Assembly: GCF_004362195.1 (NCBI RefSeq)
Contig: NZ_SNWG01000001.1
Span: 1,488,001 to 1,552,000, forward strand
Direction of reading: 5' to 3'
Source: Microbacterium sp. BK668
Lineage (GTDB): Bacteria > Actinomycetota > Actinomycetes > Actinomycetales > Microbacteriaceae
Length of the DNA stretch: 64,000 nucleotides
Part shown: in pieces, positions 1 to 64,000 of the stretch
Numbering within the stretch: position 1 is the first letter of the stretch
How the letters are laid out: each line of letters opens with the position of its first letter
Program-made: the position numbers and the translations under genes
The notes under the pieces: model-generated
Databases searched by the model: none
What the model saw: the letters and a program-made list of their open reading frames with translations, nothing else
Told to the model about the DNA's origin: nothing

Positions 1-1441
1 CGCCGAGCGGTCCGAACGGCACGATCTCCTGCCAGTCCTGCCCGCCGATGCGACGGCTCGAGAACACCCAGGTTGCCAGCGACGACTCGGCCGAGAGCGA
101 GTCGATCGCCCGGACCGCAGCCTGCTCGAAGAGGTCGATCCGCCGCATGTCGGTCGTCACCGGCTGCAGCATCGAGCCCGACACGTCGTTGAGCGACAGC
201 ATCCGCGACGGCGCGGTGAGCACCTGCCAGGTGCGCAGCACCTCCGCCTGGTTGGCGCTGTCGCTGACTTCCGGTGCGGCGGTCCCGCGTGCGGCCGAGT
301 CGCTGACGTTCCCCGCCGCGTCGCGGAGCCCGTGCTCCTCGAGATGGTCGGTCGCCTCGCCGACGGCCCTCGCGAGGACCTCCGCGGCCGACGTCGTCTC
401 GTCCGAGGCTTCGGCGAGCGTGACGACCGGGATGTCGATCGCAGGGGTGAAATCCGCCGGGTAGACGGGCACGAGCGGGGTCCGTGCATCGGCTGCGTAC
501 TCCAGCAGCGCCTGTTCCGTCGTGACGGCGACGGTCGGCGTCGCCGCGGCGGCAGCCGCGGTGAGAGCGTCGGAGGCGGTGGCGACGACGCCGGTGTCGA
601 GACCGAGCACGAGGCCCGTGAAGGCGCGCGCATCCCCGGCGACGGCGTTCTGCAGGGCGAGCAGCGCCGCCGAACTGGCTGCGACGGTCGCGGGATCAGG
701 CAGCACGGCCGCGACGCCGCGTCCGGCGAGGGTCGCGAAGCCGGCCCCCTCGGCCACCAGCGCCTGGGCCGTGGCCCCCGTCGCCGCGAACACCACCGGG
801 GTGGTCGCCACGACGTCGCCGACCACCAGGTCGGCCGCGGTCGTGCCCGTCAGCTCCGCCTGCCCCTTCGCGCGTGCCGGCCACATGCCCGAGTCCGGCA
901 CCCAGACGTCGAAGTCCGCCGCCGCGCCCGATGCGAGCGTCGTCGCCGTCACCGAGCTCTCTTCGGCCCGGATCGTCACCTTGGGGCAGTCGGTGCGAGA
1001 CCCCGTGAGATCGGCGACGACCGCTCCGATCGCCGCCGAGACGTCCGGGTCGGCGGTGATGCGCAGGCTCGAGGGCAGGCATCCACCCGTCGAGGCAGAC
1101 GCTTGTTCGGCCTCGCCGGCTCCGCGCACGATGACCGTGCCGAGCACCGCGGTCAGCGCCACCACGAGAACCGCGATGACCGCGATGAGGATCACGGAAC
1201 GTCGCCGCTGCTGCGCGGCACGTGCCTCGGCCCGCGTCGGGGCGCTGCGGCGAGCGGGCGCGTGCGGCTGCGTTCGGACCACGTGCACTCCGATGGACGG
1301 CGGGTTCGGGGCCCGCGTGGGGGGAGACGACGTCGCACCTTCGAGTACGGCATCGTACGGTGGGGGATACTCCAGTGGAGTATAGGCGACCGGGTGGGCG
1401 GGGCGATCGCGGCGAGGAAAGCCATCCGCCTCGCGGGTCAA
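1..1441 (-). CDS. membrane-anchored substrate-binding-like + VWA domain protein (3' end outside window)
   Basis: About 480 residues are visible and the C-terminus lies beyond the left edge. The N-terminus is Pro-rich (residues 20-60), followed by basic residues and one membrane segment (about 83-103). After it comes an exported region resembling periplasmic solute-binding folds (about 115-400). At 419-424 the reading is DVSGSM, the DxSxS metal-ion-dependent adhesion site that opens a von Willebrand factor A domain. Actinobacterial proteins with this layout are annotated as substrate-binding and VWA proteins; their ligand is unknown. No ATG or GTG lies early in the frame. A TTG overlaps the upstream LuxR stop as TTGA, so I chose that start. 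The region before the membrane segment reads as real protein, which supports an early start. Translational coupling to the LuxR gene is likely. Confidence 0.75.
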   Translation of the reverse strand, partial: MTREADGFPRRDRPAHPVAYTPLEYPPPYDAVLEGATSSPPTRAPNPPSIGVHVVRTQPHAPARRSAPTRAEARAAQQRRRSVILIAVIAVLVVALTAVLGTVIVRGAGEAEQASASTGGCLPSSLRITADPDVSAAIGAVVADLTGSRTDCPKVTIRAEESSVTATTLASGAAADFDVWVPDSGMWPARAKGQAELTGTTAADLVVGDVVATTPVVFAATGATAQALVAEGAGFATLAGRGVAAVLPDPATVAASSAALLALQNAVAGDARAFTGLVLGLDTGVVATASDALTAAAAAATPTVAVTTEQALLEYAADARTPLVPVYPADFTPAIDIPVVTLAEASDETTSAAEVLARAVGEATDHLEEHGLRDAAGNVSDSAARGTAAPEVSDSANQAEVLRTWQVLTAPSRMLSLNDVSGSMLQPVTTDMRRIDLFEQAAVRAIDSLSAESSLATWVFSSRRIGGQDWQEIVPFGPLG

Positions 1442-4248
1442 CCGTCGCCGAACCGGTCGCTCAGCTGCCGTCGCGAGCTGATCTCCAGTTTCCGGAAGAC
1501 CTTGCGCAAGTGGTAGTCGACCGTGTTCGGGCTGATGAACATGGTGGCCGCGATCTCCGCGTTGGTGGCACCTCGCGCCGCGAGCAGCGCCACCTGCCTC
1601 TCCTGGCTCGTCAGAGGATCCATGGGCGTCGAATGGCTGCTGACCGAACCTCCCGCGGCGAGGATCTCCCGCCGCGCGCGCTCGGCGAACGTGGATGCCC
1701 CGACGGTAGAGAAGGCACGGAACGCGAGGGAGAGCTGCGCGTGAGCGTCGGCTCGCCGCCGCACGCGGCGGAGCCACTCGCCATAGAGGAGCCGCGCGCG
1801 TGCTCGGTCGCCGAGATGGCTGTCCGGAAACCGCTCGATCGCCGCCAGGAAGTGCTCCTCGGCATCCGCGTCGTCGGAGAGGAGGGCGAGTGACCTCAGG
1901 AACAGTCCTCGCGCCACGGCCGATCCGCTGGCATCGGCGTACGACTCGATCTGCGCGAGCGCCCACTGCGCAGCGGCGCGGTTGCCGCTGCGTACCGCGG
2001 CCTCGACGTATTCGGGGAGGTGATGGAAGCTCGCCTGCAGGAACGGGCGCCGCACGAGCGGGGTCAGCCTCTCGAACGCGGATTCGTACGAACCGGCTGC
2101 GATCTCGTTGATCGCGATCGCGCCGGCCGCCATGCGCGAGATTCCGCCCCAGCCCGCCTCGTGAACGGCGTGGGCGATCTGCTCGACGACCGCCGACGGC
2201 GTGCCCTCCCACGCCAGCATCGCCGCGTTGACCGCCTGCTCGTCACCGAATCCGAGCGCACGCCGGAGCTCGGCGGACTGGGCGAGGTGATCGGCGGCCG
2301 CCTTCGGATGCACCCTGCTCAGTTCGACGGCGCTGAGGATCCAGAGGCACGCGTCGACATCCCGGAGCGCCCCCGTCGCCCGCCCGGTCTCCGCGGATCG
2401 TCGAAGGAGGTCCGCTGCGGCATCCCAGTCCCACAAGGCGACGCAGGGGACCGTGACGAAGAACGCGAGCGACGTGAGGCTCGAACCCGACTCCGCCCGC
2501 AATGCCTCGACGGCACGGCGAAGCACCGGCGCGGCAGCGGCGTAGTCATCGAGGATGAACGAGCTGGCGGCTCGCAGGACGACAGCCGTGATGTCCTCGC
2601 CGTCGGAGGCGGCCCGCATCCGGAGACCGAGCTCGCGGACCGTCGCCCCCACCGCCTGCTCCTCTGTCACGGTGGCGGAGTTCAGCGCGAGCAGCAGCGC
2701 CTGCATGCGGAGCTCGGGTGCCTCGTCACCCACGAGGTCGGCCGCGGCGATGAGCTTCGCCATCCCCGCGCGCAGCCCTTCCGGCTCGGACAGGAACAGT
2801 CCGGCCATCGCCTCGACGATCAATCGGCGCGCCTGCCCGATGTCGTCCAGCGCGCTCTCCTCCGCGCGCGCGAGGAGCTGCAGAGCCAGCCGGGCGGCTC
2901 CGGCACTCAGCGCCGACTCCGCCGCAGCCACAGATCGTTCGCTGCCTGCGGCGGAGTCGGGCGAGAGCTCTGCCGCACGGGCGAGGAGGTGCGCTCGCGA
3001 GAGCATGCCTCCCCGCGCGCCTGCGGCGTCAGCGGCCGCGCCGAGCTGAGCGGCCACGGCGGCGTCCGGCCCGCGCACCGCCGCCGCGGCGTGATGGGCG
3101 GCGATGTCGAGCTGTCCCCGGCTCAGGGCATGGTCTCCGAGGGCCTGATGCACGCGTCGTCGATCCGCGTCGGTGGCAGCGCCGTAGACCGCAGACCGGA
3201 TGAGGGGATGCCGGAACCGGACCGTCTCGCGGACCGCGACGAAGTCGATGCGCTCGGCGGCCGCCGAGGCGCCGGGCGGCACCCCGAGCGCGCGAGCCGA
3301 CGCTTCGACGGCGGCCGGGTCGCCGCTGGACTCCGCCGCGGCGACGAGCAGCCACAGTCTGCTCGGCGCGGACAGCTCGGACATCCGGTGGCTGTAGATC
3401 ATCTCCAGCCGACCCCCGATGGGCACCGGTGAGTGCGCGATCGCGGTGGACGTCAGCTCATCGGCCGAGAGCTCGGTCGCGAGCTCCCGCAGTGCGAGCG
3501 GGTTGCCCGCGGTGTACCGGACGTATTCTGCTGCCACGGTCGGATCCACGAGGCCACGCACGCCGCTCTGCAGCAGCGCCGACCCGGCTTCCGTGTCCAG
3601 CCCGCCGAGCTCCATCCGCGGCACTCCCGCCAGAGCCGCCTCCACCCCTTCGTCGGTTCGCGCCGCCACCAGCAGGCCGACGCGCTCGGCGGAGAGGCGA
3701 CGGGCGACGAAACCGAGGACGAAGAGGGACTCGGCATCCACGTACTGAGCGTCGTCGATGACGCACACGGTCGCCCGATCCGCACCTGCTCGTGCCAGGA
3801 GCGAGAGGAAGCCCAGACCGACGAGCGGTGGCTGCGGTGGCGGCCCCTCGTCCACTCCGGCCGCTATCCGCAGTGCCGCGCGCTGAGCCGGCGGGAGGCC
3901 GGACACGAACTCGATGAGCGGGCCGCCGAGACGCTGGAGGGCGCCGAAGGCGATGCCGGACTCCACTTCGACCCCCTGGACGGCAAGCACCCGCAGGGCG
4001 TGCGCGTGATCGTGGAGCGCCGCCTCCACCAGCGACGTCTTCCCGATGCCCGGTTCCCCCGCGACGAGCAGGGCGCCGCCGGACCGGTTCCGGACGCCCG
4101 TCAGCAGCGCGCGGAGTCTCTCCGACTCGGCCGCGCGTCCCAGCAGGCGCCATCCCCCGTCGATGGAGTCAGAGTAGCGGCGCGCGCACGCCGCCCGGAA
4201 GTCCGGGGGATCGGCCGGCCGACGGTGCGGAAGGACTACGTGCTCCAC
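1438..4248 (-). CDS. large ATP-binding LuxR-family transcriptional regulator (LAL/MalT type)
   Basis: A STAND-type regulator of about 936 residues. It has an N-terminal AAA/NACHT ATPase (Walker A GEPGIGKT at about 64-71, Walker B-like VCVIDDAQ near 170), a long helical TPR-like middle, and a C-terminal LuxR/GerE helix-turn-helix (LTSQERQVALLAARGATNAE, then ISPNTVDYHL) in the last 65 residues. Such proteins bind a ligand with the middle region, hydrolyse ATP and activate nearby promoters. The frame stays open to 4305, but an ATG there would overlap the divergent hydrolase gene. GTG at 4248 is the first start outside that gene, so I use it; the true start could be further downstream, because family members usually begin just before the LLGR motif. 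It is divergent from a hydrolase operon, its probable target, and overlaps the VWA gene by 4 nt. Confidence 0.85.
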   Translation of the reverse strand: MEHVVLPHRRPADPPDFRAACARRYSDSIDGGWRLLGRAAESERLRALLTGVRNRSGGALLVAGEPGIGKTSLVEAALHDHAHALRVLAVQGVEVESGIAFGALQRLGGPLIEFVSGLPPAQRAALRIAAGVDEGPPPQPPLVGLGFLSLLARAGADRATVCVIDDAQYVDAESLFVLGFVARRLSAERVGLLVAARTDEGVEAALAGVPRMELGGLDTEAGSALLQSGVRGLVDPTVAAEYVRYTAGNPLALRELATELSADELTSTAIAHSPVPIGGRLEMIYSHRMSELSAPSRLWLLVAAAESSGDPAAVEASARALGVPPGASAAAERIDFVAVRETVRFRHPLIRSAVYGAATDADRRRVHQALGDHALSRGQLDIAAHHAAAAVRGPDAAVAAQLGAAADAAGARGGMLSRAHLLARAAELSPDSAAGSERSVAAAESALSAGAARLALQLLARAEESALDDIGQARRLIVEAMAGLFLSEPEGLRAGMAKLIAAADLVGDEAPELRMQALLLALNSATVTEEQAVGATVRELGLRMRAASDGEDITAVVLRAASSFILDDYAAAAPVLRRAVEALRAESGSSLTSLAFFVTVPCVALWDWDAAADLLRRSAETGRATGALRDVDACLWILSAVELSRVHPKAAADHLAQSAELRRALGFGDEQAVNAAMLAWEGTPSAVVEQIAHAVHEAGWGGISRMAAGAIAINEIAAGSYESAFERLTPLVRRPFLQASFHHLPEYVEAAVRSGNRAAAQWALAQIESYADASGSAVARGLFLRSLALLSDDADAEEHFLAAIERFPDSHLGDRARARLLYGEWLRRVRRRADAHAQLSLAFRAFSTVGASTFAERARREILAAGGSVSSHSTPMDPLTSQERQVALLAARGATNAEIAATMFISPNTVDYHLRKVFRKLEISSRRQLSDRFGDG

Positions 4249-4303
4249 GTGGTTCGCGTGCCGCGGAGATCGGCCACGCTGACAGCAACGGATGGAGGAC
4301 GTC

Positions 4304-5128
4304 ATGCCCTATGTGACGACAGACGACGGCGCGGAGATCTTCTACAAGGACTGGGGTGGCGATGAGGCGCCCGTCCTTCTGAGCCACGGCTGGCCGCTCA
4401 ACTCCGACGCGTGGGAGGCGACCGCGCTGTTCCTCGCCGAGCGGGGTCACCGCGCCGTCGCGCACGACCGACGCGGCCACGGCAAGTCGACCCAGACGTG
4501 GAACGGCAACGAGATGGATACCTACGCCGACGACCTCGCCTGCCTCATCGACCACCTCGATCTGCAGAATCTGACCCTCATCGGCCATTCGACCGGAGGC
4601 GGGGAGGTGCTGCACTACCTGGCCCGGCACGGCTCGACGCGGGTCGCCCGGCTCGTCCTCGTATCCGCCGTTCCGCCGCTCATGGTGCGACGGGAGGACA
4701 ACCCCGGGGGTCTTCCGATCGACGTCTTCGACGGCATCCGCGCGGGCGAGGCCGCCGGCCGCTCCCAGCTGTACCGGGATCTCGCCGACGGACCTTTCTT
4801 CGGCAACAACCGCACCGGCGAGGTCCCTCAGGGCACGCGCGACGCCTTCTGGCTCCAAGGACTGGCGTCGGGCACCCGGAACGCCTACGAGTGCATCGCC
4901 GCCTTCTCCGAGACGGACTTCAGGCCCGACCTCGAGAAGGTCGATGTGCCGACCCTCGTGATCCACGGCGACGACGATCAGATCGTCCCGTTCGAGATCA
5001 GCGGCAAGCTCTCGGCCGCGGGGATCCGGGATGCCGAGCTCCTCGTCTACGAGGGCGCAGCGCACGGGCTGCCCGACACCGAGCGCGATCGGCTGCACCG
5101 CGACATCCTCCGCTTCATCCAGTCCTGA
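4304..5128 (+). CDS. alpha/beta hydrolase, non-haem chloroperoxidase/arylesterase type
   Basis: 274 residues, the usual length for cofactor-free haloperoxidase-like esterases. The catalytic triad can be read: nucleophile S96 in GHSTGGG, an acid in HGDDDQ (about 223-225) and H254 in AAHGLP. An oxyanion-hole SHGWP motif lies at 27-31. These enzymes hydrolyse esters and can make peracids from acetate and peroxide; the substrate cannot be told from sequence. The start was chosen at 4304 rather than 4292 because GGAGGA at 4294-4299 makes a ribosome binding site for 4304. It is the first gene of a four-gene plus-strand run and is divergent from the LuxR-type ATPase regulator, with about 55 bp between them. 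Confidence 0.88.
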
Positions 5129-5162
5129 CCCACCCGCAGCACCACCCGAAAGGAAACCTCCG

Positions 5163-5996
5163 ATGAGCACAGACCCCGCGCCCGACACCATCGTCCTCGT
5201 CCACGGCCTCTGGGTGACACCTCGAAGCTGGGAGCACTGGAAGACGCACTACGAAGCGAAGGGCTTCACCGTCGTCACTCCGCCCTACCCCGGGTTCGAG
5301 ATCGAGGTCGAGGCGCTCCGCGAGAATCCCGATCTCATCGCGAAGCTGACCGTTCCCGAAACCGTCGAGCACCTCGCGGGCGTCATCGAGGCGCTCCCGG
5401 CACGCCCGATCATCATGGGTCACTCTTTCGGCGGGACCCTCACCCAGCTCCTTCTCGCGCGGGGACTCGGGGCCGCAGGGGTGGCGATCAACTCGGCGCC
5501 GACGGAGGGGGTCCGCGTCACACCGCTGTCTCAGGCGCGCTCGCTGTTCCCCGCCCTGAAGAACCCCGCGAACATCCACCGCGCTGTCGGCTTCACGAAG
5601 GACGAGTGGCACTACGCCTTCGCCAACGCGCTCACCCGCGAGGAATCGGATGCCGCATGGGACCGCTACGCGATCCCCGCCCCCGGCAACTGGGTCTGGG
5701 CGTACGGGTTGCTCGCGAACTTCCAGCCCGGTCATCAGGAGACGTGGGTGGACTACTCCGCCGACCGCGCTCCGCTGCTGTTCGTCGGGGGCGGTGTCGA
5801 CCACATCATGCCGCCCGCCGTCAACAAGTCGAACGCGAAGCACTGGGCGAAATCGCCCGCGCTCACCGAGTACCACGAGTTCGAGGGCAGGGGTCATTGG
5901 ACCTGCGGCGAGCCCGGGTGGGAGGCGGTCGCCGACTATGCCCTGGAGTGGGCGCTGGCGCACGCTCGTCGCACGACGGCGCCCACCGACGCCTAG
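5163..5996 (+). CDS. alpha/beta hydrolase
   Basis: 277 residues. The oxyanion-hole motif LVHGLW is at 12-17, the nucleophile elbow GHSFGG puts the serine at 88, a GGGVDHIMPP segment near 215 supplies the acid, and RGHWTC near 250 supplies the histidine. The fold is certain; the substrate is not. It resembles small cytoplasmic esterase or lactonase-like hydrolases, with no signal peptide. The gene follows the chloroperoxidase-like hydrolase by 34 bp, with GAAAGGAAACC as a ribosome binding region, so the two are probably co-transcribed. Confidence 0.85.
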   Translation: MSTDPAPDTIVLVHGLWVTPRSWEHWKTHYEAKGFTVVTPPYPGFEIEVEALRENPDLIAKLTVPETVEHLAGVIEALPARPIIMGHSFGGTLTQLLLARGLGAAGVAINSAPTEGVRVTPLSQARSLFPALKNPANIHRAVGFTKDEWHYAFANALTREESDAAWDRYAIPAPGNWVWAYGLLANFQPGHQETWVDYSADRAPLLFVGGGVDHIMPPAVNKSNAKHWAKSPALTEYHEFEGRGHWTCGEPGWEAVADYALEWALAHARRTTAPTDA

Positions 5997-6024
5997 GCTC
6001 CGCGGGAACCCGCAGGAGCTCGCC

Positions 6025-6873
6025 GTGCGCCTCACACGCATCGGAGGCCCCACCGTCCTTGTCGAACTGGGAGGCTGGCGCCTCCTGATCGACCCGACCT
6101 TCGATGAGGCCGGCCGGCGGTACTCGTTCGGGCTCGGCACCTCGAGCGTCAAGACCAGGGGGCCCGCCCTGCCCGCGGACGAGGTCGGGCGGCCCGACGT
6201 GATCCTTCTCAGTCACGATCACCACTCCGACAACCTGGACGACGCGGGCCGCGCTCTCCTGCCGACGGCGACGCACGTCATCACGACGCGCAGCGGCGCA
6301 CGTCGGCTGTCGTCGCCCACGACGCGCGGGCTGCGGGCTGGGGAGTCGATGCTGCTGGAGGGACCGGACAAGGAGGCGATCCGGATCGCCGCGACGCCCG
6401 CCCGGCACGGGCCCTCGCTGACCCGGGCGATCGTCGGGGAGGTCGTCGGCTTCACCGTCCGGCGGGCGTCGCGCGAGAGCGCCGACCTCTGGGTCACCGG
6501 TGACAGCGTCCTCACCCGGAGGCTTCGTCGCTTCGCTCGTCGGACACGCGCCGATGTCGCGATCATCAATGCGGGAGGGGTCCGGTTCGCCTCGACCGGA
6601 CCGCTCGAGTACACCATGACGGGCCGCGACGTCGTCACGCTGATCGGCGATCTGCAGCCGCGGATCGCCGTCCCGGCGCACTACGACGGCTGGTCGCACT
6701 TCCGCGATGGCGAAGAGGGACTGCGCCTCGCCCTGGACAACGCCCCGCCCGATGTCCGCGCGAAGGTCCGCTGGCTGCCGGACGGGACGCCGGTCGACGT
6801 CGGTGAGCCGCGGCGCCGCGACGGGCGGGGGGACCAACGGCCCGTCAGCGCGCCGGACGACGCGTCAGGCTGA
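6025..6873 (+). CDS. MBL-fold metallo-hydrolase (UlaG-like)
   Basis: 282 residues with a GTG start preceded by AGGAG at 6014-6018. The metal-binding segment SHDHHSDN at 63-70 is the actinobacterial variant of the HxHxDH signature; later ligands are likely in TPARHGPS (about 132-139), VTGDS (about 162) and VPAHYDG (about 218). Proteins of this type are mostly uncharacterised hydrolases of phosphoester or lactone substrates. The tail after the VDVGEP stretch is a hydrophilic, Arg- and Asp-rich extension of about 25 residues. It lies 28 bp after the second hydrolase and 35 bp before the SRPBCC gene, in the middle of the run. Confidence 0.82.
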   Translation: MRLTRIGGPTVLVELGGWRLLIDPTFDEAGRRYSFGLGTSSVKTRGPALPADEVGRPDVILLSHDHHSDNLDDAGRALLPTATHVITTRSGARRLSSPTTRGLRAGESMLLEGPDKEAIRIAATPARHGPSLTRAIVGEVVGFTVRRASRESADLWVTGDSVLTRRLRRFARRTRADVAIINAGGVRFASTGPLEYTMTGRDVVTLIGDLQPRIAVPAHYDGWSHFRDGEEGLRLALDNAPPDVRAKVRWLPDGTPVDVGEPRRRDGRGDQRPVSAPDDASG

Positions 6874-6908
6874 GACCGGAGCGGATGATCCGGGAGGCGC
6901 GAAGCGCA

Positions 6909-7780
6909 TGGACATGCGGGGCAGGCGGGCATGGCCGCGTCGAGGCATCCTGCCCGCGCTGGCGGCGGGGGCGGCAGCCTACGCCGTCCTCTACCGGCTC
7001 GGACAGGTCTCAGGTTCGACGGTGTCCGAGCGTGCGCGCCGCCTTCCCGGCGACGAGCTGATCGATGGGCCGTCGTTCGTCACCAATCACGCAGCCCACC
7101 TCCCGGCCCCTCCCGAGCGCGTGTGGCCGTGGCTCACGCAGGTGGGATGGCACCGGGGAGGCTGGTACACGCCGCGATGGGTGGACAGGATGCTGTTCCC
7201 GGGCAATCTGCCGAGCGCCGACCGGCTCGAGCCCGCCTTCCTCCGCGAGCTGAGGAAGGGCGACGTCATCCCCGACGGCCCACCGGGCACGGCCCACTTC
7301 GTCGTCGAGCGCGCCGATGCTCCTCGGGTGCTGGTACTGCATTCGCGGAGTCATCTTCCTCCGGGTTGGGACACGCGCTTCGGGGCGGCGCTGGACTGGG
7401 TGTGGACGTTCTGCCTCGAGCCGGATGGATCCGGAACGCGGATGCTGATCCGCAACCGCGGGATCGTGCAGCCCGCCTGGCTCGATCGCGCGTATCGAGC
7501 CCTCATCACGCCGGCCGACCATGTCATGACGCGGGGGATGTTCCGCGGGCTGTCCGAGCGTGTCCGCGCCGATCGCGCGACATCCCCCGTGACGCGTGAG
7601 ACGCGCGGGTGCGCGCGAGAGCCCCGGAAGCGGTCCGGTCAGGGAGTGGTGCCGCGATCGAGCGCGCGCATGGCCGAGCGATCGCGGGGTTCGGCGTCCG
7701 GAATGCCGATCGCGCAGCAGTACAGCGGCACTTCATGCTCGACATCCATGCCGGAAAGCGCCGCCAGCTCATCGTCGTAG
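6909..7780 (+). CDS. SRPBCC-like (polyketide cyclase/START fold) protein with antisense-derived tail
   Basis: 290 residues. Residues 12-27 are a short hydrophobic N-terminal segment that may anchor the protein. The core (about 50-225) resembles the SRPBCC ligand-binding fold, with APPERVWPWLTQVGW followed by a Trp-rich strand region. GGGAGG at 6892-6897 supports the ATG at 6909; ATG 6915 is also possible. Oddly, the frame does not stop where the domain ends (about 7580). It runs on through about 65 low-complexity Ser/Arg-rich residues and overlaps the convergent SagB gene by 142 bp. This tail looks like non-functional read-through of the opposite strand after loss of an earlier stop. No ligand is predicted. 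Confidence 0.75.
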
Positions 7781-8439
7781 AAACCGCCGAGATCGACGCA
7801 GCCGAGGTTCAGCGCCGCCGCCGCCAGATTCAGCGACTGCATGACGTGCCCGGCCTCGAGAAGGGCGTACCGATATCCCCTGTCGCCGTACTTCGGCAGG
7901 CTCCGGTCGGGAACGAAGCTGATCACGCCGAGCACGGCGGCTTCGGGCACCCAGGGCTGGCCCATGAAGAGGTAGCTCACGAAGGCGGGCGGGAGGTCGA
8001 CGGCGCGCACGAGCTCGAGGCCGTGCCGCGCGGGAACGTAGTGGTATACCCCCGACGCGAGCTGGTCGACCGAGCGGACGAGTACCGTCAGTTCGAGCGG
8101 GTAGAGGCCCCCTCCGGACGGCGCGGGGCGATCCAGCAGAGGCGCGTCGTCCTGCGCCCGGACCCCGTAGGCCGCGCCCAGCAGCGTGCTGAGCGCGTCC
8201 GTGGACAGAGGGTCGATGCGGAAGCGTCGACAGGACACCCGCGCCGCGAGCGCCGCCCCCAGCGACAGCTCGAGCGGGCGAGGAGGCGGCAATGCGACCC
8301 AGGGGAGGGAGCCGTCCTCGCGTCCGGGGACGAAGGGCGGGGACTCCCCGCCGCCGGCCGCGTTGAACAGCCATCGTGCCGTGCTGCGGTGATAGGTCCA
8401 GGCGGAGGGGGCGTCGCGGGCGAAGAGGAAGTCGAGCAT
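7639..8439 (-). CDS. SagB-type azoline dehydrogenase (nitroreductase fold)
   Basis: 266 residues of the FMN-dependent nitroreductase superfamily, SagB/ThcOx type. Readable hallmarks are the N-terminal YHRST segment, SCRRF near residue 69 (flavin phosphate binding), PSGGGLYPLELTVLV near 107-121, and GYRYALLEAGHVMQSLNLAA near 188-207. In LAP pathways this enzyme oxidises thiazolines or oxazolines on the precursor to aromatic thiazoles or oxazoles. It begins 2 nt after the YcaO gene stops, so it is the last gene of a tight three-gene operon. Its 3' end overlaps the convergent SRPBCC frame. Placement next to a YcaO gene and a Cys-rich peptide gene makes the azole-forming role much more likely than a general nitroreductase role. 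Confidence 0.88.
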   Translation of the reverse strand: MLDFLFARDAPSAWTYHRSTARWLFNAAGGGESPPFVPGREDGSLPWVALPPPRPLELSLGAALAARVSCRRFRIDPLSTDALSTLLGAAYGVRAQDDAPLLDRPAPSGGGLYPLELTVLVRSVDQLASGVYHYVPARHGLELVRAVDLPPAFVSYLFMGQPWVPEAAVLGVISFVPDRSLPKYGDRGYRYALLEAGHVMQSLNLAAAALNLGCVDLGGFYDDELAALSGMDVEHEVPLYCCAIGIPDAEPRDRSAMRALDRGTTP

Positions 8440-8441
8440 GG

Positions 8442-10712
8442 TCAGGCGAGAGGATGCGGGTCCGGGTTGAGGTCACCGGCCTCGGCGACCCGCTCACGCA
8501 GCCCCCAGCGGTGTGGAGCGGCGAACAGGCGGGGATGGCCTGTCCGGGTGCGGTCCGCGCCGAAATCGATCGGCTGGAATCCGGGGAGGATGCCGCGCAC
8601 GACGCGCACACCGAGCGCGGCCACATCGGCGGGCGTGACATCGATCACCAGCACGTCTCCCGAGGCGGCCGCGACGGATGCCACCAGGTCGGCCAGCCCC
8701 GCCCCGCGCGGCGGGAGGTCTTCCCAGGGCGCGGGGTCCGCGGTGCGCAGATGCGCGAGCCCGCGCGCGGCCGTCGCCGGGTCGGAGTACAGGAGGTCGT
8801 GGTCTTCGAGATCGGAGACGAGCGCGGGGTCGGCGACGAGCTGCGCCCGCCGGCTGCGGGTCGCCGGATCCTGCAATCGTGCCCGCAGGGCCGGCCGAAC
8901 CTGTCCGACCTCCAGCACGGCCGAGCGGGCGGCCGAGAGGGGATCCTGCGCGCTGCCGAGGCCCACGACCGCCGCCGGCTCGGAGTCGTCGCACCACCCG
9001 ACGGCCATCGCGACGTACGCCGCCCCGTCGGTGGGCAGGAGATGAACCTCGATGTCGACGCCGCGACGGCGGTAGAGCTCGGCGATGGCGGAGGCGTCCG
9101 CGTCGGGGATGGTCGCGGCATCGTACGGTCGTGTCGCCAGACGGTGCGCCCACGCGATGCAGAAGGCATCCCGCTCGATCACCTCCAGGAGCGCGCGCTC
9201 GGCGGCGAAGGGAACCGTGGGCCCGGCGGCGAAGCCGTTCGAGGTGGGCGCGAACAGGAGCTCGTGCCTCGGCCACCGGCTGCCGGTCAGCGTCGCCGCC
9301 TGGAACGGCACCCATACCTCCGCACCGGTCACGAGCGAGCGCGCCGGCACCCAGTCCAGAACGGTGTCCGGCCCGTAGGGTGCGTATCCGAGGCGCTCCG
9401 CGTCGGCCCGGCGATGCAGGACGAGGTCTTCCGGGTCCAGAGTCGGCTGGGCGACCTCGGCCCGCCGGGCCCGGACGACCCGGTCCGGCGACCAGGTCAG
9501 CGAAGCGTAGCGCTCGAGCGCCTCCCCGATGGCACCGTTGCGTGCGGCATCCACTGTGAGGCCCTTGCCCGAGCACGTGATGAACGCGTCTTCGCCCTGA
9601 CCGAAGAGCACGTTGGCGAGCTGTGCGCGCACGATGAAGGGCTGGCGCGGCTCTTCGACGGGTTTGGGAACGACGTCGAGGTAGCGGATGAGCCCGCAGA
9701 GGTCGCTGACCGTGCGCGCTTCGATCGCGGTGAAATCCGTTTCGCCAGCGGACTCGTCGGTGTCATCCGTCGGCGTGGGTGCTTTTTTTCGGCAGGCCGG
9801 GCAGTCCGGGCGCGGGATGACGGGGTGCATCGCCGTCGTCCCGTTCAGCTGGTCCAGAACCATCACCGAGCCCGGCAGCTTCGGCGACATGGCGGAGGTC
9901 GTGAGAGCGAGGGTCTCCCGGAGGACGATCGCCCATGCGGCCTCCCTGAGACCGGGGAGCAGTGGTCGGCCCAGGCTCGCGTGTGCACGGTCGAGCGCCT
10001 CCTCGCGCGCCATCGCGACCTCGAAGTCGTCGGCGCACGCCAGCGCCCGCATCCGCCAGCACATGTAGCAGGGCCCCTCGCCCGGGAGGACGAGAGGGCC
10101 GACGTATCCGAACGACCCCTCCAGCGAGACGAAGAGGGCCGGCGTCCCGGCGTCCAGGCAGGCTCGGTTGAGACGGGCTCGCAGGGCGGCCCAGCCGGGG
10201 TCCACGAGGCAGATCACCAGGTCGCGGTCGACGACCGCCGCTGTCAGGTCGTCCGCGAGAGCGTCTTGCGGCGACATACGCTGAACGCGGATCCTCGCCT
10301 GGGCTTGGAGCTCCCGCAGACCGGCGGTCTCGCCCTCGTCGCCGATCACCAGCAGATCGACCTCGTCGAGCCGACGACCGAGAGCCTCGCGCGTGTCGGC
10401 GTGCGTCGTGAGCAGATTCAGCCAGCCCGGCTCCTCAGCCGTGCCGCTCTCCGTGATCATCCCGGAGTCGATGAGCCGGTCGAGCAGGCGCGAGATCTCC
10501 CTCGAGGGCAGATCCGAGAGCGACCTCAGGAGGGAATGCCGGTCGGGAGCGACGGTGAGCGCGGGAAGCATCCGCTCCCGCACCACCGTCGCGACGCCCC
10601 CGTCGAGACGCATCATGCCCGCTGGACTGGCGAGGACCAGCTCGTCCCCTTGATCGATGACCTCCAGCCCGGCCGCGGGCGTCAAACGCCGCGACGAAGC
10701 GCCCGTTGCCAC
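8442..10712 (-). CDS. fused leader-binding E1-like / YcaO cyclodehydratase (TOMM C-D fusion)
   Basis: 756 residues, GTG start. Residues 1-350 form the precursor-binding half: a winged-helix-like N-terminus, a Rossmann-like E1/ThiF region, and a structural zinc site of two CxxC pairs (C215/C218 in GPCYMCWR and C304/C307 in DCPACRKK). Residues 355-756 are the YcaO domain, with nucleotide-binding motifs SGKG (381-384), EALER (397-401) and EVIERD (510-515). The C-terminus is PDPHP plus LA, an exact PxPxP, the mark of azoline-forming YcaO proteins. The enzyme would use ATP to cyclise Cys, Ser or Thr of the precursor into azolines. It starts 6 nt after the Cys-rich peptide gene and ends 2 nt before sagB; without a strong ribosome binding site, it is probably translationally coupled. 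Confidence 0.92.
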   Translation of the reverse strand: MATGASSRRLTPAAGLEVIDQGDELVLASPAGMMRLDGGVATVVRERMLPALTVAPDRHSLLRSLSDLPSREISRLLDRLIDSGMITESGTAEEPGWLNLLTTHADTREALGRRLDEVDLLVIGDEGETAGLRELQAQARIRVQRMSPQDALADDLTAAVVDRDLVICLVDPGWAALRARLNRACLDAGTPALFVSLEGSFGYVGPLVLPGEGPCYMCWRMRALACADDFEVAMAREEALDRAHASLGRPLLPGLREAAWAIVLRETLALTTSAMSPKLPGSVMVLDQLNGTTAMHPVIPRPDCPACRKKAPTPTDDTDESAGETDFTAIEARTVSDLCGLIRYLDVVPKPVEEPRQPFIVRAQLANVLFGQGEDAFITCSGKGLTVDAARNGAIGEALERYASLTWSPDRVVRARRAEVAQPTLDPEDLVLHRRADAERLGYAPYGPDTVLDWVPARSLVTGAEVWVPFQAATLTGSRWPRHELLFAPTSNGFAAGPTVPFAAERALLEVIERDAFCIAWAHRLATRPYDAATIPDADASAIAELYRRRGVDIEVHLLPTDGAAYVAMAVGWCDDSEPAAVVGLGSAQDPLSAARSAVLEVGQVRPALRARLQDPATRSRRAQLVADPALVSDLEDHDLLYSDPATAARGLAHLRTADPAPWEDLPPRGAGLADLVASVAAASGDVLVIDVTPADVAALGVRVVRGILPGFQPIDFGADRTRTGHPRLFAAPHRWGLRERVAEAGDLNPDPHPLA

Positions 10713-10718
10713 TGCGTG

Positions 10719-11030
10719 TCAGCCGCCGAGTCCGCCGAAGCGCTGCAGTCCGCCGCCCATGATCGGACCCTGATTGCACGGCCCGCACGTGCACTCGTAG
10801 ATGCACGGCACGAAGCAGGTGCGACACACGGTGCACGTCGTGAAGCACAGCCTCGGGCGGAAGCAGTCGTTGATCCCGCAGAACTCGCCGTAGTAGCCCG
10901 CCGCGGCCGACACCTTCCGAAAGGTGGCGAGTTCCTCCTCGGTGAAGTCCGGCGGAGCGGCGCCCCCGATCTGCTTCTCGAGGCTCTCCAGACGCCCCTT
11001 GAGTTCGTCGAATTCTTCCTGACTCGGCAT
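10719..11030 (-). CDS. candidate LAP/TOMM precursor peptide, Cys-rich
   Basis: 103 residues. Residues 1-49 are an acidic, helical leader (ESLEKQI, then DFTEEELATFRKV) without cysteine. Residues 50-88 hold ten cysteines at 51, 56, 62, 66, 69, 72, 76, 80, 82 and 85 plus five threonines, and the tail 88-103 is Gly-rich. A Cys-free leader followed by a dense Cys/Thr block, directly upstream of a YcaO cyclodehydratase, is the layout of linear azole peptide precursors; it recalls heterocycloanthracin-like peptides but I cannot name a family. ATG 11030 was chosen over 11063 because GGGAGG (minus strand of 11037-11042) sits 6 nt before it. The leader/core boundary near residue 48-50 is inferred. A zinc-binding structural protein is the alternative. 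Confidence 0.8.
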   Translation of the reverse strand: MPSQEEFDELKGRLESLEKQIGGAAPPDFTEEELATFRKVSAAAGYYGEFCGINDCFRPRLCFTTCTVCRTCFVPCIYECTCGPCNQGPIMGGGLQRFGGLGG

Positions 11031-11097
11031 GAGCTGCCTCCCGGGATCGAGCGGGACGCTCACGGGCTACGTCCGTGATGCAGGACCCGCAACGCTC

Positions 11098-11126
11098 ATT
11101 GTCGCCCTGTGCGATATCGCGGGCAA
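11098..11126 (-). promoter_or_regulatory. candidate promoter of the LAP operon
   Basis: On the minus strand, TTGCCC (11121-11126) and GACAAT (11098-11103) are separated by 17 bp, giving 4/6 matches to each sigma-70-like element. Transcription would start near 11091, leaving a leader of about 60 nt before the precursor ATG. No other comparable pair was seen in the 190-bp gap. Confidence 0.35.
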
Positions 11127-11220
11127 GAGGGCGTCACGGCATCTCGCGGCGCACCCCAGGGCACCGGCGAACGCTCCTCGAACTCGCGCAGCCGTGGCGC
11201 GCTTCACCGGCGAGCGCGTC

Positions 11221-11490
11221 TCACCAGATGGTGCCGCCGCCGACCGAGATGCCGCCCCACGTCAGCGCGATGAAGATCGCCGCGAACACCACCGGCGCGA
11301 TCCCCTTCCCGTCGCGGGCGATGCCCTTGAACAGGGCGATGACGGTCAGGACCGCCGCCACGATGGACAGCCCCCCGCCGAGGATCAGCCCGATGAACAG
11401 CGGGATGGGCATGAGCACGAGGCCGGCCAGGGCGAACCAGAACGCGGCCCACGCTGTCGGATTCGAGCGGCGCGGAACGGAGGAGGACAT
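11221..11490 (-). CDS. small membrane protein (DUF4190-like)
   Basis: 89 residues with two to three hydrophobic segments (about 14-34, 37-53 and 62-82) separated by a short ARDGKG loop. This resembles small actinobacterial DUF4190-type proteins, whose role is unknown. The ATG at 11490 was chosen because the sequence SSSVPRRSNP leads straight into the first membrane segment. It lies upstream of the LAP operon in the same direction, but 190 bp and a promoter candidate separate them, so a link (for example immunity) is only a possibility. A relaxed -10 (GATACT) sits 6 nt before the start. Confidence 0.65.
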   Translation of the reverse strand: MSSSVPRRSNPTAWAAFWFALAGLVLMPIPLFIGLILGGGLSIVAAVLTVIALFKGIARDGKGIAPVVFAAIFIALTWGGISVGGGTIW

Positions 11491-11535
11491 GCATCCAGTA
11501 TCTCGTGCCCGCGGCCTCACACCCTCAGCCAGGTC

Positions 11536-11541
11536 TAGCAT
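11536..11541 (+). promoter_or_regulatory. -10 element TAGCAT, leaderless start
   Basis: TAGCAT is followed by 6 nt and then the ATG at 11548, so the transcript probably starts at the start codon. No clear -35. Confidence 0.55.
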
Positions 11542-11547
11542 GACCCC

Positions 11548-12498
11548 ATGTCTGGTCGAATCGTCGCTCGTTCTCTGACCACCATCGCGCTGGCCGGGCT
11601 GCTGGCCGTCTCGACGGCGACGGCGGCCGGGGCCGCCGGCTCGCCTCCGGGCGGCGGGTCTGTCGAAGACCTGATAGCGCTGCCCGACGGCTTCCAGCCC
11701 GAGGGGATCACGATCGATCCCCGCGGAGTCGCGTACCTCGGGTCGCTCGCCGACGGCGACATCTACGCCGCCGACCTCCGTACCGGCGACGGCCGGATCA
11801 TCAGCGAGGGTCCCGGCATCCCCGCCGCCGGACTCAAAGTCGATCGCCAGGGCCGGCTGTTCATCTCCGGCGGGCCGACGGGCATCGCCCGCGTGGTCGA
11901 CTCGGCGACGGGCGACGAGCTCGCCAGCTATCAGCTGGCGCCCGCCGGTGCGTTCATCAACGACGTCGTGCTGACGCGCGACGGCGCATGGTTCACCAAC
12001 AGCACGGCCCCAGAGCTGTACTTCCTGCCCATCAGCCCGTCGGGTGAGCTTCCCGATCCCTCCGAGGTCGTGAAGCTGCCGATCACGGGGGAGTGGCAGC
12101 AGCAGGGGGTGTTCAACGCGAACGGCATCGCCGAGACGACCGACGGCAAGGCCCTTCTCGTCATCCAGTCGTCCACCGGCACCCTCTTCCGCATCGACCC
12201 GGCCACGGGAGTGGCGACCGCCGTGGATCTGGGCGGCACCTCGCTGCAGTTCGGCGACGGACTCCTCGTCCTCGGCAGGACGCTCTACGTCGTGCAGAAC
12301 CGCCTCAACCAGATCGCGGTCATCCGCCTCGACGCGCAGGGGACCAGCGGCTCGCTCGTCGACGTCCTGACCGACGAGGACTTCGACGTTCCCACGACCG
12401 TCGCCGCGTACGGCTCGAGCCTGTTCCTCCCGAATGCGCGCTTCGGCACGCCACCCACGCCCGACACCGAATACGACGTCGTTCGCGTGGGTCGGTGA
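11548..12498 (+). CDS. secreted SMP-30/gluconolactonase-like beta-propeller protein
   Basis: 316 residues. Residues 1-30 are a Sec signal peptide (basic start, hydrophobic core, Ala-rich cleavage region AAGAAGS). The rest is a six-bladed-propeller-like repeat of strands: FQPEGITIDPRG, then PAAGLKVDRQGRLFISGG, NGIAETTDGKALLVI and LQFGDGLLVLGRTLYVV. This matches SMP-30/lactonase-like proteins often annotated as superoxide dismutase-like in actinobacteria. The four metal ligands of true lactonases cannot be assigned with confidence, so enzymatic activity is uncertain. It is a single gene, divergent from the small membrane protein and convergent with the MFS gene. Confidence 0.78.
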   Translation: MSGRIVARSLTTIALAGLLAVSTATAAGAAGSPPGGGSVEDLIALPDGFQPEGITIDPRGVAYLGSLADGDIYAADLRTGDGRIISEGPGIPAAGLKVDRQGRLFISGGPTGIARVVDSATGDELASYQLAPAGAFINDVVLTRDGAWFTNSTAPELYFLPISPSGELPDPSEVVKLPITGEWQQQGVFNANGIAETTDGKALLVIQSSTGTLFRIDPATGVATAVDLGGTSLQFGDGLLVLGRTLYVVQNRLNQIAVIRLDAQGTSGSLVDVLTDEDFDVPTTVAAYGSSLFLPNARFGTPPTPDTEYDVVRVGR

Positions 12499-12500
12499 CG

Positions 12501-12559
12501 CCGGGGCGAGGCATCCGTCGTCCTCATCGCCTCGCGCGGGAGACCGGATGCCTCGCCGG
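12501..12559. terminator. inverted repeat between convergent genes, possible bidirectional terminator
   Basis: Arm 12501-12517 pairs with 12545-12559 over about 15 bp with a 2-nt bulge; the loop is about 27 nt. It sits in the 78-bp gap between two convergent stops. No clear T-run follows, so termination is inferred from place and structure. Confidence 0.4.
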
Positions 12560-12576
12560 CGCGTCGGCGATGCGTG

Positions 12577-13866
12577 TCAGGCGCCGGCCTCGGCATCCTC
12601 CCGCTCCTCGTCGACGGTCGTCCCGAGATCGGCCGACGACCCCGCGGCGCGGCTGAGGAGCACGAAGGGCACGGCGGCCGCCGTGATGATGCCGCTCCAG
12701 AAGAGCGAGACGGCGTAGCCGCTGACGTCGGCCACCCGGCCGAGCACGGGCTGGACCACGACGCCGCCCGCGGAGCCCATGAGCGAGTCGAACGAGAGCA
12801 CCGTCGCGCGCTGCTTCGACGGGATCATCGCGTTGAGGTAGGCACGGTGCACCGGGTCGTCGATCGCCGACGCGATGCCCCACAGGGCGACGAGGACGAT
12901 CGCGATCCAGAAGTTCTCGACGAACCCGAAAATCACGAGCACGAGTGCGCCCGTGACCGTGGCGAGGAGGATGGCCGACGTCCGGCGCCGGAACAGCCTG
13001 CGGACCCAGGGGGCGAGGAGGCCGCCGACGATCGATGCGCCGGAGAGCAGGGCCGCTGCAAGGCCTGCGATGGTGTACGCCTGCTCGTCGCCCCAGAGCT
13101 GCAGCAGGTGCGGCTGAAGGGCGTAGAAGACGTAGATGCCGACGCCGGCGGTGAAGGGGCTGGCGAGCATGAGCCAGCGGACGGCGGGCTTGCCCAGGCC
13201 GTAGCGGATGGATGCCCGGAACACCGTGCGGGTGGCGGCGATCGGGCCCTCGCTCCGGTCCGGCGTGAAGCCGATGTCGCGCATCAGCACAGCGGCCACG
13301 ACGAACATCGCCAGCAGCAGGGCGACCCGGACGAGGAAGGGGGCCCCGAGGTTGCTCAGCTGCGCCACGACGCCGCCGAGGACCGACCCCGCGAGCATCG
13401 CGCTGCCGCTGAAGATCTGCGAGCGACCGAACACCGTCTCGAGGCTGCCCTTGTAGCCGACCGCATGCAGCGCGTCGACGAGCCACGCGTCGATGGCCCC
13501 GGAGAAGAACGTGAACCCGAGGCCCAGGAGCACCGAGACGATCGCCCAGGCCCAGAAGGGGGACTGCCAGAGCCACAGCATCCAGTACATCGCCGTCGAC
13601 ACCGCCAGCGTGATCGTGCCGATGAGATAGGACGCGCGCCGCCCCACCGTGTCGGCGACGACCCCCGTCGGGATCTCGAACACCAGCATCCCGACCGTGA
13701 AGAGCGCGTTCGCCGCGAACGCCTCGAAGTTCGACAGCCCGGCGTCGAGGAGGAAGAGGGTGTTGACGCCCCAGATGAACGATGCGGCCAGCGTGTTCCC
13801 GAGCACGAGCACGTAATACGTGCCCTGGATCCGGCGTGCCGTGGGAAGCGGTGCCGCTGCGGTCAT
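12577..13866 (-). CDS. MFS transporter
   Basis: 429 residues with about twelve membrane segments. The family signature between TM2 and TM3 reads PTGVVADTVGRRAS (about 65-78), a variant of GxxxDxxGRR, and TM1 contains the FIWGVNTLFLLDAG stretch. Such proteins are drug-efflux-like or of unknown substrate. The ATG at 13866 was chosen over an in-frame ATG 17 codons upstream because only the shorter form has a normal cytoplasmic N-terminus, and GGAGG precedes it closely. A TAGCCT hexamer about 35 nt upstream may be the -10. The next gene upstream, a NUDIX hydrolase, ends 43 bp before this start in the same direction, so co-transcription is possible. Confidence 0.85.
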   Translation of the reverse strand: MTAAAPLPTARRIQGTYYVLVLGNTLAASFIWGVNTLFLLDAGLSNFEAFAANALFTVGMLVFEIPTGVVADTVGRRASYLIGTITLAVSTAMYWMLWLWQSPFWAWAIVSVLLGLGFTFFSGAIDAWLVDALHAVGYKGSLETVFGRSQIFSGSAMLAGSVLGGVVAQLSNLGAPFLVRVALLLAMFVVAAVLMRDIGFTPDRSEGPIAATRTVFRASIRYGLGKPAVRWLMLASPFTAGVGIYVFYALQPHLLQLWGDEQAYTIAGLAAALLSGASIVGGLLAPWVRRLFRRRTSAILLATVTGALVLVIFGFVENFWIAIVLVALWGIASAIDDPVHRAYLNAMIPSKQRATVLSFDSLMGSAGGVVVQPVLGRVADVSGYAVSLFWSGIITAAAVPFVLLSRAAGSSADLGTTVDEEREDAEAGA

Positions 13867-13909
13867 GACCCTCCGATCAGAAGAACGACACGTGAAGGCT
13901 AGACCCGGT

Positions 13910-14296
13910 TCACACACGTGAGGCGGTCAGGAGGCGAACCGCGGGCAGATCCGCGTCGGCCCACGCCAGATCGCCGAGCGCTCCTCGCGGGATCCAGCGC
14001 AGCTCGTCGTGGTCGGTGCTCGAGACCGGGCGCTCGGCCTGCAGCCGCGCCCGCAGGCAGATGAGCCGGATGGGTCCGGTCTCGTCCGTGGTCAGGTGAC
14101 CGAGGATCTGGATGCCGATGCCGAGCTCTTCGCGGATCTCGCGCTCGAGGGCCTCGACGGGGCGCTCGCCGGGCTCGACCTTGCCGCCCGGGAACTCCCA
14201 CCGGCCGGCCGCAGCCTTGTGCGCAGCGCGCCGGCACGCGAGGAACCGGCCGTCCTCCTCGATGACGGCGGCGACGACGTCGATCGGCTCGGGCAT
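13910..14296 (-). CDS. NUDIX hydrolase (MutT/8-oxo-dGTPase-like)
   Basis: 128 residues, the normal length for MutT-like enzymes. The Nudix box runs from GGKVEPGE (about 37-44) to REIREELGI (about 52-60), with all Gly and Glu positions of GX5EX7REUXEEXGU present. The preceding RRAAHKAAAGRWEFPGG strongly resembles MutT and related (deoxy)nucleoside triphosphate pyrophosphatases that clean oxidised nucleotides. The start is ATG 14296 with a relaxed -10 (CACGAT) 6 nt upstream, which suggests a leaderless transcript. Confidence 0.88.
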   Translation of the reverse strand: MPEPIDVVAAVIEEDGRFLACRRAAHKAAAGRWEFPGGKVEPGERPVEALEREIREELGIGIQILGHLTTDETGPIRLICLRARLQAERPVSSTDHDELRWIPRGALGDLAWADADLPAVRLLTASRV

Positions 14297-14382
14297 GGCA
14301 CCATCGTGTCACCACCGGAGACCGCCGCTGCTTCACATCCGTCCGCTGCTTCCTCGACCTTCCCCGGCGGGGACGACGGATC

Positions 14383-14388
14383 TATCGT
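14383..14388 (+). promoter_or_regulatory. -10 element TATCGT, leaderless start
   Basis: TATCGT lies 6 nt before the GTG at 14395; no ribosome binding site is needed for this arrangement. Confidence 0.5.
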
Positions 14389-14394
14389 CGGAGC

Positions 14395-14604
14395 GTGAAG
14401 CGTATCTGGCCGTTCCTCGTCCCGGGCGTCATCCTCGCGGCGGTAGGGCTGATCTGGACGCTGCAGGGCACCGGCGTGATCCAGGGATCCGCGATGAGCG
14501 GATCGAGCCTGTGGGCGACCATCGGTCCGGTGGTGCTCCTCGCGGGGATCGCACTCGTCGTCGTCGCGGTCGTGGTGGCCGCGCGGGGGCGACGCGCGCG
14601 CTGA
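14395..14604 (+). CDS. small two-helix membrane protein
   Basis: 69 residues, GTG start. Two strongly hydrophobic helices (about 6-25 and 41-63) are joined by a Gly/Ser-rich loop, and the C-terminus is basic (ARGRRAR), so both ends are probably cytoplasmic. I do not recognise a family. Its own -10-like element and clean coding pattern support a real gene. Confidence 0.6.
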   Translation: MKRIWPFLVPGVILAAVGLIWTLQGTGVIQGSAMSGSSLWATIGPVVLLAGIALVVVAVVVAARGRRAR

Positions 14605-14638
14605 TCCGGACGGCATCCCGGCCGGTCTCAGCCCTCGG

Positions 14639-15199
14639 TCAGGCGGCGCCGGGCTCGTCGCGCAGGCCGACGCGGTCGGGGATGTCGAAGTGCACGCGGG
14701 GGAGCCACTCGGCGGGTTCGGGCCAGGGGCGTGAGGCCGGCAGCCGACGCAGCCGCGCGCGGAGCGCGGCGGCAGAGGCCTCGACCGGCAGCACGCGCGA
14801 CGGCGCGTGGTGGGCCAGCGCGCCGAGCCACCAGTGCCGCCACGTGCCGTCGATGGCGTCGGGACCGAGCACGATGTAGTAGTCGGGCATGACGGCCTCG
14901 CCCGTCTGGAACTGCGCCAGGACGGTGTCGACCTCGACCTCCAGCGTGCCGAGGGTCGCCTGCTCGCCGTAGAGCTCGACCCACGCGGCGGCGACATGCT
15001 CGAGCGGATCGGCGTCGTGCACGACGTAGGGCGTGGTCGCGCCCGCGAGGGCGCGGGCTGTCTCCGCGGGCTCCGAGCCGCGCAGCGACATCGCGAGCAG
15101 GGCGGGCAGGCCGTGGAGGCCGTCGAGGAGGGCGTCGCTCTCCGATCCGACGAGAGCGACGACCGTGGATCGAGGAGAGTGATCGGTCGTGGGCGCCAT
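14639..15199 (-). CDS. conserved hypothetical protein
   Basis: 186 residues, soluble, without a signal peptide or membrane segment. It has a central segment DYYIVLGPDAIDGTWRHWWL (about 105-124) and a C-terminal PRVHFDIPDRVG. I do not recognise a family. The ATG at 15199 was chosen because TACTGT lies 5 nt upstream and because upstream sequence contains the palindromic repeat at 15311-15376. It is divergent from sbcD; a role in DNA metabolism cannot be claimed from this. Confidence 0.6.
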   Translation of the reverse strand: MAPTTDHSPRSTVVALVGSESDALLDGLHGLPALLAMSLRGSEPAETARALAGATTPYVVHDADPLEHVAAAWVELYGEQATLGTLEVEVDTVLAQFQTGEAVMPDYYIVLGPDAIDGTWRHWWLGALAHHAPSRVLPVEASAAALRARLRRLPASRPWPEPAEWLPRVHFDIPDRVGLRDEPGAA

Positions 15200-15310
15200 A
15201 TTCCACAGTACGTCGGTTCGTGTTTCGAGGGGATGACGCGCCTCGGACTTTCGGGAAACGCAAGGCATGCGGCATCCCGTCCTCCGGCTCCGGTGAGGAG
15301 CGCGCACGAT

Positions 15311-15376
15311 GACGGAGATGTGCAGGATGACGGATGCCTCGGGCCGGACCGATCCGTCGTCCTGCACATCTCCGTC
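15311..15376. repeat. 25-bp inverted repeat with 16-nt loop between divergent genes
   Basis: 15311-15335 pairs with 15352-15376 over 25 positions with a single G-T wobble, and weaker pairing extends outward. The hairpin would be very stable in RNA. It lies between two divergent starts, where a terminator is not expected, so it may be a REP-like mobile palindrome or a regulatory element. Confidence 0.85.
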
Positions 15377-15460
15377 GTGTCGCGCGGAGCCGCCACCCCC
15401 GCCGCGCTCGCTGTGGGCGAACCGCGGGAGCGCCTCGCGGGCGATGTCGGGAGCGCCGCC

Positions 15461-15466
15461 TACCTT
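15461..15466 (+). promoter_or_regulatory. -10 element TACCTT, leaderless start of sbcD
   Basis: TACCTT is 6 nt before the ATG at 15473. Confidence 0.5.
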
Positions 15467-15472
15467 GGCTGC

Positions 15473-16621
15473 ATGCGGATCCTGCACACCTCGGACTGGC
15501 ACATCGGGCGGTCGTTCCACGGCCATGCCACGCTCGATGCGCTCCGAGTCGTGCTCGCCGCCCTGACCGAGCAGGTACGCGAGCGCGAGGTCGACGTCGT
15601 GGTCGTCGCGGGCGACGTGTTCGATTCCGCGACGCCCTCGGCCGACTGCTACACGCTGCTGACGGAGGCGCTCGCGGGACTGTCGGATGCCGGTGCGCAG
15701 CTCGTCGTCACGAGCGGGAACCACGACTCCGCGGCGCGCCTCGGCTTCCAGTCGGCCCTGCTGCGCGCAGGGATCCACGTCGTGACGAAGCCCGAACAGG
15801 TGGGCACGCCGATCACGATCCACGACGATCACGGGCCGGTCCACTTCTACGGCATCCCCTACCTCGAGCCCGCCATCGTGCGGCGGCTGTGGCCCGACGT
15901 GCGTTCTCAGCAGCAGGCGCTGACGCAGGCGATGACCCTCATCCGAGCCGACCTCGCGCAGCGCGGCGGCCGCTCGGTCGCCGTCGCGCACTGCTTCGCC
16001 GCCGGGGTCGAGCCCACCCCGAATCTGGAGCGCGAGATCCGGCAGGGGAGTCTCGACGTCGTGCCCATGACCGTGCTCGAGGGGCCCGACTACGTGGCGC
16101 TCGGCCACATCCACGGTCGCCAGCGGCTGAGCGACCGCGTGCGTTACGCCGGTGCTCCGCTGCACTACAGCTTCGGCGAGGGCGGCAAGCCGCGCGGATC
16201 CTGGCTCGTCGAGCTGGATGCCTCGGGCTACGCCTCGGCCGAATGGCTCGACCTGCCCGTGCCCCGTGCGCTCACGACACTGCGAGCGCCGTTCGACGAG
16301 CTGCTGACGCACGAGCGGTTCGCCGACGTCGCGGACGCATGGGTCTGCGCGCAGTACACCGACGCGACGCCGCAGCTCGACACGATGCGCCGCCTGCAGG
16401 CCCGGTTCCCGTTCTGCGCGACGGTGATGCACACGCCCGAGGGCGTTCCCGCCGCCGACGGCCGCACCTACGCGGGCCGCGTGCGCGACGCGCGCAGCGA
16501 CGTCGAGCTCTTCGACGCCTTTCTCGTCCATGTGCGCGCGGGGGAGGGTGCGACGGATGCCGAGCTCGAGGTCATCCGCGACCTCATCGGCGAGCACGCC
16601 CTCGCGGAGGCCACCGCGTGA
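15473..16621 (+). CDS. sbcD: exonuclease SbcD (Mre11-like)
   Basis: 382 residues. All phosphoesterase motifs are readable: SDWHIGR (7-13), GDVFDS (about 47-52), SGNHDSA (about 82-88), VAHCF (about 174) and GHIHGR (about 207-212), which bind the two manganese ions. With SbcC it forms the ATP-dependent nuclease that opens hairpins and processes double-strand breaks. The stop overlaps the sbcC start by 4 nt (GTGA), so the subunits are co-translated. The gene is led by a probable leaderless promoter. Confidence 0.95.
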   Translation: MRILHTSDWHIGRSFHGHATLDALRVVLAALTEQVREREVDVVVVAGDVFDSATPSADCYTLLTEALAGLSDAGAQLVVTSGNHDSAARLGFQSALLRAGIHVVTKPEQVGTPITIHDDHGPVHFYGIPYLEPAIVRRLWPDVRSQQQALTQAMTLIRADLAQRGGRSVAVAHCFAAGVEPTPNLEREIRQGSLDVVPMTVLEGPDYVALGHIHGRQRLSDRVRYAGAPLHYSFGEGGKPRGSWLVELDASGYASAEWLDLPVPRALTTLRAPFDELLTHERFADVADAWVCAQYTDATPQLDTMRRLQARFPFCATVMHTPEGVPAADGRTYAGRVRDARSDVELFDAFLVHVRAGEGATDAELEVIRDLIGEHALAEATA

Positions 16622-19600
16622 AGCTGCACCGACTCGAGCTGGAGGGCTTCGGCCCGTTCCGCGAGCGGCAGACCGTCGACTTCGACGCCTACGCCGACGA
16701 CGGCATCTTCCTCATCGCCGGACGCACGGGCGCGGGGAAGTCGAGCGTGCTCGACGGCGTCTGCTTCGCGCTGTACGGCTCCGCGCCGCGGTACGACGGC
16801 GCCGACCGGCGCCTGCGCAGCGATCACTGTGCGCCGGAGGACCCGACATCCGTCACCCTCGAGTTCAGCGCCGCGGGAGGGCGATGGCGGCTCACGCGCT
16901 CGCCGGAGTACGAGCGGCCCAAGCTGCGCGGCACCGGGATGACGACCGAGCCGCACCGCGCCGAGCTGCTCGAGGAGGTCGACGGGCGTTGGATCGGCCG
17001 CGCCGCGCGCCCCGTCGACGTCGCGCACGCCGTCGACGAGCTGCTGGGCCTCAACCAGCAGCAGTTCCTGCAGGTGATCCTGCTGGCGCAGAACCGCTTC
17101 GCCGAGTTCCTGCTCGCCCGCAGCGACGATCGGCAGAAGCTCCTGCGCCGGCTGTTCGGCACCCGGACGTACGAGGACTATCAGTCCGCGCTGGATCAGC
17201 GGCGCAAGGATGCCGAGGCCGCCGTCTCGTCGGGCGGGGAGCTCGTCGAGCTGCTCCTGGGCGAGGCCGAGAAGGTGCTGAGGGAGCACGCCCTCGAGGG
17301 CGAGGCCGCGGAGGGGCGCCGATCGGTCGCGGAGCGGCTCGAAGACTTGCGCCGCGGCCTGCAGCGCGCGGACTACCGCGTCGAGACGCTCGCTCGAGAG
17401 GCGGACGACGCCGACGCGGCCCATCGAGAGGCGCAGGCGTCTTTCGCGGCGGCGAAGGAGCTGCGCGAGGCGCAGGAGCGCCGGACTCGTTCGCGCGTGG
17501 CTCTCGCGCGTCTCGAAGCCGACGCTCCGCGCATCGCGGCCGGTCGCCTCGAGCTCGAACGCGCCCTCGCGGCCGAGGCCGTGCGCGCACCGATCGAGAC
17601 CGCGCGTCGGGCCGCGGAGGCCCTCGCCTCGGCGTTGCGAGCGGAGGAGGCGGCGAGGACGGGCTGGCTCGCGCACGACGCGGCCGGCGAGACGGATGCC
17701 GCGTCGCTCCGCGCCCGGATCGCGCGGCTCACGGGCGATCTCGCCGTGTGGGCGGGCGCTGCCGAGACCGAGCGGGCTCTCGCTCCGCTGGAGGCCGCAC
17801 TCGCCCGCGACGCCGCCGGGATCGAGGAGCAGGCGGCGGTCGTCGCGGAGCTGGACGCCGCCCGGGCCCAGCTCCCCGACGCGCTTGCGGCGCTCGACGC
17901 GCAGCTCGCGCCGGCGCGGGAAGCGGCGGGATCGGTTGGCGCCGCTCGTGAACGGCTCGCCGGGATCGAGCTGAGGCTCGACGCGGCGCGAGAAGCCGAG
18001 GAACTCGCCGAGGCGCTGCGAGCGGCCGACGCCGATCGTCTCGACGCCGTCGAAGCGCACGATCACGCCCGCTCCGCTGTCACGCAGCTCCTCCGCCGAC
18101 GGCTTGCCGGGCACGCGGCGGAGCTCGCGGCCGGCCTCGTCGAGGGCGAGCCGTGCGCCGTATGCGGGGCGACCGCTCACCCTCATCCCGCGGAGCCCGT
18201 CGACGAGCCGGTGACCGACGATCTGCTCGCCGCCGTGGAGCGAGCGCGTGATCGCGCTGCCGGCATCGAGACCGAGGCCGCCGAGCTGGCGCGCGCGGCG
18301 CGCGAGGCGCACGCCGCGGCGAGCGCGCGGGCCGGGGGCGGAGCCGTCGCCGAGCTGACCATCGCGCGGAAGCAGGCCGATGCACTCCTCCGCGACGTCG
18401 AAGCGGCCGTCGTGCTGTGCGATCGGCTCGCCGCGGAGCGCGTCGAGCTCGTCGCGATGGATGCCGCGGCCGCCGCTGAGCGCGAGGAGCTCGCCGCCGC
18501 CCTGGCCGCCGCCCGCGAGGCGCTGGCGGCGAAGTCGGCGGAGGCCGAGGCTGCTCGGGCGGCGGTGTCATCGGCGCGAGGCGGCTTCGCGACGGTCGCG
18601 GAGCGGATCGCCGCGGCCGCGACGCTCCGCGACGCCGCCGGCGCGCTGACGGATGCCCTCGACCGGACCGCGACGGCGCGGGTTCAGGATGCCGAGGCCC
18701 GCGCCGACCGCGATGCCCGGGTGGCGGCATCCATGTTCACCGGCGACAAGACGGCGGGCCCGGACGATGCGGTGATCGCGGCGACGGCGGCTCTCCGCGA
18801 TGCGGCGACGCGTGCCCGACTCGACGAGGACATCCGCGCCCACGACGCGGCGCTGCGCGCCGAGCGCGACAGGCTGCGCGAGCTCGAACTGGAGCTCGCC
18901 GGCGTGCCCGACGAGCACATCGACGTCGCCGCGGCGGCGGCCGCCCTCGAGACCGCGCGAAGCCGCTGGTCGGCGGCGGCTCAGGCGATGCTCCGAACAG
19001 AGCAGCTCGCGGCCCGCGTGCGCGACCTGCTCTCGCGGGCGGAGGCAGAGCACGCGGGCATCGAGGTGCTCGCGGCCGAGGCATCCGTCATCGCGAGACT
19101 GGCGAACGCGGTCGCCGGGCGCCCGCCGAACACCCTGCGGATGACGCTCGAGGCCTTCGTGCTGGCGGCGGAGCTGGAAGAGATCGTCGAGGCCGCCAAC
19201 CTGCGGCTGTCGGAGATGTCGGCGGGGCGCTACCTGATCCAGCACACTGACGCGCGGGCCGCGCGCAACGCGGCATCCGGGCTCGGCCTCGAGATCTTCG
19301 ACTCCTTCACCGGCATGCCGCGACCGGCACAGTCCCTGTCGGGGGGTGAGACCTTCCTCGCGTCGCTCGCGCTCGCGTTGGGGCTCGCCGAGGTCGTCAC
19401 GTCCCGCGCCGGCGGTGTGCGGCTGGACACTCTCTTCATCGACGAGGGATTCGGCTCCCTGGACGGCGACACGCTCGAGCTCGCGATGCGCACGCTCGAC
19501 GAGCTCCGCCAGGGCGGTCGCACGGTCGGCGTCATCAGCCACGTCGAGGCGATGAAGGAGCAGCTCCCGGCCCAGCTCGTGGTCGAGGCGACACCTCGGG

Positions 19601-19650
19601 GACCGAGCGTGGTCCGGGCGCAGGTCGTCTCAGCCGGCGCGCTCGCCTGA
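16618..19650 (+). CDS. sbcC: exonuclease SbcC (Rad50-like ATPase)
   Basis: 1010 residues, GTG start overlapping the sbcD stop. Walker A GRTGAGKSS is at 35-43. Two long Ala/Glu/Arg-rich coiled-coil stretches flank a zinc hook, EPCAVCG (C513/C516). The C-terminal half of the ATPase holds the signature LSGGETF (about 905) and Walker B LFIDEGFGSLD (about 938-948). The coiled coils tether DNA ends and the head regulates SbcD. Length and order fit actinobacterial SbcC. Confidence 0.95.
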   Translation: MKLHRLELEGFGPFRERQTVDFDAYADDGIFLIAGRTGAGKSSVLDGVCFALYGSAPRYDGADRRLRSDHCAPEDPTSVTLEFSAAGGRWRLTRSPEYERPKLRGTGMTTEPHRAELLEEVDGRWIGRAARPVDVAHAVDELLGLNQQQFLQVILLAQNRFAEFLLARSDDRQKLLRRLFGTRTYEDYQSALDQRRKDAEAAVSSGGELVELLLGEAEKVLREHALEGEAAEGRRSVAERLEDLRRGLQRADYRVETLAREADDADAAHREAQASFAAAKELREAQERRTRSRVALARLEADAPRIAAGRLELERALAAEAVRAPIETARRAAEALASALRAEEAARTGWLAHDAAGETDAASLRARIARLTGDLAVWAGAAETERALAPLEAALARDAAGIEEQAAVVAELDAARAQLPDALAALDAQLAPAREAAGSVGAARERLAGIELRLDAAREAEELAEALRAADADRLDAVEAHDHARSAVTQLLRRRLAGHAAELAAGLVEGEPCAVCGATAHPHPAEPVDEPVTDDLLAAVERARDRAAGIETEAAELARAAREAHAAASARAGGGAVAELTIARKQADALLRDVEAAVVLCDRLAAERVELVAMDAAAAAEREELAAALAAAREALAAKSAEAEAARAAVSSARGGFATVAERIAAAATLRDAAGALTDALDRTATARVQDAEARADRDARVAASMFTGDKTAGPDDAVIAATAALRDAATRARLDEDIRAHDAALRAERDRLRELELELAGVPDEHIDVAAAAAALETARSRWSAAAQAMLRTEQLAARVRDLLSRAEAEHAGIEVLAAEASVIARLANAVAGRPPNTLRMTLEAFVLAAELEEIVEAANLRLSEMSAGRYLIQHTDARAARNAASGLGLEIFDSFTGMPRPAQSLSGGETFLASLALALGLAEVVTSRAGGVRLDTLFIDEGFGSLDGDTLELAMRTLDELRQGGRTVGVISHVEAMKEQLPAQLVVEATPRGPSVVRAQVVSAGALA

Positions 19651-19692
19651 CCCGCGGGCGCCGACGCCCTCGACGATCCCCGGGACGCTCGC

Positions 19693-19724
19693 GGGAACCC
19701 CGGTCCAGCCTGCCGGGCTTTCCC
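19693..19724 (+). terminator. hairpin downstream of sbcC
   Basis: GGGAA and CCCGG pair with CCGGG and TTCCC with a small mismatch, 43 bp after the sbcC stop. There is no T-run after it; a weak candidate. Confidence 0.3.
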
Positions 19725-19750
19725 GTCCGGTCGCAGCGCAGAAGTCGTCA

Positions 19751-19780
19751 TTGTGCCCACGCGATGGTCCGGTATATCGT
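19751..19780 (+). promoter_or_regulatory. candidate promoter of an orphan transcript
   Basis: TTGTGC (19751-19756) and TATCGT (19775-19780) are spaced by 18 bp, with an alternative TATATC at 19773. No gene follows for 320 bp; the next strong structure is the 13-bp hairpin at 19907-19942. Confidence 0.35.
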
Positions 19781-19786
19781 TTCCGC

Positions 19787-19945
19787 GGAGACCGGCCCGC
19801 CCGACGGGTCTTCAACGATGCGACTTGCGCGCGGCCGTCCGGCCGTGCACGACAACGGTTTCCTGTCCACGCAGCAGAGTCAGGAAGCGCAATGGCGCTG
19901 GGGGAGAAACGGCGCTCCGAGGTTCCGCCCGGAGCGCCGTTTCCA
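19787..19945 (+). ncRNA. possible structured small RNA
   Basis: The stretch between the promoter-like pair at 19751-19780 and the strong hairpin at 19907-19942 would give an RNA of about 160 nt. It contains further self-complementary segments (GCGGCCG with CGGCCGTGC near 19830, TTCCTG with CAGGAA near 19860-19885). It has no convincing open frame and matches no RNA family I can name. It could instead be the tail of the sbcC transcript. Confidence 0.25.
19907..19942 (+). terminator. strong 13-bp hairpin
   Basis: 19907-19919 pairs perfectly with 19930-19942 over 13 bp, loop 10 nt, ending in TTT. It is the best terminator-like structure in the window and lies between sbcC and the SGNH hydrolase. 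Confidence 0.7.
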
Positions 19946-19964
19946 CGCGGGGCGGGGCGCGCCG

Positions 19965-19993
19965 TTGTCAGCCGCTCGACGCGGGTATAGGTT
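19965..19993 (+). promoter_or_regulatory. candidate promoter of the SGNH hydrolase
   Basis: TTGTCA (19965-19970, 5/6) and TAGGTT (19988-19993) are spaced by 17 bp just after the hairpin at 19907-19942. The leader would be about 100 nt long. Confidence 0.5.
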
Positions 19994-20101
19994 GTGCGCC
20001 AGATCGGTCCGCTCCGGACCGGTCACGCCTACACCGCCGGTGCCGCGGACGACTCACGGACGAGTGGCCCACCCGCCGACCTGAGTTGTCCTGGGGGACT
20101 C

Positions 20102-20941
20102 ATGCGCGTATCCAAGGCCGGGCGACGCGCCCTGGCCGCTGTCCTCGCCGGCGTGATCGCCGTCGGCTCGCTCTTCGCCTCGTCGGCCGCGTCGGCCGCA
20201 CCGGCCCTTCCCGCCCGCATGGCGGCGCTGGGCGATTCCATCTCGCAGGCCGCCATGACGTGCTCGGCGCTGCTGTCGTGTCCGGCGAACAGCTGGTCGA
20301 CGGGAACGACCACGTCCGTCGTGTCGCACGCGGCGCGACTGCGTGCGGCGGGGGCGACGTCGCTCGTCGCCTACAACGACGCCGTCAGTTCGTCGTTGTC
20401 CTCGGCACTCGCCACGCAGGCGTCGCGCGCGGTCTCGCAGGGCGCGCAGTACGTCACGATCGAGATCGGCGCGAACGACGCGTGCACCAAGACCGTCGCC
20501 GGGATGACGTCGGTCGCGACCTTCACGGCCAACGTGCAGGCCGGCCTCTCGACGCTCGCGGCCGGCGCGAATCAGCCGGAGATCTTCGTGGCGTCGATCC
20601 CGAACCTGTTGAGGATGTACGAGCTCAACAAGGGGAGCTTCACCGCCCGACTCACGTGGGCGAGCCTGGGCATCTGCCAGTCGCTGCTGGCCAATCCGTC
20701 GAGCACGAACGCCGCCGACGTCAATCGCCGCAACGCCGTACAGCAGCGGGTCAACGAGTTCAACGCCGCCCTCGCGGCCGTCTGCGCCGCGACGGCGAAG
20801 TGCCGCTTCGACAACTACGCGGTCGCGAACTACGCCTTCACCAAAGCCGACATCTCGACCCGCGACTACTTCCACCCGTCGATCACGGGGCAGGCGAGAC
20901 TCGCCGCCATCACGTGGCCGACCACCCAGTGGGCGTCGTAG
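20102..20941 (+). CDS. secreted SGNH-family lipase/esterase
   Basis: 279 residues. Residues 1-33 form a Sec signal peptide ending in ASAAP. The SGNH blocks are present: GDSIS (about 43-47) with the nucleophile serine, IEIGANDACT (about 121-130) with the block III Asn, and a C-terminal DYFHPS with Asp and His. Six cysteines in the mature part suggest disulfides, as in Streptomyces-type extracellular lipases. A lipase-maturation-factor-like gene lies next, convergent. Confidence 0.88.
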   Translation: MRVSKAGRRALAAVLAGVIAVGSLFASSAASAAPALPARMAALGDSISQAAMTCSALLSCPANSWSTGTTTSVVSHAARLRAAGATSLVAYNDAVSSSLSSALATQASRAVSQGAQYVTIEIGANDACTKTVAGMTSVATFTANVQAGLSTLAAGANQPEIFVASIPNLLRMYELNKGSFTARLTWASLGICQSLLANPSSTNAADVNRRNAVQQRVNEFNAALAAVCAATAKCRFDNYAVANYAFTKADISTRDYFHPSITGQARLAAITWPTTQWAS

Positions 20942-21007
20942 GGAGTCGCGCGTCGGTCGGAGGCTCTGGGTCCCGCTTCGCTCGCTCCTCGACCGGAAGG
21001 GTGCCTC

Positions 21008-22492
21008 TCAGTCCCGCAGGCGGAGGGGGCGCACGAGGAGGCGCGGCTCGTCGCGCACCCAGCGCTCGCCCGTGGCACGGAACTCCGCTCGGGTCGAGAA
21101 GCGGTAGTGGTACGACACGACGCGGATCGCGCGCGGGCGCTCGCCGGCGAAGGGATCGCGGGCCAGCAGCCGCAGGGTCGCGGCATCCGATTCCAGCAAC
21201 CTCATGAGGAACGTCAGGAACCAGTCCTCGAGCGATCGGCCGAGCGGAAGGAACCACATCAGCCAGTCCAGCCGCAGGTGATAGGGCGCCCACTGCCGCG
21301 GGATGCGGCGCACATCGCCCGGCTTGCCCTTGAAGCCGTACTCGAGCCAATCGTCGTCGTCGGGGTCGTCGGAGGCGGTCCCCTCGACCACGTACTCGAT
21401 GCGCCGCTTCGTCACGGTGCCGAAGGCGCCGTAGGCGCTGGCGAGCTGCCAGCGGTTGAAGCTCGCGTTCATGAGCTGCCGCCGAGCCGCGAGGTTCTGC
21501 GCGGCGGGCCAGCTGATCGCGAGGTAGAGCACGAACACGGCCGTCGTCATCACGACCCAGTACAGCGGCATCCCGTTCACGAGCAAGGGCAGGTCGGACG
21601 GCGCGCGAGCGGACGCGGCGCCGATGCCCGGAATGCCGAATCCCGCGAACGCGATGACGATCGTGGCCCAGTTGAGCCACGCGAAGTTGCCGGTGACGAC
21701 GAGCCACGCCTGGGTGGCGACGATGATGGATGCCGCGACCGCCCCCACGATCGCAGGTGCCGGCCCGGGCAGCACGAGGCCCAGCAGCGGTGCGAAGACG
21801 AACCACGGCACGACCAGCTGCGCGAAGTGGTTCCCCAGGACCTCGCCCTGGTGGAACCATCGCGGCAGAAGATGCGCCTGGCGGCTGAGCGGCCCGGGCA
21901 TGGGCTGCGTCTCGTGGTGGTACGTCAGCGCCGTGAGGTCGCGCCACTCGCGCCCGCCGCGGATCTTGATCATCCCGGCGCCGAACTCGAGGCGGAACAG
22001 GAGCCACCAGAACAGCACGATCACGAGCGTCGGCGGCGGCTCGCCGTTCGAGCCGAGGAACGCAGCGAGGAACCCGGCTTCGAGGAGGAGCATCTCCCAC
22101 CCGAACCCGTAGAACGTCTGGCCGATCGAGACGATCGACATGTAGCCGAACCACACGGCGAGGAAGCACACCATCGGCACCCACGGGGGCCCGAGCTGGG
22201 GGAGCCCGGCGACCAGCGCCGCCCCGACGAGGATGCCCGCCCAGCAGAGGGCCGCCAGGCGCTTGTCGGTGTAACGGAACCGGAGGAAGAGGGTGGGGCG
22301 CAGCATCCGCCCCCGCGACCGCGACGAGCGCGCCCACTCGAGCAGATCCGGCGCCGGCAGGAGCCCGCGCTCGCCGAGGAGCGCGCGGAACTGGTTGAGC
22401 GACGAGACGAACGCCACGATGTAGAGCGCCGCGATCCCGCGCTGCAGCACCTGCCGGGCGAACTCGAAGTCGACCGCCGCGAACCCGTCCAT
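21008..22492 (-). CDS. lipase maturation factor-family membrane protein
   Basis: 494 residues. Roughly eight to ten membrane segments fill residues 10-320 and a soluble domain follows (about 330-494). The start FARQVLQRGIAALYIVAF, the GFGWEMLLLEAGF stretch, FRLEFGAGMIKIRG and YHHETQPMPG are close to the LMF1 family, which in animals is needed for secretion of lipases. Bacterial members have no proven role. ATG 22492 was chosen because it places the conserved opening at residue 1; the frame is open to ATG 22561. It lies next to a secreted SGNH lipase, which fits the family name but is only circumstantial. Confidence 0.82.
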   Translation of the reverse strand: MDGFAAVDFEFARQVLQRGIAALYIVAFVSSLNQFRALLGERGLLPAPDLLEWARSSRSRGRMLRPTLFLRFRYTDKRLAALCWAGILVGAALVAGLPQLGPPWVPMVCFLAVWFGYMSIVSIGQTFYGFGWEMLLLEAGFLAAFLGSNGEPPPTLVIVLFWWLLFRLEFGAGMIKIRGGREWRDLTALTYHHETQPMPGPLSRQAHLLPRWFHQGEVLGNHFAQLVVPWFVFAPLLGLVLPGPAPAIVGAVAASIIVATQAWLVVTGNFAWLNWATIVIAFAGFGIPGIGAASARAPSDLPLLVNGMPLYWVVMTTAVFVLYLAISWPAAQNLAARRQLMNASFNRWQLASAYGAFGTVTKRRIEYVVEGTASDDPDDDDWLEYGFKGKPGDVRRIPRQWAPYHLRLDWLMWFLPLGRSLEDWFLTFLMRLLESDAATLRLLARDPFAGERPRAIRVVSYHYRFSTRAEFRATGERWVRDEPRLLVRPLRLRD

Positions 22493-22646
22493 GATGTCGC
22501 AGTCTCGCACCGGGGAACGGATGCTGCGACGGGGGTTGACGGCCGCCAGCGCCGCGGCCACGAACTACGGCGGGTACCGGTGCGAGGCGCGACCCGATGC
22601 GTCAGGATGAAGGTGCGGCTCGCCCCCCGCAGGAAGAGGCTTCTCG

Positions 22647-23222
22647 ATGGAATCCGTTCTCCTCGACACACCCTCCGGCATCGGAGCCCGCCTGGGGTGG
22701 GACCCGAAGCTCACCGAGCACGACCGCAAGCGGATCCTCGCTCGGCAGCTCGTCGCGTCGCGCCTGGGCGTCGAGGAGAAGTCCGTGCGCATCGAGCGAG
22801 AGGCTCCCGCGCAGTTCGGCTTCCACACGCAGCTGTTCGCCGAGGTCGACGACGAGGAGGTTCCGCTGGAGATCCGCACGGCGAGCTTCCGCGCCGCGAC
22901 CGTCGCCGCCGTCGCCGAGCCCGGTGTCAAGGTCGGCCTCGACCTGCGCGACGCGCACCCCGACGATGCCACCACGTCGGAGATGAAGCGCCACTCGCAC
23001 CTCTTCGACAACGACGACCTCCCCGCGCTGCTGTCGCACTGGACGAAGGTGCAGGCCGTGCGCGAGGCGGACGGCCGCGGAGTGCGCGTGAAGCCGGATT
23101 ACGTGCGCCTCGACCTGTCGCGGAACAAGGGCTGGATCCCCGACCGTCCGGTGCACTACTCCCTGGTGGACCTTTCGCGCGACGGGTGGATCATCACCCT
23201 CGCGTACGGGAACGAGGCGTAG
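22647..23222 (+). CDS. 4'-phosphopantetheinyl transferase-superfamily-like protein
   Basis: 191 residues. The motif VGLDLRD (about 96-102) resembles the magnesium-binding (V/I)GxD motif of PPTases, and SHWTKVQAVREADGRG (about 129-144) resembles the second motif WxxKEAxxK..G, but the usual Glu after Lys is Val here. If active it would move phosphopantetheine onto carrier proteins; the change makes activity doubtful. No polyketide or peptide synthetase is in the window. GGAAGAGG near 22630 is a plausible ribosome binding site. Confidence 0.55.
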   Translation: MESVLLDTPSGIGARLGWDPKLTEHDRKRILARQLVASRLGVEEKSVRIEREAPAQFGFHTQLFAEVDDEEVPLEIRTASFRAATVAAVAEPGVKVGLDLRDAHPDDATTSEMKRHSHLFDNDDLPALLSHWTKVQAVREADGRGVRVKPDYVRLDLSRNKGWIPDRPVHYSLVDLSRDGWIITLAYGNEA

Positions 23223-23247
23223 CCCCACAGCGGGGCCGGAGGCGGAG

Positions 23248-24273
23248 ATGTCTCGCGAACGGCCCATCCTCGTCACGGGAGCGACCGGCTTCATCGCCGG
23301 GCACGTCATTTCCGAGCTGCTCCGCCACGGTTACGACGTGCGTGCGACGGTGCGCGACTCCTCCCGAGCGGACGTCGACCACCTCCGCGCGGTCGCCCGC
23401 GAGGAGGGATACGCCTTCGACCTCGTCGAGGCCTCCCTCGACGCCGACGACGGCTGGTCCGAGGCGCTGCGGGGCGCGATCGCGGTCATCCACGTCGCCT
23501 CTCCGCTGCCGAAATCGCGCCCGCGCGACCCCGACGAGGTCATCCGGCCGGCCGTCGACGGCACGGAGCGGGTGCTCCGCGCCGCGATCGCCGCCGGCGC
23601 CGAGCGCGTCGTCATGACGTCGTCGATCGCCGCCGTGCTGGGCGGGCACGACCTCCGCGACGGCCGCGTGCGCACCGAGGAGGACTGGTCGATCGTCGAG
23701 AGGTGCGAGCCGTACGAGGCGAGCAAGACCCTCGCCGAGCGCGCGGCCTGGGAGGTCGCCGCGGGGTCGGAGCTCGAGCTCGTGACGATCTGCCCGGGCT
23801 TCGTGCTCGGGCCGCTGCAGCGCGCGGGAACCAACACCTCGATGGACGTCGTCGATCAGCTGCTCGCGCGGACGATTCCGGCGATGCCCCACATGGGTTT
23901 CTCCGTCGTCGACGTGCGGGACGTCGCGATCGCGCACCGGCTCGCGCTCGAGAAGGTGAAGGCGGCCGGCCACCGGTACATCGTCGCGGGGGACGCGACG
24001 TGGCTGAGCGAGATCGCCGAGATCCTGGCCGCCGAGTACCGACCGCGCGGCTACCGGGTGCCGACCGCCGAGCTGCCCGCGTTCGTCGTGCGAGCGGGCG
24101 CACTCGTCAATCCCTCGCTCCGGCTCGCCGTGCCGCTGCTGGATCAGCCGATCCTGGTGTCGTCGGCGCGGGCGCGGGGCGAGCTCGGCTGGCGACGACG
24201 GCCGATGCGGGAGACGGTGATCGACGCCGCCGAGTCGCTCATCGCGTTCGGGCGCGCTCCGGGTCGTCGGTGA
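23248..24273 (+). CDS. NAD(P)-dependent epimerase/reductase (dihydroflavonol-4-reductase-like SDR)
   Basis: 341 residues of the extended short-chain dehydrogenase family. The Rossmann motif GATGFIAGH is at 11-19, the catalytic Ser is in MTSSIAAV (about 118-125) and the Tyr-Lys pair is in YEASK (about 156-160). RATVRDSS near 32-39 follows the second strand with an Arg that often favours NADPH. Such enzymes reduce ketones or aldehydes; the substrate is unknown. It starts 25 bp after the PPTase-like gene and may share its transcript. It ends 7 bp from the convergent nadE stop. Confidence 0.85.
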   Translation: MSRERPILVTGATGFIAGHVISELLRHGYDVRATVRDSSRADVDHLRAVAREEGYAFDLVEASLDADDGWSEALRGAIAVIHVASPLPKSRPRDPDEVIRPAVDGTERVLRAAIAAGAERVVMTSSIAAVLGGHDLRDGRVRTEEDWSIVERCEPYEASKTLAERAAWEVAAGSELELVTICPGFVLGPLQRAGTNTSMDVVDQLLARTIPAMPHMGFSVVDVRDVAIAHRLALEKVKAAGHRYIVAGDATWLSEIAEILAAEYRPRGYRVPTAELPAFVVRAGALVNPSLRLAVPLLDQPILVSSARARGELGWRRRPMRETVIDAAESLIAFGRAPGRR

Positions 24274-24280
24274 GCGTGCC

Positions 24281-26356
24281 TCAGTCCTTCGCCGCGTCCT
24301 GCGGCAGGGCGGCATCCAGCTCCGCGAGCCACGCGTTCGCGTTGCCGTCCGAGGGTGCGCGCCAGTCGCCGCGCGGGGAGAGCGACCCCGCGGGCGAGAC
24401 CTTCGGCCCGTTCGGGATCGCGGAGCGCTTGAACTGGGCGAACGCGAAGTAGCGCTGCAGGAAGACCCTGAGCCACTTCACGATCGTCGGCAGGTCGTAG
24501 GCGTAGCGATCCTCCTGGGGGAAGCCGGGGGGCCAGGCCCCGGCATCCTGATCCCTCCAGGACTGCTCCGCGAGGAACGCGATCTTGGAGGGGCGCATCC
24601 CGAAGCGGAGGATCCAGTAGAGCGCGAAGTCGTGCAGCGCGTACGGGCCGATGCGGTCCTCGGTGGACTGCATCCTGCCGTCCTGCCCGGCCGGCACCAG
24701 CTCGGGGCTGATCTCGGTGTCGAGCACCGACTGCAGCACCTCCCGCGCGCGAGGGCTGAGGTCGGTCGAACCGCCCTCGTGCCCCTCCTGCGAGACGACC
24801 CACCGGATCACGTGCTGGATGAGCGTCTTGGGAACGCCGGCGTTCACCGCGTAGTGACTCATCTGATCGCCCACGCCGTAGGTCGCCCAGCCGAGTGCGA
24901 GCTCGGACAGGTCGGACGTGCCGATGACCATCCCGCCGTTCTGATTGGCCAGGCGGAACAGGTAATCGGTGCGCAGGCCCGCCTGCACGTTCTCGAACGT
25001 GATGTCGTGCACCGGCTCGCCCTCGGCGAAGGGGTGCCCGATGCGCTCCAGCATCTCCGTCGCCGCGGGACGGATGTCGATCGTCTCGATCGATGCGCCG
25101 ATCGTCTCGGCCAGCGCGATGGCGTTCGACTTCGTGTGCTCGCTGGTCGCGAAGCCAGGCATCGTGTAGGCGAGGATGTCGCTGCGCGGCCGTTCCATGC
25201 GGTCCATCGCGCGGGCGACCACGAGGAGCGCGTGGGTCGAGTCGAGCCCGCCGCTCACGCCGATGACGGGCTTCGGGTCGCCGATCGCCCGCATCCGCTG
25301 GATGAGTCCGGACACCTGGATGTTGAAGGCCTCGTAGCAGTCGAGCGCGAGGCGCTCGGGATCGTCGGGCACGAACGGGAACCGGTCGAGGGGTCGCCTC
25401 AGACCGGTGTCGGCCACCGGCGGGTCGAGCTCGAAGTGGACGACGCGGAAGTAGGGCTCGCGCGTGCGGCGGTTGTCGTCGAACGTCCCCTGGCGGAGGC
25501 GGTCCTGACGCAGGCGGTCGAGGTCGATGTCGGCGATGCTGTGACGCGGGCCGTCGGGGAAGCGCTCGGTCTCGTCGAGGAGCAGCCCGCCCTCGTAGAT
25601 CATCGTCTGGCCGTCCCATGAGACGTCGTTCGTGGACTCGCCCATTCCCGCGGCGGCGTAGGCATAGGCCGCGAGGCAGCGCAGCGACTGCGACAGGCAC
25701 AGGTTCTTGCGGTCCTCGGCCCGCGCGATCGTGATGGGGCTGCCGCTCAGGTTGAGGAGCACGGTCGCTCCGGCGAGCGCAGCCGATGAGGACGGCGGGA
25801 TCGGCACCCACACGTCTTCGCAGACCTCGGCGTGCACGACGAGGCCGGGGATGTCGAGCGCTTCGAACAGCAGGTCCGGTCCGAACGGCGCCTCGAGGCG
25901 GCCGACCCGGATGTCTTCGAGCTGCTGGTCGTCGCCGGGTGCGAACCAGCGGCGCTCGTAGAACTCGCGGTAGTTCGGCAGGTACGACTTCGGCGCCACG
26001 CCGAGCAGCTCGCCGCGATGGATGACGACCGCGCAGTTGAAGAGGCGGTTCCGATGGCGAAGCGGGGCCCCTACGACGATGAGCGGAAGAAGGTCGACGG
26101 ATGCCTCGACCAGCCGCTCGATCGCCCTCACGACGCCGTCGAGCACGGCATCCTGCAGGAAGAGGTCCTCGACCGAGTAGCCGGTGAGGCACAGCTCGGG
26201 GAAGACGGCGACCGCGACGTTGTCTTCGCTGAGCTCGCGAGCACTCGCGAGGACGGTCTCGGCGTTGGCCGCCGGATCGGCGATCACGAGCGGGACGGTG
26301 CTCGCCGCGACGCGCGCGAAGCCATGGCGGTACGCGCTCTCGAAGGGGAGGCTCAT
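24281..26356 (-). CDS. nadE: glutamine-dependent NAD+ synthetase
   Basis: 691 residues, the length of the two-domain actinobacterial enzyme. The glutaminase (CN hydrolase) triad is visible as E54, K123 and C179. The synthetase domain has the ATP pyrophosphatase loop SGGLDST (368-374) and later GTSDLSELALGW. It makes NAD+ from nicotinate adenine dinucleotide using ammonia from glutamine. ATG 26356 starts the conserved N-terminus; a relaxed -10 (CAGACT) lies 6 nt upstream. Confidence 0.96.
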   Translation of the reverse strand: MSLPFESAYRHGFARVAASTVPLVIADPAANAETVLASARELSEDNVAVAVFPELCLTGYSVEDLFLQDAVLDGVVRAIERLVEASVDLLPLIVVGAPLRHRNRLFNCAVVIHRGELLGVAPKSYLPNYREFYERRWFAPGDDQQLEDIRVGRLEAPFGPDLLFEALDIPGLVVHAEVCEDVWVPIPPSSSAALAGATVLLNLSGSPITIARAEDRKNLCLSQSLRCLAAYAYAAAGMGESTNDVSWDGQTMIYEGGLLLDETERFPDGPRHSIADIDLDRLRQDRLRQGTFDDNRRTREPYFRVVHFELDPPVADTGLRRPLDRFPFVPDDPERLALDCYEAFNIQVSGLIQRMRAIGDPKPVIGVSGGLDSTHALLVVARAMDRMERPRSDILAYTMPGFATSEHTKSNAIALAETIGASIETIDIRPAATEMLERIGHPFAEGEPVHDITFENVQAGLRTDYLFRLANQNGGMVIGTSDLSELALGWATYGVGDQMSHYAVNAGVPKTLIQHVIRWVVSQEGHEGGSTDLSPRAREVLQSVLDTEISPELVPAGQDGRMQSTEDRIGPYALHDFALYWILRFGMRPSKIAFLAEQSWRDQDAGAWPPGFPQEDRYAYDLPTIVKWLRVFLQRYFAFAQFKRSAIPNGPKVSPAGSLSPRGDWRAPSDGNANAWLAELDAALPQDAAKD

Positions 26357-26402
26357 GTCCCCAGTCTGGCAGGAGCGGTCGGCCCTGCGGGGCCGTCGTG
26401 CC

Positions 26403-26524
26403 CCGGTCCTTGAGCGAGCGGAGCGAGACGAAACGGGCCGGATCTCCGAGGCCGGTCGTGCGCCCGGTCGTTGAGCGAGCGGAGCGAGACGAAACGGGCC
26501 GGATCTCCGAGGCCGGTCGTTCTC
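26403..26524. repeat. two tandem copies of a 61-bp intergenic repeat
   Basis: 26403-26463 and 26464-26524 are nearly identical. Each contains the GAGCGAGCGGAGCGAGACGA core, a word related to the repeats at 39847-39967 and near 20975. It fills much of the 280-bp gap between nadE and the nuclease-helicase gene. Confidence 0.9.
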
Positions 26525-26636
26525 GCACATCCGGTGCCCGTCGTCTTCGGCGCTCCAGCGCTTCCCCCACCACGCATCGGCCGCGGCGGATGAGGTGTCG
26601 GGGGCCGCGGCTAGGGTCGAGAGACGGAAGGGGACC

Positions 26637-29600
26637 ATGCGATACATCGAGGACGAAGGCCGGATCGTCTGGAGCGCGAGCGACCTCAAGGCCGCCGCCG
26701 AGTGCGAGTTCGCGTGGCTGCGTGCGATCGACGCGAAGCTCGGGCGCGTGGCGGCCGTCGACGAGCCCGAAGACGCGACGCTGGTGCGCGCGGGCCTGCT
26801 CGGCGGCGAGCACGAGCGCCGCGTGCTCGCGGAGTATCGGGCGCGGTACGGCGACAAGGTCGTCGAGATCCCCGAGACGCGGTCGACGGATGCCGAGGCC
26901 CTCGCCCGCGCGGTCGAGCTCACGAACGCCGCCCTCGCGTCCGACGCCGTGGTCGTGTACCAGGCCGCGTTCGCGACGAGCGAGTTCGTCGGCTTCGCCG
27001 ACTTCCTGCTCCGCGAGTCTTCGACGACCTCGACGACCTCGACGACCCCGACGACCTCGGCGGCCGAGGGCGGCCGATCGGGGACGGAGCGGGACGGCGA
27101 GCCGACGGGCCCGTGGATCGTTCAGGACACGAAGCTCGCCCGGCATGCCCGGGTGACGGCGCTCATGCAGCTCGCTGCCTACGTCGCGCAGCTCGATCGG
27201 CTGGGCGTGGCCCGGTCCAGGAGGGTCGAGCTGCTCCTCGGCGACGGTACGGTGAGCGAGCACGAGGCATCCGATCTCCTTCCCGTCTTCGAGCTGCGGC
27301 GCGAGCGTCTGCGCGCGCTCGTGGCCGACCGTCGGCTCGATCTCGGCGCCGCCGGCCCCGCGATCGCGTGGGGCGACGACCGCGGAGAACTCGGCGTCAT
27401 CGCGTGCGGACGGTGCGCAACGTGCGACGCCGAAGTCATCGCGCACCGCGATCTGCTGCTCGTCGCCGGTATGCGCCCGATCCAGCGGGAGCGGCTGCGC
27501 GCTGCCGGGATGACCACGATCGACGCGCTCGCCGGCGCCGCGTCAGCGCCCGACCACATGAGCCCCGACACGTTCGCGATGCTGCGCACGCAGGCTCGAC
27601 TCCAGCTCGAGAGTCCGGCGGGTCTCGGCATCCCGCCCCTCATCGCCCCGGTCGCCGCCGTGCAGCCGGTGCCGGTCATCGAGCCCATCCCGGGACTGCA
27701 GCCCGTCGCCGAGCTGGCCGAGGCGCCGGCGCCGACGGCGACGGCCACGCTCGTCGCCGCGCCGCCCGTGCCGGTTCCCACCTACGAGGTCGTCCATCCG
27801 AAGGCCCTCGGCGCGCTTCCGCGTCCCGATCTCGGCGACCTCTTCTTCGACTTCGAGGGCGACCCGCTGTACACCGAGACTCCGGCGCTGCCCGGCGATC
27901 CGGTGCAGTGGGGCCTCGACTACCTCTTCGGCTTCGTCGACCTCGACGAGCGGTACTCGGCGCTGTGGGCTCACTCCTTCGCGCAGGAGCGCCAGGCGCT
28001 CGAGCGCTTCATCGACCTCGTGAACCTGCGGCGGATGCAGCACCCCGGCATGCACATCTATCACTACGCTCCCTACGAGCCGACGCACCTGCTGTCGATG
28101 GCGGCGCGGCACGGCACCCGTGAGAGCGACGTCGACCGACTGCTGCGCGACGGCGTCTTCGTCGACCTCTACCCCATCGTGCGCCGGGCGCTGCGGGTGG
28201 GGTCGCGCTCGTACTCGATCAAGAAGCTCGAGCCGCTCTATATGGGCGCCGAGGTGCGCACGAGCGATGTTCAGAAGGGCGACGACTCGATCGTCAAGTA
28301 CGTCCAGGCGAGGGCGCTCGAGGACGATGGGCAGGATGCCGCGGCACGGGGCATCCTCGATGATCTGGCCGACTACAACCGCTACGACTGCGTCTCTACC
28401 CGGCGCCTGCGCGACTGGCTCGTCGACCGCGCCCGCGAGGCCGGGCTGAGACCGTCGCCCGAGGCGGAGCCCGGCGAGACGGCGTACGAGCCGTCGGTGC
28501 GTGCGCTCACCCTGTCGTCGCTCGCCGAGCGCCTGCCCGAGGATTCGGCTGCGGCCCGATCGCTTCGCCTCGGCGCCGCCGCGATCGACTACTACCCGCG
28601 GGAGGCCAAGACCTTCTGGGCCACCCACTTCCTGCGGCTGCGCGAGCCGCTGTCGGTCTGGGAGGACGCGCGCGACGTCGTGATCCTCGACGCCGCCCGC
28701 TGCCGTGTCGTGGAGGACTGGCACCGCGGCGAAGGTCAGCGCACCGACCGGCGGATCCTCGAGCTGCGCGGCGAGGTCGCCCCCGGCACGAGGCTCAGCG
28801 AGGGATCGAACCCTTTCGCCCTCTACGACCTGCCCGCGCCGTTCCCCTTCGAGCCGTCGCCCCGCTGGATCCACGCGGATCGACGCGTCACAGTCGTCGA
28901 GGTGCTCGACGACGGCGCACTGGTCGAGGAGTACGCCGTCGAAGGTCTCACGTGGTCGGAACTGCCGCTCGCGCTGACCCCGGCCGCGCCACCGCGGGCG
29001 GGCAATCAGCAATCGGCGATCGACGCGTGGGCCGACGCGGTGATCGCCGCATCGCCCGATCTTCCGAACGACCCCGCGACCGACATCCTTCGCCGGCGCC
29101 CGCCGCGGACCCTTCGGCGAGATCAGGGGCTCAATGGTGCTGTCGTCGCGGCCGGCGGCGACGACGTCGAGGCGATCACGCGGTCGATCCTCGATCTCGA
29201 TCGCAGCTACCTCGCCGTGCAGGGGCCTCCGGGCACCGGCAAGACGTATGTCGGGTCGCACGTCATCGCCCGGCTCGTTCGCGACCACGGGTACAAGGTC
29301 GGCGTCGTCGCGCAGTCTCACGCGGTCATCGAGAACATGCTCGACCGCATCGTGGCGGCGGGGGTCGCCCCGCAGCAGGTCGCGAAGGCGCCGAAGCACG
29401 CCTCGGCCGACGACACCTCGTTCACGGCGATCCCGAAGAACGGCGTCGCCGCGTGGGTCGCCGAGCAGTCCGGCGGGTACGTCCTCGGCGGCACCGCGTG
29501 GGACTTCGGCCACGAGGGTCGCGTTCCCCGTGGCAGTCTCGACCTCCTCGTCATCGACGAGGCCGGGCAGTTCTCGCTCGCCTCGACGATCGCCGTGTCG

Positions 29601-30380
29601 CTGGCCGCGCCGCGCCTGCTGCTGCTCGGCGACCCGCAGCAGCTGCCGCAGGTGAGCCAGGGCACGCACCCCGAACCCGTCGACACGTCCGCCCTCGGCT
29701 GGGTCATGGACGGCGCCGACGTCGTGCCGCCCGAGTACGGGTACTTCCTCGGCCGCACGTGGCGCATGCATCCGGCCGTCGCCGAGCCGGTGTCGCGCCT
29801 GTCGTACCGCGGCGAGCTGGCGTCCCACCCCTCCGCCGCGCTGCGCACGCTGGCGGGAGTGATGCCCGGCGTGCGTGCCCTGCCGGTACGCCACCACGGC
29901 AACTCGACCTCGTCTGCGGAGGAGTCGGGCGCGGTCGTCGCGCTCGTGCGCGATCTCGTGGGGAGGGAGTGGACGGATGCCGCGACCGACGACGACGGTC
30001 ACGCCACAGCGCTCCCGCCTCGTCCGCTCGAGGAGAGCGACATCATCGTGGTGACCCCGTACAACGCGCAGCAGGTCGAGGTCGAGCGCGCGCTCGCCGC
30101 CGCAGGCTTCGCCGACGTCCCGGTCGGCACCGTCGACCGGTTCCAGGGGCAGGAGGCGGTCGTCGCGATCCTCTCCCTCGCCGCCTCCTCCGGACGCGAT
30201 GCGCCGCGCGGTCTGGAGTTCCTGCTGCTGCGCAACCGGCTCAACGTCGGCATCTCGCGAGCGAAGCACACCGCCTACGTGGTCTACGCGCCGGGACTGC
30301 TCGACGACCTTCCCCGGACGCCCGAGGGGGTCGCTCGTCTGAGCGGTTTCGCGAGGCTCATTTCGGACGCCGCCGGCTAA
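26637..30380 (+). CDS. TM0106-family RecB-like nuclease fused to SF1 helicase
   Basis: 1247 residues. The N-terminal nuclease part includes ECEFAWLRAID and WIVQDTKLARHARVTALMQL (near 160-180), with the Asp and Lys of a PD-(D/E)xK core. A Cys-containing ACGRCATCDAE segment lies near 260. A DnaQ/RNase H-like region starts at FFDFEGDPLY (about 401). The helicase has Walker A GPPGTGKT (about 862-869), DEAG (about 973), GDPQQLPQV and the C-terminal VDRFQGQE and LNVGISRAK motifs. The family is widespread and uncharacterised; DNA repair or nucleic-acid quality control is a reasonable guess. GGAAGGGG precedes the ATG. A 9-bp repeat gives a Ser/Thr-rich insert at 128-140. Confidence 0.88.
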   Translation: MRYIEDEGRIVWSASDLKAAAECEFAWLRAIDAKLGRVAAVDEPEDATLVRAGLLGGEHERRVLAEYRARYGDKVVEIPETRSTDAEALARAVELTNAALASDAVVVYQAAFATSEFVGFADFLLRESSTTSTTSTTPTTSAAEGGRSGTERDGEPTGPWIVQDTKLARHARVTALMQLAAYVAQLDRLGVARSRRVELLLGDGTVSEHEASDLLPVFELRRERLRALVADRRLDLGAAGPAIAWGDDRGELGVIACGRCATCDAEVIAHRDLLLVAGMRPIQRERLRAAGMTTIDALAGAASAPDHMSPDTFAMLRTQARLQLESPAGLGIPPLIAPVAAVQPVPVIEPIPGLQPVAELAEAPAPTATATLVAAPPVPVPTYEVVHPKALGALPRPDLGDLFFDFEGDPLYTETPALPGDPVQWGLDYLFGFVDLDERYSALWAHSFAQERQALERFIDLVNLRRMQHPGMHIYHYAPYEPTHLLSMAARHGTRESDVDRLLRDGVFVDLYPIVRRALRVGSRSYSIKKLEPLYMGAEVRTSDVQKGDDSIVKYVQARALEDDGQDAAARGILDDLADYNRYDCVSTRRLRDWLVDRAREAGLRPSPEAEPGETAYEPSVRALTLSSLAERLPEDSAAARSLRLGAAAIDYYPREAKTFWATHFLRLREPLSVWEDARDVVILDAARCRVVEDWHRGEGQRTDRRILELRGEVAPGTRLSEGSNPFALYDLPAPFPFEPSPRWIHADRRVTVVEVLDDGALVEEYAVEGLTWSELPLALTPAAPPRAGNQQSAIDAWADAVIAASPDLPNDPATDILRRRPPRTLRRDQGLNGAVVAAGGDDVEAITRSILDLDRSYLAVQGPPGTGKTYVGSHVIARLVRDHGYKVGVVAQSHAVIENMLDRIVAAGVAPQQVAKAPKHASADDTSFTAIPKNGVAAWVAEQSGGYVLGGTAWDFGHEGRVPRGSLDLLVIDEAGQFSLASTIAVSLAAPRLLLLGDPQQLPQVSQGTHPEPVDTSALGWVMDGADVVPPEYGYFLGRTWRMHPAVAEPVSRLSYRGELASHPSAALRTLAGVMPGVRALPVRHHGNSTSSAEESGAVVALVRDLVGREWTDAATDDDGHATALPPRPLEESDIIVVTPYNAQQVEVERALAAAGFADVPVGTVDRFQGQEAVVAILSLAASSGRDAPRGLEFLLLRNRLNVGISRAKHTAYVVYAPGLLDDLPRTPEGVARLSGFARLISDAAG

Positions 30381-30785
30381 CGGGCCGGTTCTCCGATGTC
30401 AACCCCTTAGGGACATTTTCCCGACCCGCATAATCTGGGAAAGCGTCATCACGACGCAGGTGCGGTACCCGTTCGGCGAGGGGCGGGTGCCGCACCACTT
30501 GTCTGTCGGGGGTGCGATGGCCCCGCTCTCCGGCCGGTCGACGCACCACGGGCGTTCCGCCGCCCCGACCCCCGGCATCCTGGTCGAAAGCCACGCGCAA
30601 GCGTCGCGCCGGAGGGCTATCCGGATCGCACCGCCGGGCCCCGTCCGATCGCACGGCCGAGCCCCGTCCGGACCCTGGCGAAACCCGTCCGGATCGCACG
30701 AATGACGGGTGCACGAGCCGCCGGACGGTGATCCGTGCGATCTCGGCACCCGCGGGGACCGACGCCCAGCGTTCAGCCGCGAGGG
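30381..30785. other. 405-bp intergenic region with short repeats
   Basis: No gene is supported. GATCGCAC words occur in direct orientation at 30619-30633, 30643-30656 and 30687-30702, and inverted at 30727-30743; CCCGTCCG repeats accompany them. The region separates two convergent genes (helicase and upp), so it is more likely transcript-end or mobile repeat DNA than promoter DNA. Confidence 0.6.
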
Positions 30786-31418
30786 TCAGACGGTGCCGTA
30801 GAGCCGGTCGCCGGCGTCGCCGAGCCCCGGCACGATGTAGCCCTTGTCGTTGAGACGCTCGTCCAGCGCGCCGAGCACGAGCGTGACGTCCCGCCCGTCG
30901 ACCTGGCGCTCGATGGCGGCGACTCCCTCGGGTGCGCCGAGCAGGCATATGGCGGTCACGTCCTGCGCGCCGCGCGTGAAGAGGAAGTCGATCGCCGCCC
31001 CCAGCGATCCGCCGGTCGCGAGCATCGGGTCCAGGACGAAGCACTGCCGGTCGCTGAGGTCGTCGGGAAGGCGCTCGGCGTAGGTCGACGGCTCGAGCGT
31101 CTCTTCGTTGCGCACCATCCCGAGGAAGCCGACCTCGGCCGTGGGCAGGAGCTTGACCATGCCCTCCAGCATCCCGAGCCCGGCCCGCAGGATCGGCACG
31201 ACGAGCGGCCGCGGCTCGCCGATCTTCACCCCGGTCGTGGTGGTCACGGGAGTCTGGATCTCGATCGGCGCCACTCTCACGCTGCGCGTCGCCTCGTAGG
31301 CGAGGAGCGTCACGAGCTCTTCGGTCAGCTGGCGGAACACCGGCGAGGTCGTGCGCGCGTCGCGCAGCACCGTGAGCTTGTGGGTGATGAGAGGGTGGTC
31401 GGCGACGTGCAGGCGCAT
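30786..31418 (-). CDS. upp: uracil phosphoribosyltransferase
   Basis: 210 residues, standard length. It converts uracil and PRPP to UMP in pyrimidine salvage. The PRPP loop is [14 protein letters not shown] (about 127-140), and the C-terminal uracil-binding part reads [16 protein letters not shown]. The N-terminus [17 protein letters not shown] is typical. The ATG at 31418 is 6 nt after TACCCT, so a leaderless transcript is likely. It is divergent from tadA with a 32-bp gap. Confidence 0.96.
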
Positions 31419-31424
31419 ACGCTC

Positions 31425-31430
31425 AGGGTA
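31425..31430 (-). promoter_or_regulatory. -10 element TACCCT, leaderless start of upp
   Basis: On the minus strand TACCCT lies 6 nt before the upp ATG, only 8 bp from the opposing -10 of tadA. Confidence 0.55.
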
Positions 31431-31438
31431 CTGGGCCC

Positions 31439-31444
31439 TAGTCT
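31439..31444 (+). promoter_or_regulatory. -10 element TAGTCT, leaderless start of tadA
   Basis: TAGTCT lies 6 nt before the tadA GTG at 31451. Confidence 0.6.
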
Positions 31445-31450
31445 CGGACT

Positions 31451-31912
31451 GTGATCCACGACCGCGCAGATCTCGCCGCGATGGACCGCGCACTGACCCT
31501 CGCAGCCGCCGCGGGCGCCCAGGGCGATGTGCCCGTCGGGGCGGTGGTGACGGATGCCTCGGGCGCGGTCATCGGCGAGGGCCGCAACCTCCGCGAGGCC
31601 ACCGACGACCCGACGGCGCACGCCGAGATCATCGCGCTCCGCGCCGCCGCGGCCGCCCTCGGCACGTGGAACCTGTCCGACTGCACGCTCGTGGTGACCC
31701 TCGAGCCGTGCCTCATGTGCGCGGGCGCGCTGCTCCAGGCGCGGATCCGGCGGCTCGTCTTCGGCGCGTGGGACGAAAAGGCCGGAGCAGCGGGCTCGAT
31801 GTACGACGTCGTGCGCGACCGCCGCCTGCCCCACCGGGCCGAGGTCGTGGCGGGCGTGCGCGAGGACGAGGCATCCGCTCTCCTGCGGCGCTTCTTCGAT
31901 CCGCTTCGCTGA
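31451..31912 (+). CDS. tadA: tRNA-specific adenosine deaminase
   Basis: 153 residues. The zinc deaminase motifs are HAEI (H57, E59) and PCLMC (C87, C90). It converts adenosine 34 of tRNA-Arg(ACG) to inosine. The GTG start fits the -10 element 6 nt upstream. The C-terminus is FFDPLR; family members vary here. Convergent with the LLM oxidoreductase gene (13-bp gap). Confidence 0.93.
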
Positions 31913-31925
31913 GCGCGCCGCTGCG

Positions 31926-32855
31926 TCAGCGAGGCAGGTGGGGGAGCACCTCGGCACCGAGGTACTCGACGTGTCCGAGGTCCTGCAGATCGAGGAGCTG
32001 GAAGTACACGCGCTGGATGCCGAGCTCGGCGTAGCGGGCGATCCGCTCGCCGATCTCGGCGGCGTCGCCGACGATGTTGACGCCGTCGCGCACCTCCCGC
32101 GCCGTGCGGTCGAGCTTCGCGGCCCGGCGACCGATCTCCGCGTCGTCGGCGCCGGCGAACGTCGACATCGCCAGCGAGAGCTTGAGCGATTCGTGGTCCC
32201 GACCGACCCGGGCGCAGGCGGCGCGGAGATTCGCCAGCCGTTGCGGGATCTCCTCCAGGGCGGGGAAGCCGAGGTTGAACTCGGTGGCGTACCGGGCCGC
32301 GAGCTCGGGCGTGCGACGGGGGCCGCGCCCGCCGACGATGACGGGGACGCGCTCCTGCTGAGGTTTGGGGAGCGCGGGCGACTCCTCGAGCCGGTGATGA
32401 TCGCCCTCGAACGAGAAGGTTTCGTCGACGGGCGTCCGCCAGAGGCCCGTCACGATGGCGAGCTGCTCCTCGAGGATGCCGAACCGCTTCGCGGGGAACG
32501 GTATGCCGTAGGCGCGGTGCTCCTGCTCCATCCAGCCGGCTCCGAGGCCGAGCTCGACGCGTCCGCTGGACATCTCGTCCACCTGGGCCACCTGCACGGC
32601 GAGGATTCCGGGATGCCGGAACGTGACCGACGAGACGAGCGTGCCGAGCCGGATCCGCGAGGTCTCCCGGGCGAGTCCCGCGAGGGTCGTCCAGGCGTCG
32701 GTGGGGCCGGGCAGACGCTGATCGCGCCCCGAGCGCATGTAGTGGTCCGAGCGGAAGAAGCCGTCGAACCCGAGCCGCTCGGCGGCCTGTGCGAACGCCA
32801 GCTGGTCGCCGTACGAGGCGCCGAGCTGGGGCTCGACGAAGATGCAGTACTCCAT
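31926..32855 (-). CDS. LLM-class F420-dependent oxidoreductase
   Basis: 309 residues of the luciferase-like monooxygenase TIM-barrel family. Typical segments are GFDGFFRSDHYM (about 29-40), IRLGTLVSSVTFRHP (about 68-82) and RVELGLGAGWMEQEH (about 99-113). In actinobacteria most such proteins use F420, though FMN is possible; the substrate is unknown. It starts 12 nt after the CDF transporter gene ends, so the two are probably one transcript. Confidence 0.87.
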   Translation of the reverse strand: MEYCIFVEPQLGASYGDQLAFAQAAERLGFDGFFRSDHYMRSGRDQRLPGPTDAWTTLAGLARETSRIRLGTLVSSVTFRHPGILAVQVAQVDEMSSGRVELGLGAGWMEQEHRAYGIPFPAKRFGILEEQLAIVTGLWRTPVDETFSFEGDHHRLEESPALPKPQQERVPVIVGGRGPRRTPELAARYATEFNLGFPALEEIPQRLANLRAACARVGRDHESLKLSLAMSTFAGADDAEIGRRAAKLDRTAREVRDGVNIVGDAAEIGERIARYAELGIQRVYFQLLDLQDLGHVEYLGAEVLPHLPR

Positions 32856-32867
32856 CGCCGCGCGCCG

Positions 32868-33836
32868 TCAGTTCTCGGACTTCAGGACGATCTGCTCGGT
32901 CGGGGCGGGCGCCGCTGCCGTGCCCTGACGCACGATGTCCGGCTCGAGGTAGATCACTCGGGCAGCGGGAACCGCCTCGCGGATGCGTGCCTCGATGGCG
33001 TCGATGTCGGCTGCGACGTCGCCCAGCGGGCGGTTCGAGGTGAATCCGAGCTTGGCCGCGACCAGGAGCTCGTCGGGCCCCAGGTACAGCGTCTTGATGT
33101 GGATGAGCTTCTCCATCTCGCCGCCGCTTCCGATGGCACCCACGATCCGGTCGTAGTCCGCGCGCGTGGCGCCTTCACCGACGAGCAGGCTCTTCGTCTC
33201 GATGCCGAGCACGATCGCGACGAGCACGAGCAAGGTGCCGATCATGAGCGTGCCGATCGCGTCGAAGACGGAGTCGCCCGTGATCGCGGTGAGGCCGACG
33301 CCGAACAGCGCGAACACGAGCCCGGTCAGGGCGGCCACGTCTTCCAGCAGCACGACGGGCAGCTCGGGGGCCTTCGCGTGCCGGACGAAGGTCACCCACG
33401 ATTCGCCTCTCCCGCGCACATGGTTGCTCTCGCGCACCGCCGTGCGCAACGAGAACGACTCGAGCACGATGGCGATGACGAGCACCGTGAGGGGCACCCA
33501 TACGTTCTCGAGCTCATGCGGGTCGCGGAGTTTCTCGACGCCCTCGTAGATCGAGAACAGGCCGCCGACGGAGAAAAGGATGATCGACACGACGAACGCG
33601 TAGACGTAACGCTCGCGTCCGTGGCCGAACGGATGCTCCGCGTCGGCCCGGCGACGCGCCTGCCGGCCGCCCAGCATGAGCAGCAGCTGGTTTCCGGAGT
33701 CGGCGACGGAGTGGATCGCCTCGGCGAGCATCGACGAGGAGCCCGAGATCAGCCACGCGACGAACTTGGCCAGGGCGATCCCCATGTTGGCGAGGAACGC
33801 CGCCAGGATGGCCTTTCCGCCGCCTGAAGCACTCAT
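32868..33836 (-). CDS. cation diffusion facilitator (CDF) transporter
   Basis: 322 residues with about six membrane segments. Metal-site motifs are visible: AEAIHSVADSGNQ (HxxxD in TM2, about 39-51), HPFGHGRERY after TM2 (about 68-77), and LLEDVAAL (about 163) in TM5. The cytoplasmic C-terminal domain follows. CDF proteins export Zn2+, Fe2+ or Mn2+ in exchange for protons; the SVADSGNQ site does not settle the metal. TAGACT 7 nt before the start suggests a leaderless mRNA. Confidence 0.9.
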   Translation of the reverse strand: MSASGGGKAILAAFLANMGIALAKFVAWLISGSSSMLAEAIHSVADSGNQLLLMLGGRQARRRADAEHPFGHGRERYVYAFVVSIILFSVGGLFSIYEGVEKLRDPHELENVWVPLTVLVIAIVLESFSLRTAVRESNHVRGRGESWVTFVRHAKAPELPVVLLEDVAALTGLVFALFGVGLTAITGDSVFDAIGTLMIGTLLVLVAIVLGIETKSLLVGEGATRADYDRIVGAIGSGGEMEKLIHIKTLYLGPDELLVAAKLGFTSNRPLGDVAADIDAIEARIREAVPAARVIYLEPDIVRQGTAAAPAPTEQIVLKSEN

Positions 33837-33843
33837 GCGGAGA

Positions 33844-33849
33844 AGTCTA
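33844..33849 (-). promoter_or_regulatory. -10 element TAGACT, leaderless start of the CDF gene
   Basis: On the minus strand TAGACT is 7 nt before the ATG at 33836. Confidence 0.55.
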
Positions 33850-33935
33850 CGGAGGCCGCTGCATCCGGCTTCTCCCCCTTGACGTGCGCCGTCGCAGCGC
33901 TTCCGTCCGCCCGAGTCGAGGGCGTTCCGGCCGGG

Positions 33936-35048
33936 TCAGTCCGCCGATCGGATGATGATCGCCTCGGTCGCCGGCGCCGGCTCCGCCGGGTGTCCCACGT
34001 AGCCGATCACCTGGAGGACCGCGTGGCGGAACTCGGCGGGGCGCTCCAGGAAGGCCGAGTGACCGACCCCCTCGAGTGCGAGCTCGGTCACCTCGCCGCC
34101 CTTCTCGCGGTACCGATCCAGCACGTCGCGCGTCTGCGACACCATCGGCTGCGCGGGCGCGACCTCCTCACCGGGCCAGCCGGGGACGATGCCCAGCGCG
34201 CCGAGGTGGTTGAAGTCGTAGAACGACGTGTCGGAGACGATGGGGTCCAGCGTCCCGTGCACCCAGAGGATCGGGGGCTTCGGCTCGATGTCGGCGATGC
34301 CGGAGGTGTTGAAGTACTTCGGCACGATCGAGTTGAGGACGCCGACGGTGCCCGCGCCGAAGCCGGGCCAGGAGTCGCTGTGCACCGAGTCGCCCGGGTA
34401 GTTGCCCGTCGCGGTCGACGTCGAGAGGATGGACTCGACCCACACGTCCTCGTGATCGGTGGTGTATCCCGGGGCGACATACCCCGAGCGGAAGACATTG
34501 CGCGGCGAGGTGGGCGCCTCGTCCGAGGTGTCGTGCGCGGTCAGTCGCTCGACGAAGTCGGGGTTGCCTGCGCCGCCGCCGCAGCCGGCGTCGTCGTCGG
34601 TGAGACGGCTCCCGTCGCGACGCGTCCCGCCGAAGCCGTACGGCGAGACGGGCGACACGAGCGTCAGGCTCAGGGTGGGATGGTCGAGGGCGTACTGCAT
34701 GATGACCCCGCCGCCGAGCGACCAGCCGACGAAGTGCGCCGTCGGAAGGCCGAGCGCTGCGAGGGTCGCGTGCACGTCGTCGCTGAAGTCCCGCACGCCC
34801 CGTGTCGCGTCGACGGGGGAGTGCTCCGTGCCGCCGTACCCGCGCAGGTCGATCGCGATCGCCCGGAGGTCTCTCGGGAGATCCTCCATGACCTCCTGCC
34901 AGAACAGCGATGACGAGCCGTTTCCGTGAATGAGGACGACCGTGCGCTCCGGCGGCGTGGCGGCGTCGTCGCCCGCTCGTTCGAGGATGTTGACCGTCAA
35001 TCGGGGAGTGTCGATGAGTCGGGCTGTGATGCCGTCGAAGAGAGTCAT
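33936..35048 (-). CDS. alpha/beta hydrolase
   Basis: 370 residues. The oxyanion motif LIHGNGSSS is near 39-47, the nucleophile elbow GWSLGGG near 109-115, the acid near HGTLDPIVS (about 265) and the histidine in VGHSAF (about 328). A long insertion (about 150-260, rich in Gly and Ser, with a single Cys in DDAGCGGG) sits between the core strands as a cap. The substrate is unknown. It has its own promoter-like pair with a GC-rich palindrome in the spacer, so it is probably separate from the ArsR-SRPBCC pair upstream. Confidence 0.85.
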   Translation of the reverse strand: MTLFDGITARLIDTPRLTVNILERAGDDAATPPERTVVLIHGNGSSSLFWQEVMEDLPRDLRAIAIDLRGYGGTEHSPVDATRGVRDFSDDVHATLAALGLPTAHFVGWSLGGGVIMQYALDHPTLSLTLVSPVSPYGFGGTRRDGSRLTDDDAGCGGGAGNPDFVERLTAHDTSDEAPTSPRNVFRSGYVAPGYTTDHEDVWVESILSTSTATGNYPGDSVHSDSWPGFGAGTVGVLNSIVPKYFNTSGIADIEPKPPILWVHGTLDPIVSDTSFYDFNHLGALGIVPGWPGEEVAPAQPMVSQTRDVLDRYREKGGEVTELALEGVGHSAFLERPAEFRHAVLQVIGYVGHPAEPAPATEAIIIRSAD

Positions 35049-35099
35049 GGAGCGTCCTTCGGTATCCCCTGGGGAGCGTCTGCGTTCCCGTCTGCCTCG

Positions 35100-35128
35100 A
35101 CTATAAACCCCTCCCGTCGGGGGGTGAA
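35100..35128 (-). promoter_or_regulatory. promoter with palindromic spacer, upstream of the hydrolase
   Basis: On the minus strand TTCACC (35123-35128) and TATAGT (35100-35105) are spaced by 17 bp. The spacer contains a near-palindrome of C and G runs (35106-35125) that could be an operator, or could terminate the upstream ArsR-SRPBCC transcript. Confidence 0.5.
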
Positions 35129-35196
35129 TGGACTCTCAGGTCTCACCTCGGCCGCGCCCGCCGGAGGGCTTCCGCGCTCCTCACCCCTCCGGCCCG

Positions 35197-35889
35197 TCAG
35201 GCGCCGGCGCCGTCGCTCTCCGCGGGTTCCGCGGGCATCTCGCCCATGTAGGCGGCCGCGGTCGCCTCGGCGGCGCGGGCCGCGACCTCGGGCGCGGCGC
35301 CGTCCGCGACGTGCGCGTCCTTCCAGGCGTCGGCGGCGGCGCGGGTGAACGCCTTCCCCTCGTCCGACAGCATCCACGCCTGGCCCTCCTCCGGCGTCGG
35401 ACCGTCGACCGCGGACCCGAGGTGCAGGGCGAGGCCCAGCAGCCCGGAGTCCCACCCGATGCCTGTCGCCGCCGGGCCGAACTGCTGCCACACCTCTTCG
35501 GGGACGTCCGCTACCGACGCGACGTGCTCGAGTTCGAATCGGGTGCGATCGGATGCTGTCGCCTCCAGCCGCACCGTCACCCACGTCACGCCGCCGCCGT
35601 ACTCCCACGTCGCGCGGTAGGACGCTCTGCCGTCCTCGGGCGGATCGCAGGCGAGGATCTCGCCTCCCGCGTTGCCCTCGAACTGATACCGCCCGCCGAC
35701 CCTCAGGTCTCCCGAGATGGGAAGGAACCACCTTGGGATGCGATCCGGCGTGGTGACGGCCTCCCACACGTCGGCGATGTCCGACGGGTACTCCTGGGCG
35801 AGCCGCTGCACGCGGACCTCCGCTCCGTCGCGCTGCGTCGTCTCTACTCGGCGCTCGACGGCGGCGATCTGGGCGTTCACATCGACCAT
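35197..35889 (-). CDS. SRPBCC/AHSA1-type protein
   Basis: 230 residues. The N-terminal two-thirds is the Aha1/SRPBCC fold: YPSDIADVWEAVTTPDRIPR (34-53), then RWFLPISGDLRVGGRY and WEYGGGVTWVTVRLE. The last 60 residues are an Ala/Glu-rich extension. Proteins of this type often sit beside an ArsR regulator, as here (23 bp apart, same transcript), and probably bind a small hydrophobic ligand. Confidence 0.87.
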   Translation of the reverse strand: MVDVNAQIAAVERRVETTQRDGAEVRVQRLAQEYPSDIADVWEAVTTPDRIPRWFLPISGDLRVGGRYQFEGNAGGEILACDPPEDGRASYRATWEYGGGVTWVTVRLEATASDRTRFELEHVASVADVPEEVWQQFGPAATGIGWDSGLLGLALHLGSAVDGPTPEEGQAWMLSDEGKAFTRAAADAWKDAHVADGAAPEVAARAAEATAAAYMGEMPAEPAESDGAGA

Positions 35890-35912
35890 GGGCTCTTCTC
35901 CTTCATCGGATC

Positions 35913-36341
35913 TCAGTTGTCGGCGTCACCGTCGTCGGCGACGTCGGCGGCATCGTGGCCTTCTGCCGGGGGAGCGGATGCCGCGGCATCCGAAACGTCC
36001 TTCCTGTCGTCGGCCGGCCGGCGTGCGCGCCGCCCGCGCGCCAGCTCGGTGCCGAGGGCGTCGAGCTTGGGCTGCCAGAACCGCCGGAACGGATCCAGCC
36101 ACGCGTCGGCGGCCTGGAGCGGCCGCGGATCGACGGCGTAGAGCCGCCGCGTGCCCTCGGCGCGGACGGTGGCGAAGCCGGCATCCCGGATCACGCGGAG
36201 GTGCTGCGACACGGCGGGCTGCGAGATGCCGAACTCGCGCTGGATGACGGCGCCGATCTGCCCCGCGCTCAGCTCGCCATCGGCGAGCAGCTCGATGATC
36301 CGGCGGCGGACGGGGTCTCCGAGGATGTCGAGCGCGTGCAT
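35913..36341 (-). CDS. ArsR-family transcriptional regulator
   Basis: 142 residues. The winged helix-turn-helix covers residues 1-80 (DPVRRRIIELLADGELSAGQ, then ISQPAVSQHLRVIRDAGF). There is no ELCVC-like metal site, which fits the AHSA1-linked ArsR group. The C-terminal 55 residues are charged and low-complexity (ADVADDGDADN). ATG 36341 was chosen because the 34-bp palindrome starts 10 bp upstream and AATGAT is 6 nt upstream. It probably represses itself and the SRPBCC gene. Confidence 0.9.
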   Translation of the reverse strand: MHALDILGDPVRRRIIELLADGELSAGQIGAVIQREFGISQPAVSQHLRVIRDAGFATVRAEGTRRLYAVDPRPLQAADAWLDPFRRFWQPKLDALGTELARGRRARRPADDRKDVSDAAASAPPAEGHDAADVADDGDADN

Positions 36342-36350
36342 CCACTTATC

Positions 36351-36384
36351 ATTGCGTGGTGACTTATATAAGTCAAGACGCAAT
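36351..36384. promoter_or_regulatory. 34-bp palindromic operator over the ArsR promoter
   Basis: Positions are symmetric about 36367.5 in 15 of 17 pairs; the core TGACTTATATAAGTCA (36360-36375) is perfect. On the minus strand TTGACT (36371-36376) and AATGAT (36348-36353) are 17 bp apart, so a bound dimer would block RNA polymerase. AT-rich unlike its surroundings. Confidence 0.8.
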
Positions 36385-36499
36385 CTATTGGCGTACCTCC
36401 CCTCGGTGGCGGGGGAGCGGGGGGAGGGCGGCGGGTTCGGAGATGTGACTCGACGACCGGGAGGCTGTCGACGACCGGTGGCGGTGCGCGCACCGCTCG

Positions 36500-36505
36500 T
36501 AGGAT
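36500..36505 (+). promoter_or_regulatory. -10 element TAGGAT, leaderless start of proC
   Basis: TAGGAT is 7 nt before the ATG at 36513. Confidence 0.55.
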
Positions 36506-36512
36506 GGTGGTC

Positions 36513-37349
36513 ATGCCTGCTTCGCTCCCCTCGATCGCGATCCTCGGCGCCGGCTCCATGGGCGGCGCGATCCTTCGCGGGCTGGTGCGCTCCGGCCTCG
36601 CGACGTCCGGCCTCACCGCCACCAACCGCTCGGTCTCGAAAGCCGCTGCCTTCGAGGGCCTCGATGGGGTGACCTCGATCGCGCTCGAGCAGCAGCCGAC
36701 CGGGAGCGCGGACGCGGCAGCCGCCGCCGACATCGTCCTCATCGGGGTGAAGCCTGCGATGGTGCCCGAGCTGCTCCGCGAGATCGCGCCGCGCCTTCGC
36801 CCCGGCACGATCGTGGTGAGCCTGGCGGCCGGCGTGACGATCGCGACCTTCGAGTCGATCCTCGGCCCCGGACTGCCGGTGCTGCGGTCCATGCCCAACA
36901 CGCCCGCACTGGTCGGCCGCGGCGTCACCGGTCTCGCCGCGGGAACCGAGGCGAGCGCCGCCGACCGGGCGCTCGTGCGGAGTCTCTTCGAGACGGTCGG
37001 CACCGTCATCGAGGTCCCCGAGGCCAAGATCGACGCCCTCTCGACCATCTCGGGCTCAGGTCCCGCATACGTCTACCTGTTCATCGAGGAGTTCACCGAG
37101 GCGGCCGTCGGCAAGGGGTTCAGCGAGGAGGAGGCCCGCCTTATGGCGGAGCAGACCTTCATCGGCGCGACGGCGCTGCTCGAGGCGTCCGGTGAGCGGC
37201 CCTCGGAGCTGCGCCGTCAGGTCACGAGCCCCAAGGGCACGACGGAGCGGGCCGTCGCCGTGCTGCAGGGCGCGCGCCTGGCGGGCGTGTTCTCGGAGGC
37301 GACGGATGCCGCGCTCGCCCGCGCCCGCGAACTCGCCGCGGGCGGGTAG
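36513..37349 (+). CDS. proC: pyrroline-5-carboxylate reductase
   Basis: 278 residues. It reduces P5C to proline with NAD(P)H. The dinucleotide fold starts at AILGAGSMGGAI (about 8-19); the catalytic region is TISGSGPAYVYLFIEEF (about 171-187) and QVTSPKGTT (about 232-240) closes the active site. ATG 36513 was preferred over ATG 36504 because the latter overlaps the -10-like element. Confidence 0.95.
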   Translation: MPASLPSIAILGAGSMGGAILRGLVRSGLATSGLTATNRSVSKAAAFEGLDGVTSIALEQQPTGSADAAAAADIVLIGVKPAMVPELLREIAPRLRPGTIVVSLAAGVTIATFESILGPGLPVLRSMPNTPALVGRGVTGLAAGTEASAADRALVRSLFETVGTVIEVPEAKIDALSTISGSGPAYVYLFIEEFTEAAVGKGFSEEEARLMAEQTFIGATALLEASGERPSELRRQVTSPKGTTERAVAVLQGARLAGVFSEATDAALARARELAAGG

Positions 37350-37406
37350 CACCTGCCGCCCTCGTTCGCCACGCCTCTGCAGACGAGGTGCGCCGACCGA
37401 CGGCGG

Positions 37407-38168
37407 TCAGCGGAACTTCCGCCGGTAGATAGCCATCGAGACGCCGTACCCGATGACGAGGATGCCGACGCACCATGCCAGGGCGACCCAGATGTCACCG
37501 CCTACAGGCTGGCCGGCCAGAAGGTCGCGGATCGCGTCGACGATCGACGTGGTCGGCTGATACTCGGCGAAGAACCGCACCGGCCCCGGCATCGTCTCGG
37601 TGGGCACGAACGCCGAGCTGATGAACGGCAGGAAGATGAGCGGGTAGGCGAAGGCGCCGGCGCCGTCCATCGTCTTGGCCGAGAGGCCGGCGATGACCGC
37701 GAGCCACGTCAGCGCGAGGGTGAAGAGGATCAGGATGCCCGCGACCGCGAGCCACTCGAAGACGTTCGCGCCGGAGCGGAAGCCCATGAGCAGCGCGACG
37801 GCGATGACGACGACGACCGACGTGAGGTTGGCCACGACCGACGTGAGCACGTGCGACCACAGCACCGCCGAGCGGGCGATCGGCATGGACTGGAACCGCT
37901 CGAAGATCCCGCTCTGCATGTCTGTGAACAGGCGCGCGGAGGTGTAGGCGACGCCGGAGGCGACCGTGATGAGCAGGATGCCGGGCAGCAGGTAGCTGAC
38001 GTACGGCACCGACCCCGTGTCGATTGCTCCGCCGAAGACGAACACGAACAGCAGCATGATCGCGACCGGGGTTATCGCCGTCGTGATGATCGTGTCGAGG
38101 CTGCGCGTGATGTGGCGCAGCGACCGGCCCGTGAGGACGGCGGTATCGCCGATGACGTGCGTGGTCAT
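37407..38168 (-). CDS. ABC-2 type transporter permease (DrrB-like)
   Basis: 253 residues with six membrane segments. ABC-2 exporter permeases of the DrrB type carry the motif seen in IFERFQSMPIARSAVLWS (about 91-108) after the second segment. The partner ATPase gene ends 10 nt upstream. Together they likely export a hydrophobic compound such as a drug, under control of the PadR gene at the head of the operon. Confidence 0.88.
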   Translation of the reverse strand: MTTHVIGDTAVLTGRSLRHITRSLDTIITTAITPVAIMLLFVFVFGGAIDTGSVPYVSYLLPGILLITVASGVAYTSARLFTDMQSGIFERFQSMPIARSAVLWSHVLTSVVANLTSVVVVIAVALLMGFRSGANVFEWLAVAGILILFTLALTWLAVIAGLSAKTMDGAGAFAYPLIFLPFISSAFVPTETMPGPVRFFAEYQPTTSIVDAIRDLLAGQPVGGDIWVALAWCVGILVIGYGVSMAIYRRKFR

Positions 38169-38178
38169 GGTCGTTCCT

Positions 38179-38982
38179 TCACTTCTCACGCGCGCCGTCG
38201 GCGGCGTCGCTCTTGCGATCAGATCCGACGATCGAGAGGAAGACCTCTTCGAGGGTCGGCTGCTTCTCGACGTACTCGACCTGCGCCGGCGGCAGCAGGC
38301 GCTTGAGCTCGGCGAGGGTCCCGTCCGCGATGATGCGACCCTCGTGCAGGATCGCGATCCGGTCGGCGAGCTGCTCGGCCTCCTCGAGGTACTGCGTCGT
38401 GAGGAGCACCGTCGTGCCGTTCGCAGCGAGCTCCCGAATCGCCTCCCACACCTCGACGCGCGCCTGGGGGTCCAGACCCGTCGTCGGCTCGTCGAGGAAG
38501 ATCACCGCCGGGCTGCCGATGAGGCTCATCGCGATGTCGAGGCGTCGCCGCATGCCGCCGGAGTAGGTCGCGACCTTGCGGGAGGCGGCATCGGTCAGCG
38601 AGAAGCGCTCGAGCAGGCCGTCGGCGATCGATCCCGGCTCGTCGAGGTGGCGGAGTCGCGCGACGAGCACGAGGTTCTCGCGTCCGCTCAGGACCTCGTC
38701 GACCGCTGCGAACTGACCCGTGAGGCTGATCGCCTCGCGGACCTCCCGGCCTCGCGTCGCGACGTCGAGGTCGTTGACGCTCGCCGCCCCGCCGTCGGCC
38801 TCGAGCAGCGTCGAGAGGATGCGGACGAGCGTCGTCTTGCCGGCGCCGTTCGACCCGAGGAGCGCGAAGATCGTACCCCGCTCGACGTCGAAGTCGACGC
38901 CGCGCAGGACGGAGAGGTCCTTGAAGGACTTCTCGATCCCGCGCACGCGGACGGCGGGTGCGGCGAGGGATGGGGTGGTCAT
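38179..38982 (-). CDS. ABC transporter ATP-binding protein (DrrA-like)
   Basis: 267 residues. Walker A GSNGAGKTT is near 44-52, Q-loop GQFAAVDE near 88, signature YSGGMRRRLD near 138-147, Walker B AVIFLDEPTTGLD near 157-169. The C-terminal extension (EYVEKQPTLEEVFLSIVG) is typical of DrrA-type drug exporters. The start overlaps the DUF1048 stop by 4 nt (ATGA). Confidence 0.93.
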   Translation of the reverse strand: MTTPSLAAPAVRVRGIEKSFKDLSVLRGVDFDVERGTIFALLGSNGAGKTTLVRILSTLLEADGGAASVNDLDVATRGREVREAISLTGQFAAVDEVLSGRENLVLVARLRHLDEPGSIADGLLERFSLTDAASRKVATYSGGMRRRLDIAMSLIGSPAVIFLDEPTTGLDPQARVEVWEAIRELAANGTTVLLTTQYLEEAEQLADRIAILHEGRIIADGTLAELKRLLPPAQVEYVEKQPTLEEVFLSIVGSDRKSDAADGAREK

Positions 38983-39347
38983 CGTTCCTGCGCTCCTTCC
39001 GCGTCTTCGATCGCCTTCGCGAGGTGGGCGCGCTCCTTGTCGATCCATCGGGTGCCGCCGTACGACTGGGCGAACGTCTCGGCGAAGTCGACGGGGTCCG
39101 GTCCGACGATGTCGCGGACGGGGGTGCCGTCGGCGGCTGCGCGTTCCCACAGCTCCACGAGGTCCTCGAACATCTTCACGAGGTCGTCGCCGTCGGTGAT
39201 GCCGCCGTAGTACATGAAGTACCTGTGCATCGCCTTCGCGGCGCTGCCGTAGGGCTCCGGCAGCGCATCGAGGCGCGCCTTGAGCTGCCTGTACTGCTTC
39301 TTCTGCTCGAGTGAGCCGGTGATCGCTTCGATCCATTTGGCGGCCAT
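38979..39347 (-). CDS. DUF1048 protein
   Basis: 122 residues, helical and soluble. The DUF1048 family occurs beside PadR regulators and drug-type ABC exporters; its function is unknown. Typical stretches are EQKKQYRQLKARLDALPEPY (14-33) and FAETFAQSYGGTRWIDKERA near the end. ATG 39347 lies 2 nt after the PadR stop and 4-nt overlaps the ABC ATPase start, so expression is tightly coupled. Confidence 0.85.
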   Translation of the reverse strand: MAAKWIEAITGSLEQKKQYRQLKARLDALPEPYGSAAKAMHRYFMYYGGITDGDDLVKMFEDLVELWERAAADGTPVRDIVGPDPVDFAETFAQSYGGTRWIDKERAHLAKAIEDAEGAQER

Positions 39348-39349
39348 GG

Positions 39350-39718
39350 TCACTTCTCCTTCTCGCCGACCTCGTCGGCATCGGTCGTGAGGGGAACGTC
39401 GGTGCGGAGCTTGTCGAGCCGGTCCGTGAGGAAGCTCCAGGTCCTCCAGAACTCGTCGAGGTAGTCCTTGCCCCGCGCGTTGAGCGAGTAGACCTTGCGC
39501 GGCGGTCCCTTCTCCGAAGGCACCTTCTCGACGTCGACCAGCCCGCGCTGTTCGACGCGGACGAGGAGCGCGTAGATCGTCCCCTCCGCGATGTCGGCGA
39601 AGCCCTGGTCGCGCAGCCACGCCGTGATCTCGTATCCGTATGCGTCGCGGGCGGACAGGACGGCGAGGACGATCCCCTCGAGAACGCCCTTGAGCATCTC
39701 GGTCTCCTGCTTGCCCAT
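39350..39718 (-). CDS. PadR-family transcriptional regulator
   Basis: 122 residues. The winged helix contains LKGVLEGIVLAVLSARDAYG (9-28) and EGTIYALLVRVEQRGLVDVE (45-64), followed by RKVYSLNARGKDYL and a C-terminal dimerisation helix. PadR proteins repress exporter genes until a drug-like ligand binds. It heads the PadR-DUF1048-ABC operon and has its own operator-containing promoter. GGAGG precedes the ATG. Confidence 0.93.
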   Translation of the reverse strand: MGKQETEMLKGVLEGIVLAVLSARDAYGYEITAWLRDQGFADIAEGTIYALLVRVEQRGLVDVEKVPSEKGPPRKVYSLNARGKDYLDEFWRTWSFLTDRLDKLRTDVPLTTDADEVGEKEK

Positions 39719-39761
39719 CGGCCTCCGCCTTCTGCTACTCAGTATCGCTGACTACTGGTAG

Positions 39762-39791
39762 ATAGTAACGCCGAGTACCGGTACTTAGCAA
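39762..39791 (-). promoter_or_regulatory. PadR operon promoter with 12-bp palindrome
   Basis: On the minus strand TTGCTA (39786-39791) and TACTAT (39762-39767) are spaced by 18 bp. The spacer holds AGTACCGGTACT (39774-39785), a perfect palindrome, the likely PadR site. A second, looser pair (CAGTA and TACTG, 39740-39757) lies just downstream near the start of transcription. Confidence 0.6.
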
Positions 39792-39846
39792 GACCGAATA
39801 GCGAGGAGATCGGATGCCGCGGCCGGACTCGCCGGAGAGGGTCGCC

Positions 39847-39967
39847 GTCGTCCCCTCCTCTCGCTGCGCTCGCTCGGGGACCGGATGTTCCCGGTCCCCG
39901 AGCGAGGAGCGCAGCGGCGGTTCCCGGTCCCCGAGCGAGGAGCGCAGCGACGAGACGAGGGGACGAC
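39847..39967. repeat. inverted repeat with tandem 29-bp copies inside
   Basis: Arm 39847-39884 is complementary, with small insertions, to 39924-39967. Between and within them, 39888-39916 and 39921-39949 are direct copies of 29 bp. All contain the CGAGCGAGGAGCGCAGCG word related to the repeats at 26403-26524. The rest of the gap to 40056 contains another short hairpin, AGCCTTCGGCAGGCT (about 39999-40014), and no gene. Confidence 0.85.
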
Positions 39968-40056
39968 GCCGGACCACCGCGTCACGCGGCTCAGCTGAGA
40001 GCCTTCGGCAGGCTCATGGACCGGAGAGGCGCGTCCCCGGGCGGGCCGGGTCGGCC

Positions 40057-40728
40057 TCAGCGGTCGAGGGCGGCGAACCGCTCGATGTCGGTGTTCGTCC
40101 CCGACACGATGATGAGGTCGTGGTTCGTCACGACGGTCGTCGCCTCGGCGTACCGGAAGGGCTTCCCCGGGCTCTTCACGCCCACGACGGTCACGTTGTA
40201 CTTAGAGCGCACGCCCGACTCGTTGAGGCCGACGCCGCGGATGAACTTCGGCGGGTACATCTTGGCGAGCACGAAGTCGTCGTCGAAGCGGATGAAGTCC
40301 AGCATCCGCCCGCTCACGAGGTGGGCGACGCGCTCGCCGGCCTCGCGCTCGGGGTAGATGACGTGGTTCGCGCCGACGCGGGCGAGGATCTTGCCGTGCG
40401 ACTGCGAGACGGCCTTCGCCCAGATCTGCGGCACCTTGAGGTCGACGAGGTTCGCCGTGATGAGAACGGATGCCTCGATCGACGACCCGACGGCGACGAC
40501 GGCGACCTGGAAGTCCTGCGCGCCGATCTGCTTCAGCGCGTCGATGTTCTTCGCGTCGGCCTGAACAGTGTGGGTCACGCGCTCGGACCACTTCTGCACG
40601 AGCTCGAGGTTCTCGTCGATGGCGAGCACCTCGCGGTCCAGCCGGTCTAGCTCGCCCGCGCACGCGGCGCCGAAACGCCCGAGTCCGATGACCAGGACGG
40701 GCGCGTCGCCGCGGATCTGCTCAACCAA
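40057..40728 (-). CDS. TrkA/KtrA-type potassium uptake regulatory subunit
   Basis: 223 residues: one NAD-binding RCK_N domain (VLVIGLGRFGAACAGEL, 11-27, then AIDEN at 36-40) and one RCK_C domain (about 140-223). One copy of each domain and this length fit KtrA rather than the double-length TrkA. It controls the gating of the neighbouring membrane subunit. The start overlaps the membrane subunit's stop by 8 bp. Confidence 0.9.
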   Translation of the reverse strand: MVEQIRGDAPVLVIGLGRFGAACAGELDRLDREVLAIDENLELVQKWSERVTHTVQADAKNIDALKQIGAQDFQVAVVAVGSSIEASVLITANLVDLKVPQIWAKAVSQSHGKILARVGANHVIYPEREAGERVAHLVSGRMLDFIRFDDDFVLAKMYPPKFIRGVGLNESGVRSKYNVTVVGVKSPGKPFRYAEATTVVTNHDLIIVSGTNTDIERFAALDR

Positions 40729-42163
40729 CGATCGGCCTTTCCACCGGCAGCGAGTACAGCTGCGAACGGGATGTCGCGGCCACGGCCGCGGCGAGTGTCA
40801 CTGTACCAATCCGGCCCATGAACATCGTGAGCGCCATCACGTACACGGCGGGGTCGGGGAGGCTCTGGGTGAGCCCGGTCGAGAGGCCGACCGTCGCGAA
40901 ACCGGAGATGACGTCGAAGAGGACGTCCTCGACCGGGGACTTGGTGATGTGCGAGATCACGATGGTCGACAGCGCGACGATCGTGGCGCCCCACGCGACG
41001 ACCGACAGCGCGACGCGCTGGACATCGCTCGGGATGCGGCGGCCGAAGGCCTGCACCGACTGGCGACCCTTCGCCTCCGACCACACGGCCAGGGCGAGCA
41101 CGGCGAGGGTCGTGACCTTGATGCCGCCCGCTGTCGAGGCGGAGCCTCCGCCCACGAACATGAGCATGGAGCCGACGATGAGTGACGACCCGTTGAGCTC
41201 CCCGACGTCGATGACCGCGAAGCCGCCGGACCGGGTCATGGCGGAGAGGAAGAAGGACTGGAAGACGGTGTCCCAGGCGTTCATGCTCCCGAAGGTGGCG
41301 GGGTTGTCGTACTCGAGGGCGAGGAAGGCGCCGGCGCCCAGGACGAAGAGGAGCACCGTCGTGATCATGGTGAGCTTGGCGTGGAGGGACCACAGCCGGA
41401 AGCGCCAGTAGTGCCGCCACAGCGTGTAGATGACAGGGAATCCGATCGAGCCGAGGAAGACGCCGGCCATCATGACCGTCAGGAAGAAGTAGTCGGTCGC
41501 GAACGGCTCGAGCCCGTTCTCGGTCGGCGTGAAGCCCGTGTTCGTGAACGACATGGCGGCGAAGTACGGGGCTTCCCACAGAGCCGTCAGAGGATCCATG
41601 CCGGCGATCAGGATAGAAGGGTAGAGGAGCACCGCAAGGATCGCCTCGATCACGAGCGTCGACAGGGCGACGGTGCGAAGGAGCACGCCCACCTCACCCA
41701 GGCGCACGGTCTGCCCTTCGTTCACCGGGCCGCCGTGAGCGCGCATCGGATTGGTGTCGCCGGCCGCGATGAGCTTCGCTCGCAGGCCTAGGCGCTTCGA
41801 GATGATCAGGCCCAGGATCGATGCCAGAGTCAGCACGCCCATGGCGCCGACGTTGACGCCGATGAAGATGATCACCTGGCCGAGGGGCGACCAGAACGTG
41901 CCCATGTTCACCGTCGTCAGGCCCGTGACGCAGATCGTGGAGACGGCCGTGAAGAGCGCGTCGGCGAACGGGGGCCGCGTCCCCGACGCGGTCGCTGCCG
42001 GCTGCCACAGGAGCAGCGTGAACAGGAGGATGAGCGATGCGAAGACCAGCACGGCGAACCGCGCGGGCGAGGATGTGGTCAGCGAGCGGAGGTCATCCCA
42101 GAAGCGGCGGAAGAACCGGCCGAGCGAGTGGCGCGAGAACGGACTGACGGGATCGGCCGTCAT
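40721..42163 (-). CDS. TrkH/KtrB-family potassium transporter membrane subunit
   Basis: 480 residues with about ten membrane segments and four selectivity-loop repeats: TAVSTICVTGLTTV (about 78-91), AMSFTNTGFTPTENG (about 204-218), SAMTRSGGFAVID (about 310-322) and DVISGFATVGLSTG (about 422-435). K+ enters through the central pore. The N-terminus is basic and cytoplasmic. ATG 42163 is preceded by GAGGGGCGAG. Confidence 0.9.
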   Translation of the reverse strand: MTADPVSPFSRHSLGRFFRRFWDDLRSLTTSSPARFAVLVFASLILLFTLLLWQPAATASGTRPPFADALFTAVSTICVTGLTTVNMGTFWSPLGQVIIFIGVNVGAMGVLTLASILGLIISKRLGLRAKLIAAGDTNPMRAHGGPVNEGQTVRLGEVGVLLRTVALSTLVIEAILAVLLYPSILIAGMDPLTALWEAPYFAAMSFTNTGFTPTENGLEPFATDYFFLTVMMAGVFLGSIGFPVIYTLWRHYWRFRLWSLHAKLTMITTVLLFVLGAGAFLALEYDNPATFGSMNAWDTVFQSFFLSAMTRSGGFAVIDVGELNGSSLIVGSMLMFVGGGSASTAGGIKVTTLAVLALAVWSEAKGRQSVQAFGRRIPSDVQRVALSVVAWGATIVALSTIVISHITKSPVEDVLFDVISGFATVGLSTGLTQSLPDPAVYVMALTMFMGRIGTVTLAAAVAATSRSQLYSLPVERPIVG

Positions 42164-42220
42164 GTCTCGCCCCTCTCGTCCGCGGAAACCCCAGTCATGG
42201 TACTCCGCCGGGCGCGCGGC

Positions 42221-42226
42221 TAGTCT
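42221..42226 (+). promoter_or_regulatory. -10 element TAGTCT, leaderless start
   Basis: TAGTCT is 6 nt before the ATG at 42233. Confidence 0.6.
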
Positions 42227-42232
42227 GTCGAC

Positions 42233-42652
42233 ATGGCGGACATCTTCGACGTGATCGCAGACGGCACACGGCGCGAGATCCTGCAGCTTCTGCTGTCCCG
42301 GTCCGCCGATGGGGAGCGGGGAACGAGCGTCTCCCACATCGTGCATGAGCTCGGCGTCAGCCAGCCGACGGTGTCCAAGCACCTCAAGGTGCTGCGCGAG
42401 GCATCCCTCGTCTCGGTGCGAGAAGAAGGTCAGCACCGCTACTACAGCCTTTCGCCGGCCCCGCTGGACGAGGTCGACGACTGGCTCGTGCCCTTCCTCC
42501 TCGACGAGGAGACAGAAGAAGAGGACGAGCTCGACGGGTCGGCCCCGGTCCTCAACGAGTCCGCCGCGCACGCGGCCGAGGTCGTCGGGCGCGCCGCCGC
42601 CTCGGCCAAGCACGCGTTCGAGAGCGCGCTGCGCAAGCTCCCCGGCCGCTGA
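42233..42652 (+). CDS. ArsR-family transcriptional regulator
   Basis: 139 residues. A winged helix fills residues 1-85 (FDVIADGTRREILQLLLSRS, then VSQPTVSKHLKVLREASLVS), followed by an acidic linker with EETEEEDELDG and an Ala-rich tail. No metal-binding cysteines are present. It is divergent from the potassium-uptake operon across a 69-bp gap, but a regulatory link is not shown by sequence. Confidence 0.88.
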   Translation: MADIFDVIADGTRREILQLLLSRSADGERGTSVSHIVHELGVSQPTVSKHLKVLREASLVSVREEGQHRYYSLSPAPLDEVDDWLVPFLLDEETEEEDELDGSAPVLNESAAHAAEVVGRAAASAKHAFESALRKLPGR

Positions 42653-42725
42653 CCCGGCCGCGCGGTCGTCGGACCCGACCCGCGCCTGACCGCGGCCGCC
42701 TCATCGTTCACATCTGCAACAGCGG

Positions 42726-42755
42726 TTTACACCGGTCTCGCCGGAGCCCTAGAGT
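42726..42755 (+). promoter_or_regulatory. promoter of the BldC-like gene
   Basis: TTTACA (42726-42731, 5/6) and TAGAGT (42750-42755) are spaced by 18 bp. The leader of about 30 nt contains GGGGAGG (42777-42783) and GAGGGG (42785-42790) before the ATG at 42793. Confidence 0.6.
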
Positions 42756-42792
42756 GGCTCTGATAGGCAACGCCGAGGGGAGGCGAGGGGAA

Positions 42793-42984
42793 ATGGCGCA
42801 GCTACCCGACGTGCGGTTTCTCACGGTCGCCGAAGTCGCCGAGCTCATGCGGGTGTCGAAGATGACGGTCTACCGCCTCGTGCACGCCGGCGAGCTTCCC
42901 GCCGTGCGGTTCGGACGCAGCTACCGCGTGCCCGAGACCGCGGTCACGGAGGCTCTGCAACGGCCGGTCGCCGACGTCGGCTAG
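42793..42984 (+). CDS. BldC-like helix-turn-helix protein (MerR-type DNA-binding domain)
   Basis: 63 residues, essentially one winged DNA-binding domain: FLTVAEVAELMRVSKMTVYR (9-28), then RLVHAGELPAVRFGRSYRVP. This is the size and content of BldC, the small developmental regulator of actinobacteria, also annotated as excisionase-family protein; no prophage is near, so a BldC-type role is more likely. The COX24 mini-protein follows. Confidence 0.85.
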   Translation: MAQLPDVRFLTVAEVAELMRVSKMTVYRLVHAGELPAVRFGRSYRVPETAVTEALQRPVADVG

Positions 42985-43066
42985 ACTGTTCCGAGGCATT
43001 TTTCCGTTTTGCCCGTTCCCGGGCGCGCACGCACCGCGCCCAGACCCCGACATAGTGAGGTTTTCC

Positions 43067-43165
43067 GTGGGTTCAGTCATCAAGAAGCGCCGCAAGCGCA
43101 TGGCGAAGAAGAAGCACCGCAAGCTGCTTCGCAAGACTCGCCACCAGCGCCGCAACAAGAAGTAA
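43067..43165 (+). CDS. AURKAIP1/COX24-domain mini-protein
   Basis: Only 32 residues, GTG start. More than half are Lys or Arg, with the motif KRMAKKKHRKLLRKTRHQRR (10-29) of the AURKAIP1/COX24 domain. Related proteins bind the small ribosomal subunit, so a ribosome role is likely. AGTGAGG at 43054-43060 is the binding site. The gene follows the BldC-like gene by 82 bp, an arrangement common in actinobacteria, and ends before a good terminator. Confidence 0.88.
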   Translation: MGSVIKKRRKRMAKKKHRKLLRKTRHQRRNKK

Positions 43166-43180
43166 GCGGCCAGAACACCT

Positions 43181-43204
43181 AGCGCCTGTCTCCGGACGGG
43201 CGCT
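43181..43204 (+). terminator. intrinsic terminator-like hairpin after the COX24 mini-gene
   Basis: AGCGCCTGTC and GACGGGCGCT form a 10-bp stem with one wobble and a TCCG tetraloop; a modest T-rich tail follows. Confidence 0.65.
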
Positions 43205-43255
43205 TCGTGTTCGTCTCGGCAGGCCTCCGACTTCCGACGCACTCGACAGGGAACC

Positions 43256-43549
43256 ATGCAGTCCATCACCGTCCAGGAGCTCCGCGAGCGCACCGGCGTG
43301 CCGCTCATCGATGTGCGCGAGGCCTACGAGTTCGAGGCCGGGCACGTTCCCGGTGCCGTCAACCTGCCGATGTCGACTCTCGGGGAGCGTCTCCACGAGC
43401 TTCCCGAGGGCGCGTTCGACGTCATCTGCCAGGTGGGCGGGCGCTCGGCCCGCGTCGTGGAGGCGCTGGAGGCCCGAGGATACGACGCCACCAACGTCGA
43501 GGGCGGCACGGGGGAGTGGGCTGCGGCGGGGTATCCCATCGAGCGGTGA
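43256..43549 (+). CDS. single-domain rhodanese
   Basis: 97 residues. Opening PLIDVREAYEFEAGHVPGAV (16-35) and the active-site loop ICQVGGRSARV with C58 are standard. It would transfer sulfane sulfur or act as a persulfide carrier. No signal peptide. The gene starts 51 bp after a terminator hairpin and is followed by a glutaredoxin-like gene. Confidence 0.92.
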   Translation: MQSITVQELRERTGVPLIDVREAYEFEAGHVPGAVNLPMSTLGERLHELPEGAFDVICQVGGRSARVVEALEARGYDATNVEGGTGEWAAAGYPIER

Positions 43550-43607
43550 GCGAGGGGTTGCGCCGCCCGGCGGCGGACTTCCGCGCGCTCGTGCGATGGC
43601 CCGCTCG

Positions 43608-43613
43608 TACGAT
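43608..43613 (+). promoter_or_regulatory. -10 element TACGAT, leaderless start
   Basis: TACGAT is 6 nt before the GTG at 43620; the AAGGAG just before the GTG is too close to serve as a ribosome binding site. Confidence 0.55.
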
Positions 43614-43619
43614 GAAGGA

Positions 43620-43880
43620 GTGACGACGCTCACCCTCATCTCCAAGCCGGACTGCCACCTGTGCGACGTCGCGCGTGAGATCGTCGAGGCCGTGGTGGCG
43701 GAGCTACCCGAGGACAGCGTCGAGGTCGAGGACAAGTCGATCCTCGACGATGCGGCCCTCTACGAGCTGTGGTGGGAGAAGATCCCGGTCGTCCTCATCG
43801 ACGGCGCGGTGCACGGCCACTGGCGGGTCTCGCCCGACCGCCTGCGCGCCGCTCTGCAGGAGGCATCGGCGCGGGCCTGA
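43620..43880 (+). CDS. glutaredoxin-like (DUF836) protein
   Basis: 86 residues with a thioredoxin-like fold. The redox motif is CHLC (C12, C15) right after the first strand, and the cis-proline segment is KIPVVLIDGAVHGHWRV. Such proteins are thought to be thiol oxidoreductases; the partner is unknown. The rhodanese gene ends 70 bp upstream. Confidence 0.85.
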   Translation: MTTLTLISKPDCHLCDVAREIVEAVVAELPEDSVEVEDKSILDDAALYELWWEKIPVVLIDGAVHGHWRVSPDRLRAALQEASARA

Positions 43881-43900
43881 GGCATCCGTCCGCTGCTTCC

Positions 43901-43916
43901 CTCCCCCGCGGGGGAG
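43901..43916. terminator. GC palindrome between convergent genes
   Basis: CTCCCCCGCGGGGGAG is a perfect 16-bp palindrome in the gap between the glutaredoxin-like gene and aspS. It could stop transcription from both sides. It is preceded by an 18-nt word that also occurs at 14336-14353. Confidence 0.4.
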
Positions 43917-43995
43917 AACCAGGGATGCTGCGCTCAGCCGGCGAGGCGCGCGCGCAGCGGTGCGAGCTCGGCGTCGGTGAGACCGCCGTCCGCGT

Positions 43996-45339
43996 TCACG
44001 GCGCGAGGCGCGTCGGGCCGCGGAAGAGGTACGTGACCTCGCGGATCGAGGACTCCCCGAGGAGCAGCATGAGCAGTCGCGCGAGGCCCATTCCGAACCC
44101 GCCGTGCGGCGGAGCGCCGTAGCGGAAGAAGTCGAGGTAGTGCTCGAGGCCCTCGAGGTCGAGGCCCTTCTCGACCGCCTGCGCCTCGAGCACCTCGATG
44201 CGGTGCTCGCGCTGTGCGCCGGTCGTGATCTCGGTGCCCCGGTAGAGGAGGTCGTAGCTCTTCGTGAGGCCGGTCTCGGCATCCCGCATGTGATAGAACG
44301 GCCGGATCCCGGCGTGGTAGTCGGTCACGAACACGAAGTCGTGGTCGAAGGTCTCCTTCACGTACGCGGAGACCTGGCGCTCGCCCTCGGGGTCGAGGTC
44401 GCCGTCGGCACGGGGGATCTCATAGCCACGGTCGCGCACGATCTCGCGCGCTTCGGCGAGCGGGATGCGCGGGAACGGGGTGGCCGGCACGGTCACCTCG
44501 ACGCCGAAGAGCTCCTCGATCTCGGCGCCGTGCTTCTCCTTGACCGCCGCCAAGGCGAAGGCGAGCAGCTCCTCCTGCATGGCCGCGACGTCCTCGTGGG
44601 AGTCGACCCAGCTGATCTCGGCGTCGATCGAGGTGAACTCGGTCGCGTGGCGGCTCGTGAACGAGGGGTCGGCGCGGAAGGCGTCGGCGATCTCGAACAC
44701 CTTGCCGAAGCCGGCGGCCTGCGCCATCTGCTTGAAGTGCTGCGGGCTCTGGGCGAGGTAGGCCGTCTGGTCGCCGAAGTACTCGAGCTGGAACAGCTCG
44801 GCGCGCGACTCCGCGGGACTCGACATCAGCTTGGGCGTGTGGATCTCGATGTAGTCGCGCTCGATCCAGTACGTGCGCATGGCGTGCTCGAGCGTCGTCT
44901 GCACGCGGAAGATGAGGTTGTTGCGGCGCTGACGCAGGTCGAGGAAGCGCCAGTCCATGCGCTTGTCGAGGCCGGAGTCGGCGGCGATGGGCGTCTCGGG
45001 GAGCGCCGACGACTCGACGACGAGGCTCCCGATCTTGATCTCGACGCCGCCGAGCTTGACGCGCTCGTCGTGCTTCAGCTCGCCGCGCACGGTGAGGAAG
45101 GTGCCGGTCGTGAGGCCCGAGATCGTCTCGGTGAGGGCGAGGGCAGTGGATGCCTCGGGGCCGGCGTCTTCGCCGAGCTCCCTGGTCGCCGGGTTCACGA
45201 GCTGCACGGCGCCGGTCTCGTCGCGCAGGATGACGAACTGCACCTTCTTCTGGTCGCGGACCGTCTCGACCCATCCCGAGACGACGACGGGACCGTCGGC
45301 AAGACCCTGCAGCTGTTCCACCAGGACGCGTTCACTCAC
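43996..45339 (-). CDS. aspS: aspartyl-tRNA synthetase, archaeal/eukaryotic-like short type
   Basis: 447 residues, clearly shorter than the ~590-residue bacterial enzyme and without its inserted GAD domain. An OB-fold anticodon domain (SGWVETVRDQKKVQFVILRD, about 21-40) precedes a class II catalytic core with motif 2 (FRADPSFTSRHATEFTSIDA) and motif 3 (GGFGMGLARLLMLLLG). Enzymes of this type are often non-discriminating and charge both tRNA-Asp and tRNA-Asn, relying on GatCAB; that cannot be settled here. GTG 45339 was chosen since TAGGAT lies 8 nt upstream and the family N-terminus starts there. Confidence 0.93.
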   Translation of the reverse strand: MSERVLVEQLQGLADGPVVVSGWVETVRDQKKVQFVILRDETGAVQLVNPATRELGEDAGPEASTALALTETISGLTTGTFLTVRGELKHDERVKLGGVEIKIGSLVVESSALPETPIAADSGLDKRMDWRFLDLRQRRNNLIFRVQTTLEHAMRTYWIERDYIEIHTPKLMSSPAESRAELFQLEYFGDQTAYLAQSPQHFKQMAQAAGFGKVFEIADAFRADPSFTSRHATEFTSIDAEISWVDSHEDVAAMQEELLAFALAAVKEKHGAEIEELFGVEVTVPATPFPRIPLAEAREIVRDRGYEIPRADGDLDPEGERQVSAYVKETFDHDFVFVTDYHAGIRPFYHMRDAETGLTKSYDLLYRGTEITTGAQREHRIEVLEAQAVEKGLDLEGLEHYLDFFRYGAPPHGGFGMGLARLLMLLLGESSIREVTYLFRGPTRLAP

Positions 45340-45347
45340 GAGGATCC

Positions 45348-45353
45348 ATCCTA
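45348..45353 (-). promoter_or_regulatory. -10 element TAGGAT of aspS
   Basis: On the minus strand TAGGAT is 8 nt before the GTG at 45339, giving a leaderless or nearly leaderless transcript. Confidence 0.5.
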
Positions 45354-45424
45354 CGTGGAGGCGATTCACCGCTTTTCTTCACGTGGGCGTAACCGATGCA
45401 CAGGCCCCGGTCATGTCGGTTGTC

Positions 45425-45430
45425 TAGGGT
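45425..45430 (+). promoter_or_regulatory. -10 element TAGGGT, leaderless start
   Basis: TAGGGT is 6 nt before the ATG at 45437. Confidence 0.55.
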
Positions 45431-45436
45431 CGAGGC

Positions 45437-46108
45437 ATGGCGACGGCAAACGATGGCTCCTGGCTCACCGCGCTCGTCGACTGGTCGGTCTCGCTCATGG
45501 AGGTCATCGGACCCGCGGGCGCGGGGCTGGCCATCGCCCTCGAGAACGTCTTCCCGCCGCTGCCGAGCGAGGTCATCCTGCCGATGGCGGGCCTGACCGC
45601 CAGCCGCGGCACGTTCACGCTCTTCGAGGCGCTGTTCTGGACCACGCTCGGCTCGATCGTCGGCGCGTTCGCGCTCTACGGCCTCGGCCGATGGCTCGGC
45701 GTGGACCGCCTCCGGCGGGCGGCGGGGCGCATTCCGCTCGTCCACCCCGAGGACATCGACCGGACCGTCGCGTGGTTCGACCGGCACGGCGGCAAGGCCG
45801 TCTTCTTCGGCCGGATGGTGCCGCTCTTCCGGAGCCTCATCTCGATCCCCGCGGGCGTCACGCGCATGCCCGTCTGGAAGTTCGGCGTCCTCACGGCGTC
45901 GGGCAGTCTCATCTGGAACAGCATCTTCGTGCTCGCCGGGTTCTTCCTCGGGGAGCAGTGGCACGTCGTGGAGACGTACGCCGACGTCCTGCAGTACATC
46001 GTCATCGCCGCCGTCGGTCTGGGGATCGCCTGGTTCGTCTGGGCGCGCACCCGCGCCCTCCTGCGGCACAGGCAGGATGCCTCGACCGCGACGGGTGAAC
46101 AGGGCTGA
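45437..46108 (+). CDS. DedA-family membrane protein
   Basis: 223 residues with about five membrane segments. The family motifs are ALENVFPPLPSEVILPMAG (34-52) with the acidic residue of the first re-entrant helix, and GRMVPLFRSLISIPAGVTRM with the conserved Arg. DedA proteins are thought to flip lipids such as undecaprenyl phosphate or phosphatidylethanolamine and are needed for envelope homeostasis. Confidence 0.92.
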   Translation: MATANDGSWLTALVDWSVSLMEVIGPAGAGLAIALENVFPPLPSEVILPMAGLTASRGTFTLFEALFWTTLGSIVGAFALYGLGRWLGVDRLRRAAGRIPLVHPEDIDRTVAWFDRHGGKAVFFGRMVPLFRSLISIPAGVTRMPVWKFGVLTASGSLIWNSIFVLAGFFLGEQWHVVETYADVLQYIVIAAVGLGIAWFVWARTRALLRHRQDASTATGEQG

Positions 46109-46129
46109 CGCCGCGGCATCCGTCGTCCC

Positions 46130-46135
46130 TAGGAT
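46130..46135 (+). promoter_or_regulatory. -10 element TAGGAT, leaderless start
   Basis: TAGGAT is 6 nt before the GTG at 46142. Confidence 0.55.
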
Positions 46136-46141
46136 GGCGGC

Positions 46142-46636
46142 GTGACCACGCCTCCGCCCTCCGCACCGCCGCCGTACGGACAGCCCTCGCCGGGCCCCCA
46201 GCCGGGCTACCCCGGCTTCGCCCCGGCCGCGCCGCCGGCCTACCGCGGGCAGCCCCCGGCCTACGCCGGCCCGGGAGGATCTCTGCCGCGCAAGCGGCCG
46301 CGCCAGCCGGTGCAGATGTGGGACGTCGTGCTCACCATCGTGTTCCTCGTCGCGCTGATCGTGTACACGGCGCTCGCCTCGTTCGCGGGGCTCTTCCTCG
46401 TCATGGCCTCCGACTCGTGCGGCGTGCGGGACTGCAGCACCGAGCTCATCACGACGGGCTGGCTCATCGGCACGCTCGTCCCCTGGGCGGTGCTCGTCGG
46501 CGCGGCGATCTGGGCGATCGTCTTCATGGTCAAGCGCAGGCTCGCGTTCTACATCCCGCTCCTGGGTGCCGTCGGCGTGACCCTCGTGCTCGTCATCGCC
46601 TTCTTCGTCACGAGCGCCGGGGTGCCGACGGCCTGA
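46142..46636 (+). CDS. DUF6264-like membrane protein
   Basis: 164 residues. Residues 1-55 are a Pro/Gly/Tyr-rich cytoplasmic tail; three membrane segments follow (about 61-88, 102-125, 134-158). Two Cys (SDSCGVRDCS, about 96-103) lie in the loop after the first segment. The match to the Microbacterium DUF6264 group is by general layout; its function is unknown. A -10 element lies 6 nt before the GTG start. Confidence 0.75.
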   Translation: MTTPPPSAPPPYGQPSPGPQPGYPGFAPAAPPAYRGQPPAYAGPGGSLPRKRPRQPVQMWDVVLTIVFLVALIVYTALASFAGLFLVMASDSCGVRDCSTELITTGWLIGTLVPWAVLVGAAIWAIVFMVKRRLAFYIPLLGAVGVTLVLVIAFFVTSAGVPTA

Positions 46637-46673
46637 CTTCCCGCGCTCAGGTCGCCCACAGAGCGGGCCCCCG

Positions 46674-46679
46674 TAGACT
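46674..46679 (+). promoter_or_regulatory. -10 element TAGACT, leaderless start of the cytochrome c maturation cluster
   Basis: TAGACT is 6 nt before the GTG at 46686. It is the only clear promoter before ccsB, so it may drive four or five genes. Confidence 0.55.
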
Positions 46680-46685
46680 GGAGGG

Positions 46686-47315
46686 GTGCCCGCCGACCGC
46701 CTCCACCTCGTGCGTCACGGGGAGGTCGACAACCCCCGCCGTGTGCTCTACGGCCGGCTCCCCGGCTACGGTCTGAGCGCCGACGGCCGGCGCATGGCCC
46801 AGCAGGCCGCGGACTACGTCGGCCGCCTCACCCGCCCCGTCACGGGCCTCGTGTGCTCGCCTCTGCAGCGGACGCGCGAATCCGCCGAGCCCTTCGCCGC
46901 GAGATTCGAACTCGAGCCCGTCATCGATGACCGGGTCATCGAGCCGACCAACATCTTCGAGGGTCGCCGCATGGACCGGGCGCTGCTCAATCCGTGGAAT
47001 TGGCGGCACCTTTCCCGGCCGGAGATCCCCAGCTGGGGCGAGCCGTACGCCCAGGTCATCGCACGCATGGACTCGGCGATGCGGGAGGCCTGGGACTCGG
47101 TGGAGTCCGGCGACGTCGTCATCGTCTCGCACCAGCTGCCGATCTGGATGGCGCACCTGGCCGTCGCAGGCCTGCCGGCGCGCCACGATCCGCGGCGCCG
47201 CCGCTGCGCTCTCTCGAGCGTCACCAGCTTCGACCTGCGCGAGGACCGCTGGGTCGAGGTCGCCTACGCGGAGCCGGCCTCCACGGCCGGAGCGGTCGAC
47301 GTGGGGGCGGTGTGA
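46686..47315 (+). CDS. histidine phosphatase family protein
   Basis: 209 residues, GTG start. The catalytic LVRHGEVDNP is at 8-17 and the second histidine is in VIVSHQLPIW (about 139-148); SPLQRTRESAE lies near 58-68. It is a phosphoglycerate mutase-like phosphatase of unknown substrate that often precedes resA and ccdA genes in actinobacteria. The stop overlaps the next start (TGATG), so it belongs to the cytochrome c operon. Confidence 0.88.
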   Translation: MPADRLHLVRHGEVDNPRRVLYGRLPGYGLSADGRRMAQQAADYVGRLTRPVTGLVCSPLQRTRESAEPFAARFELEPVIDDRVIEPTNIFEGRRMDRALLNPWNWRHLSRPEIPSWGEPYAQVIARMDSAMREAWDSVESGDVVIVSHQLPIWMAHLAVAGLPARHDPRRRRCALSSVTSFDLREDRWVEVAYAEPASTAGAVDVGAV

Positions 47316-47926
47316 TGCGCGGTGGGCAGAGCCGGATGCTGCGGGCCGCGGCATCCGTCGTCGCGGCCGGTGCGCTTCTCGCCGGACTGGCCGCGTGCAG
47401 CGCCGATCCGCTGGCGGAGCAGTACCGCGCCGGCGACAACAAGGGCTTCATCGCGGGCGACTCGCGCGTGGTCGAGATCGCGGAGGCGGACCGCGCCGAC
47501 CCGGTCGACTTCAGCGGGACGACCGAGACCGGCGACGCCGTCAGCAGCGCCGACTACGCCGGCGGTGTGCTCGTCGTCAACTTCTGGTACGCCGCGTGCG
47601 GTCCGTGCCGGGCGGAGGCGCCTCTGCTCGACGAGGCCGCAGCCTCGTTCGAGGGGCAGGATGTCGCGTTCCTCGGCGTCAACACGAGCGACTCGGCCGA
47701 GGCGGCCGCCGCGTTCGCCGACAACTACGGCGTCACCTATCCGAGCCTGCTCGCGGCCGAGGACGGCGCGATCAAGCTCGCCTTCGCCGAGCGCACCCCC
47801 ATCAACGCCACGCCGACCACGCTCGTGCTCGACAAGCAGGGCCGGGTGGCGGCGCGCATCATCGGGCAGCTACTGGATGCCTCGATCCTCGAGACCCTCG
47901 TGCGCGAGACGCTGGAGGAGTCGTGA
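47315..47926 (+). CDS. TlpA/ResA-like thiol-disulfide lipoprotein
   Basis: 203 residues. Signal peptide with lipobox LAAC, lipid-modified C28; thioredoxin motif WYAACGPC with C95 and C98; cis-Pro in INATPTTLVLD. It reduces haem-binding cysteines of apocytochrome c on the outer face, receiving electrons from CcdA, encoded next with a 4-nt overlap. Confidence 0.92.
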   Translation: MRGGQSRMLRAAASVVAAGALLAGLAACSADPLAEQYRAGDNKGFIAGDSRVVEIAEADRADPVDFSGTTETGDAVSSADYAGGVLVVNFWYAACGPCRAEAPLLDEAAASFEGQDVAFLGVNTSDSAEAAAAFADNYGVTYPSLLAAEDGAIKLAFAERTPINATPTTLVLDKQGRVAARIIGQLLDASILETLVRETLEES

Positions 47927-48765
47927 GCATCGACGCCGTCATGGCGGCCGGCGCTCTCTGGGTGGCGATCCCCCTCGCGCTCGCGGCGGGCCTGCTGTCG
48001 TTCCTCTCGCCGTGCGTGCTCCCGCTCGTCCCCGGCTATCTCGGGTTCATCGGCGGCGCGGTCCAGCCGCGGCCGCGCGCCGAGGGTCGGACGATTCCCT
48101 CTTCGTCGGATGATTCCGCGGGACCGATCCGACGAGGCGCGGATTCTCCGACCGTCGCGACGGCGCCGGCCGTCGACGTGACGCCTTCGAAGTCCCGTCT
48201 CCTCCTCGGCGTGCTGCTGTTCATCGCCGGGTTCACCGTCGTCTTCATGGCCGTGACGATCCTGGGCGGGACGCTCGGGCAGTTCTTCCTGGCCTACAAC
48301 GACGCCATCACGCGGGTGCTCGGCGTCGTCGTGATCCTGCTCGGGCTGGTCTTCATCGGCGTCTTCGGCTTCGCGCAGCGCACGGTGCACCCCGAGGTCC
48401 AGAGCAATCTCGGCCTCATCGGGGCGCCGCTGCTCGGCATCGCCCTCGGCATCGGCTGGACGCCGTGCATCGGCCCGACCCTCGCCGCGATCCTGTCGGT
48501 GTCGTGGAATCTCGGCGACCCCGGCCGGGCGGCCCTGCTCGGGCTGGCGTACTCGCTCGGCCTCGGCATCCCGTTCATCCTGCTGACCCTCGGCTTCGGG
48601 TGGGCCACCCGGTCCGTCGCCTTCCTGCGGCGGCACATCCGCGCGGTCAACATCATCGGCGGCATCCTGCTCATCGTGCTCGGCGTGCTCATGGTCACGG
48701 GGGTCTGGACGGCGATGATGGCGCAGCTGCAGGGGGTGTTCACGAGTGTCCCGCTCCCGCTCTGA
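47923..48765 (+). CDS. ccdA: CcdA-type thiol reductant transporter
   Basis: 280 residues, GTG start overlapping the tlpA stop. Six membrane segments; the redox cysteines are in SFLSPCVLPLVPGYL (about 26-40) and GWTPCIGPTLAAIL (about 180-193). It passes electrons from cytoplasmic thioredoxin to the TlpA-like protein. A hydrophilic stretch of about 45 residues (about 47-91, Ser/Pro/Arg-rich) lies between the first and second segments, longer than usual. The next gene starts 20 nt before this stop. Confidence 0.92.
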   Translation: MSIDAVMAAGALWVAIPLALAAGLLSFLSPCVLPLVPGYLGFIGGAVQPRPRAEGRTIPSSSDDSAGPIRRGADSPTVATAPAVDVTPSKSRLLLGVLLFIAGFTVVFMAVTILGGTLGQFFLAYNDAITRVLGVVVILLGLVFIGVFGFAQRTVHPEVQSNLGLIGAPLLGIALGIGWTPCIGPTLAAILSVSWNLGDPGRAALLGLAYSLGLGIPFILLTLGFGWATRSVAFLRRHIRAVNIIGGILLIVLGVLMVTGVWTAMMAQLQGVFTSVPLPL

Positions 48766-50464
48766 CGCGCCCGACGACGTCGCCGACCCCGACGCGGTGG
48801 ACGGACCGCTCCGCCCCGGCGACTACGCCGGAGGCGCCCCCGACGAGGTCGCTCAGCCGAAGCTGGACGCCGTGGGCTGGCTCCGGTGGGGCTGGCGTCA
48901 GCTGACGAGCATGCGCACGGCCCTCGTGCTGCTGCTTCTGCTCGCGATCGCCGCCGTGCCCGGGTCGATCGTGCCGCAGCGCAGCGCCGACCCCAACGGC
49001 GTCACGCAGTACTTCAGCGACAACCCGGCGCTCGCGCCGATCCTCGACAACCTGCAGCTCTTCGACGTCTACACGTCGGCCTGGTTCTCGGCGATCTACA
49101 TCCTCCTCTTCGTTTCGCTGATCGGCTGCGTCATCCCGCGCACGAAGCACCACTGGAAGGCGCTCCGCGCACGCCCGCCGCGCACACCGGCCCGCCTCAG
49201 CCGGCTCGACGATCACCGGGAGTCGATCGTCGAGCTCTCGCCGGATTCGGATCAGGATGCCGCGGCCGCGGCCGCCCGGGCGATCGAGCTCGCGCACGAC
49301 CAGCTCGCCAGGGCCGGGTATCGCGTGGAGCGCTACGACCTGGGCGGGTCGTTCTCGGTGTCGGCCGAGCGCGGCTACCTCCGCGAGACCGGCAACCTCG
49401 TCTTCCACGGGGCCCTCGTCGGCGTGCTGCTCGCCGTCGCCATCGGCGGAGGCCTGACCTACACCGGCCAGACCGTGATCATCGAGGGACGCTCCTTCGT
49501 CAACACGATGCTCGACTACTCGTCGTTCAATCCGGGTCGCTTCGTCGACGAGGAGCGTCTGACCCCCTACTCCGTGACGCTCGAGGAGTTCGGCGTGGAC
49601 TACACGCCGATCGGCCAGGCGGGGGCCGGGCAGGCGGGCAACTTCGCCGCCCACGTCACGACGCAGCTCGGCGGCGACGCGCAGGAAGGTGTCGTGCGGG
49701 TGAATCACCCGCTCGAGATCGCGGGAGACCGCGTCTACCTCATGGGCAACGGCTACGCGCCGACGATCACGATCCGCAACGCCGCCGGCGACGTCGTCTT
49801 CGACGAGTCGGTGCCCTTCCTGCCCCAGGACGCGAACATGACGTCGCTCGGCGTCGTCAAAGTGCCGGACGGACTGCCCGAGCAGCTCGGCATGATCGGC
49901 TTCTTCTATCCGACGCAGGCGCCGCTCGAGTCCGGCGCGTTCACGTCGGCGTATCCTGCCCTGGTCAATCCGGTCCTCACGCTCAACGTCTACGCGGGCG
50001 ATCTCGGGATCGACGACGGCACGCCGCGCTCGGTCTACACGCTCGACCCCACCGATATGACGCAGCTGACCGGCGGCGACACGGGTGTCGACTCGATCGA
50101 GCTCGCCCCGGGCGACACGCAGGACCTCCCGAACGGACTCGGCACGATCACGCTCCAGAACGAGTCGCCCGCGGGGGCGCAGGGCTACGACGAGTCGGTC
50201 AAGCGCTACGTCTCGCTCTCGATCCATCGGGATGTCGGAGCGCCCTGGGTGCTCGCCTTCGCCGTGCTCGCGCTGCTCGGCCTCCTCGCGGCGCTCTTCG
50301 TGCCGCGGCGCCGCATGTGGGTCAAGGCGGCCCCCGCCGGCCACACCCTCCGCATCGAGTACGCCGGGCTCGCTCGCGGGGAGGACCCGACCCTCGCGGC
50401 CGCCGTCGACCAGATGGCGCAGCGGCACGGCGACGCCCTCGACGCCGCGCTGCGCAGGCCCTGA
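48746..50464 (+). CDS. resB: ResB cytochrome c biogenesis protein
   Basis: 572 residues, GTG start inside ccdA. Membrane segments near 55-75, 110-130, 215-237 and 495-520; a large outer domain lies between the last two (about 240-490). With CcsB it forms the System II synthetase that moves haem outward and ligates it to CxxCH motifs. The start motif RWGWRQLTSMRTALVLLLLL (47-66) is typical. It ends about 96 bp before ccsB. Confidence 0.93.
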   Translation: MSRSRSDAPDDVADPDAVDGPLRPGDYAGGAPDEVAQPKLDAVGWLRWGWRQLTSMRTALVLLLLLAIAAVPGSIVPQRSADPNGVTQYFSDNPALAPILDNLQLFDVYTSAWFSAIYILLFVSLIGCVIPRTKHHWKALRARPPRTPARLSRLDDHRESIVELSPDSDQDAAAAAARAIELAHDQLARAGYRVERYDLGGSFSVSAERGYLRETGNLVFHGALVGVLLAVAIGGGLTYTGQTVIIEGRSFVNTMLDYSSFNPGRFVDEERLTPYSVTLEEFGVDYTPIGQAGAGQAGNFAAHVTTQLGGDAQEGVVRVNHPLEIAGDRVYLMGNGYAPTITIRNAAGDVVFDESVPFLPQDANMTSLGVVKVPDGLPEQLGMIGFFYPTQAPLESGAFTSAYPALVNPVLTLNVYAGDLGIDDGTPRSVYTLDPTDMTQLTGGDTGVDSIELAPGDTQDLPNGLGTITLQNESPAGAQGYDESVKRYVSLSIHRDVGAPWVLAFAVLALLGLLAALFVPRRRMWVKAAPAGHTLRIEYAGLARGEDPTLAAAVDQMAQRHGDALDAALRRP

Positions 50465-50547
50465 GATCGCGGAACCGCGCCTAGCGACGTCGAGTCGCCG
50501 CATACCGCGGCATATCGTCTCCGGGCCGGCCGCTGAGCACCGCCACG

Positions 50548-50553
50548 TAGACT
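50548..50553 (+). promoter_or_regulatory. -10 element TAGACT, leaderless start of ccsB
   Basis: TAGACT is 7 nt before the ATG at 50561. Confidence 0.55.
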
Positions 50554-50560
50554 GGAAGCC

Positions 50561-51640
50561 ATGCCCGACACGATGACGCTCGACTCGGTGTCCGTGCTGC
50601 TCGTGTGGACCGCGATCGCCGTCTACGCGCTCGCGTTCATCGCCTACGCGGTCGATCTGGCGCGCCGCGGCGCGCAGGCGGCGGAGGCGAAGGATGCCGC
50701 GTACGGCCGTGAGCGCGAACTCGTCGTGGCGGGGTCGCAGGCCGCGGCCGCGGAGGTGCAGGATGCGGCATCCGGCGTCTCGAAAGACGCAGCCGCGGCG
50801 CGCCTGAAAGCCCAGCGCGACGCAGCCGAGAGGGCTCTGGAGGCCCGCCCGGGCCACCGCCAGCGCCTGCTCTGGGCGCGGGTCGGAACCTCGCTGACCG
50901 TGCTGGCGTTCCTCTTCCACCTCGGTGGCACGATCACGCGGGGCATCGCCGCCGCGCGCGTCCCGTGGTCGAACATGTACGAGTTCGCCCTGACCGGGAC
51001 GCTCCTCATCGTCGCGGTCTACCTCGTCGCTCTTCTTCGCTACGACCTGCGCTTCCTCGGCGCGCTCATCACCGGCATGGTGGTTCTGCTGCTGGGCGGT
51101 GCGACCCTGTCGTTCTACGTCGAGGTCGTGCCTCTCGCCGATCCGCTGAAGTCGATCTGGCTCGTCATCCACGTCTTCGTCGCGTCCCTGGCGACGGCCC
51201 TGTTCGCGCTGGCCTTCGGCCTCTCGGTGCTCCAGCTGCTGCAGGCCCGACGCGAGCGCATGGAGCTCTCGGGCGACGGTTCGCCCGACGGCAGGCAGCG
51301 ACTGCGGTTCCTCGGCACCCTGCCCGGGTCGGATGCCCTCGAGTCGCTCGCCTACCGCTTCGCGATCCTCGGCTTCATCTTCTGGACCTTCACGCTCATC
51401 GCGGGGTCGATCTGGGCGAACGACGCGTGGGGTCGGTACTGGGGCTTCGACACGAAGGAAGTGTGGACCTTCGTCATCTGGGTGCTGTACGCGGGCTACA
51501 TCCACGCCCGGGCGACCCGCGGCTGGCGCGGCAGCCGATCGGCCTGGCTGTCGATCATCGGCTTCTCGGCCGTCATGTTCAACTTCACGATCGTCAACAT
51601 GTTCTTCAAGGGCCTGCACGTCTACAGCGGCCTCAGCTGA
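50561..51640 (+). CDS. ccsB: CcsB (CcsA/ResC) haem-handling protein
   Basis: 359 residues with about eight membrane segments. The WWD-type haem motif reads WGRYWGFDTKEVW (about 290-302), with Phe where Trp is usual. Outer histidines are in HLGGTITR (about 119) and VIHVFVAS (about 201). A soluble Ala-rich loop (about 35-98) follows the first segment. It is the last gene of the cytochrome c cluster and may also start its own transcript. Confidence 0.93.
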   Translation: MPDTMTLDSVSVLLVWTAIAVYALAFIAYAVDLARRGAQAAEAKDAAYGRERELVVAGSQAAAAEVQDAASGVSKDAAAARLKAQRDAAERALEARPGHRQRLLWARVGTSLTVLAFLFHLGGTITRGIAAARVPWSNMYEFALTGTLLIVAVYLVALLRYDLRFLGALITGMVVLLLGGATLSFYVEVVPLADPLKSIWLVIHVFVASLATALFALAFGLSVLQLLQARRERMELSGDGSPDGRQRLRFLGTLPGSDALESLAYRFAILGFIFWTFTLIAGSIWANDAWGRYWGFDTKEVWTFVIWVLYAGYIHARATRGWRGSRSAWLSIIGFSAVMFNFTIVNMFFKGLHVYSGLS

Positions 51641-51753
51641 CCTCCTGAGAACCCGCACGGCGACTGGCGGTATGCGGTTGCCCGAGCGTGCATTCCGACA
51701 GCGGTATGCGTCCCCCGCGCCGGCACATTCGGCTGCACGCAGCCGCATCGGCC

Positions 51754-51783
51754 TTGACGGCGACGACATCACGGGTCTAGCTT
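51754..51783 (+). promoter_or_regulatory. candidate promoter of the giant surface protein
   Basis: TTGACG (51754-51759, 5/6) and TAGCTT (51778-51783) are spaced by 18 bp. A perfect GGCTGC/GCAGCC dyad (51731-51744) lies just upstream. The leader would be about 130 nt. Nothing else is supported in the 278-bp gap. Confidence 0.4.
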
Positions 51784-51918
51784 CTCGTTTCGGATGGTCC
51801 GAATCCCGGCGACGGGAAACGGAACGTTCGCACTGTTGGGGAAACGCCGGGGTTCGGGGGAGCCACCGAGTTTGGTGTGAACACTGGCCTGATGTCCGTT
51901 ACGGGGACAGGCACAGGG

Positions 51919-54900
51919 ATGACTGGGGACGACGCTAGGGGGCGGTCTGCGCGCGCGATTTTCCGCGCGCTGGCCTTCACGACGTCGCTCGCGCTCGGAA
52001 TCAGCCTTTCGGCACCGGGGGCGACGCGGGACATGACCGTTCCCACGGCTGCGCCCGCGCAGGCCGCCGTCGCTCCCGCCGGTCCGGCCGCCACCCCCGT
52101 CTCGGTCGAGGGGGCGCCGCGCGTCCGCGGAGCCGATGCGATCGTCGGAGCGCCCGCGATGCTCGACGTGCGGCCGTTCGACGCGACGACCGATCCCGCA
52201 GCCGAGCCCACGGCGACCGAAGAGCCCGCGCCGCCGGTGGAAGCACCTCCGGCACCGGAACCCGAGCCCGCGCCGGAACCCGCACCGGCTCCGGAGCCCG
52301 CTCCCGCGCCGCAACCCGAGCCGGCACCCGCGGAGCCTGCTCCCGGCCCCGCCCCGGTCGCGCCCGCTCCCGCGCCGGGTCCGGTCGAGTCCGCGCCGGA
52401 GCCGGCCGCGCCTGCCGCGGAAGCTCCCGTCGCACCGGCGAACGTCGCGCCCGCGCCCTGGTTCATCTCGATGAGCGGGACGAGCGGGACGCTCGCGTTC
52501 AACGGCGACGGCACGGTGACCTTCGGCGGACAGACCCGCTCGCTCGCCGAGATCTCGGAGATCCGCGTCGTCGGCACCTCCGGAGACGACACCTTCACGA
52601 TCGACTTCCAGGGCACCGACCCCGGCATCGTCATCGGCTTCGACGGCGCTGCCGGCTTCGACACCCTCGTCACGCGAAACGGCGCCGGCTTCGTCTCCAA
52701 CCCGGTGAACGCGTCATCGGGCACGATGCTCTTCGGCGGCACGACCGTCGTCTACACGAACATCGAGCCGATCACGAACACGGGGGGCGGCGGCAGCGTC
52801 ACGTTCAACCTCGGCGACGGCGACGACGATGACGCCGTCCTCGACGTCGATCCGGTCAACTCGCTGCTCCTGCGGCTGCGGAGCCTCAACGCCAAGTTCG
52901 AGACGACGAGCTTCGCCGCTCCCACCGCCGCCGGCCAGACGCTGAGCATCTCCGGCGGCGGCGGCTACGACCGGCTCACGATCCAGGGCACCATCAACCT
53001 CGGCATCGCGGCCTTCCTCGCCGCCTTCGAGCGGATCCTCGTCGACGGTGCGACCATCGAGGCGGGGTCGGTCACCCTGGCGGCGGCGGCGTCGAACACC
53101 GACGGCATCCCGCTCAACGTCGCCGACTGCACGGACTTCGACGACTTCAGCATCCTCGGGTGCCTCGACCACGACGCGACCGCAGAGGTCATCGTGGACG
53201 GCGGCACGATCACCGCGGACGACATCGTCTTCACGGCGACCTCGTCGGTGATCCCGGATGCCTCGGCGGCGACGGCCTACGCCGTGATCGTCGACTCGAA
53301 CGCCACGGTCGACGTGCGCGGAGCCTCGCACATCACTGCGACGGGCGACTTCACGGCGACAGCCACGTCCACCGTCGGGCCCTTCACGCTGAACAAGCAG
53401 TACGGCGACGCCGCCTTCGTCACGTCGAACGCGACGGCAAGGATCGGCGGCTCATCGGTCGTCGACGTCGACGGCACGGCGACGATCAGCGCGACGTCCA
53501 CCGTCACCGCCGGCGCGACGCCTCAGGCCGACGCCTCGAAGCAGGAGGCACCCGGAAGCTACGACGCCGCCGTCGCGATCCTCACGGTCTGGTCGACGGC
53601 CGTGGGCAAGATCACCGACACCGCCCGCGCCGTCGTCGGCGGAGCTCTCGGGCTCGCGGCCTCGAACGTCGCGACGCTCACCGGTGTCGGCGACGCGAAG
53701 GATGCCGCGAGCGGCGCCGGCGTCGCCGTGGTGTATCTGCAGCAGAAGACCGAAGCGGCGATCGACTCGACGAATGCGACGGGGACGACCGCGGCATCGG
53801 TCGCCATCCTCGCCGACCAGCAGTCGACGGTGACGGCGCAGTCGAAGGCCGGCAAGGGCGGCGCGACCCAGAACAACAAGAACTCCAACAGCGCGAGCCG
53901 CGGCAACGGGCAGTCGTCCACGAGCGACGGCGCGATCGACGTGGCGGGCGCCATCTCGGTCGCCGTCCTCGACAACGACACCCGCGCGCACATCACCGGC
54001 TCCAGGGTCACGACGACCGGGGCGACGTCCGTCACGGCGACCGCCAAGAACACCGTGATCGCCGACGGCGACGGCGGCACGACAGACGGCTCCGGGGGAT
54101 CGAGCGGCTTCGGCCTCGCTATCGGAGTCGGGATCATCATCGTCGACCTGCTGACGCAGGCCTTCCTGCTCAACGCCCTGCTGACCGCCACGGGCGGCAT
54201 CACCGTCGCCGCCTCGGAGCCGGCCACCGCGGACTCGACCTACACCGCCACCGGCGTCTCGGGCAAGAAGAGCTCGGGCAACGTCGCCATCGCCGGCTCC
54301 CTCGCGGTCGTGAAGAAGGATGCCCGCACCTCGGCGCAGCTGCGCGGCACGGGCACGTTCGGCGGCAGCGCGGTGACGCTCAGCGCCCGCGGAAGCCACA
54401 AGAGCGTCGCCAAGGCGACGTCCAAGCAGGCGGCGGCCGGCAGCAACGGCAGCGCCGTCGGCGCCGGCGCCTCGGTCGCCCTCACCCTCGTCCGCACGAC
54501 GGTGGAAGCCGGCGTCGCGGACGGCGCGTCCCCAGCGGGGCTCGCCTCTCTCACGGCGACCGCCACCGGAGCCGACGACGCGACCACCGAGACGATCGGC
54601 GGGGCGGACGGCGGCACGACCGCGTCGCTCACCGGGGTCGCGAGCATCGCGATCCACAACGTCAAGACCGTCGCGAGCATCGGCTCCGGCCCGCTCCTGG
54701 CGATCGGGGGAGCGATCACCGCGACGGCCTCGCAGACGGCCAAGGCCACGACGAGCGCCACCGGGTCCACCGGTGCGGGAGCCGGCGCGACCCTCGCGGC
54801 GGCGATCGCCTTCGCACTCACCTCCGCCGACCACGAGGCGCGCTCCACGATCGATCGCCGCGTCACGGCCCAGGGCGCCGTGGCGATGACAGCGGAAGGG

Positions 54901-57900
54901 GTCTCGACCACGGCGACGAGTGCCGAGGCAAGCGCCACCGGCGCGCCGGGCGAGTCGGGCGGCGGCAAGGACTCGACCGGCAAGGACGTCAATCAGAAGT
55001 CCAATGACAAGCTGGGCAACGCCTCGGGGCGCACGACGGGCGGCGCCGGAGGCGGGTCCACCACGCCGAAGGCGCAGAACGAGGACGGCACGACCGTCAG
55101 CGTGGCTGCCGCGATCGCCTTCAACCTCGTGCGCTCCGCGACGATCGCCATGCTGAGCGACGGGGCGTCGCTGCAGACGACGGGCACGGCATCCTTCATC
55201 ACCCGGAACAACACGGATGCCTCGGCCACCGCCAAGGGCACGGCGACCAACTCGAGCTCGGTCGGCATCGGCGCGGCGCTCGCCGTCAACAAGGTGCGGC
55301 TCATCAACCAGGCGGGCGTCGGAGCCGGTGCGGCGCTGCAGGCCGCGGGCCTCACGATCACCGCCGCGGTGAAGCCGGTCGCCGCCGACACCACGCACAC
55401 GTTCCAGGCGATCGCCGAGGCGGGGGCGGGCAACACGAGCGGCACCCTGGGCGTGGCAGGGGCCTTCGCCCTCAACCTCGTCGAGGAAGACACCACCGCC
55501 GCCGTCCTCGCCAGCACGGACCCCGGTCCGCACCCCGGACCCGGGCCCGTGCCGGGCGTCGTGATCGTCGGGGGCGGAGCGGTGACGATCGCCGCGGGCT
55601 CGAAGAGCACCGACAAGGCCACCGCGAAGGCGACGCAGTCCGGCGGAGCGACGGTGGGCCTCGGGGCGTCCCTCGCCCTCAACCTCCCGACTCACCGCGT
55701 GTACGCGGGCATCTCGCAGGTCGCCGACCCCACACGCGGACCTCCGGTGACGGGAGCCGGAGCACTGTCCCTCACCGCCACCCACGACGTGACCCTCACC
55801 ACCGAGTCGGAAGCCGGCGGCGCATCGGGCACCGTCACCATCGTGCCGTCCGTCGCCATCGTCGTCGCCTCCGTCCGCACATCCTCTTCGCTCGGCGCCA
55901 GCCAGACCCCGCTCGGCGCCTCGAGCATCACCGCTTCCGCTACGCAGACCGTCACCGCGAAGACCATCGCGAAGGGCTCGACGGTCGCGGGAAGCACTGC
56001 CGGCATCGGCGTCTCGCTCGCCCTGGCCGTCCTCGACGACATCGTCGCCGAGGCATCCAGCGCTCGCAGCATCGTCGCCACCGGCGCGGTCTCGTTCACG
56101 GCCCTCCAGCGCGTCGACGTGCTCACGACGGCCGCGGCCGCCACCAAGGGCGCCTCGCCCTCGGAGGGATCGGGCGCGGGCGGCAAGGACGTCAACAAGA
56201 AGGCCGACGACAACCTGGGCAAGGCCAACGAGAGCAAGCAGCAGAACGCGGGCGGCGCGTCCTCGACCTCGTCGACGCCGAAGGCGGCATCGGGTGAGAA
56301 CGGCGGGTCGAGCGTCTCGATCGCCGGCGCGATCGCGATCAACGTCGTATCGGGCGAGGTGCGCGCGCTCTTCCGCGACGGCATCTCGGTGACCACGACC
56401 GGTGCGGTGACGCTCGAGGCCCGGGGCGACACGGACGCACGCGCCGAGGCATCCGGCGATTCCGCGACGGACGGATCCGTGGGGGTCGGAGCCGGCGTCG
56501 CGGTTCAGGTCGTCGCCATCACGGTCCGGGCGACGACGGGCGTCACCACGATCGGGGCGGCGGGGCTCACGGTCATCGCAGGGATGCTCTCCGGCGACAC
56601 CGACGACGTCGTGCGCCGGTGGAACGGGACCGGCTGGGAGGTCGTGGAGTCGGGCAAGCAGCTCCCCGGCCCGTCGAAGGACGACAAGTACTTCGTGACC
56701 ACGAACGGGGGCTCCGGCGGCGATGACGGCTTGTACGCCTTCGACGGCTCGAACTGGACGATGGACACCGACGTCAGCCTCGCCGGCACCGTCGACGAAC
56801 TGCCCGGCGGCGCGAGCGACGGCCAGTACTACCTGCTGAAGAAGGCGAAGGACGGCCACCCGGCCGGCAGCGTGTGGAAGCGCGACGGCGGCACCTGGGT
56901 GTTCGTCACGAAGTTCACCGTCAAGCAGAAGGGCGAGCTCCCCAAGGACGAGATCGCCGAGAACACCTGGTTCCAGCTCACCGAGGCGGACGGATCGAAC
57001 GTCGCCGGGTTCTACAAGCGCAACGACCAGCATCAGTGGGTTCTCCAGGGTTCGGCGACCGTCGGGTCCGGCGATCAGCTGCCCGGGAGCCCGGCGATGG
57101 ACACCCTCTTCCGGCTGTTCGAGCACGAGGTGACCTCGGTCGCCCGCGCCGGCGCCAGCAAGGCCGACAGCGTGGGCGTCGCCGGAGCCCTCGCCATCAA
57201 CGTCCTCGACAACACGACCGAGGCGGTCGTGCGCACGGGGGCCGTGGTGACTCTCGCAGGAGCGGCGAGCACGGTGCGCGCGCACAGCAACGAGCGCGAC
57301 GCCGCGAACGCGACGAGCCGTGCGGCGGTCGGCTCGGCCACGGGCGTCGGCGCGGCGTTCTCGCTGCAGGTGATCGACGGCAGCGATGTGCGCGCCGAGA
57401 TCGAGAACGCCGCCGCCATCACGGGCGGTGCGGGTCTCACGGTCGCCGCGATCGGGCTTCGCGAGCTGGCGACGAAGGCGGAGGGCGGCACCGAGGGCGG
57501 CACGGCCGTCACGCCCGTCGTCGCGCTCGTCGTGAGCGTCGACGACGATGTCACGGCGCGCATCGGATCCGCCGCGAGCGGCTACACGGGCACGGGCGCG
57601 GTCTCGGTCACGGCGACGCACGTCCTGTGGGTCAAGACCGAGGGCAAGGCGGATGCCGCGGGCAAGAGCACGGCGGTCGGCGTCGACCTCGCCATCAACG
57701 CCATCGTCGAGTGGGACACCCTCGCCGAGATCGCACGCAGCGTGCAGGGCACGAGCGTCCAGGTGATCGCGACGTCGGAGGCCCGGACCGAGGCGCGCTC
57801 CGTGGCCAGCGCCAAGGGTGCCGAGGAATCAGACTCGAGCGGCGACCAGAAGTCGTCCGAACAGGTCAACGGCAACAGCAACCCGAACACGCAGGGCACG

Positions 57901-60900
57901 AAGGACTCCACCGCGTCGCTTCCCACCTCCAACGGCGGGACCGACGGATCGAACGGCGCCAATGGTGCGAACGACGCGCAGGCCGGCCAGTCGGGACAGT
58001 CCGGCTCCCAGCAGAACAACACCACGGCGGTGGCCGCTGCCGTCGCCGTGAACTGGCTGGTCGCGAGCTCGACCGCCCGCATCGCCCCGAACGTCGTCGT
58101 CATCGCCACCGCCGGGGGCGTGACGGTGCAGTCGCAGTTCCTCCTGCGGGCCTACGCCTTCGGGGTCGGCTCGGCGATCGACCTCGATTCCGGCGGCACC
58201 AAGGTCGGCGCGACCATCGGCCTCAACGTGCAGGACGTCGACAACATCGCGCTGATCGGCGCGGGGGCGAAGGTCTCGGGCCAGACGGGCGTCACGGTCG
58301 CGGCTGTGCTCCCCGCCGGGGCCCGGAACGACTTCATCGTGTGGTCGTTCGCCGCGGGCGGCGGCAAGAGCACCGCTGTCGCGGGCAGCGCCGCCGTCCA
58401 GATCCTCCTGCTGACGACCGAGGCGAGCATCGGCGCGGGTGCCGACATCGATGCGCCGGCCGGCGGCGTGACCGTCACGGCGGCTCAGGCGATCGGGCTC
58501 CAGAACCTCGCGATCTCGGGCGCGCTCTCGACCGACTCGGGATCGGCGATCGGCGGCGCGTTCGTGGTCAACTTCCTCGAGGTCGGCACGCGGGCCTGGA
58601 TCGCCTCCACCCTCGCGACGCCCACGGCGGTCGACGCGAGCGGGGCTCTCGCGGTCACCTCCAGCAGCACGCTCGTCGCCCTGGTTCCCGACGTGCCGGC
58701 ACCCCTCAAGGGCAAGATCGACTGGCTGAAGCTCACGAACGTCGCGATCGCCGGCGCCGCGAGCTCGGGCGGGGCGGCCGTCACCGGCGCCTTCGCGGTC
58801 AACATCATCAACTTCTCCACGCGCGCGTGGATCGCAGACGGCGCGCTCGTCGGCCAGGCCGGGGCCGTCGGAGGGTCGGGGCAGAACGTCACCGTCCGCG
58901 CCCAGGACGACCTCGAGATCGTCGACGTGGGCGGCACGCTGGCGCTGAGCAAGGACTCGGCGGGCGTCGGGATCACCGTCGTCGTCGAGGTGTCCAACTC
59001 CGACGTGCGGGCCTGGATCGGATCGGGCGCATCGGTGCGCGCGGGCGGATCGGTGCTCGTCGAGGCGATCTCGACGGAGGACTGGTTCGTCCTCGCCGTC
59101 GCCGGCGCGGCGAGCGCGGGCTCGGTGGCGGCCACCGGGTCCGTGCTGGTCGTCGTCGCGAACCAGGGCGGATCGTCGCCCCAGACGCGTGCCGAGATCG
59201 GCGCCTCGGTCGTCGACGCCCTCGACGACATCACGGTGCACGCGGAGAAGACGACCTCCGCCGACCTCGCGAGCGGCAACCTGTCCGTGTCGACGAGCGG
59301 CGCCGGGGTCGGGGCATCCGTCTCGGTCGTGGTCCGCGACAGCCATGTCTCGGCGCTCGTGGCCGACGGCGCCGACCTGCGGGCGCGCGACGACCTGACC
59401 GTCGAGGCGGAGCAGACCGGGGATCACCTGCTGCTCGCGGTCGGCGGCGCAGGGGGCCAGTCGGCCGGGGTCGGCGGATCCGTCACCGTGACGGTGCTCG
59501 ACCACTCCACGACCGCCCGGATCGGGACGGGCGCCCGCGCGAACTGCGTCGGCCTCTCGTGCGCGAACACCGCGCCGGCACTGACGCAGAACGTCGTCGT
59601 GCGCGCATCCGACGAACTCGAGCTCCTGGCGCTCGCGGGCGTCCTGGCGGTCGGCGGCACGGCAGGCGTCGGCGTGGGCGTCGACGTGCAGTCGGTGCAG
59701 AAGACGACCGCCGCATCGATCGGCTCGTCCGCCCTGGTGCGGGCGAACGGCGACATCGTCGTCGACGCGCGTTCGCGCGACGACATCAAGTCCATCTCGG
59801 TCGGCGGCGGCGGAGGAGGCACGGCGGCGGTCAACGTCAACGTGACGGTGCCCGTGATCTCGATCACGACGACCGCGACGGTGGGTTCGGCCGCCGACCT
59901 CCGTGCGAACGGCAACGTCATCGTCTCGGCCGACTCCGCTCTCACCCTGTTCTCCATCGCGGGCAACATCTCGGTCGCGGGCACGGCGGCCGTCGGAGCG
60001 GGCGTTGCGGTACCGGTCGTGACCAAGACCACGACCGCGACCATCGGAGCGAACGCGCGCGTGACCGCGCTCGCCCTGCCCGGCCACATCACCCACTCGA
60101 CGGTCATCGCGGGAAGCTACGCGACGACGGGCACCGACACGCGCTTCGATCCCCGCGGCACTCTGGGCGGCTGGCCGACGCCCTTCCCCGGCCCCCAGAA
60201 CCCCCTGGACGGCAAGGGCCTGCAGGCCGACGGCGCCACGATCAACCTCGGGTACAACCACGGCTTCAAACACGGACAGCAGGTCATCTACGACGCTGGC
60301 GGCGGCGCGCCGATCACGGGCCTCATCAGCGGCGCGACCTACTTCGTCATCCCGGTCTCGGCCACCGCGATCCGGCTGTGCACCAAGCGCGGCCCGCCGC
60401 TCACGCCGGGCTCGAGCGAGTTCTCGTGCGCACCCGGCTTCGCGGTGACAGGGCTGTCGCTGCCCGGCGGCGCCATCATGGGCGAGAACCACCGGTTCGT
60501 CCCCACCACCGAGCCCGGCGTCGCCTCGGACGTCTCCGCCCGATTCACGGCGGAACGCGCCGTGAGCGTCGGATCCAACTACATCGTGCTTCCCTACGTC
60601 CTCTACGAGGACGACGGCACCACGCCGATGGTGCTGAAGAACGGCGATCCGGTCGTCTACAGCGCCGGCGGCGGCACCCCGATCGGCGGACTCGTCGACG
60701 GCCGGACCTACTACTTCTTCACCACCAACCCGGGTGACGACGTCGACCTCAGCCGCGTGCAGCTCGTCCGCACGAAGTGCGAGGCGACAGGCAAGAAGGA
60801 AGACTGCAACACCCCCGCCGACATCGCGCGCGGCACCCCCATCGACTTCACGTCGACAGGCAGCGGACGCTCGCACAGTCTCGTCCCCTCGGGCATGCTC

Positions 60901-63900
60901 CCCGCCGGACCCGGCTCCGAGGTCGGGCCCCAGGTGATCAACCCGCCGGTGCGGACGGGCTTCGGCGGCGTGGCGGTCACCGCCTCCAACAGCGACTACC
61001 TCGGATCGATCGGCATCGCCGCAGGGGGTGCCGGCACGGCGGCCGTCAGCCTGTCGGGCTCGATCGCCGTCGTGACGGTCCACACCACCGCGACGATCGG
61101 CGCGGGAGCCAGGATCAACTGCGCCGACGGCGACCTGGCGTGCGCGGCCAACGCGGGCTCGGCCGACGGAGCCCAGTCGGTGCTCGTCTCTGCGGTGAAC
61201 AGCTTCCGCACACTCGGGATCGCGGCATCCATCGCCGTCGGCGGCTCGGCAGGCGTCGGCGCCTCGGTCGCCGTCCGGGTGGTGGAGCTGCACACCGACG
61301 CCTCGATCGCGGCAGGCGCCGTGGTCAACGCCCGCAACAACATCGAGATCCGCGCCGACGCCCGCACCGCGGTCATCTCGGTCAACGCGGCGGCGGGCGG
61401 CGGCACGGTCGGCGTCGCGGGCACGGTCGGCGTCACGGTCATCAAGGAGTTCACCAACGCCTTCACGGGCACGGGGGTCACTCTCCGGGCCGACAACAAC
61501 GTCGGCGTCTTCGCGAACGACGCATCGCAGCTCATCCTCATCACCGCCTCCATCGCGGCCGGCTACGTCGGCGTCGGGGTCGGTGTCGGCGTCGCGGTCA
61601 TCGAGAAGACGACCCGGGCCTACCTCGGCCAGGGCAACACCGTCATCGTCAAGGCGCTCGGCGGAGGATTCACGGATGTCGCGGCCGGGACGCTGGGCGC
61701 CTCCGGTTTCCCGTCCGTGACGTTCCGCGGCCTGGTCGTCCAGTCTCAGTCCTCCGAGAAGCTGTTCGGGCTGGTCGCGGGGGTCGGCGCCGGATTCGTC
61801 GGCGTCACGGCGAACATCGGCGTCAACGTCTTCACCGTCATCACGCGGGCGTACGTCGACATCAGCACGACCGTCAACAAGGGCGCCGGGACGATCGTCG
61901 CGGGCGTCGACAACGCTCAGGCGGTCGCCGTCATCGCCACGGACGTCTTCGACTCGCTCACGTTCGCCGGCGGCGTCGCGGGCGGGTTCGTCGGCGCCTC
62001 GGGCGGAATCGACATCGGTGTCGCCTCCATCACCGTCAACGCCTACCTCGCGACGCAGACCGACGTGTGGGCCAAGGGCGACGTGCGGGTGAACGCGCTC
62101 GCGATCAAGCACGTCCAGTCGTACGCCGTCTCGATCGGCGGCGGATTCGTCGGTGTCGCGGGTGCCGTGTCGGTGTGGTCGATCGGCACCGCCCCCACCG
62201 CGTCGTACTCGAGCGACGCCAACGGTCCGCACCGTGGTGCCTGGAGCGCCGCCACGTCGTACACGACGGGCGACGTCGTGACGTTCGGCGGGAACACCTG
62301 GGTGGCCAAGGGCAACAGCCAGGGCGTGCAGCCCGGCACCGACGCCTCGAAGTGGCAGCAGGACACCCCGAAGAGCGCGACCGACGGGGAAGGCGCGAAC
62401 GGTCAGCACCAGGCCGACCAGGTGGCCTCGGGCAACGGCAGCGACGCTCCCGCCCCGGCCTGGAGCAACGCCGCCGCCTACTCGAAGGGCGACTACGTCA
62501 CCTTCAACGGCACGAAGTACCAGGCGACCGACGACATCCTCGCCGGTGCGGCGAACCCCGAGAGCAACGCCGACTGGTATGCGGTCAAGGACGGCTGGAA
62601 GTCGGCGCTGGACGGCGCCCCTTCGGACGGCACCGCGGCGTTCGTGCTCGGCAGCGCCTACGCGGCCGGCGCCTATGTGAGCTTCGGCGGACATCGCTAC
62701 CGCGCCAAGGCGGCCATCGCGAACGCGAACCTCACCCCGGACGTCGACACGGTCCGCTGGGCGAACGCCGACGACGACTACCGGTTCCGCGTCACGGGCG
62801 GTGCCGCCGCATCCGATTCGAGCGTCAACGGATCGTACAGCCAGACCAGCCCGACATCCGACCAGTTCACGCAGCCCGCTCCGCCCTCGGGCGTGTCGGC
62901 CGGCATCTACGGCGCCGTCCACTCGATGCTCGCCGACGTCGAGGTCGAGGCGCGCGAGCGGCTCGAGGTGTTCGTCCTCGCCGGTGCGGTCGCCGGGGGC
63001 GCGGGGGCGATCGGCGCCGGCATCGCCATCACGACCATCGCGGGCAGCGTCGACGCAGGGATCTTCGGCGGAGCGGTCGTCTCGGCAGGCGGCGCTGTGC
63101 GTGTCACCGCCGATCTCGAGGAGGACATCACGATCATCGCCGTGACCGGCGCCGTGGGCGCCGTCGCGATCGCCGGTCAGATCCTCGTCCTCACGGACTC
63201 CTCGTCGACCACGGCCCACATCGACGCCACCGCCGCGGTCGGCAAGGCCGTCGGCGGGATCTTCGTCACCGCCGACTCCGCCAAGACGGTCGCGGGCTTC
63301 GCGGTGGGCATCACGATCGCCCTCGGCGCGGTGGGCGCGGCCGTCTCGGTGATCGAGGTGTCCGGCGACACGCAGGCTCTCATCGGCCAGGGCGGCGTCG
63401 TCGCGATCGGCGCGGACGGCGCGATCGGCGGCATCAGCGTGAGCGCGACCGACCACTTCGATCCCACGTCCTGGGCCGTCGGCGTCGTCGCGGGCGCCGG
63501 AATCGCGCTCGGCGGCATCGTGTCGGTCATCGAGTACTCAGGGAAGACGCGCGCGGCCTCGTTCACGACCGGCGGCGTCGTGGTGTCCGGCCCTGTCAGC
63601 GTCGTCGCCACCGGTGACCGCAAGCGCATCTCGGGCAGCACCTTCAACGTGACGGTCGGCGCCTTCTCGTTCGGCTTCACGGTCGTCATCGCGACGAGCG
63701 ACCGCGACACCGAGGCCGAGCTGGGCGGCTCGGTCAACACCTCAGCCGCGGTGCTCGTGAAGGCGGATGCCTCCAACATCGTCCGCGCCTACGCCCCCGG
63801 CATCGTCGGCGGCGTGGCGGGGGTCGCGGCGATGATCCCCGTCGCGACGGTGTCGGGGCACACCACTGCGACGGTGAGCGGCACGGTCGCAGGGTCCTCG

Positions 63901-64000
63901 AACGCGACGGTTCAGGCGCTCGCCGAGAACCGCGCCGAGGCCGAAGTCATCATCGCCGGCATCTCGGCAGCCTTCGCCCTCAGCGTCGCGTACGCCAGCG
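51919..64000 (+). CDS. giant secreted beta-repeat protein, LktA-like adhesin type (3' end outside window)
   Basis: At least 4,027 residues; no stop before the right edge. Residues 1-45 look like a signal peptide, then a Pro/Glu/Ala stalk (about 93-174). The remainder is mostly a Gly/Ala/Val/Thr/Ser-rich beta-repeat of about 60-70 residues with recurring cores such as GVGASVSV and TATIGxGA, probably a beta-helix. Embedded are Trp-rich modules (about 1564-1720), Lys/Asn/Gln-rich linkers (about 1013-1054, 1418-1460, 1968-2034), a repeat pair of HGQQVIYDAGGGAPITGL type (about 2748-2995) and three chitin-binding-like modules (about 3436-3624). It resembles LktA-type filamentous adhesins. Start uncertain: ATG 51892 and GTG 51877 are in frame. 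It probably coats the cell or binds surfaces; the anchor is not visible. Confidence 0.85.
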   Translation, partial: MTGDDARGRSARAIFRALAFTTSLALGISLSAPGATRDMTVPTAAPAQAAVAPAGPAATPVSVEGAPRVRGADAIVGAPAMLDVRPFDATTDPAAEPTATEEPAPPVEAPPAPEPEPAPEPAPAPEPAPAPQPEPAPAEPAPGPAPVAPAPAPGPVESAPEPAAPAAEAPVAPANVAPAPWFISMSGTSGTLAFNGDGTVTFGGQTRSLAEISEIRVVGTSGDDTFTIDFQGTDPGIVIGFDGAAGFDTLVTRNGAGFVSNPVNASSGTMLFGGTTVVYTNIEPITNTGGGGSVTFNLGDGDDDDAVLDVDPVNSLLLRLRSLNAKFETTSFAAPTAAGQTLSISGGGGYDRLTIQGTINLGIAAFLAAFERILVDGATIEAGSVTLAAAASNTDGIPLNVADCTDFDDFSILGCLDHDATAEVIVDGGTITADDIVFTATSSVIPDASAATAYAVIVDSNATVDVRGASHITATGDFTATATSTVGPFTLNKQYGDAAFVTSNATARIGGSSVVDVDGTATISATSTVTAGATPQADASKQEAPGSYDAAVAILTVWSTAVGKITDTARAVVGGALGLAASNVATLTGVGDAKDAASGAGVAVVYLQQKTEAAIDSTNATGTTAASVAILADQQSTVTAQSKAGKGGATQNNKNSNSASRGNGQSSTSDGAIDVAGAISVAVLDNDTRAHITGSRVTTTGATSVTATAKNTVIADGDGGTTDGSGGSSGFGLAIGVGIIIVDLLTQAFLLNALLTATGGITVAASEPATADSTYTATGVSGKKSSGNVAIAGSLAVVKKDARTSAQLRGTGTFGGSAVTLSARGSHKSVAKATSKQAAAGSNGSAVGAGASVALTLVRTTVEAGVADGASPAGLASLTATATGADDATTETIGGADGGTTASLTGVASIAIHNVKTVASIGSGPLLAIGGAITATASQTAKATTSATGSTGAGAGATLAAAIAFALTSADHEARSTIDRRVTAQGAVAMTAEGVSTTATSAEASATGAPGESGGGKDSTGKDVNQKSNDKLGNASGRTTGGAGGGSTTPKAQNEDGTTVSVAAAIAFNLVRSATIAMLSDGASLQTTGTASFITRNNTDASATAKGTATNSSSVGIGAALAVNKVRLINQAGVGAGAALQAAGLTITAAVKPVAADTTHTFQAIAEAGAGNTSGTLGVAGAFALNLVEEDTTAAVLASTDPGPHPGPGPVPGVVIVGGGAVTIAAGSKSTDKATAKATQSGGATVGLGASLALNLPTHRVYAGISQVADPTRGPPVTGAGALSLTATHDVTLTTESEAGGASGTVTIVPSVAIVVASVRTSSSLGASQTPLGASSITASATQTVTAKTIAKGSTVAGSTAGIGVSLALAVLDDIVAEASSARSIVATGAVSFTALQRVDVLTTAAAATKGASPSEGSGAGGKDVNKKADDNLGKANESKQQNAGGASSTSSTPKAASGENGGSSVSIAGAIAINVVSGEVRALFRDGISVTTTGAVTLEARGDTDARAEASGDSATDGSVGVGAGVAVQVVAITVRATTGVTTIGAAGLTVIAGMLSGDTDDVVRRWNGTGWEVVESGKQLPGPSKDDKYFVTTNGGSGGDDGLYAFDGSNWTMDTDVSLAGTVDELPGGASDGQYYLLKKAKDGHPAGSVWKRDGGTWVFVTKFTVKQKGELPKDEIAENTWFQLTEADGSNVAGFYKRNDQHQWVLQGSATVGSGDQLPGSPAMDTLFRLFEHEVTSVARAGASKADSVGVAGALAINVLDNTTEAVVRTGAVVTLAGAASTVRAHSNERDAANATSRAAVGSATGVGAAFSLQVIDGSDVRAEIENAAAITGGAGLTVAAIGLRELATKAEGGTEGGTAVTPVVALVVSVDDDVTARIGSAASGYTGTGAVSVTATHVLWVKTEGKADAAGKSTAVGVDLAINAIVEWDTLAEIARSVQGTSVQVIATSEARTEARSVASAKGAEESDSSGDQKSSEQVNGNSNPNTQGTKDSTASLPTSNGGTDGSNGANGANDAQAGQSGQSGSQQNNTTAVAAAVAVNWLVASSTARIAPNVVVIATAGGVTVQSQFLLRAYAFGVGSAIDLDSGGTKVGATIGLNVQDVDNIALIGAGAKVSGQTGVTVAAVLPAGARNDFIVWSFAAGGGKSTAVAGSAAVQILLLTTEASIGAGADIDAPAGGVTVTAAQAIGLQNLAISGALSTDSGSAIGGAFVVNFLEVGTRAWIASTLATPTAVDASGALAVTSSSTLVALVPDVPAPLKGKIDWLKLTNVAIAGAASSGGAAVTGAFAVNIINFSTRAWIADGALVGQAGAVGGSGQNVTVRAQDDLEIVDVGGTLALSKDSAGVGITVVVEVSNSDVRAWIGSGASVRAGGSVLVEAISTEDWFVLAVAGAASAGSVAATGSVLVVVANQGGSSPQTRAEIGASVVDALDDITVHAEKTTSADLASGNLSVSTSGAGVGASVSVVVRDSHVSALVADGADLRARDDLTVEAEQTGDHLLLAVGGAGGQSAGVGGSVTVTVLDHSTTARIGTGARANCVGLSCANTAPALTQNVVVRASDELELLALAGVLAVGGTAGVGVGVDVQSVQKTTAASIGSSALVRANGDIVVDARSRDDIKSISVGGGGGGTAAVNVNVTVPVISITTTATVGSAADLRANGNVIVSADSALTLFSIAGNISVAGTAAVGAGVAVPVVTKTTTATIGANARVTALALPGHITHSTVIAGSYATTGTDTRFDPRGTLGGWPTPFPGPQNPLDGKGLQADGATINLGYNHGFKHGQQVIYDAGGGAPITGLISGATYFVIPVSATAIRLCTKRGPPLTPGSSEFSCAPGFAVTGLSLPGGAIMGENHRFVPTTEPGVASDVSARFTAERAVSVGSNYIVLPYVLYEDDGTTPMVLKNGDPVVYSAGGGTPIGGLVDGRTYYFFTTNPGDDVDLSRVQLVRTKCEATGKKEDCNTPADIARGTPIDFTSTGSGRSHSLVPSGMLPAGPGSEVGPQVINPPVRTGFGGVAVTASNSDYLGSIGIAAGGAGTAAVSLSGSIAVVTVHTTATIGAGARINCADGDLACAANAGSADGAQSVLVSAVNSFRTLGIAASIAVGGSAGVGASVAVRVVELHTDASIAAGAVVNARNNIEIRADARTAVISVNAAAGGGTVGVAGTVGVTVIKEFTNAFTGTGVTLRADNNVGVFANDASQLILITASIAAGYVGVGVGVGVAVIEKTTRAYLGQGNTVIVKALGGGFTDVAAGTLGASGFPSVTFRGLVVQSQSSEKLFGLVAGVGAGFVGVTANIGVNVFTVITRAYVDISTTVNKGAGTIVAGVDNAQAVAVIATDVFDSLTFAGGVAGGFVGASGGIDIGVASITVNAYLATQTDVWAKGDVRVNALAIKHVQSYAVSIGGGFVGVAGAVSVWSIGTAPTASYSSDANGPHRGAWSAATSYTTGDVVTFGGNTWVAKGNSQGVQPGTDASKWQQDTPKSATDGEGANGQHQADQVASGNGSDAPAPAWSNAAAYSKGDYVTFNGTKYQATDDILAGAANPESNADWYAVKDGWKSALDGAPSDGTAAFVLGSAYAAGAYVSFGGHRYRAKAAIANANLTPDVDTVRWANADDDYRFRVTGGAAASDSSVNGSYSQTSPTSDQFTQPAPPSGVSAGIYGAVHSMLADVEVEARERLEVFVLAGAVAGGAGAIGAGIAITTIAGSVDAGIFGGAVVSAGGAVRVTADLEEDITIIAVTGAVGAVAIAGQILVLTDSSSTTAHIDATAAVGKAVGGIFVTADSAKTVAGFAVGITIALGAVGAAVSVIEVSGDTQALIGQGGVVAIGADGAIGGISVSATDHFDPTSWAVGVVAGAGIALGGIVSVIEYSGKTRAASFTTGGVVVSGPVSVVATGDRKRISGSTFNVTVGAFSFGFTVVIATSDRDTEAELGGSVNTSAAVLVKADASNIVRAYAPGIVGGVAGVAAMIPVATVSGHTTATVSGTVAGSSNATVQALAENRAEAEVIIAGISAAFALSVAYAS

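What the first reader, a model, noticed from the sequence alone, without database searches (positions are those of the whole stretch)
7639..11030. Compact azole-peptide (LAP/TOMM) operon with an apparently unfamiliar precursor
A Cys-rich 103-aa peptide, a fused E1-like/YcaO cyclodehydratase and a SagB-type dehydrogenase lie on one strand with gaps of 6 and 2 nt. Domain and motif reading (two CxxC zinc pairs, YcaO ATP motifs, terminal PxPxP, flavin motifs) supports heterocycle formation and oxidation. I cannot match the precursor to a named group, so the product may be undescribed.
Basis: partly seen in the sequence, partly recalled or inferred. Interest (0 to 1): 0.85.

Follow-up and report, generated by a model that had tools for sequence, protein, structure and literature searches.

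The report
Unnamed cysteine-rich thiazole-peptide operon
Three adjacent bacterial genes very probably make a small peptide whose cysteines are turned into thiazole rings; the enzymes are of a well-known kind, but the peptide belongs to a sizeable family for which no name was found in the libraries searched.

Summary
A 103-aa precursor, a fused leader-binding/E1-like/YcaO cyclodehydratase and a SagB-type dehydrogenase lie on the minus strand with gaps of 6 and 2 nt. The cyclodehydratase model (pLDDT 92) superposes on LynD over nearly its whole length, including the N-terminal leader-binding part. The 7 genome loci found with the precursor profile, and one further Georgenia genome, carry the same three genes in the same order; I found no fourth gene shared between genera. 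The window precursor matches no Pfam or NCBIfam family, yet the family profile finds 472 proteins: helical leader, two core anchors (CGINDC, ECxCGPC), a variable Cys-rich middle and an RFGGLGG-like tail. No paper in the open-licence library holds CGINDC or ECTCGPC. A close cyclodehydratase is missing from 148 other same-genus genomes, and the window's copy nests among Micropruina sequences, so horizontal acquisition is likely. Best reading: an ordinary LAP/TOMM pathway with an undescribed precursor family. Ring formation, ring number, export, leader removal and activity are inferred or unknown.

The parts
10719..11030 (-). precursor peptide gene, 103 aa, 10 Cys
   Evidence: ORF, RBS and homologues
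11037..11042 (-). GGGAGG ribosome-binding site of the precursor
   Evidence: L006 and L007 also have GGGAGG
10881..11030 (-). leader, residues 1-50 (boundary chosen by me, cleavage site not known), two predicted helices (4-22, 31-44)
   Evidence: (pLDDT about 69-78 over residues 1-40), conservation
10776..10880 (-). Cys-rich core, residues 51-85: anchor CGINDC, variable middle, anchor ECTCGPC
10722..10775 (-). Cys-free tail, residues 86-103, ending RFGGLGG (F98 in 104 of 104 aligned rows)
8442..10712 (-). fused cyclodehydratase (CD), 756 aa
   Evidence: TIGR03604, TIGR03882, PF02624, PF00899
10449..10691 (-). leader-binding (RRE-like) winged-helix part of CD, about residues 8-88
   Evidence: LynD, TruD, MccB and PaaA align from residue 7-9
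9768..10448 (-). E1/ThiF-like part of CD with zinc pairs C215/C218 and C304/C307, about residues 89-315
8445..9755 (-). YcaO part of CD, about residues 320-756
7639..8439 (-). SagB-type FMN-dependent dehydrogenase, 266 aa
   Evidence: TIGR03605; a putative nitroreductase, BmdC, CyaGox and McbC are relatives in the PDB; KYG.RGYR motif in 5 of the 6 SagB ORFs that held (not in L008)

Best explanation
This is a complete minimal linear azol(in)e-containing peptide (LAP/TOMM) pathway. The N-terminal winged-helix part of the CD protein grips the helical leader of the precursor. The YcaO part uses ATP to cyclodehydrate core cysteines to thiazolines (minus 18 Da each), and the SagB-type flavoenzyme oxidises them to thiazoles (minus 20 Da each in all). 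Up to ten rings could come from Cys; the window core also has five Thr, but Ser/Thr are few in the family (median 2), so the product should be mainly polythiazole. The two anchors and the Cys-free tail are constant and the middle varies. Gene order, family membership, predicted enzyme fold and conservation are shown; leader binding, ring formation, leader removal, export and biological role are inferred. I found no protease, transporter or immunity gene shared between the operons, so those steps probably use genes elsewhere, or the product acts inside the cell.
Against: The residue before Cys is rarely Gly (5 cases) and often Arg, Pro, Glu or Asp; from recall, characterised azoline enzymes dislike acidic residues there, so not every Cys may be cyclised. 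The ends of the core are very conserved for an antibiotic RiPP. No export, protease or immunity gene was found to be shared. One locus with a 49% identical CD (Nonomuraea, L024) has no recognisable precursor of this family or SagB within 8 kb. There is no chemical evidence.
Confidence: 0.88

Rival explanations
1. Only the cysteines of the variable middle become thiazoles. The invariant ones preceded by acid (NDC, EC) stay as thiols, and the product is a metal-binding or redox peptide with a conserved cellular role, not a diversified antibiotic.
For: C56, E79, C80, C82, P84, C85 and F98 are invariant in 104 rows; no shared exporter or immunity gene was found; acidic residues precede C56 (mostly D) and C80 (E).
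Against: No metal-binding family matched the window peptide; AlphaFold gives no confident fold for the core, though metals and rings are not modelled; the 104 rows come from the best-scoring hits, so conservation is overstated.
Confidence: 0.15
2. A decayed or non-functional transferred operon in this strain.
For: Probably acquired, by its distribution.
Against: All three frames are open, active-site residues are intact, and dN is below dS in both precursor regions in the five pairs with the window.
Confidence: 0.05
3. The YcaO makes thioamides or amidines rather than azolines.
For: YcaO proteins are known to do this in other settings (titles and abstract starts in the listing).
Against: TIGR03604 and the fused E1-like partner, LynD-like fold, adjacent SagB oxidase. 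No TfuA-like family among the hits, but I did not search for one separately.
Confidence: 0.03

Closest known systems
LynD/TruD cyanobactin heterocyclases
   Same: fold with leader-binding part, E1-like part and YcaO
   Different: about 20-24% identical; no PatA/PatG-like protease family among the 11 window proteins scanned (names recalled); no precursor family hit
Heterocycloanthracin (TIGR03601)
   Same: fused CD and B protein, Cys-repeat cores, few genes common to all clusters (Cox et al. 2015, PMC4603692, section 15 read)
   Different: that CD lacks about 100 N-terminal residues and depends on an F protein; here the N-terminus aligns with LynD. TIGR03601 hits 1 of 104 members, at E 0.045
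NHLP/Nif11 TOMM precursors
   Same: long conserved leader, with cyclodehydratase and dehydrogenase genes (PMC2887384, passages)
   Different: no member matches TIGR03793 or TIGR03798 at E 0.1; NF038399 (NHLP clan) hits 2 of 104, best E 0.047
Paracoccus denitrificans HAMBI_2443 plasmid cluster (L025)
   Same: a precursor of this family (E 3.4e-12, 1.6e-12), E1-like protein, YcaO and SagB
   Different: C and D are separate genes and a TIGR03975 radical SAM C-methyltransferase gene follows the precursor

Membership tests
LAP/TOMM class | YcaO (D) with E1-like (C) partner | tested here: met
   TIGR03604 250 bits over 219.25, TIGR03882 67.8 over 36.9
LAP/TOMM class | leader-binding domain | tested here: met
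   fold match from residue 7-9 to LynD, MccB and PaaA; binding itself not tested
LAP/TOMM class | adjacent short precursor with leader and Cys/Ser/Thr-rich core | tested here: met
LAP/TOMM class | FMN dehydrogenase (optional) | tested here: met
   TIGR03605 above cut-off
LAP/TOMM class | azoline/azole rings in the product | not testable with these tools
   needs mass spectrometry
Heterocycloanthracin | precursor of TIGR03601 | tested here: not met
   window peptide no hit; 1 of 104 members at E 0.045
Heterocycloanthracin | CD truncated at the N-terminus | tested here: not met
   CD aligns with LynD from residue 7-9
Heterocycloanthracin | stand-alone F protein | not tested
   no search made for one
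NHLP/Nif11 precursors | TIGR03793 or TIGR03798 leader | tested here: not met
Cyanobactin | PatA/PatG-like proteases in the cluster | tested here: inconclusive
   none among 11 window proteins scanned and no fourth gene shared between genera, but no search with those families was made
Goadsporin/thiopeptide | lanthipeptide-like dehydratases | tested here: inconclusive
   no fourth gene shared between genera; no dedicated profile search made

The most novel reading that the evidence does not exclude
The peptide is a conserved-role polythiazole in which the invariant ECxCGPC and CGINDC cysteines remain as thiols for metal or redox work while the variable middle carries the rings. This would be a LAP whose function is physiological rather than antagonistic, spread across Actinomycetota and, with a radical SAM methylase added, into Pseudomonadota.
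Probability: 0.15. Interest if true: 0.75.

Novelty: new member of a known kind. Interest (0 to 1): 0.5.

Why it matters
It adds a precursor family of about 472 proteins to the azole-peptide class, with a three-gene pathway small enough to rebuild in E. coli; the members that were listed are called hypothetical protein or carry no name. The unusual residues before Cys would make it a good test of how such enzymes choose which Cys to cyclise.

Tried and rejected
Chance ORF: rejected, because the frame recurs before CD in 7 of 7 loci, with the same start in 6 of 7. Known precursor families: none for the window peptide. For the other 103 rows of A4, NCBIfam gave 23 families at E up to 0.1, each in 1 or 2 members (best E 0.0018). 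Pfam gave 40 families, 25 shown; the commonest is a coiled-coil-like viral repeat in 39 of 104 members (best E 0.00049). I set these aside as leader-helix look-alikes by my reading.

Empty insertion site: I fetched regions of four same-genus genomes, three round the gene like window 11224-11541 and one round the MFS gene. The other window neighbours do not lie beside them there, apart from one weak hit (25% identity, E 4.7e-6) of the 5163-5993 hydrolase in L028. My query for the metallo-beta-lactamase-like neighbour was in a wrong frame, so that gene was not tested. No clean empty site was found. The sigma-70 and terminator scan was uninformative (0 promoters; 1 terminator-like site, on the other strand, against 0.9 expected). 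The GC fraction of the operon (0.712) equals that of the window (0.711), so composition gives no sign of transfer.

Plasmids and phages: no hit with one family precursor, P0159. The CD finds in the plasmids only Nonomuraea (an 11.85-Mb record) and Paracoccus. In 394 class genomes (CD, E 1e-40) and 396 phylum genomes (precursor profile) only the own genome matched. The order draw of 396 gave, besides the own genome, two Georgenia-type genomes with the operon and two at 32% identity without a family precursor. These genome searches score only a few first-look candidates per genome (2 to 12), so misses are possible. Of the seven distant same-genus YcaO relatives (27-35% identical), five had fetched loci, with about 1.5 kb of flank: no family precursor there.

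The host genus is probably Microbacterium (recalled from size, GC and species number); no call names it. That azoline enzymes disfavour acidic residues before Cys is also recalled, and one search for a source was only listed, not read.

Rows left out: P0008, P0016, P0021 and P0036 (duplicated, truncated or frame-shifted) from A2 and the counts; P0015 also from A2 and A4; further similar rows from A4. One search listed 120 of 472 hits; the rest were not seen.

Full report
Observation. The precursor starts at an ATG six bases after GGGAGG. Most homologues begin at the same residue; in the genome loci 6 of 7 do, and Actinoplanes L008 does not.

Precursor family. A single-sequence search gave 37 proteins, the window's own among them, and a profile of 32 of them gave 472, of which 120 were listed. 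In 122 members examined, G-x-N-[DEA]-C (x = I, V or F) occurs in 116 and x-C-x-C-G-P-C in 121. Over the members that hold both anchors, core Cys have median 10 (6-14) and Ser+Thr median 2 (0-7); the window core has ten Cys and five Thr. Cys is most often preceded by Arg, then Pro and Glu, and by Gly only 5 times. My regular expression for the tail matched only 10 of 122; I take it to have been badly written, because the alignment shows F98 in all 104 rows and G102 in at least 90%. V40, C56, E79, C80, C82, P84 and C85 are also invariant there. These rows are the best-scoring hits, so true conservation is lower. AlphaFold predicts two leader helices (4-22, 31-44) and no confident fold for residues 47-96 (mean pLDDT of the whole 55.9), as expected for a precursor.

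Context elsewhere. The one genome scan found 7 loci: Micropruina (3), Propionicimonas (2), Actinoplanes and Georgenia. All 7 hold precursor, CD and SagB in the same order and on the same strand. Of 57 listed precursors with a longest contig of 3 kb or more, 12 share that length exactly with a CD protein, one being the L041 genome (from the lists), which suggests linkage; the other 45 say nothing either way, since only the longest contig of each cluster is given.

Comparing ORFs of the 7 loci, the window and the Paracoccus locus, no fourth family recurs across genera, except ABC-type ATPases at scattered places and one L003-L007 pair that lies antisense to SagB; the other shared neighbours are confined to Micropruina. 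My ORF picker merged or missed some genes (for example SagB of L003, L007 and L009 was not picked, though one search finds it), so a small shared gene could be missed.

A relative with an extra enzyme lies on a Paracoccus denitrificans plasmid typed as conjugative: precursor (E 3.4e-12), a TIGR03975 radical SAM C-methyltransferase (780 bits), separate C and D proteins, and SagB. In Nonomuraea a 49%-identical CD appears to begin without the leader-binding part, and neither a family precursor nor SagB was found within about 8 kb.

Distribution. The precursor is in 0 of 97 other relatives and 0 of 395 others drawn from the phylum. A CD of more than 35% identity is in 0 of 148 other same-genus genomes; seven have distant homologues of 27-35%. 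Only a few candidates per genome were scored in these searches. In a 44-row maximum-likelihood tree the window CD sits inside a 13-row set (support 100/100) that holds six named Micropruina rows; the 18-row set above it (100/100) holds all seven. Its nearest rows are two unnamed metagenome proteins (3-row set, 100/99). Together these suggest horizontal acquisition from a Micropruina-like donor; donor and direction are inferred, and GC content does not show it. Contamination is unlikely, since the window lies about 1.5 Mb into a contig.

Literature. Cox et al. 2015 (PMC4603692: abstract, sections 5, 15, 19, 26 and a term search) reports more than 20 TOMM families; none in the sections that I read fits, and Micropruina, Georgenia, Catenulispora, Actinoplanes and Kribbella do not occur in its main text. 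I did not read its other family sections, figures or supplements. Haft et al. 2010 (PMC2887384) and PMC9426513 were seen as passages; all other papers only as listings. Searches for the two motifs, for Micropruina with RiPP, and for Georgenia with YcaO returned no paper; Microbacterium with YcaO, azole and precursor peptide returned one general review. This library lacks most subscription papers, so absence is not proof.

Verdict. The finding is real and correctly read as a LAP/TOMM operon. The pathway type is known; the precursor family is, as far as I could check, undescribed. I score it as a new member of a known kind.

Noticed in passing
6908-7780 (+): An ORF that looks SRPBCC-like to me (name recalled; no Pfam hit) runs on into the antisense of sagB for about 50-60 codons. 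Six of the seven other places matched have shorter open frames, and it was found in 0 of the 46 other same-genus genomes searched; it may mark one edge of an acquired block.
   Followed up: partly
L025:3077-8541: Paracoccus plasmid relative with a TIGR03975 radical SAM C-methyltransferase gene between the precursor and the cyclodehydratase genes.
   Followed up: partly
L024:7620-9809: Nonomuraea fused cyclodehydratase, 49% identical, that appears to start without the leader-binding part and has no recognised precursor of this family nearby. Kribbella relatives are of similar identity; their context was not seen.
   Followed up: partly
P0008 (metagenomic protein): A precursor whose first core anchor is duplicated in tandem (FCGINDCFRPRLCSTV twice).
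   Followed up: no
12577-13917 (-): MFS transporter on the same strand, upstream of the operon, with 79-81% identical DNA in three same-genus genomes in which the precursor was not found, so it is probably not part of the pathway.
   Followed up: partly
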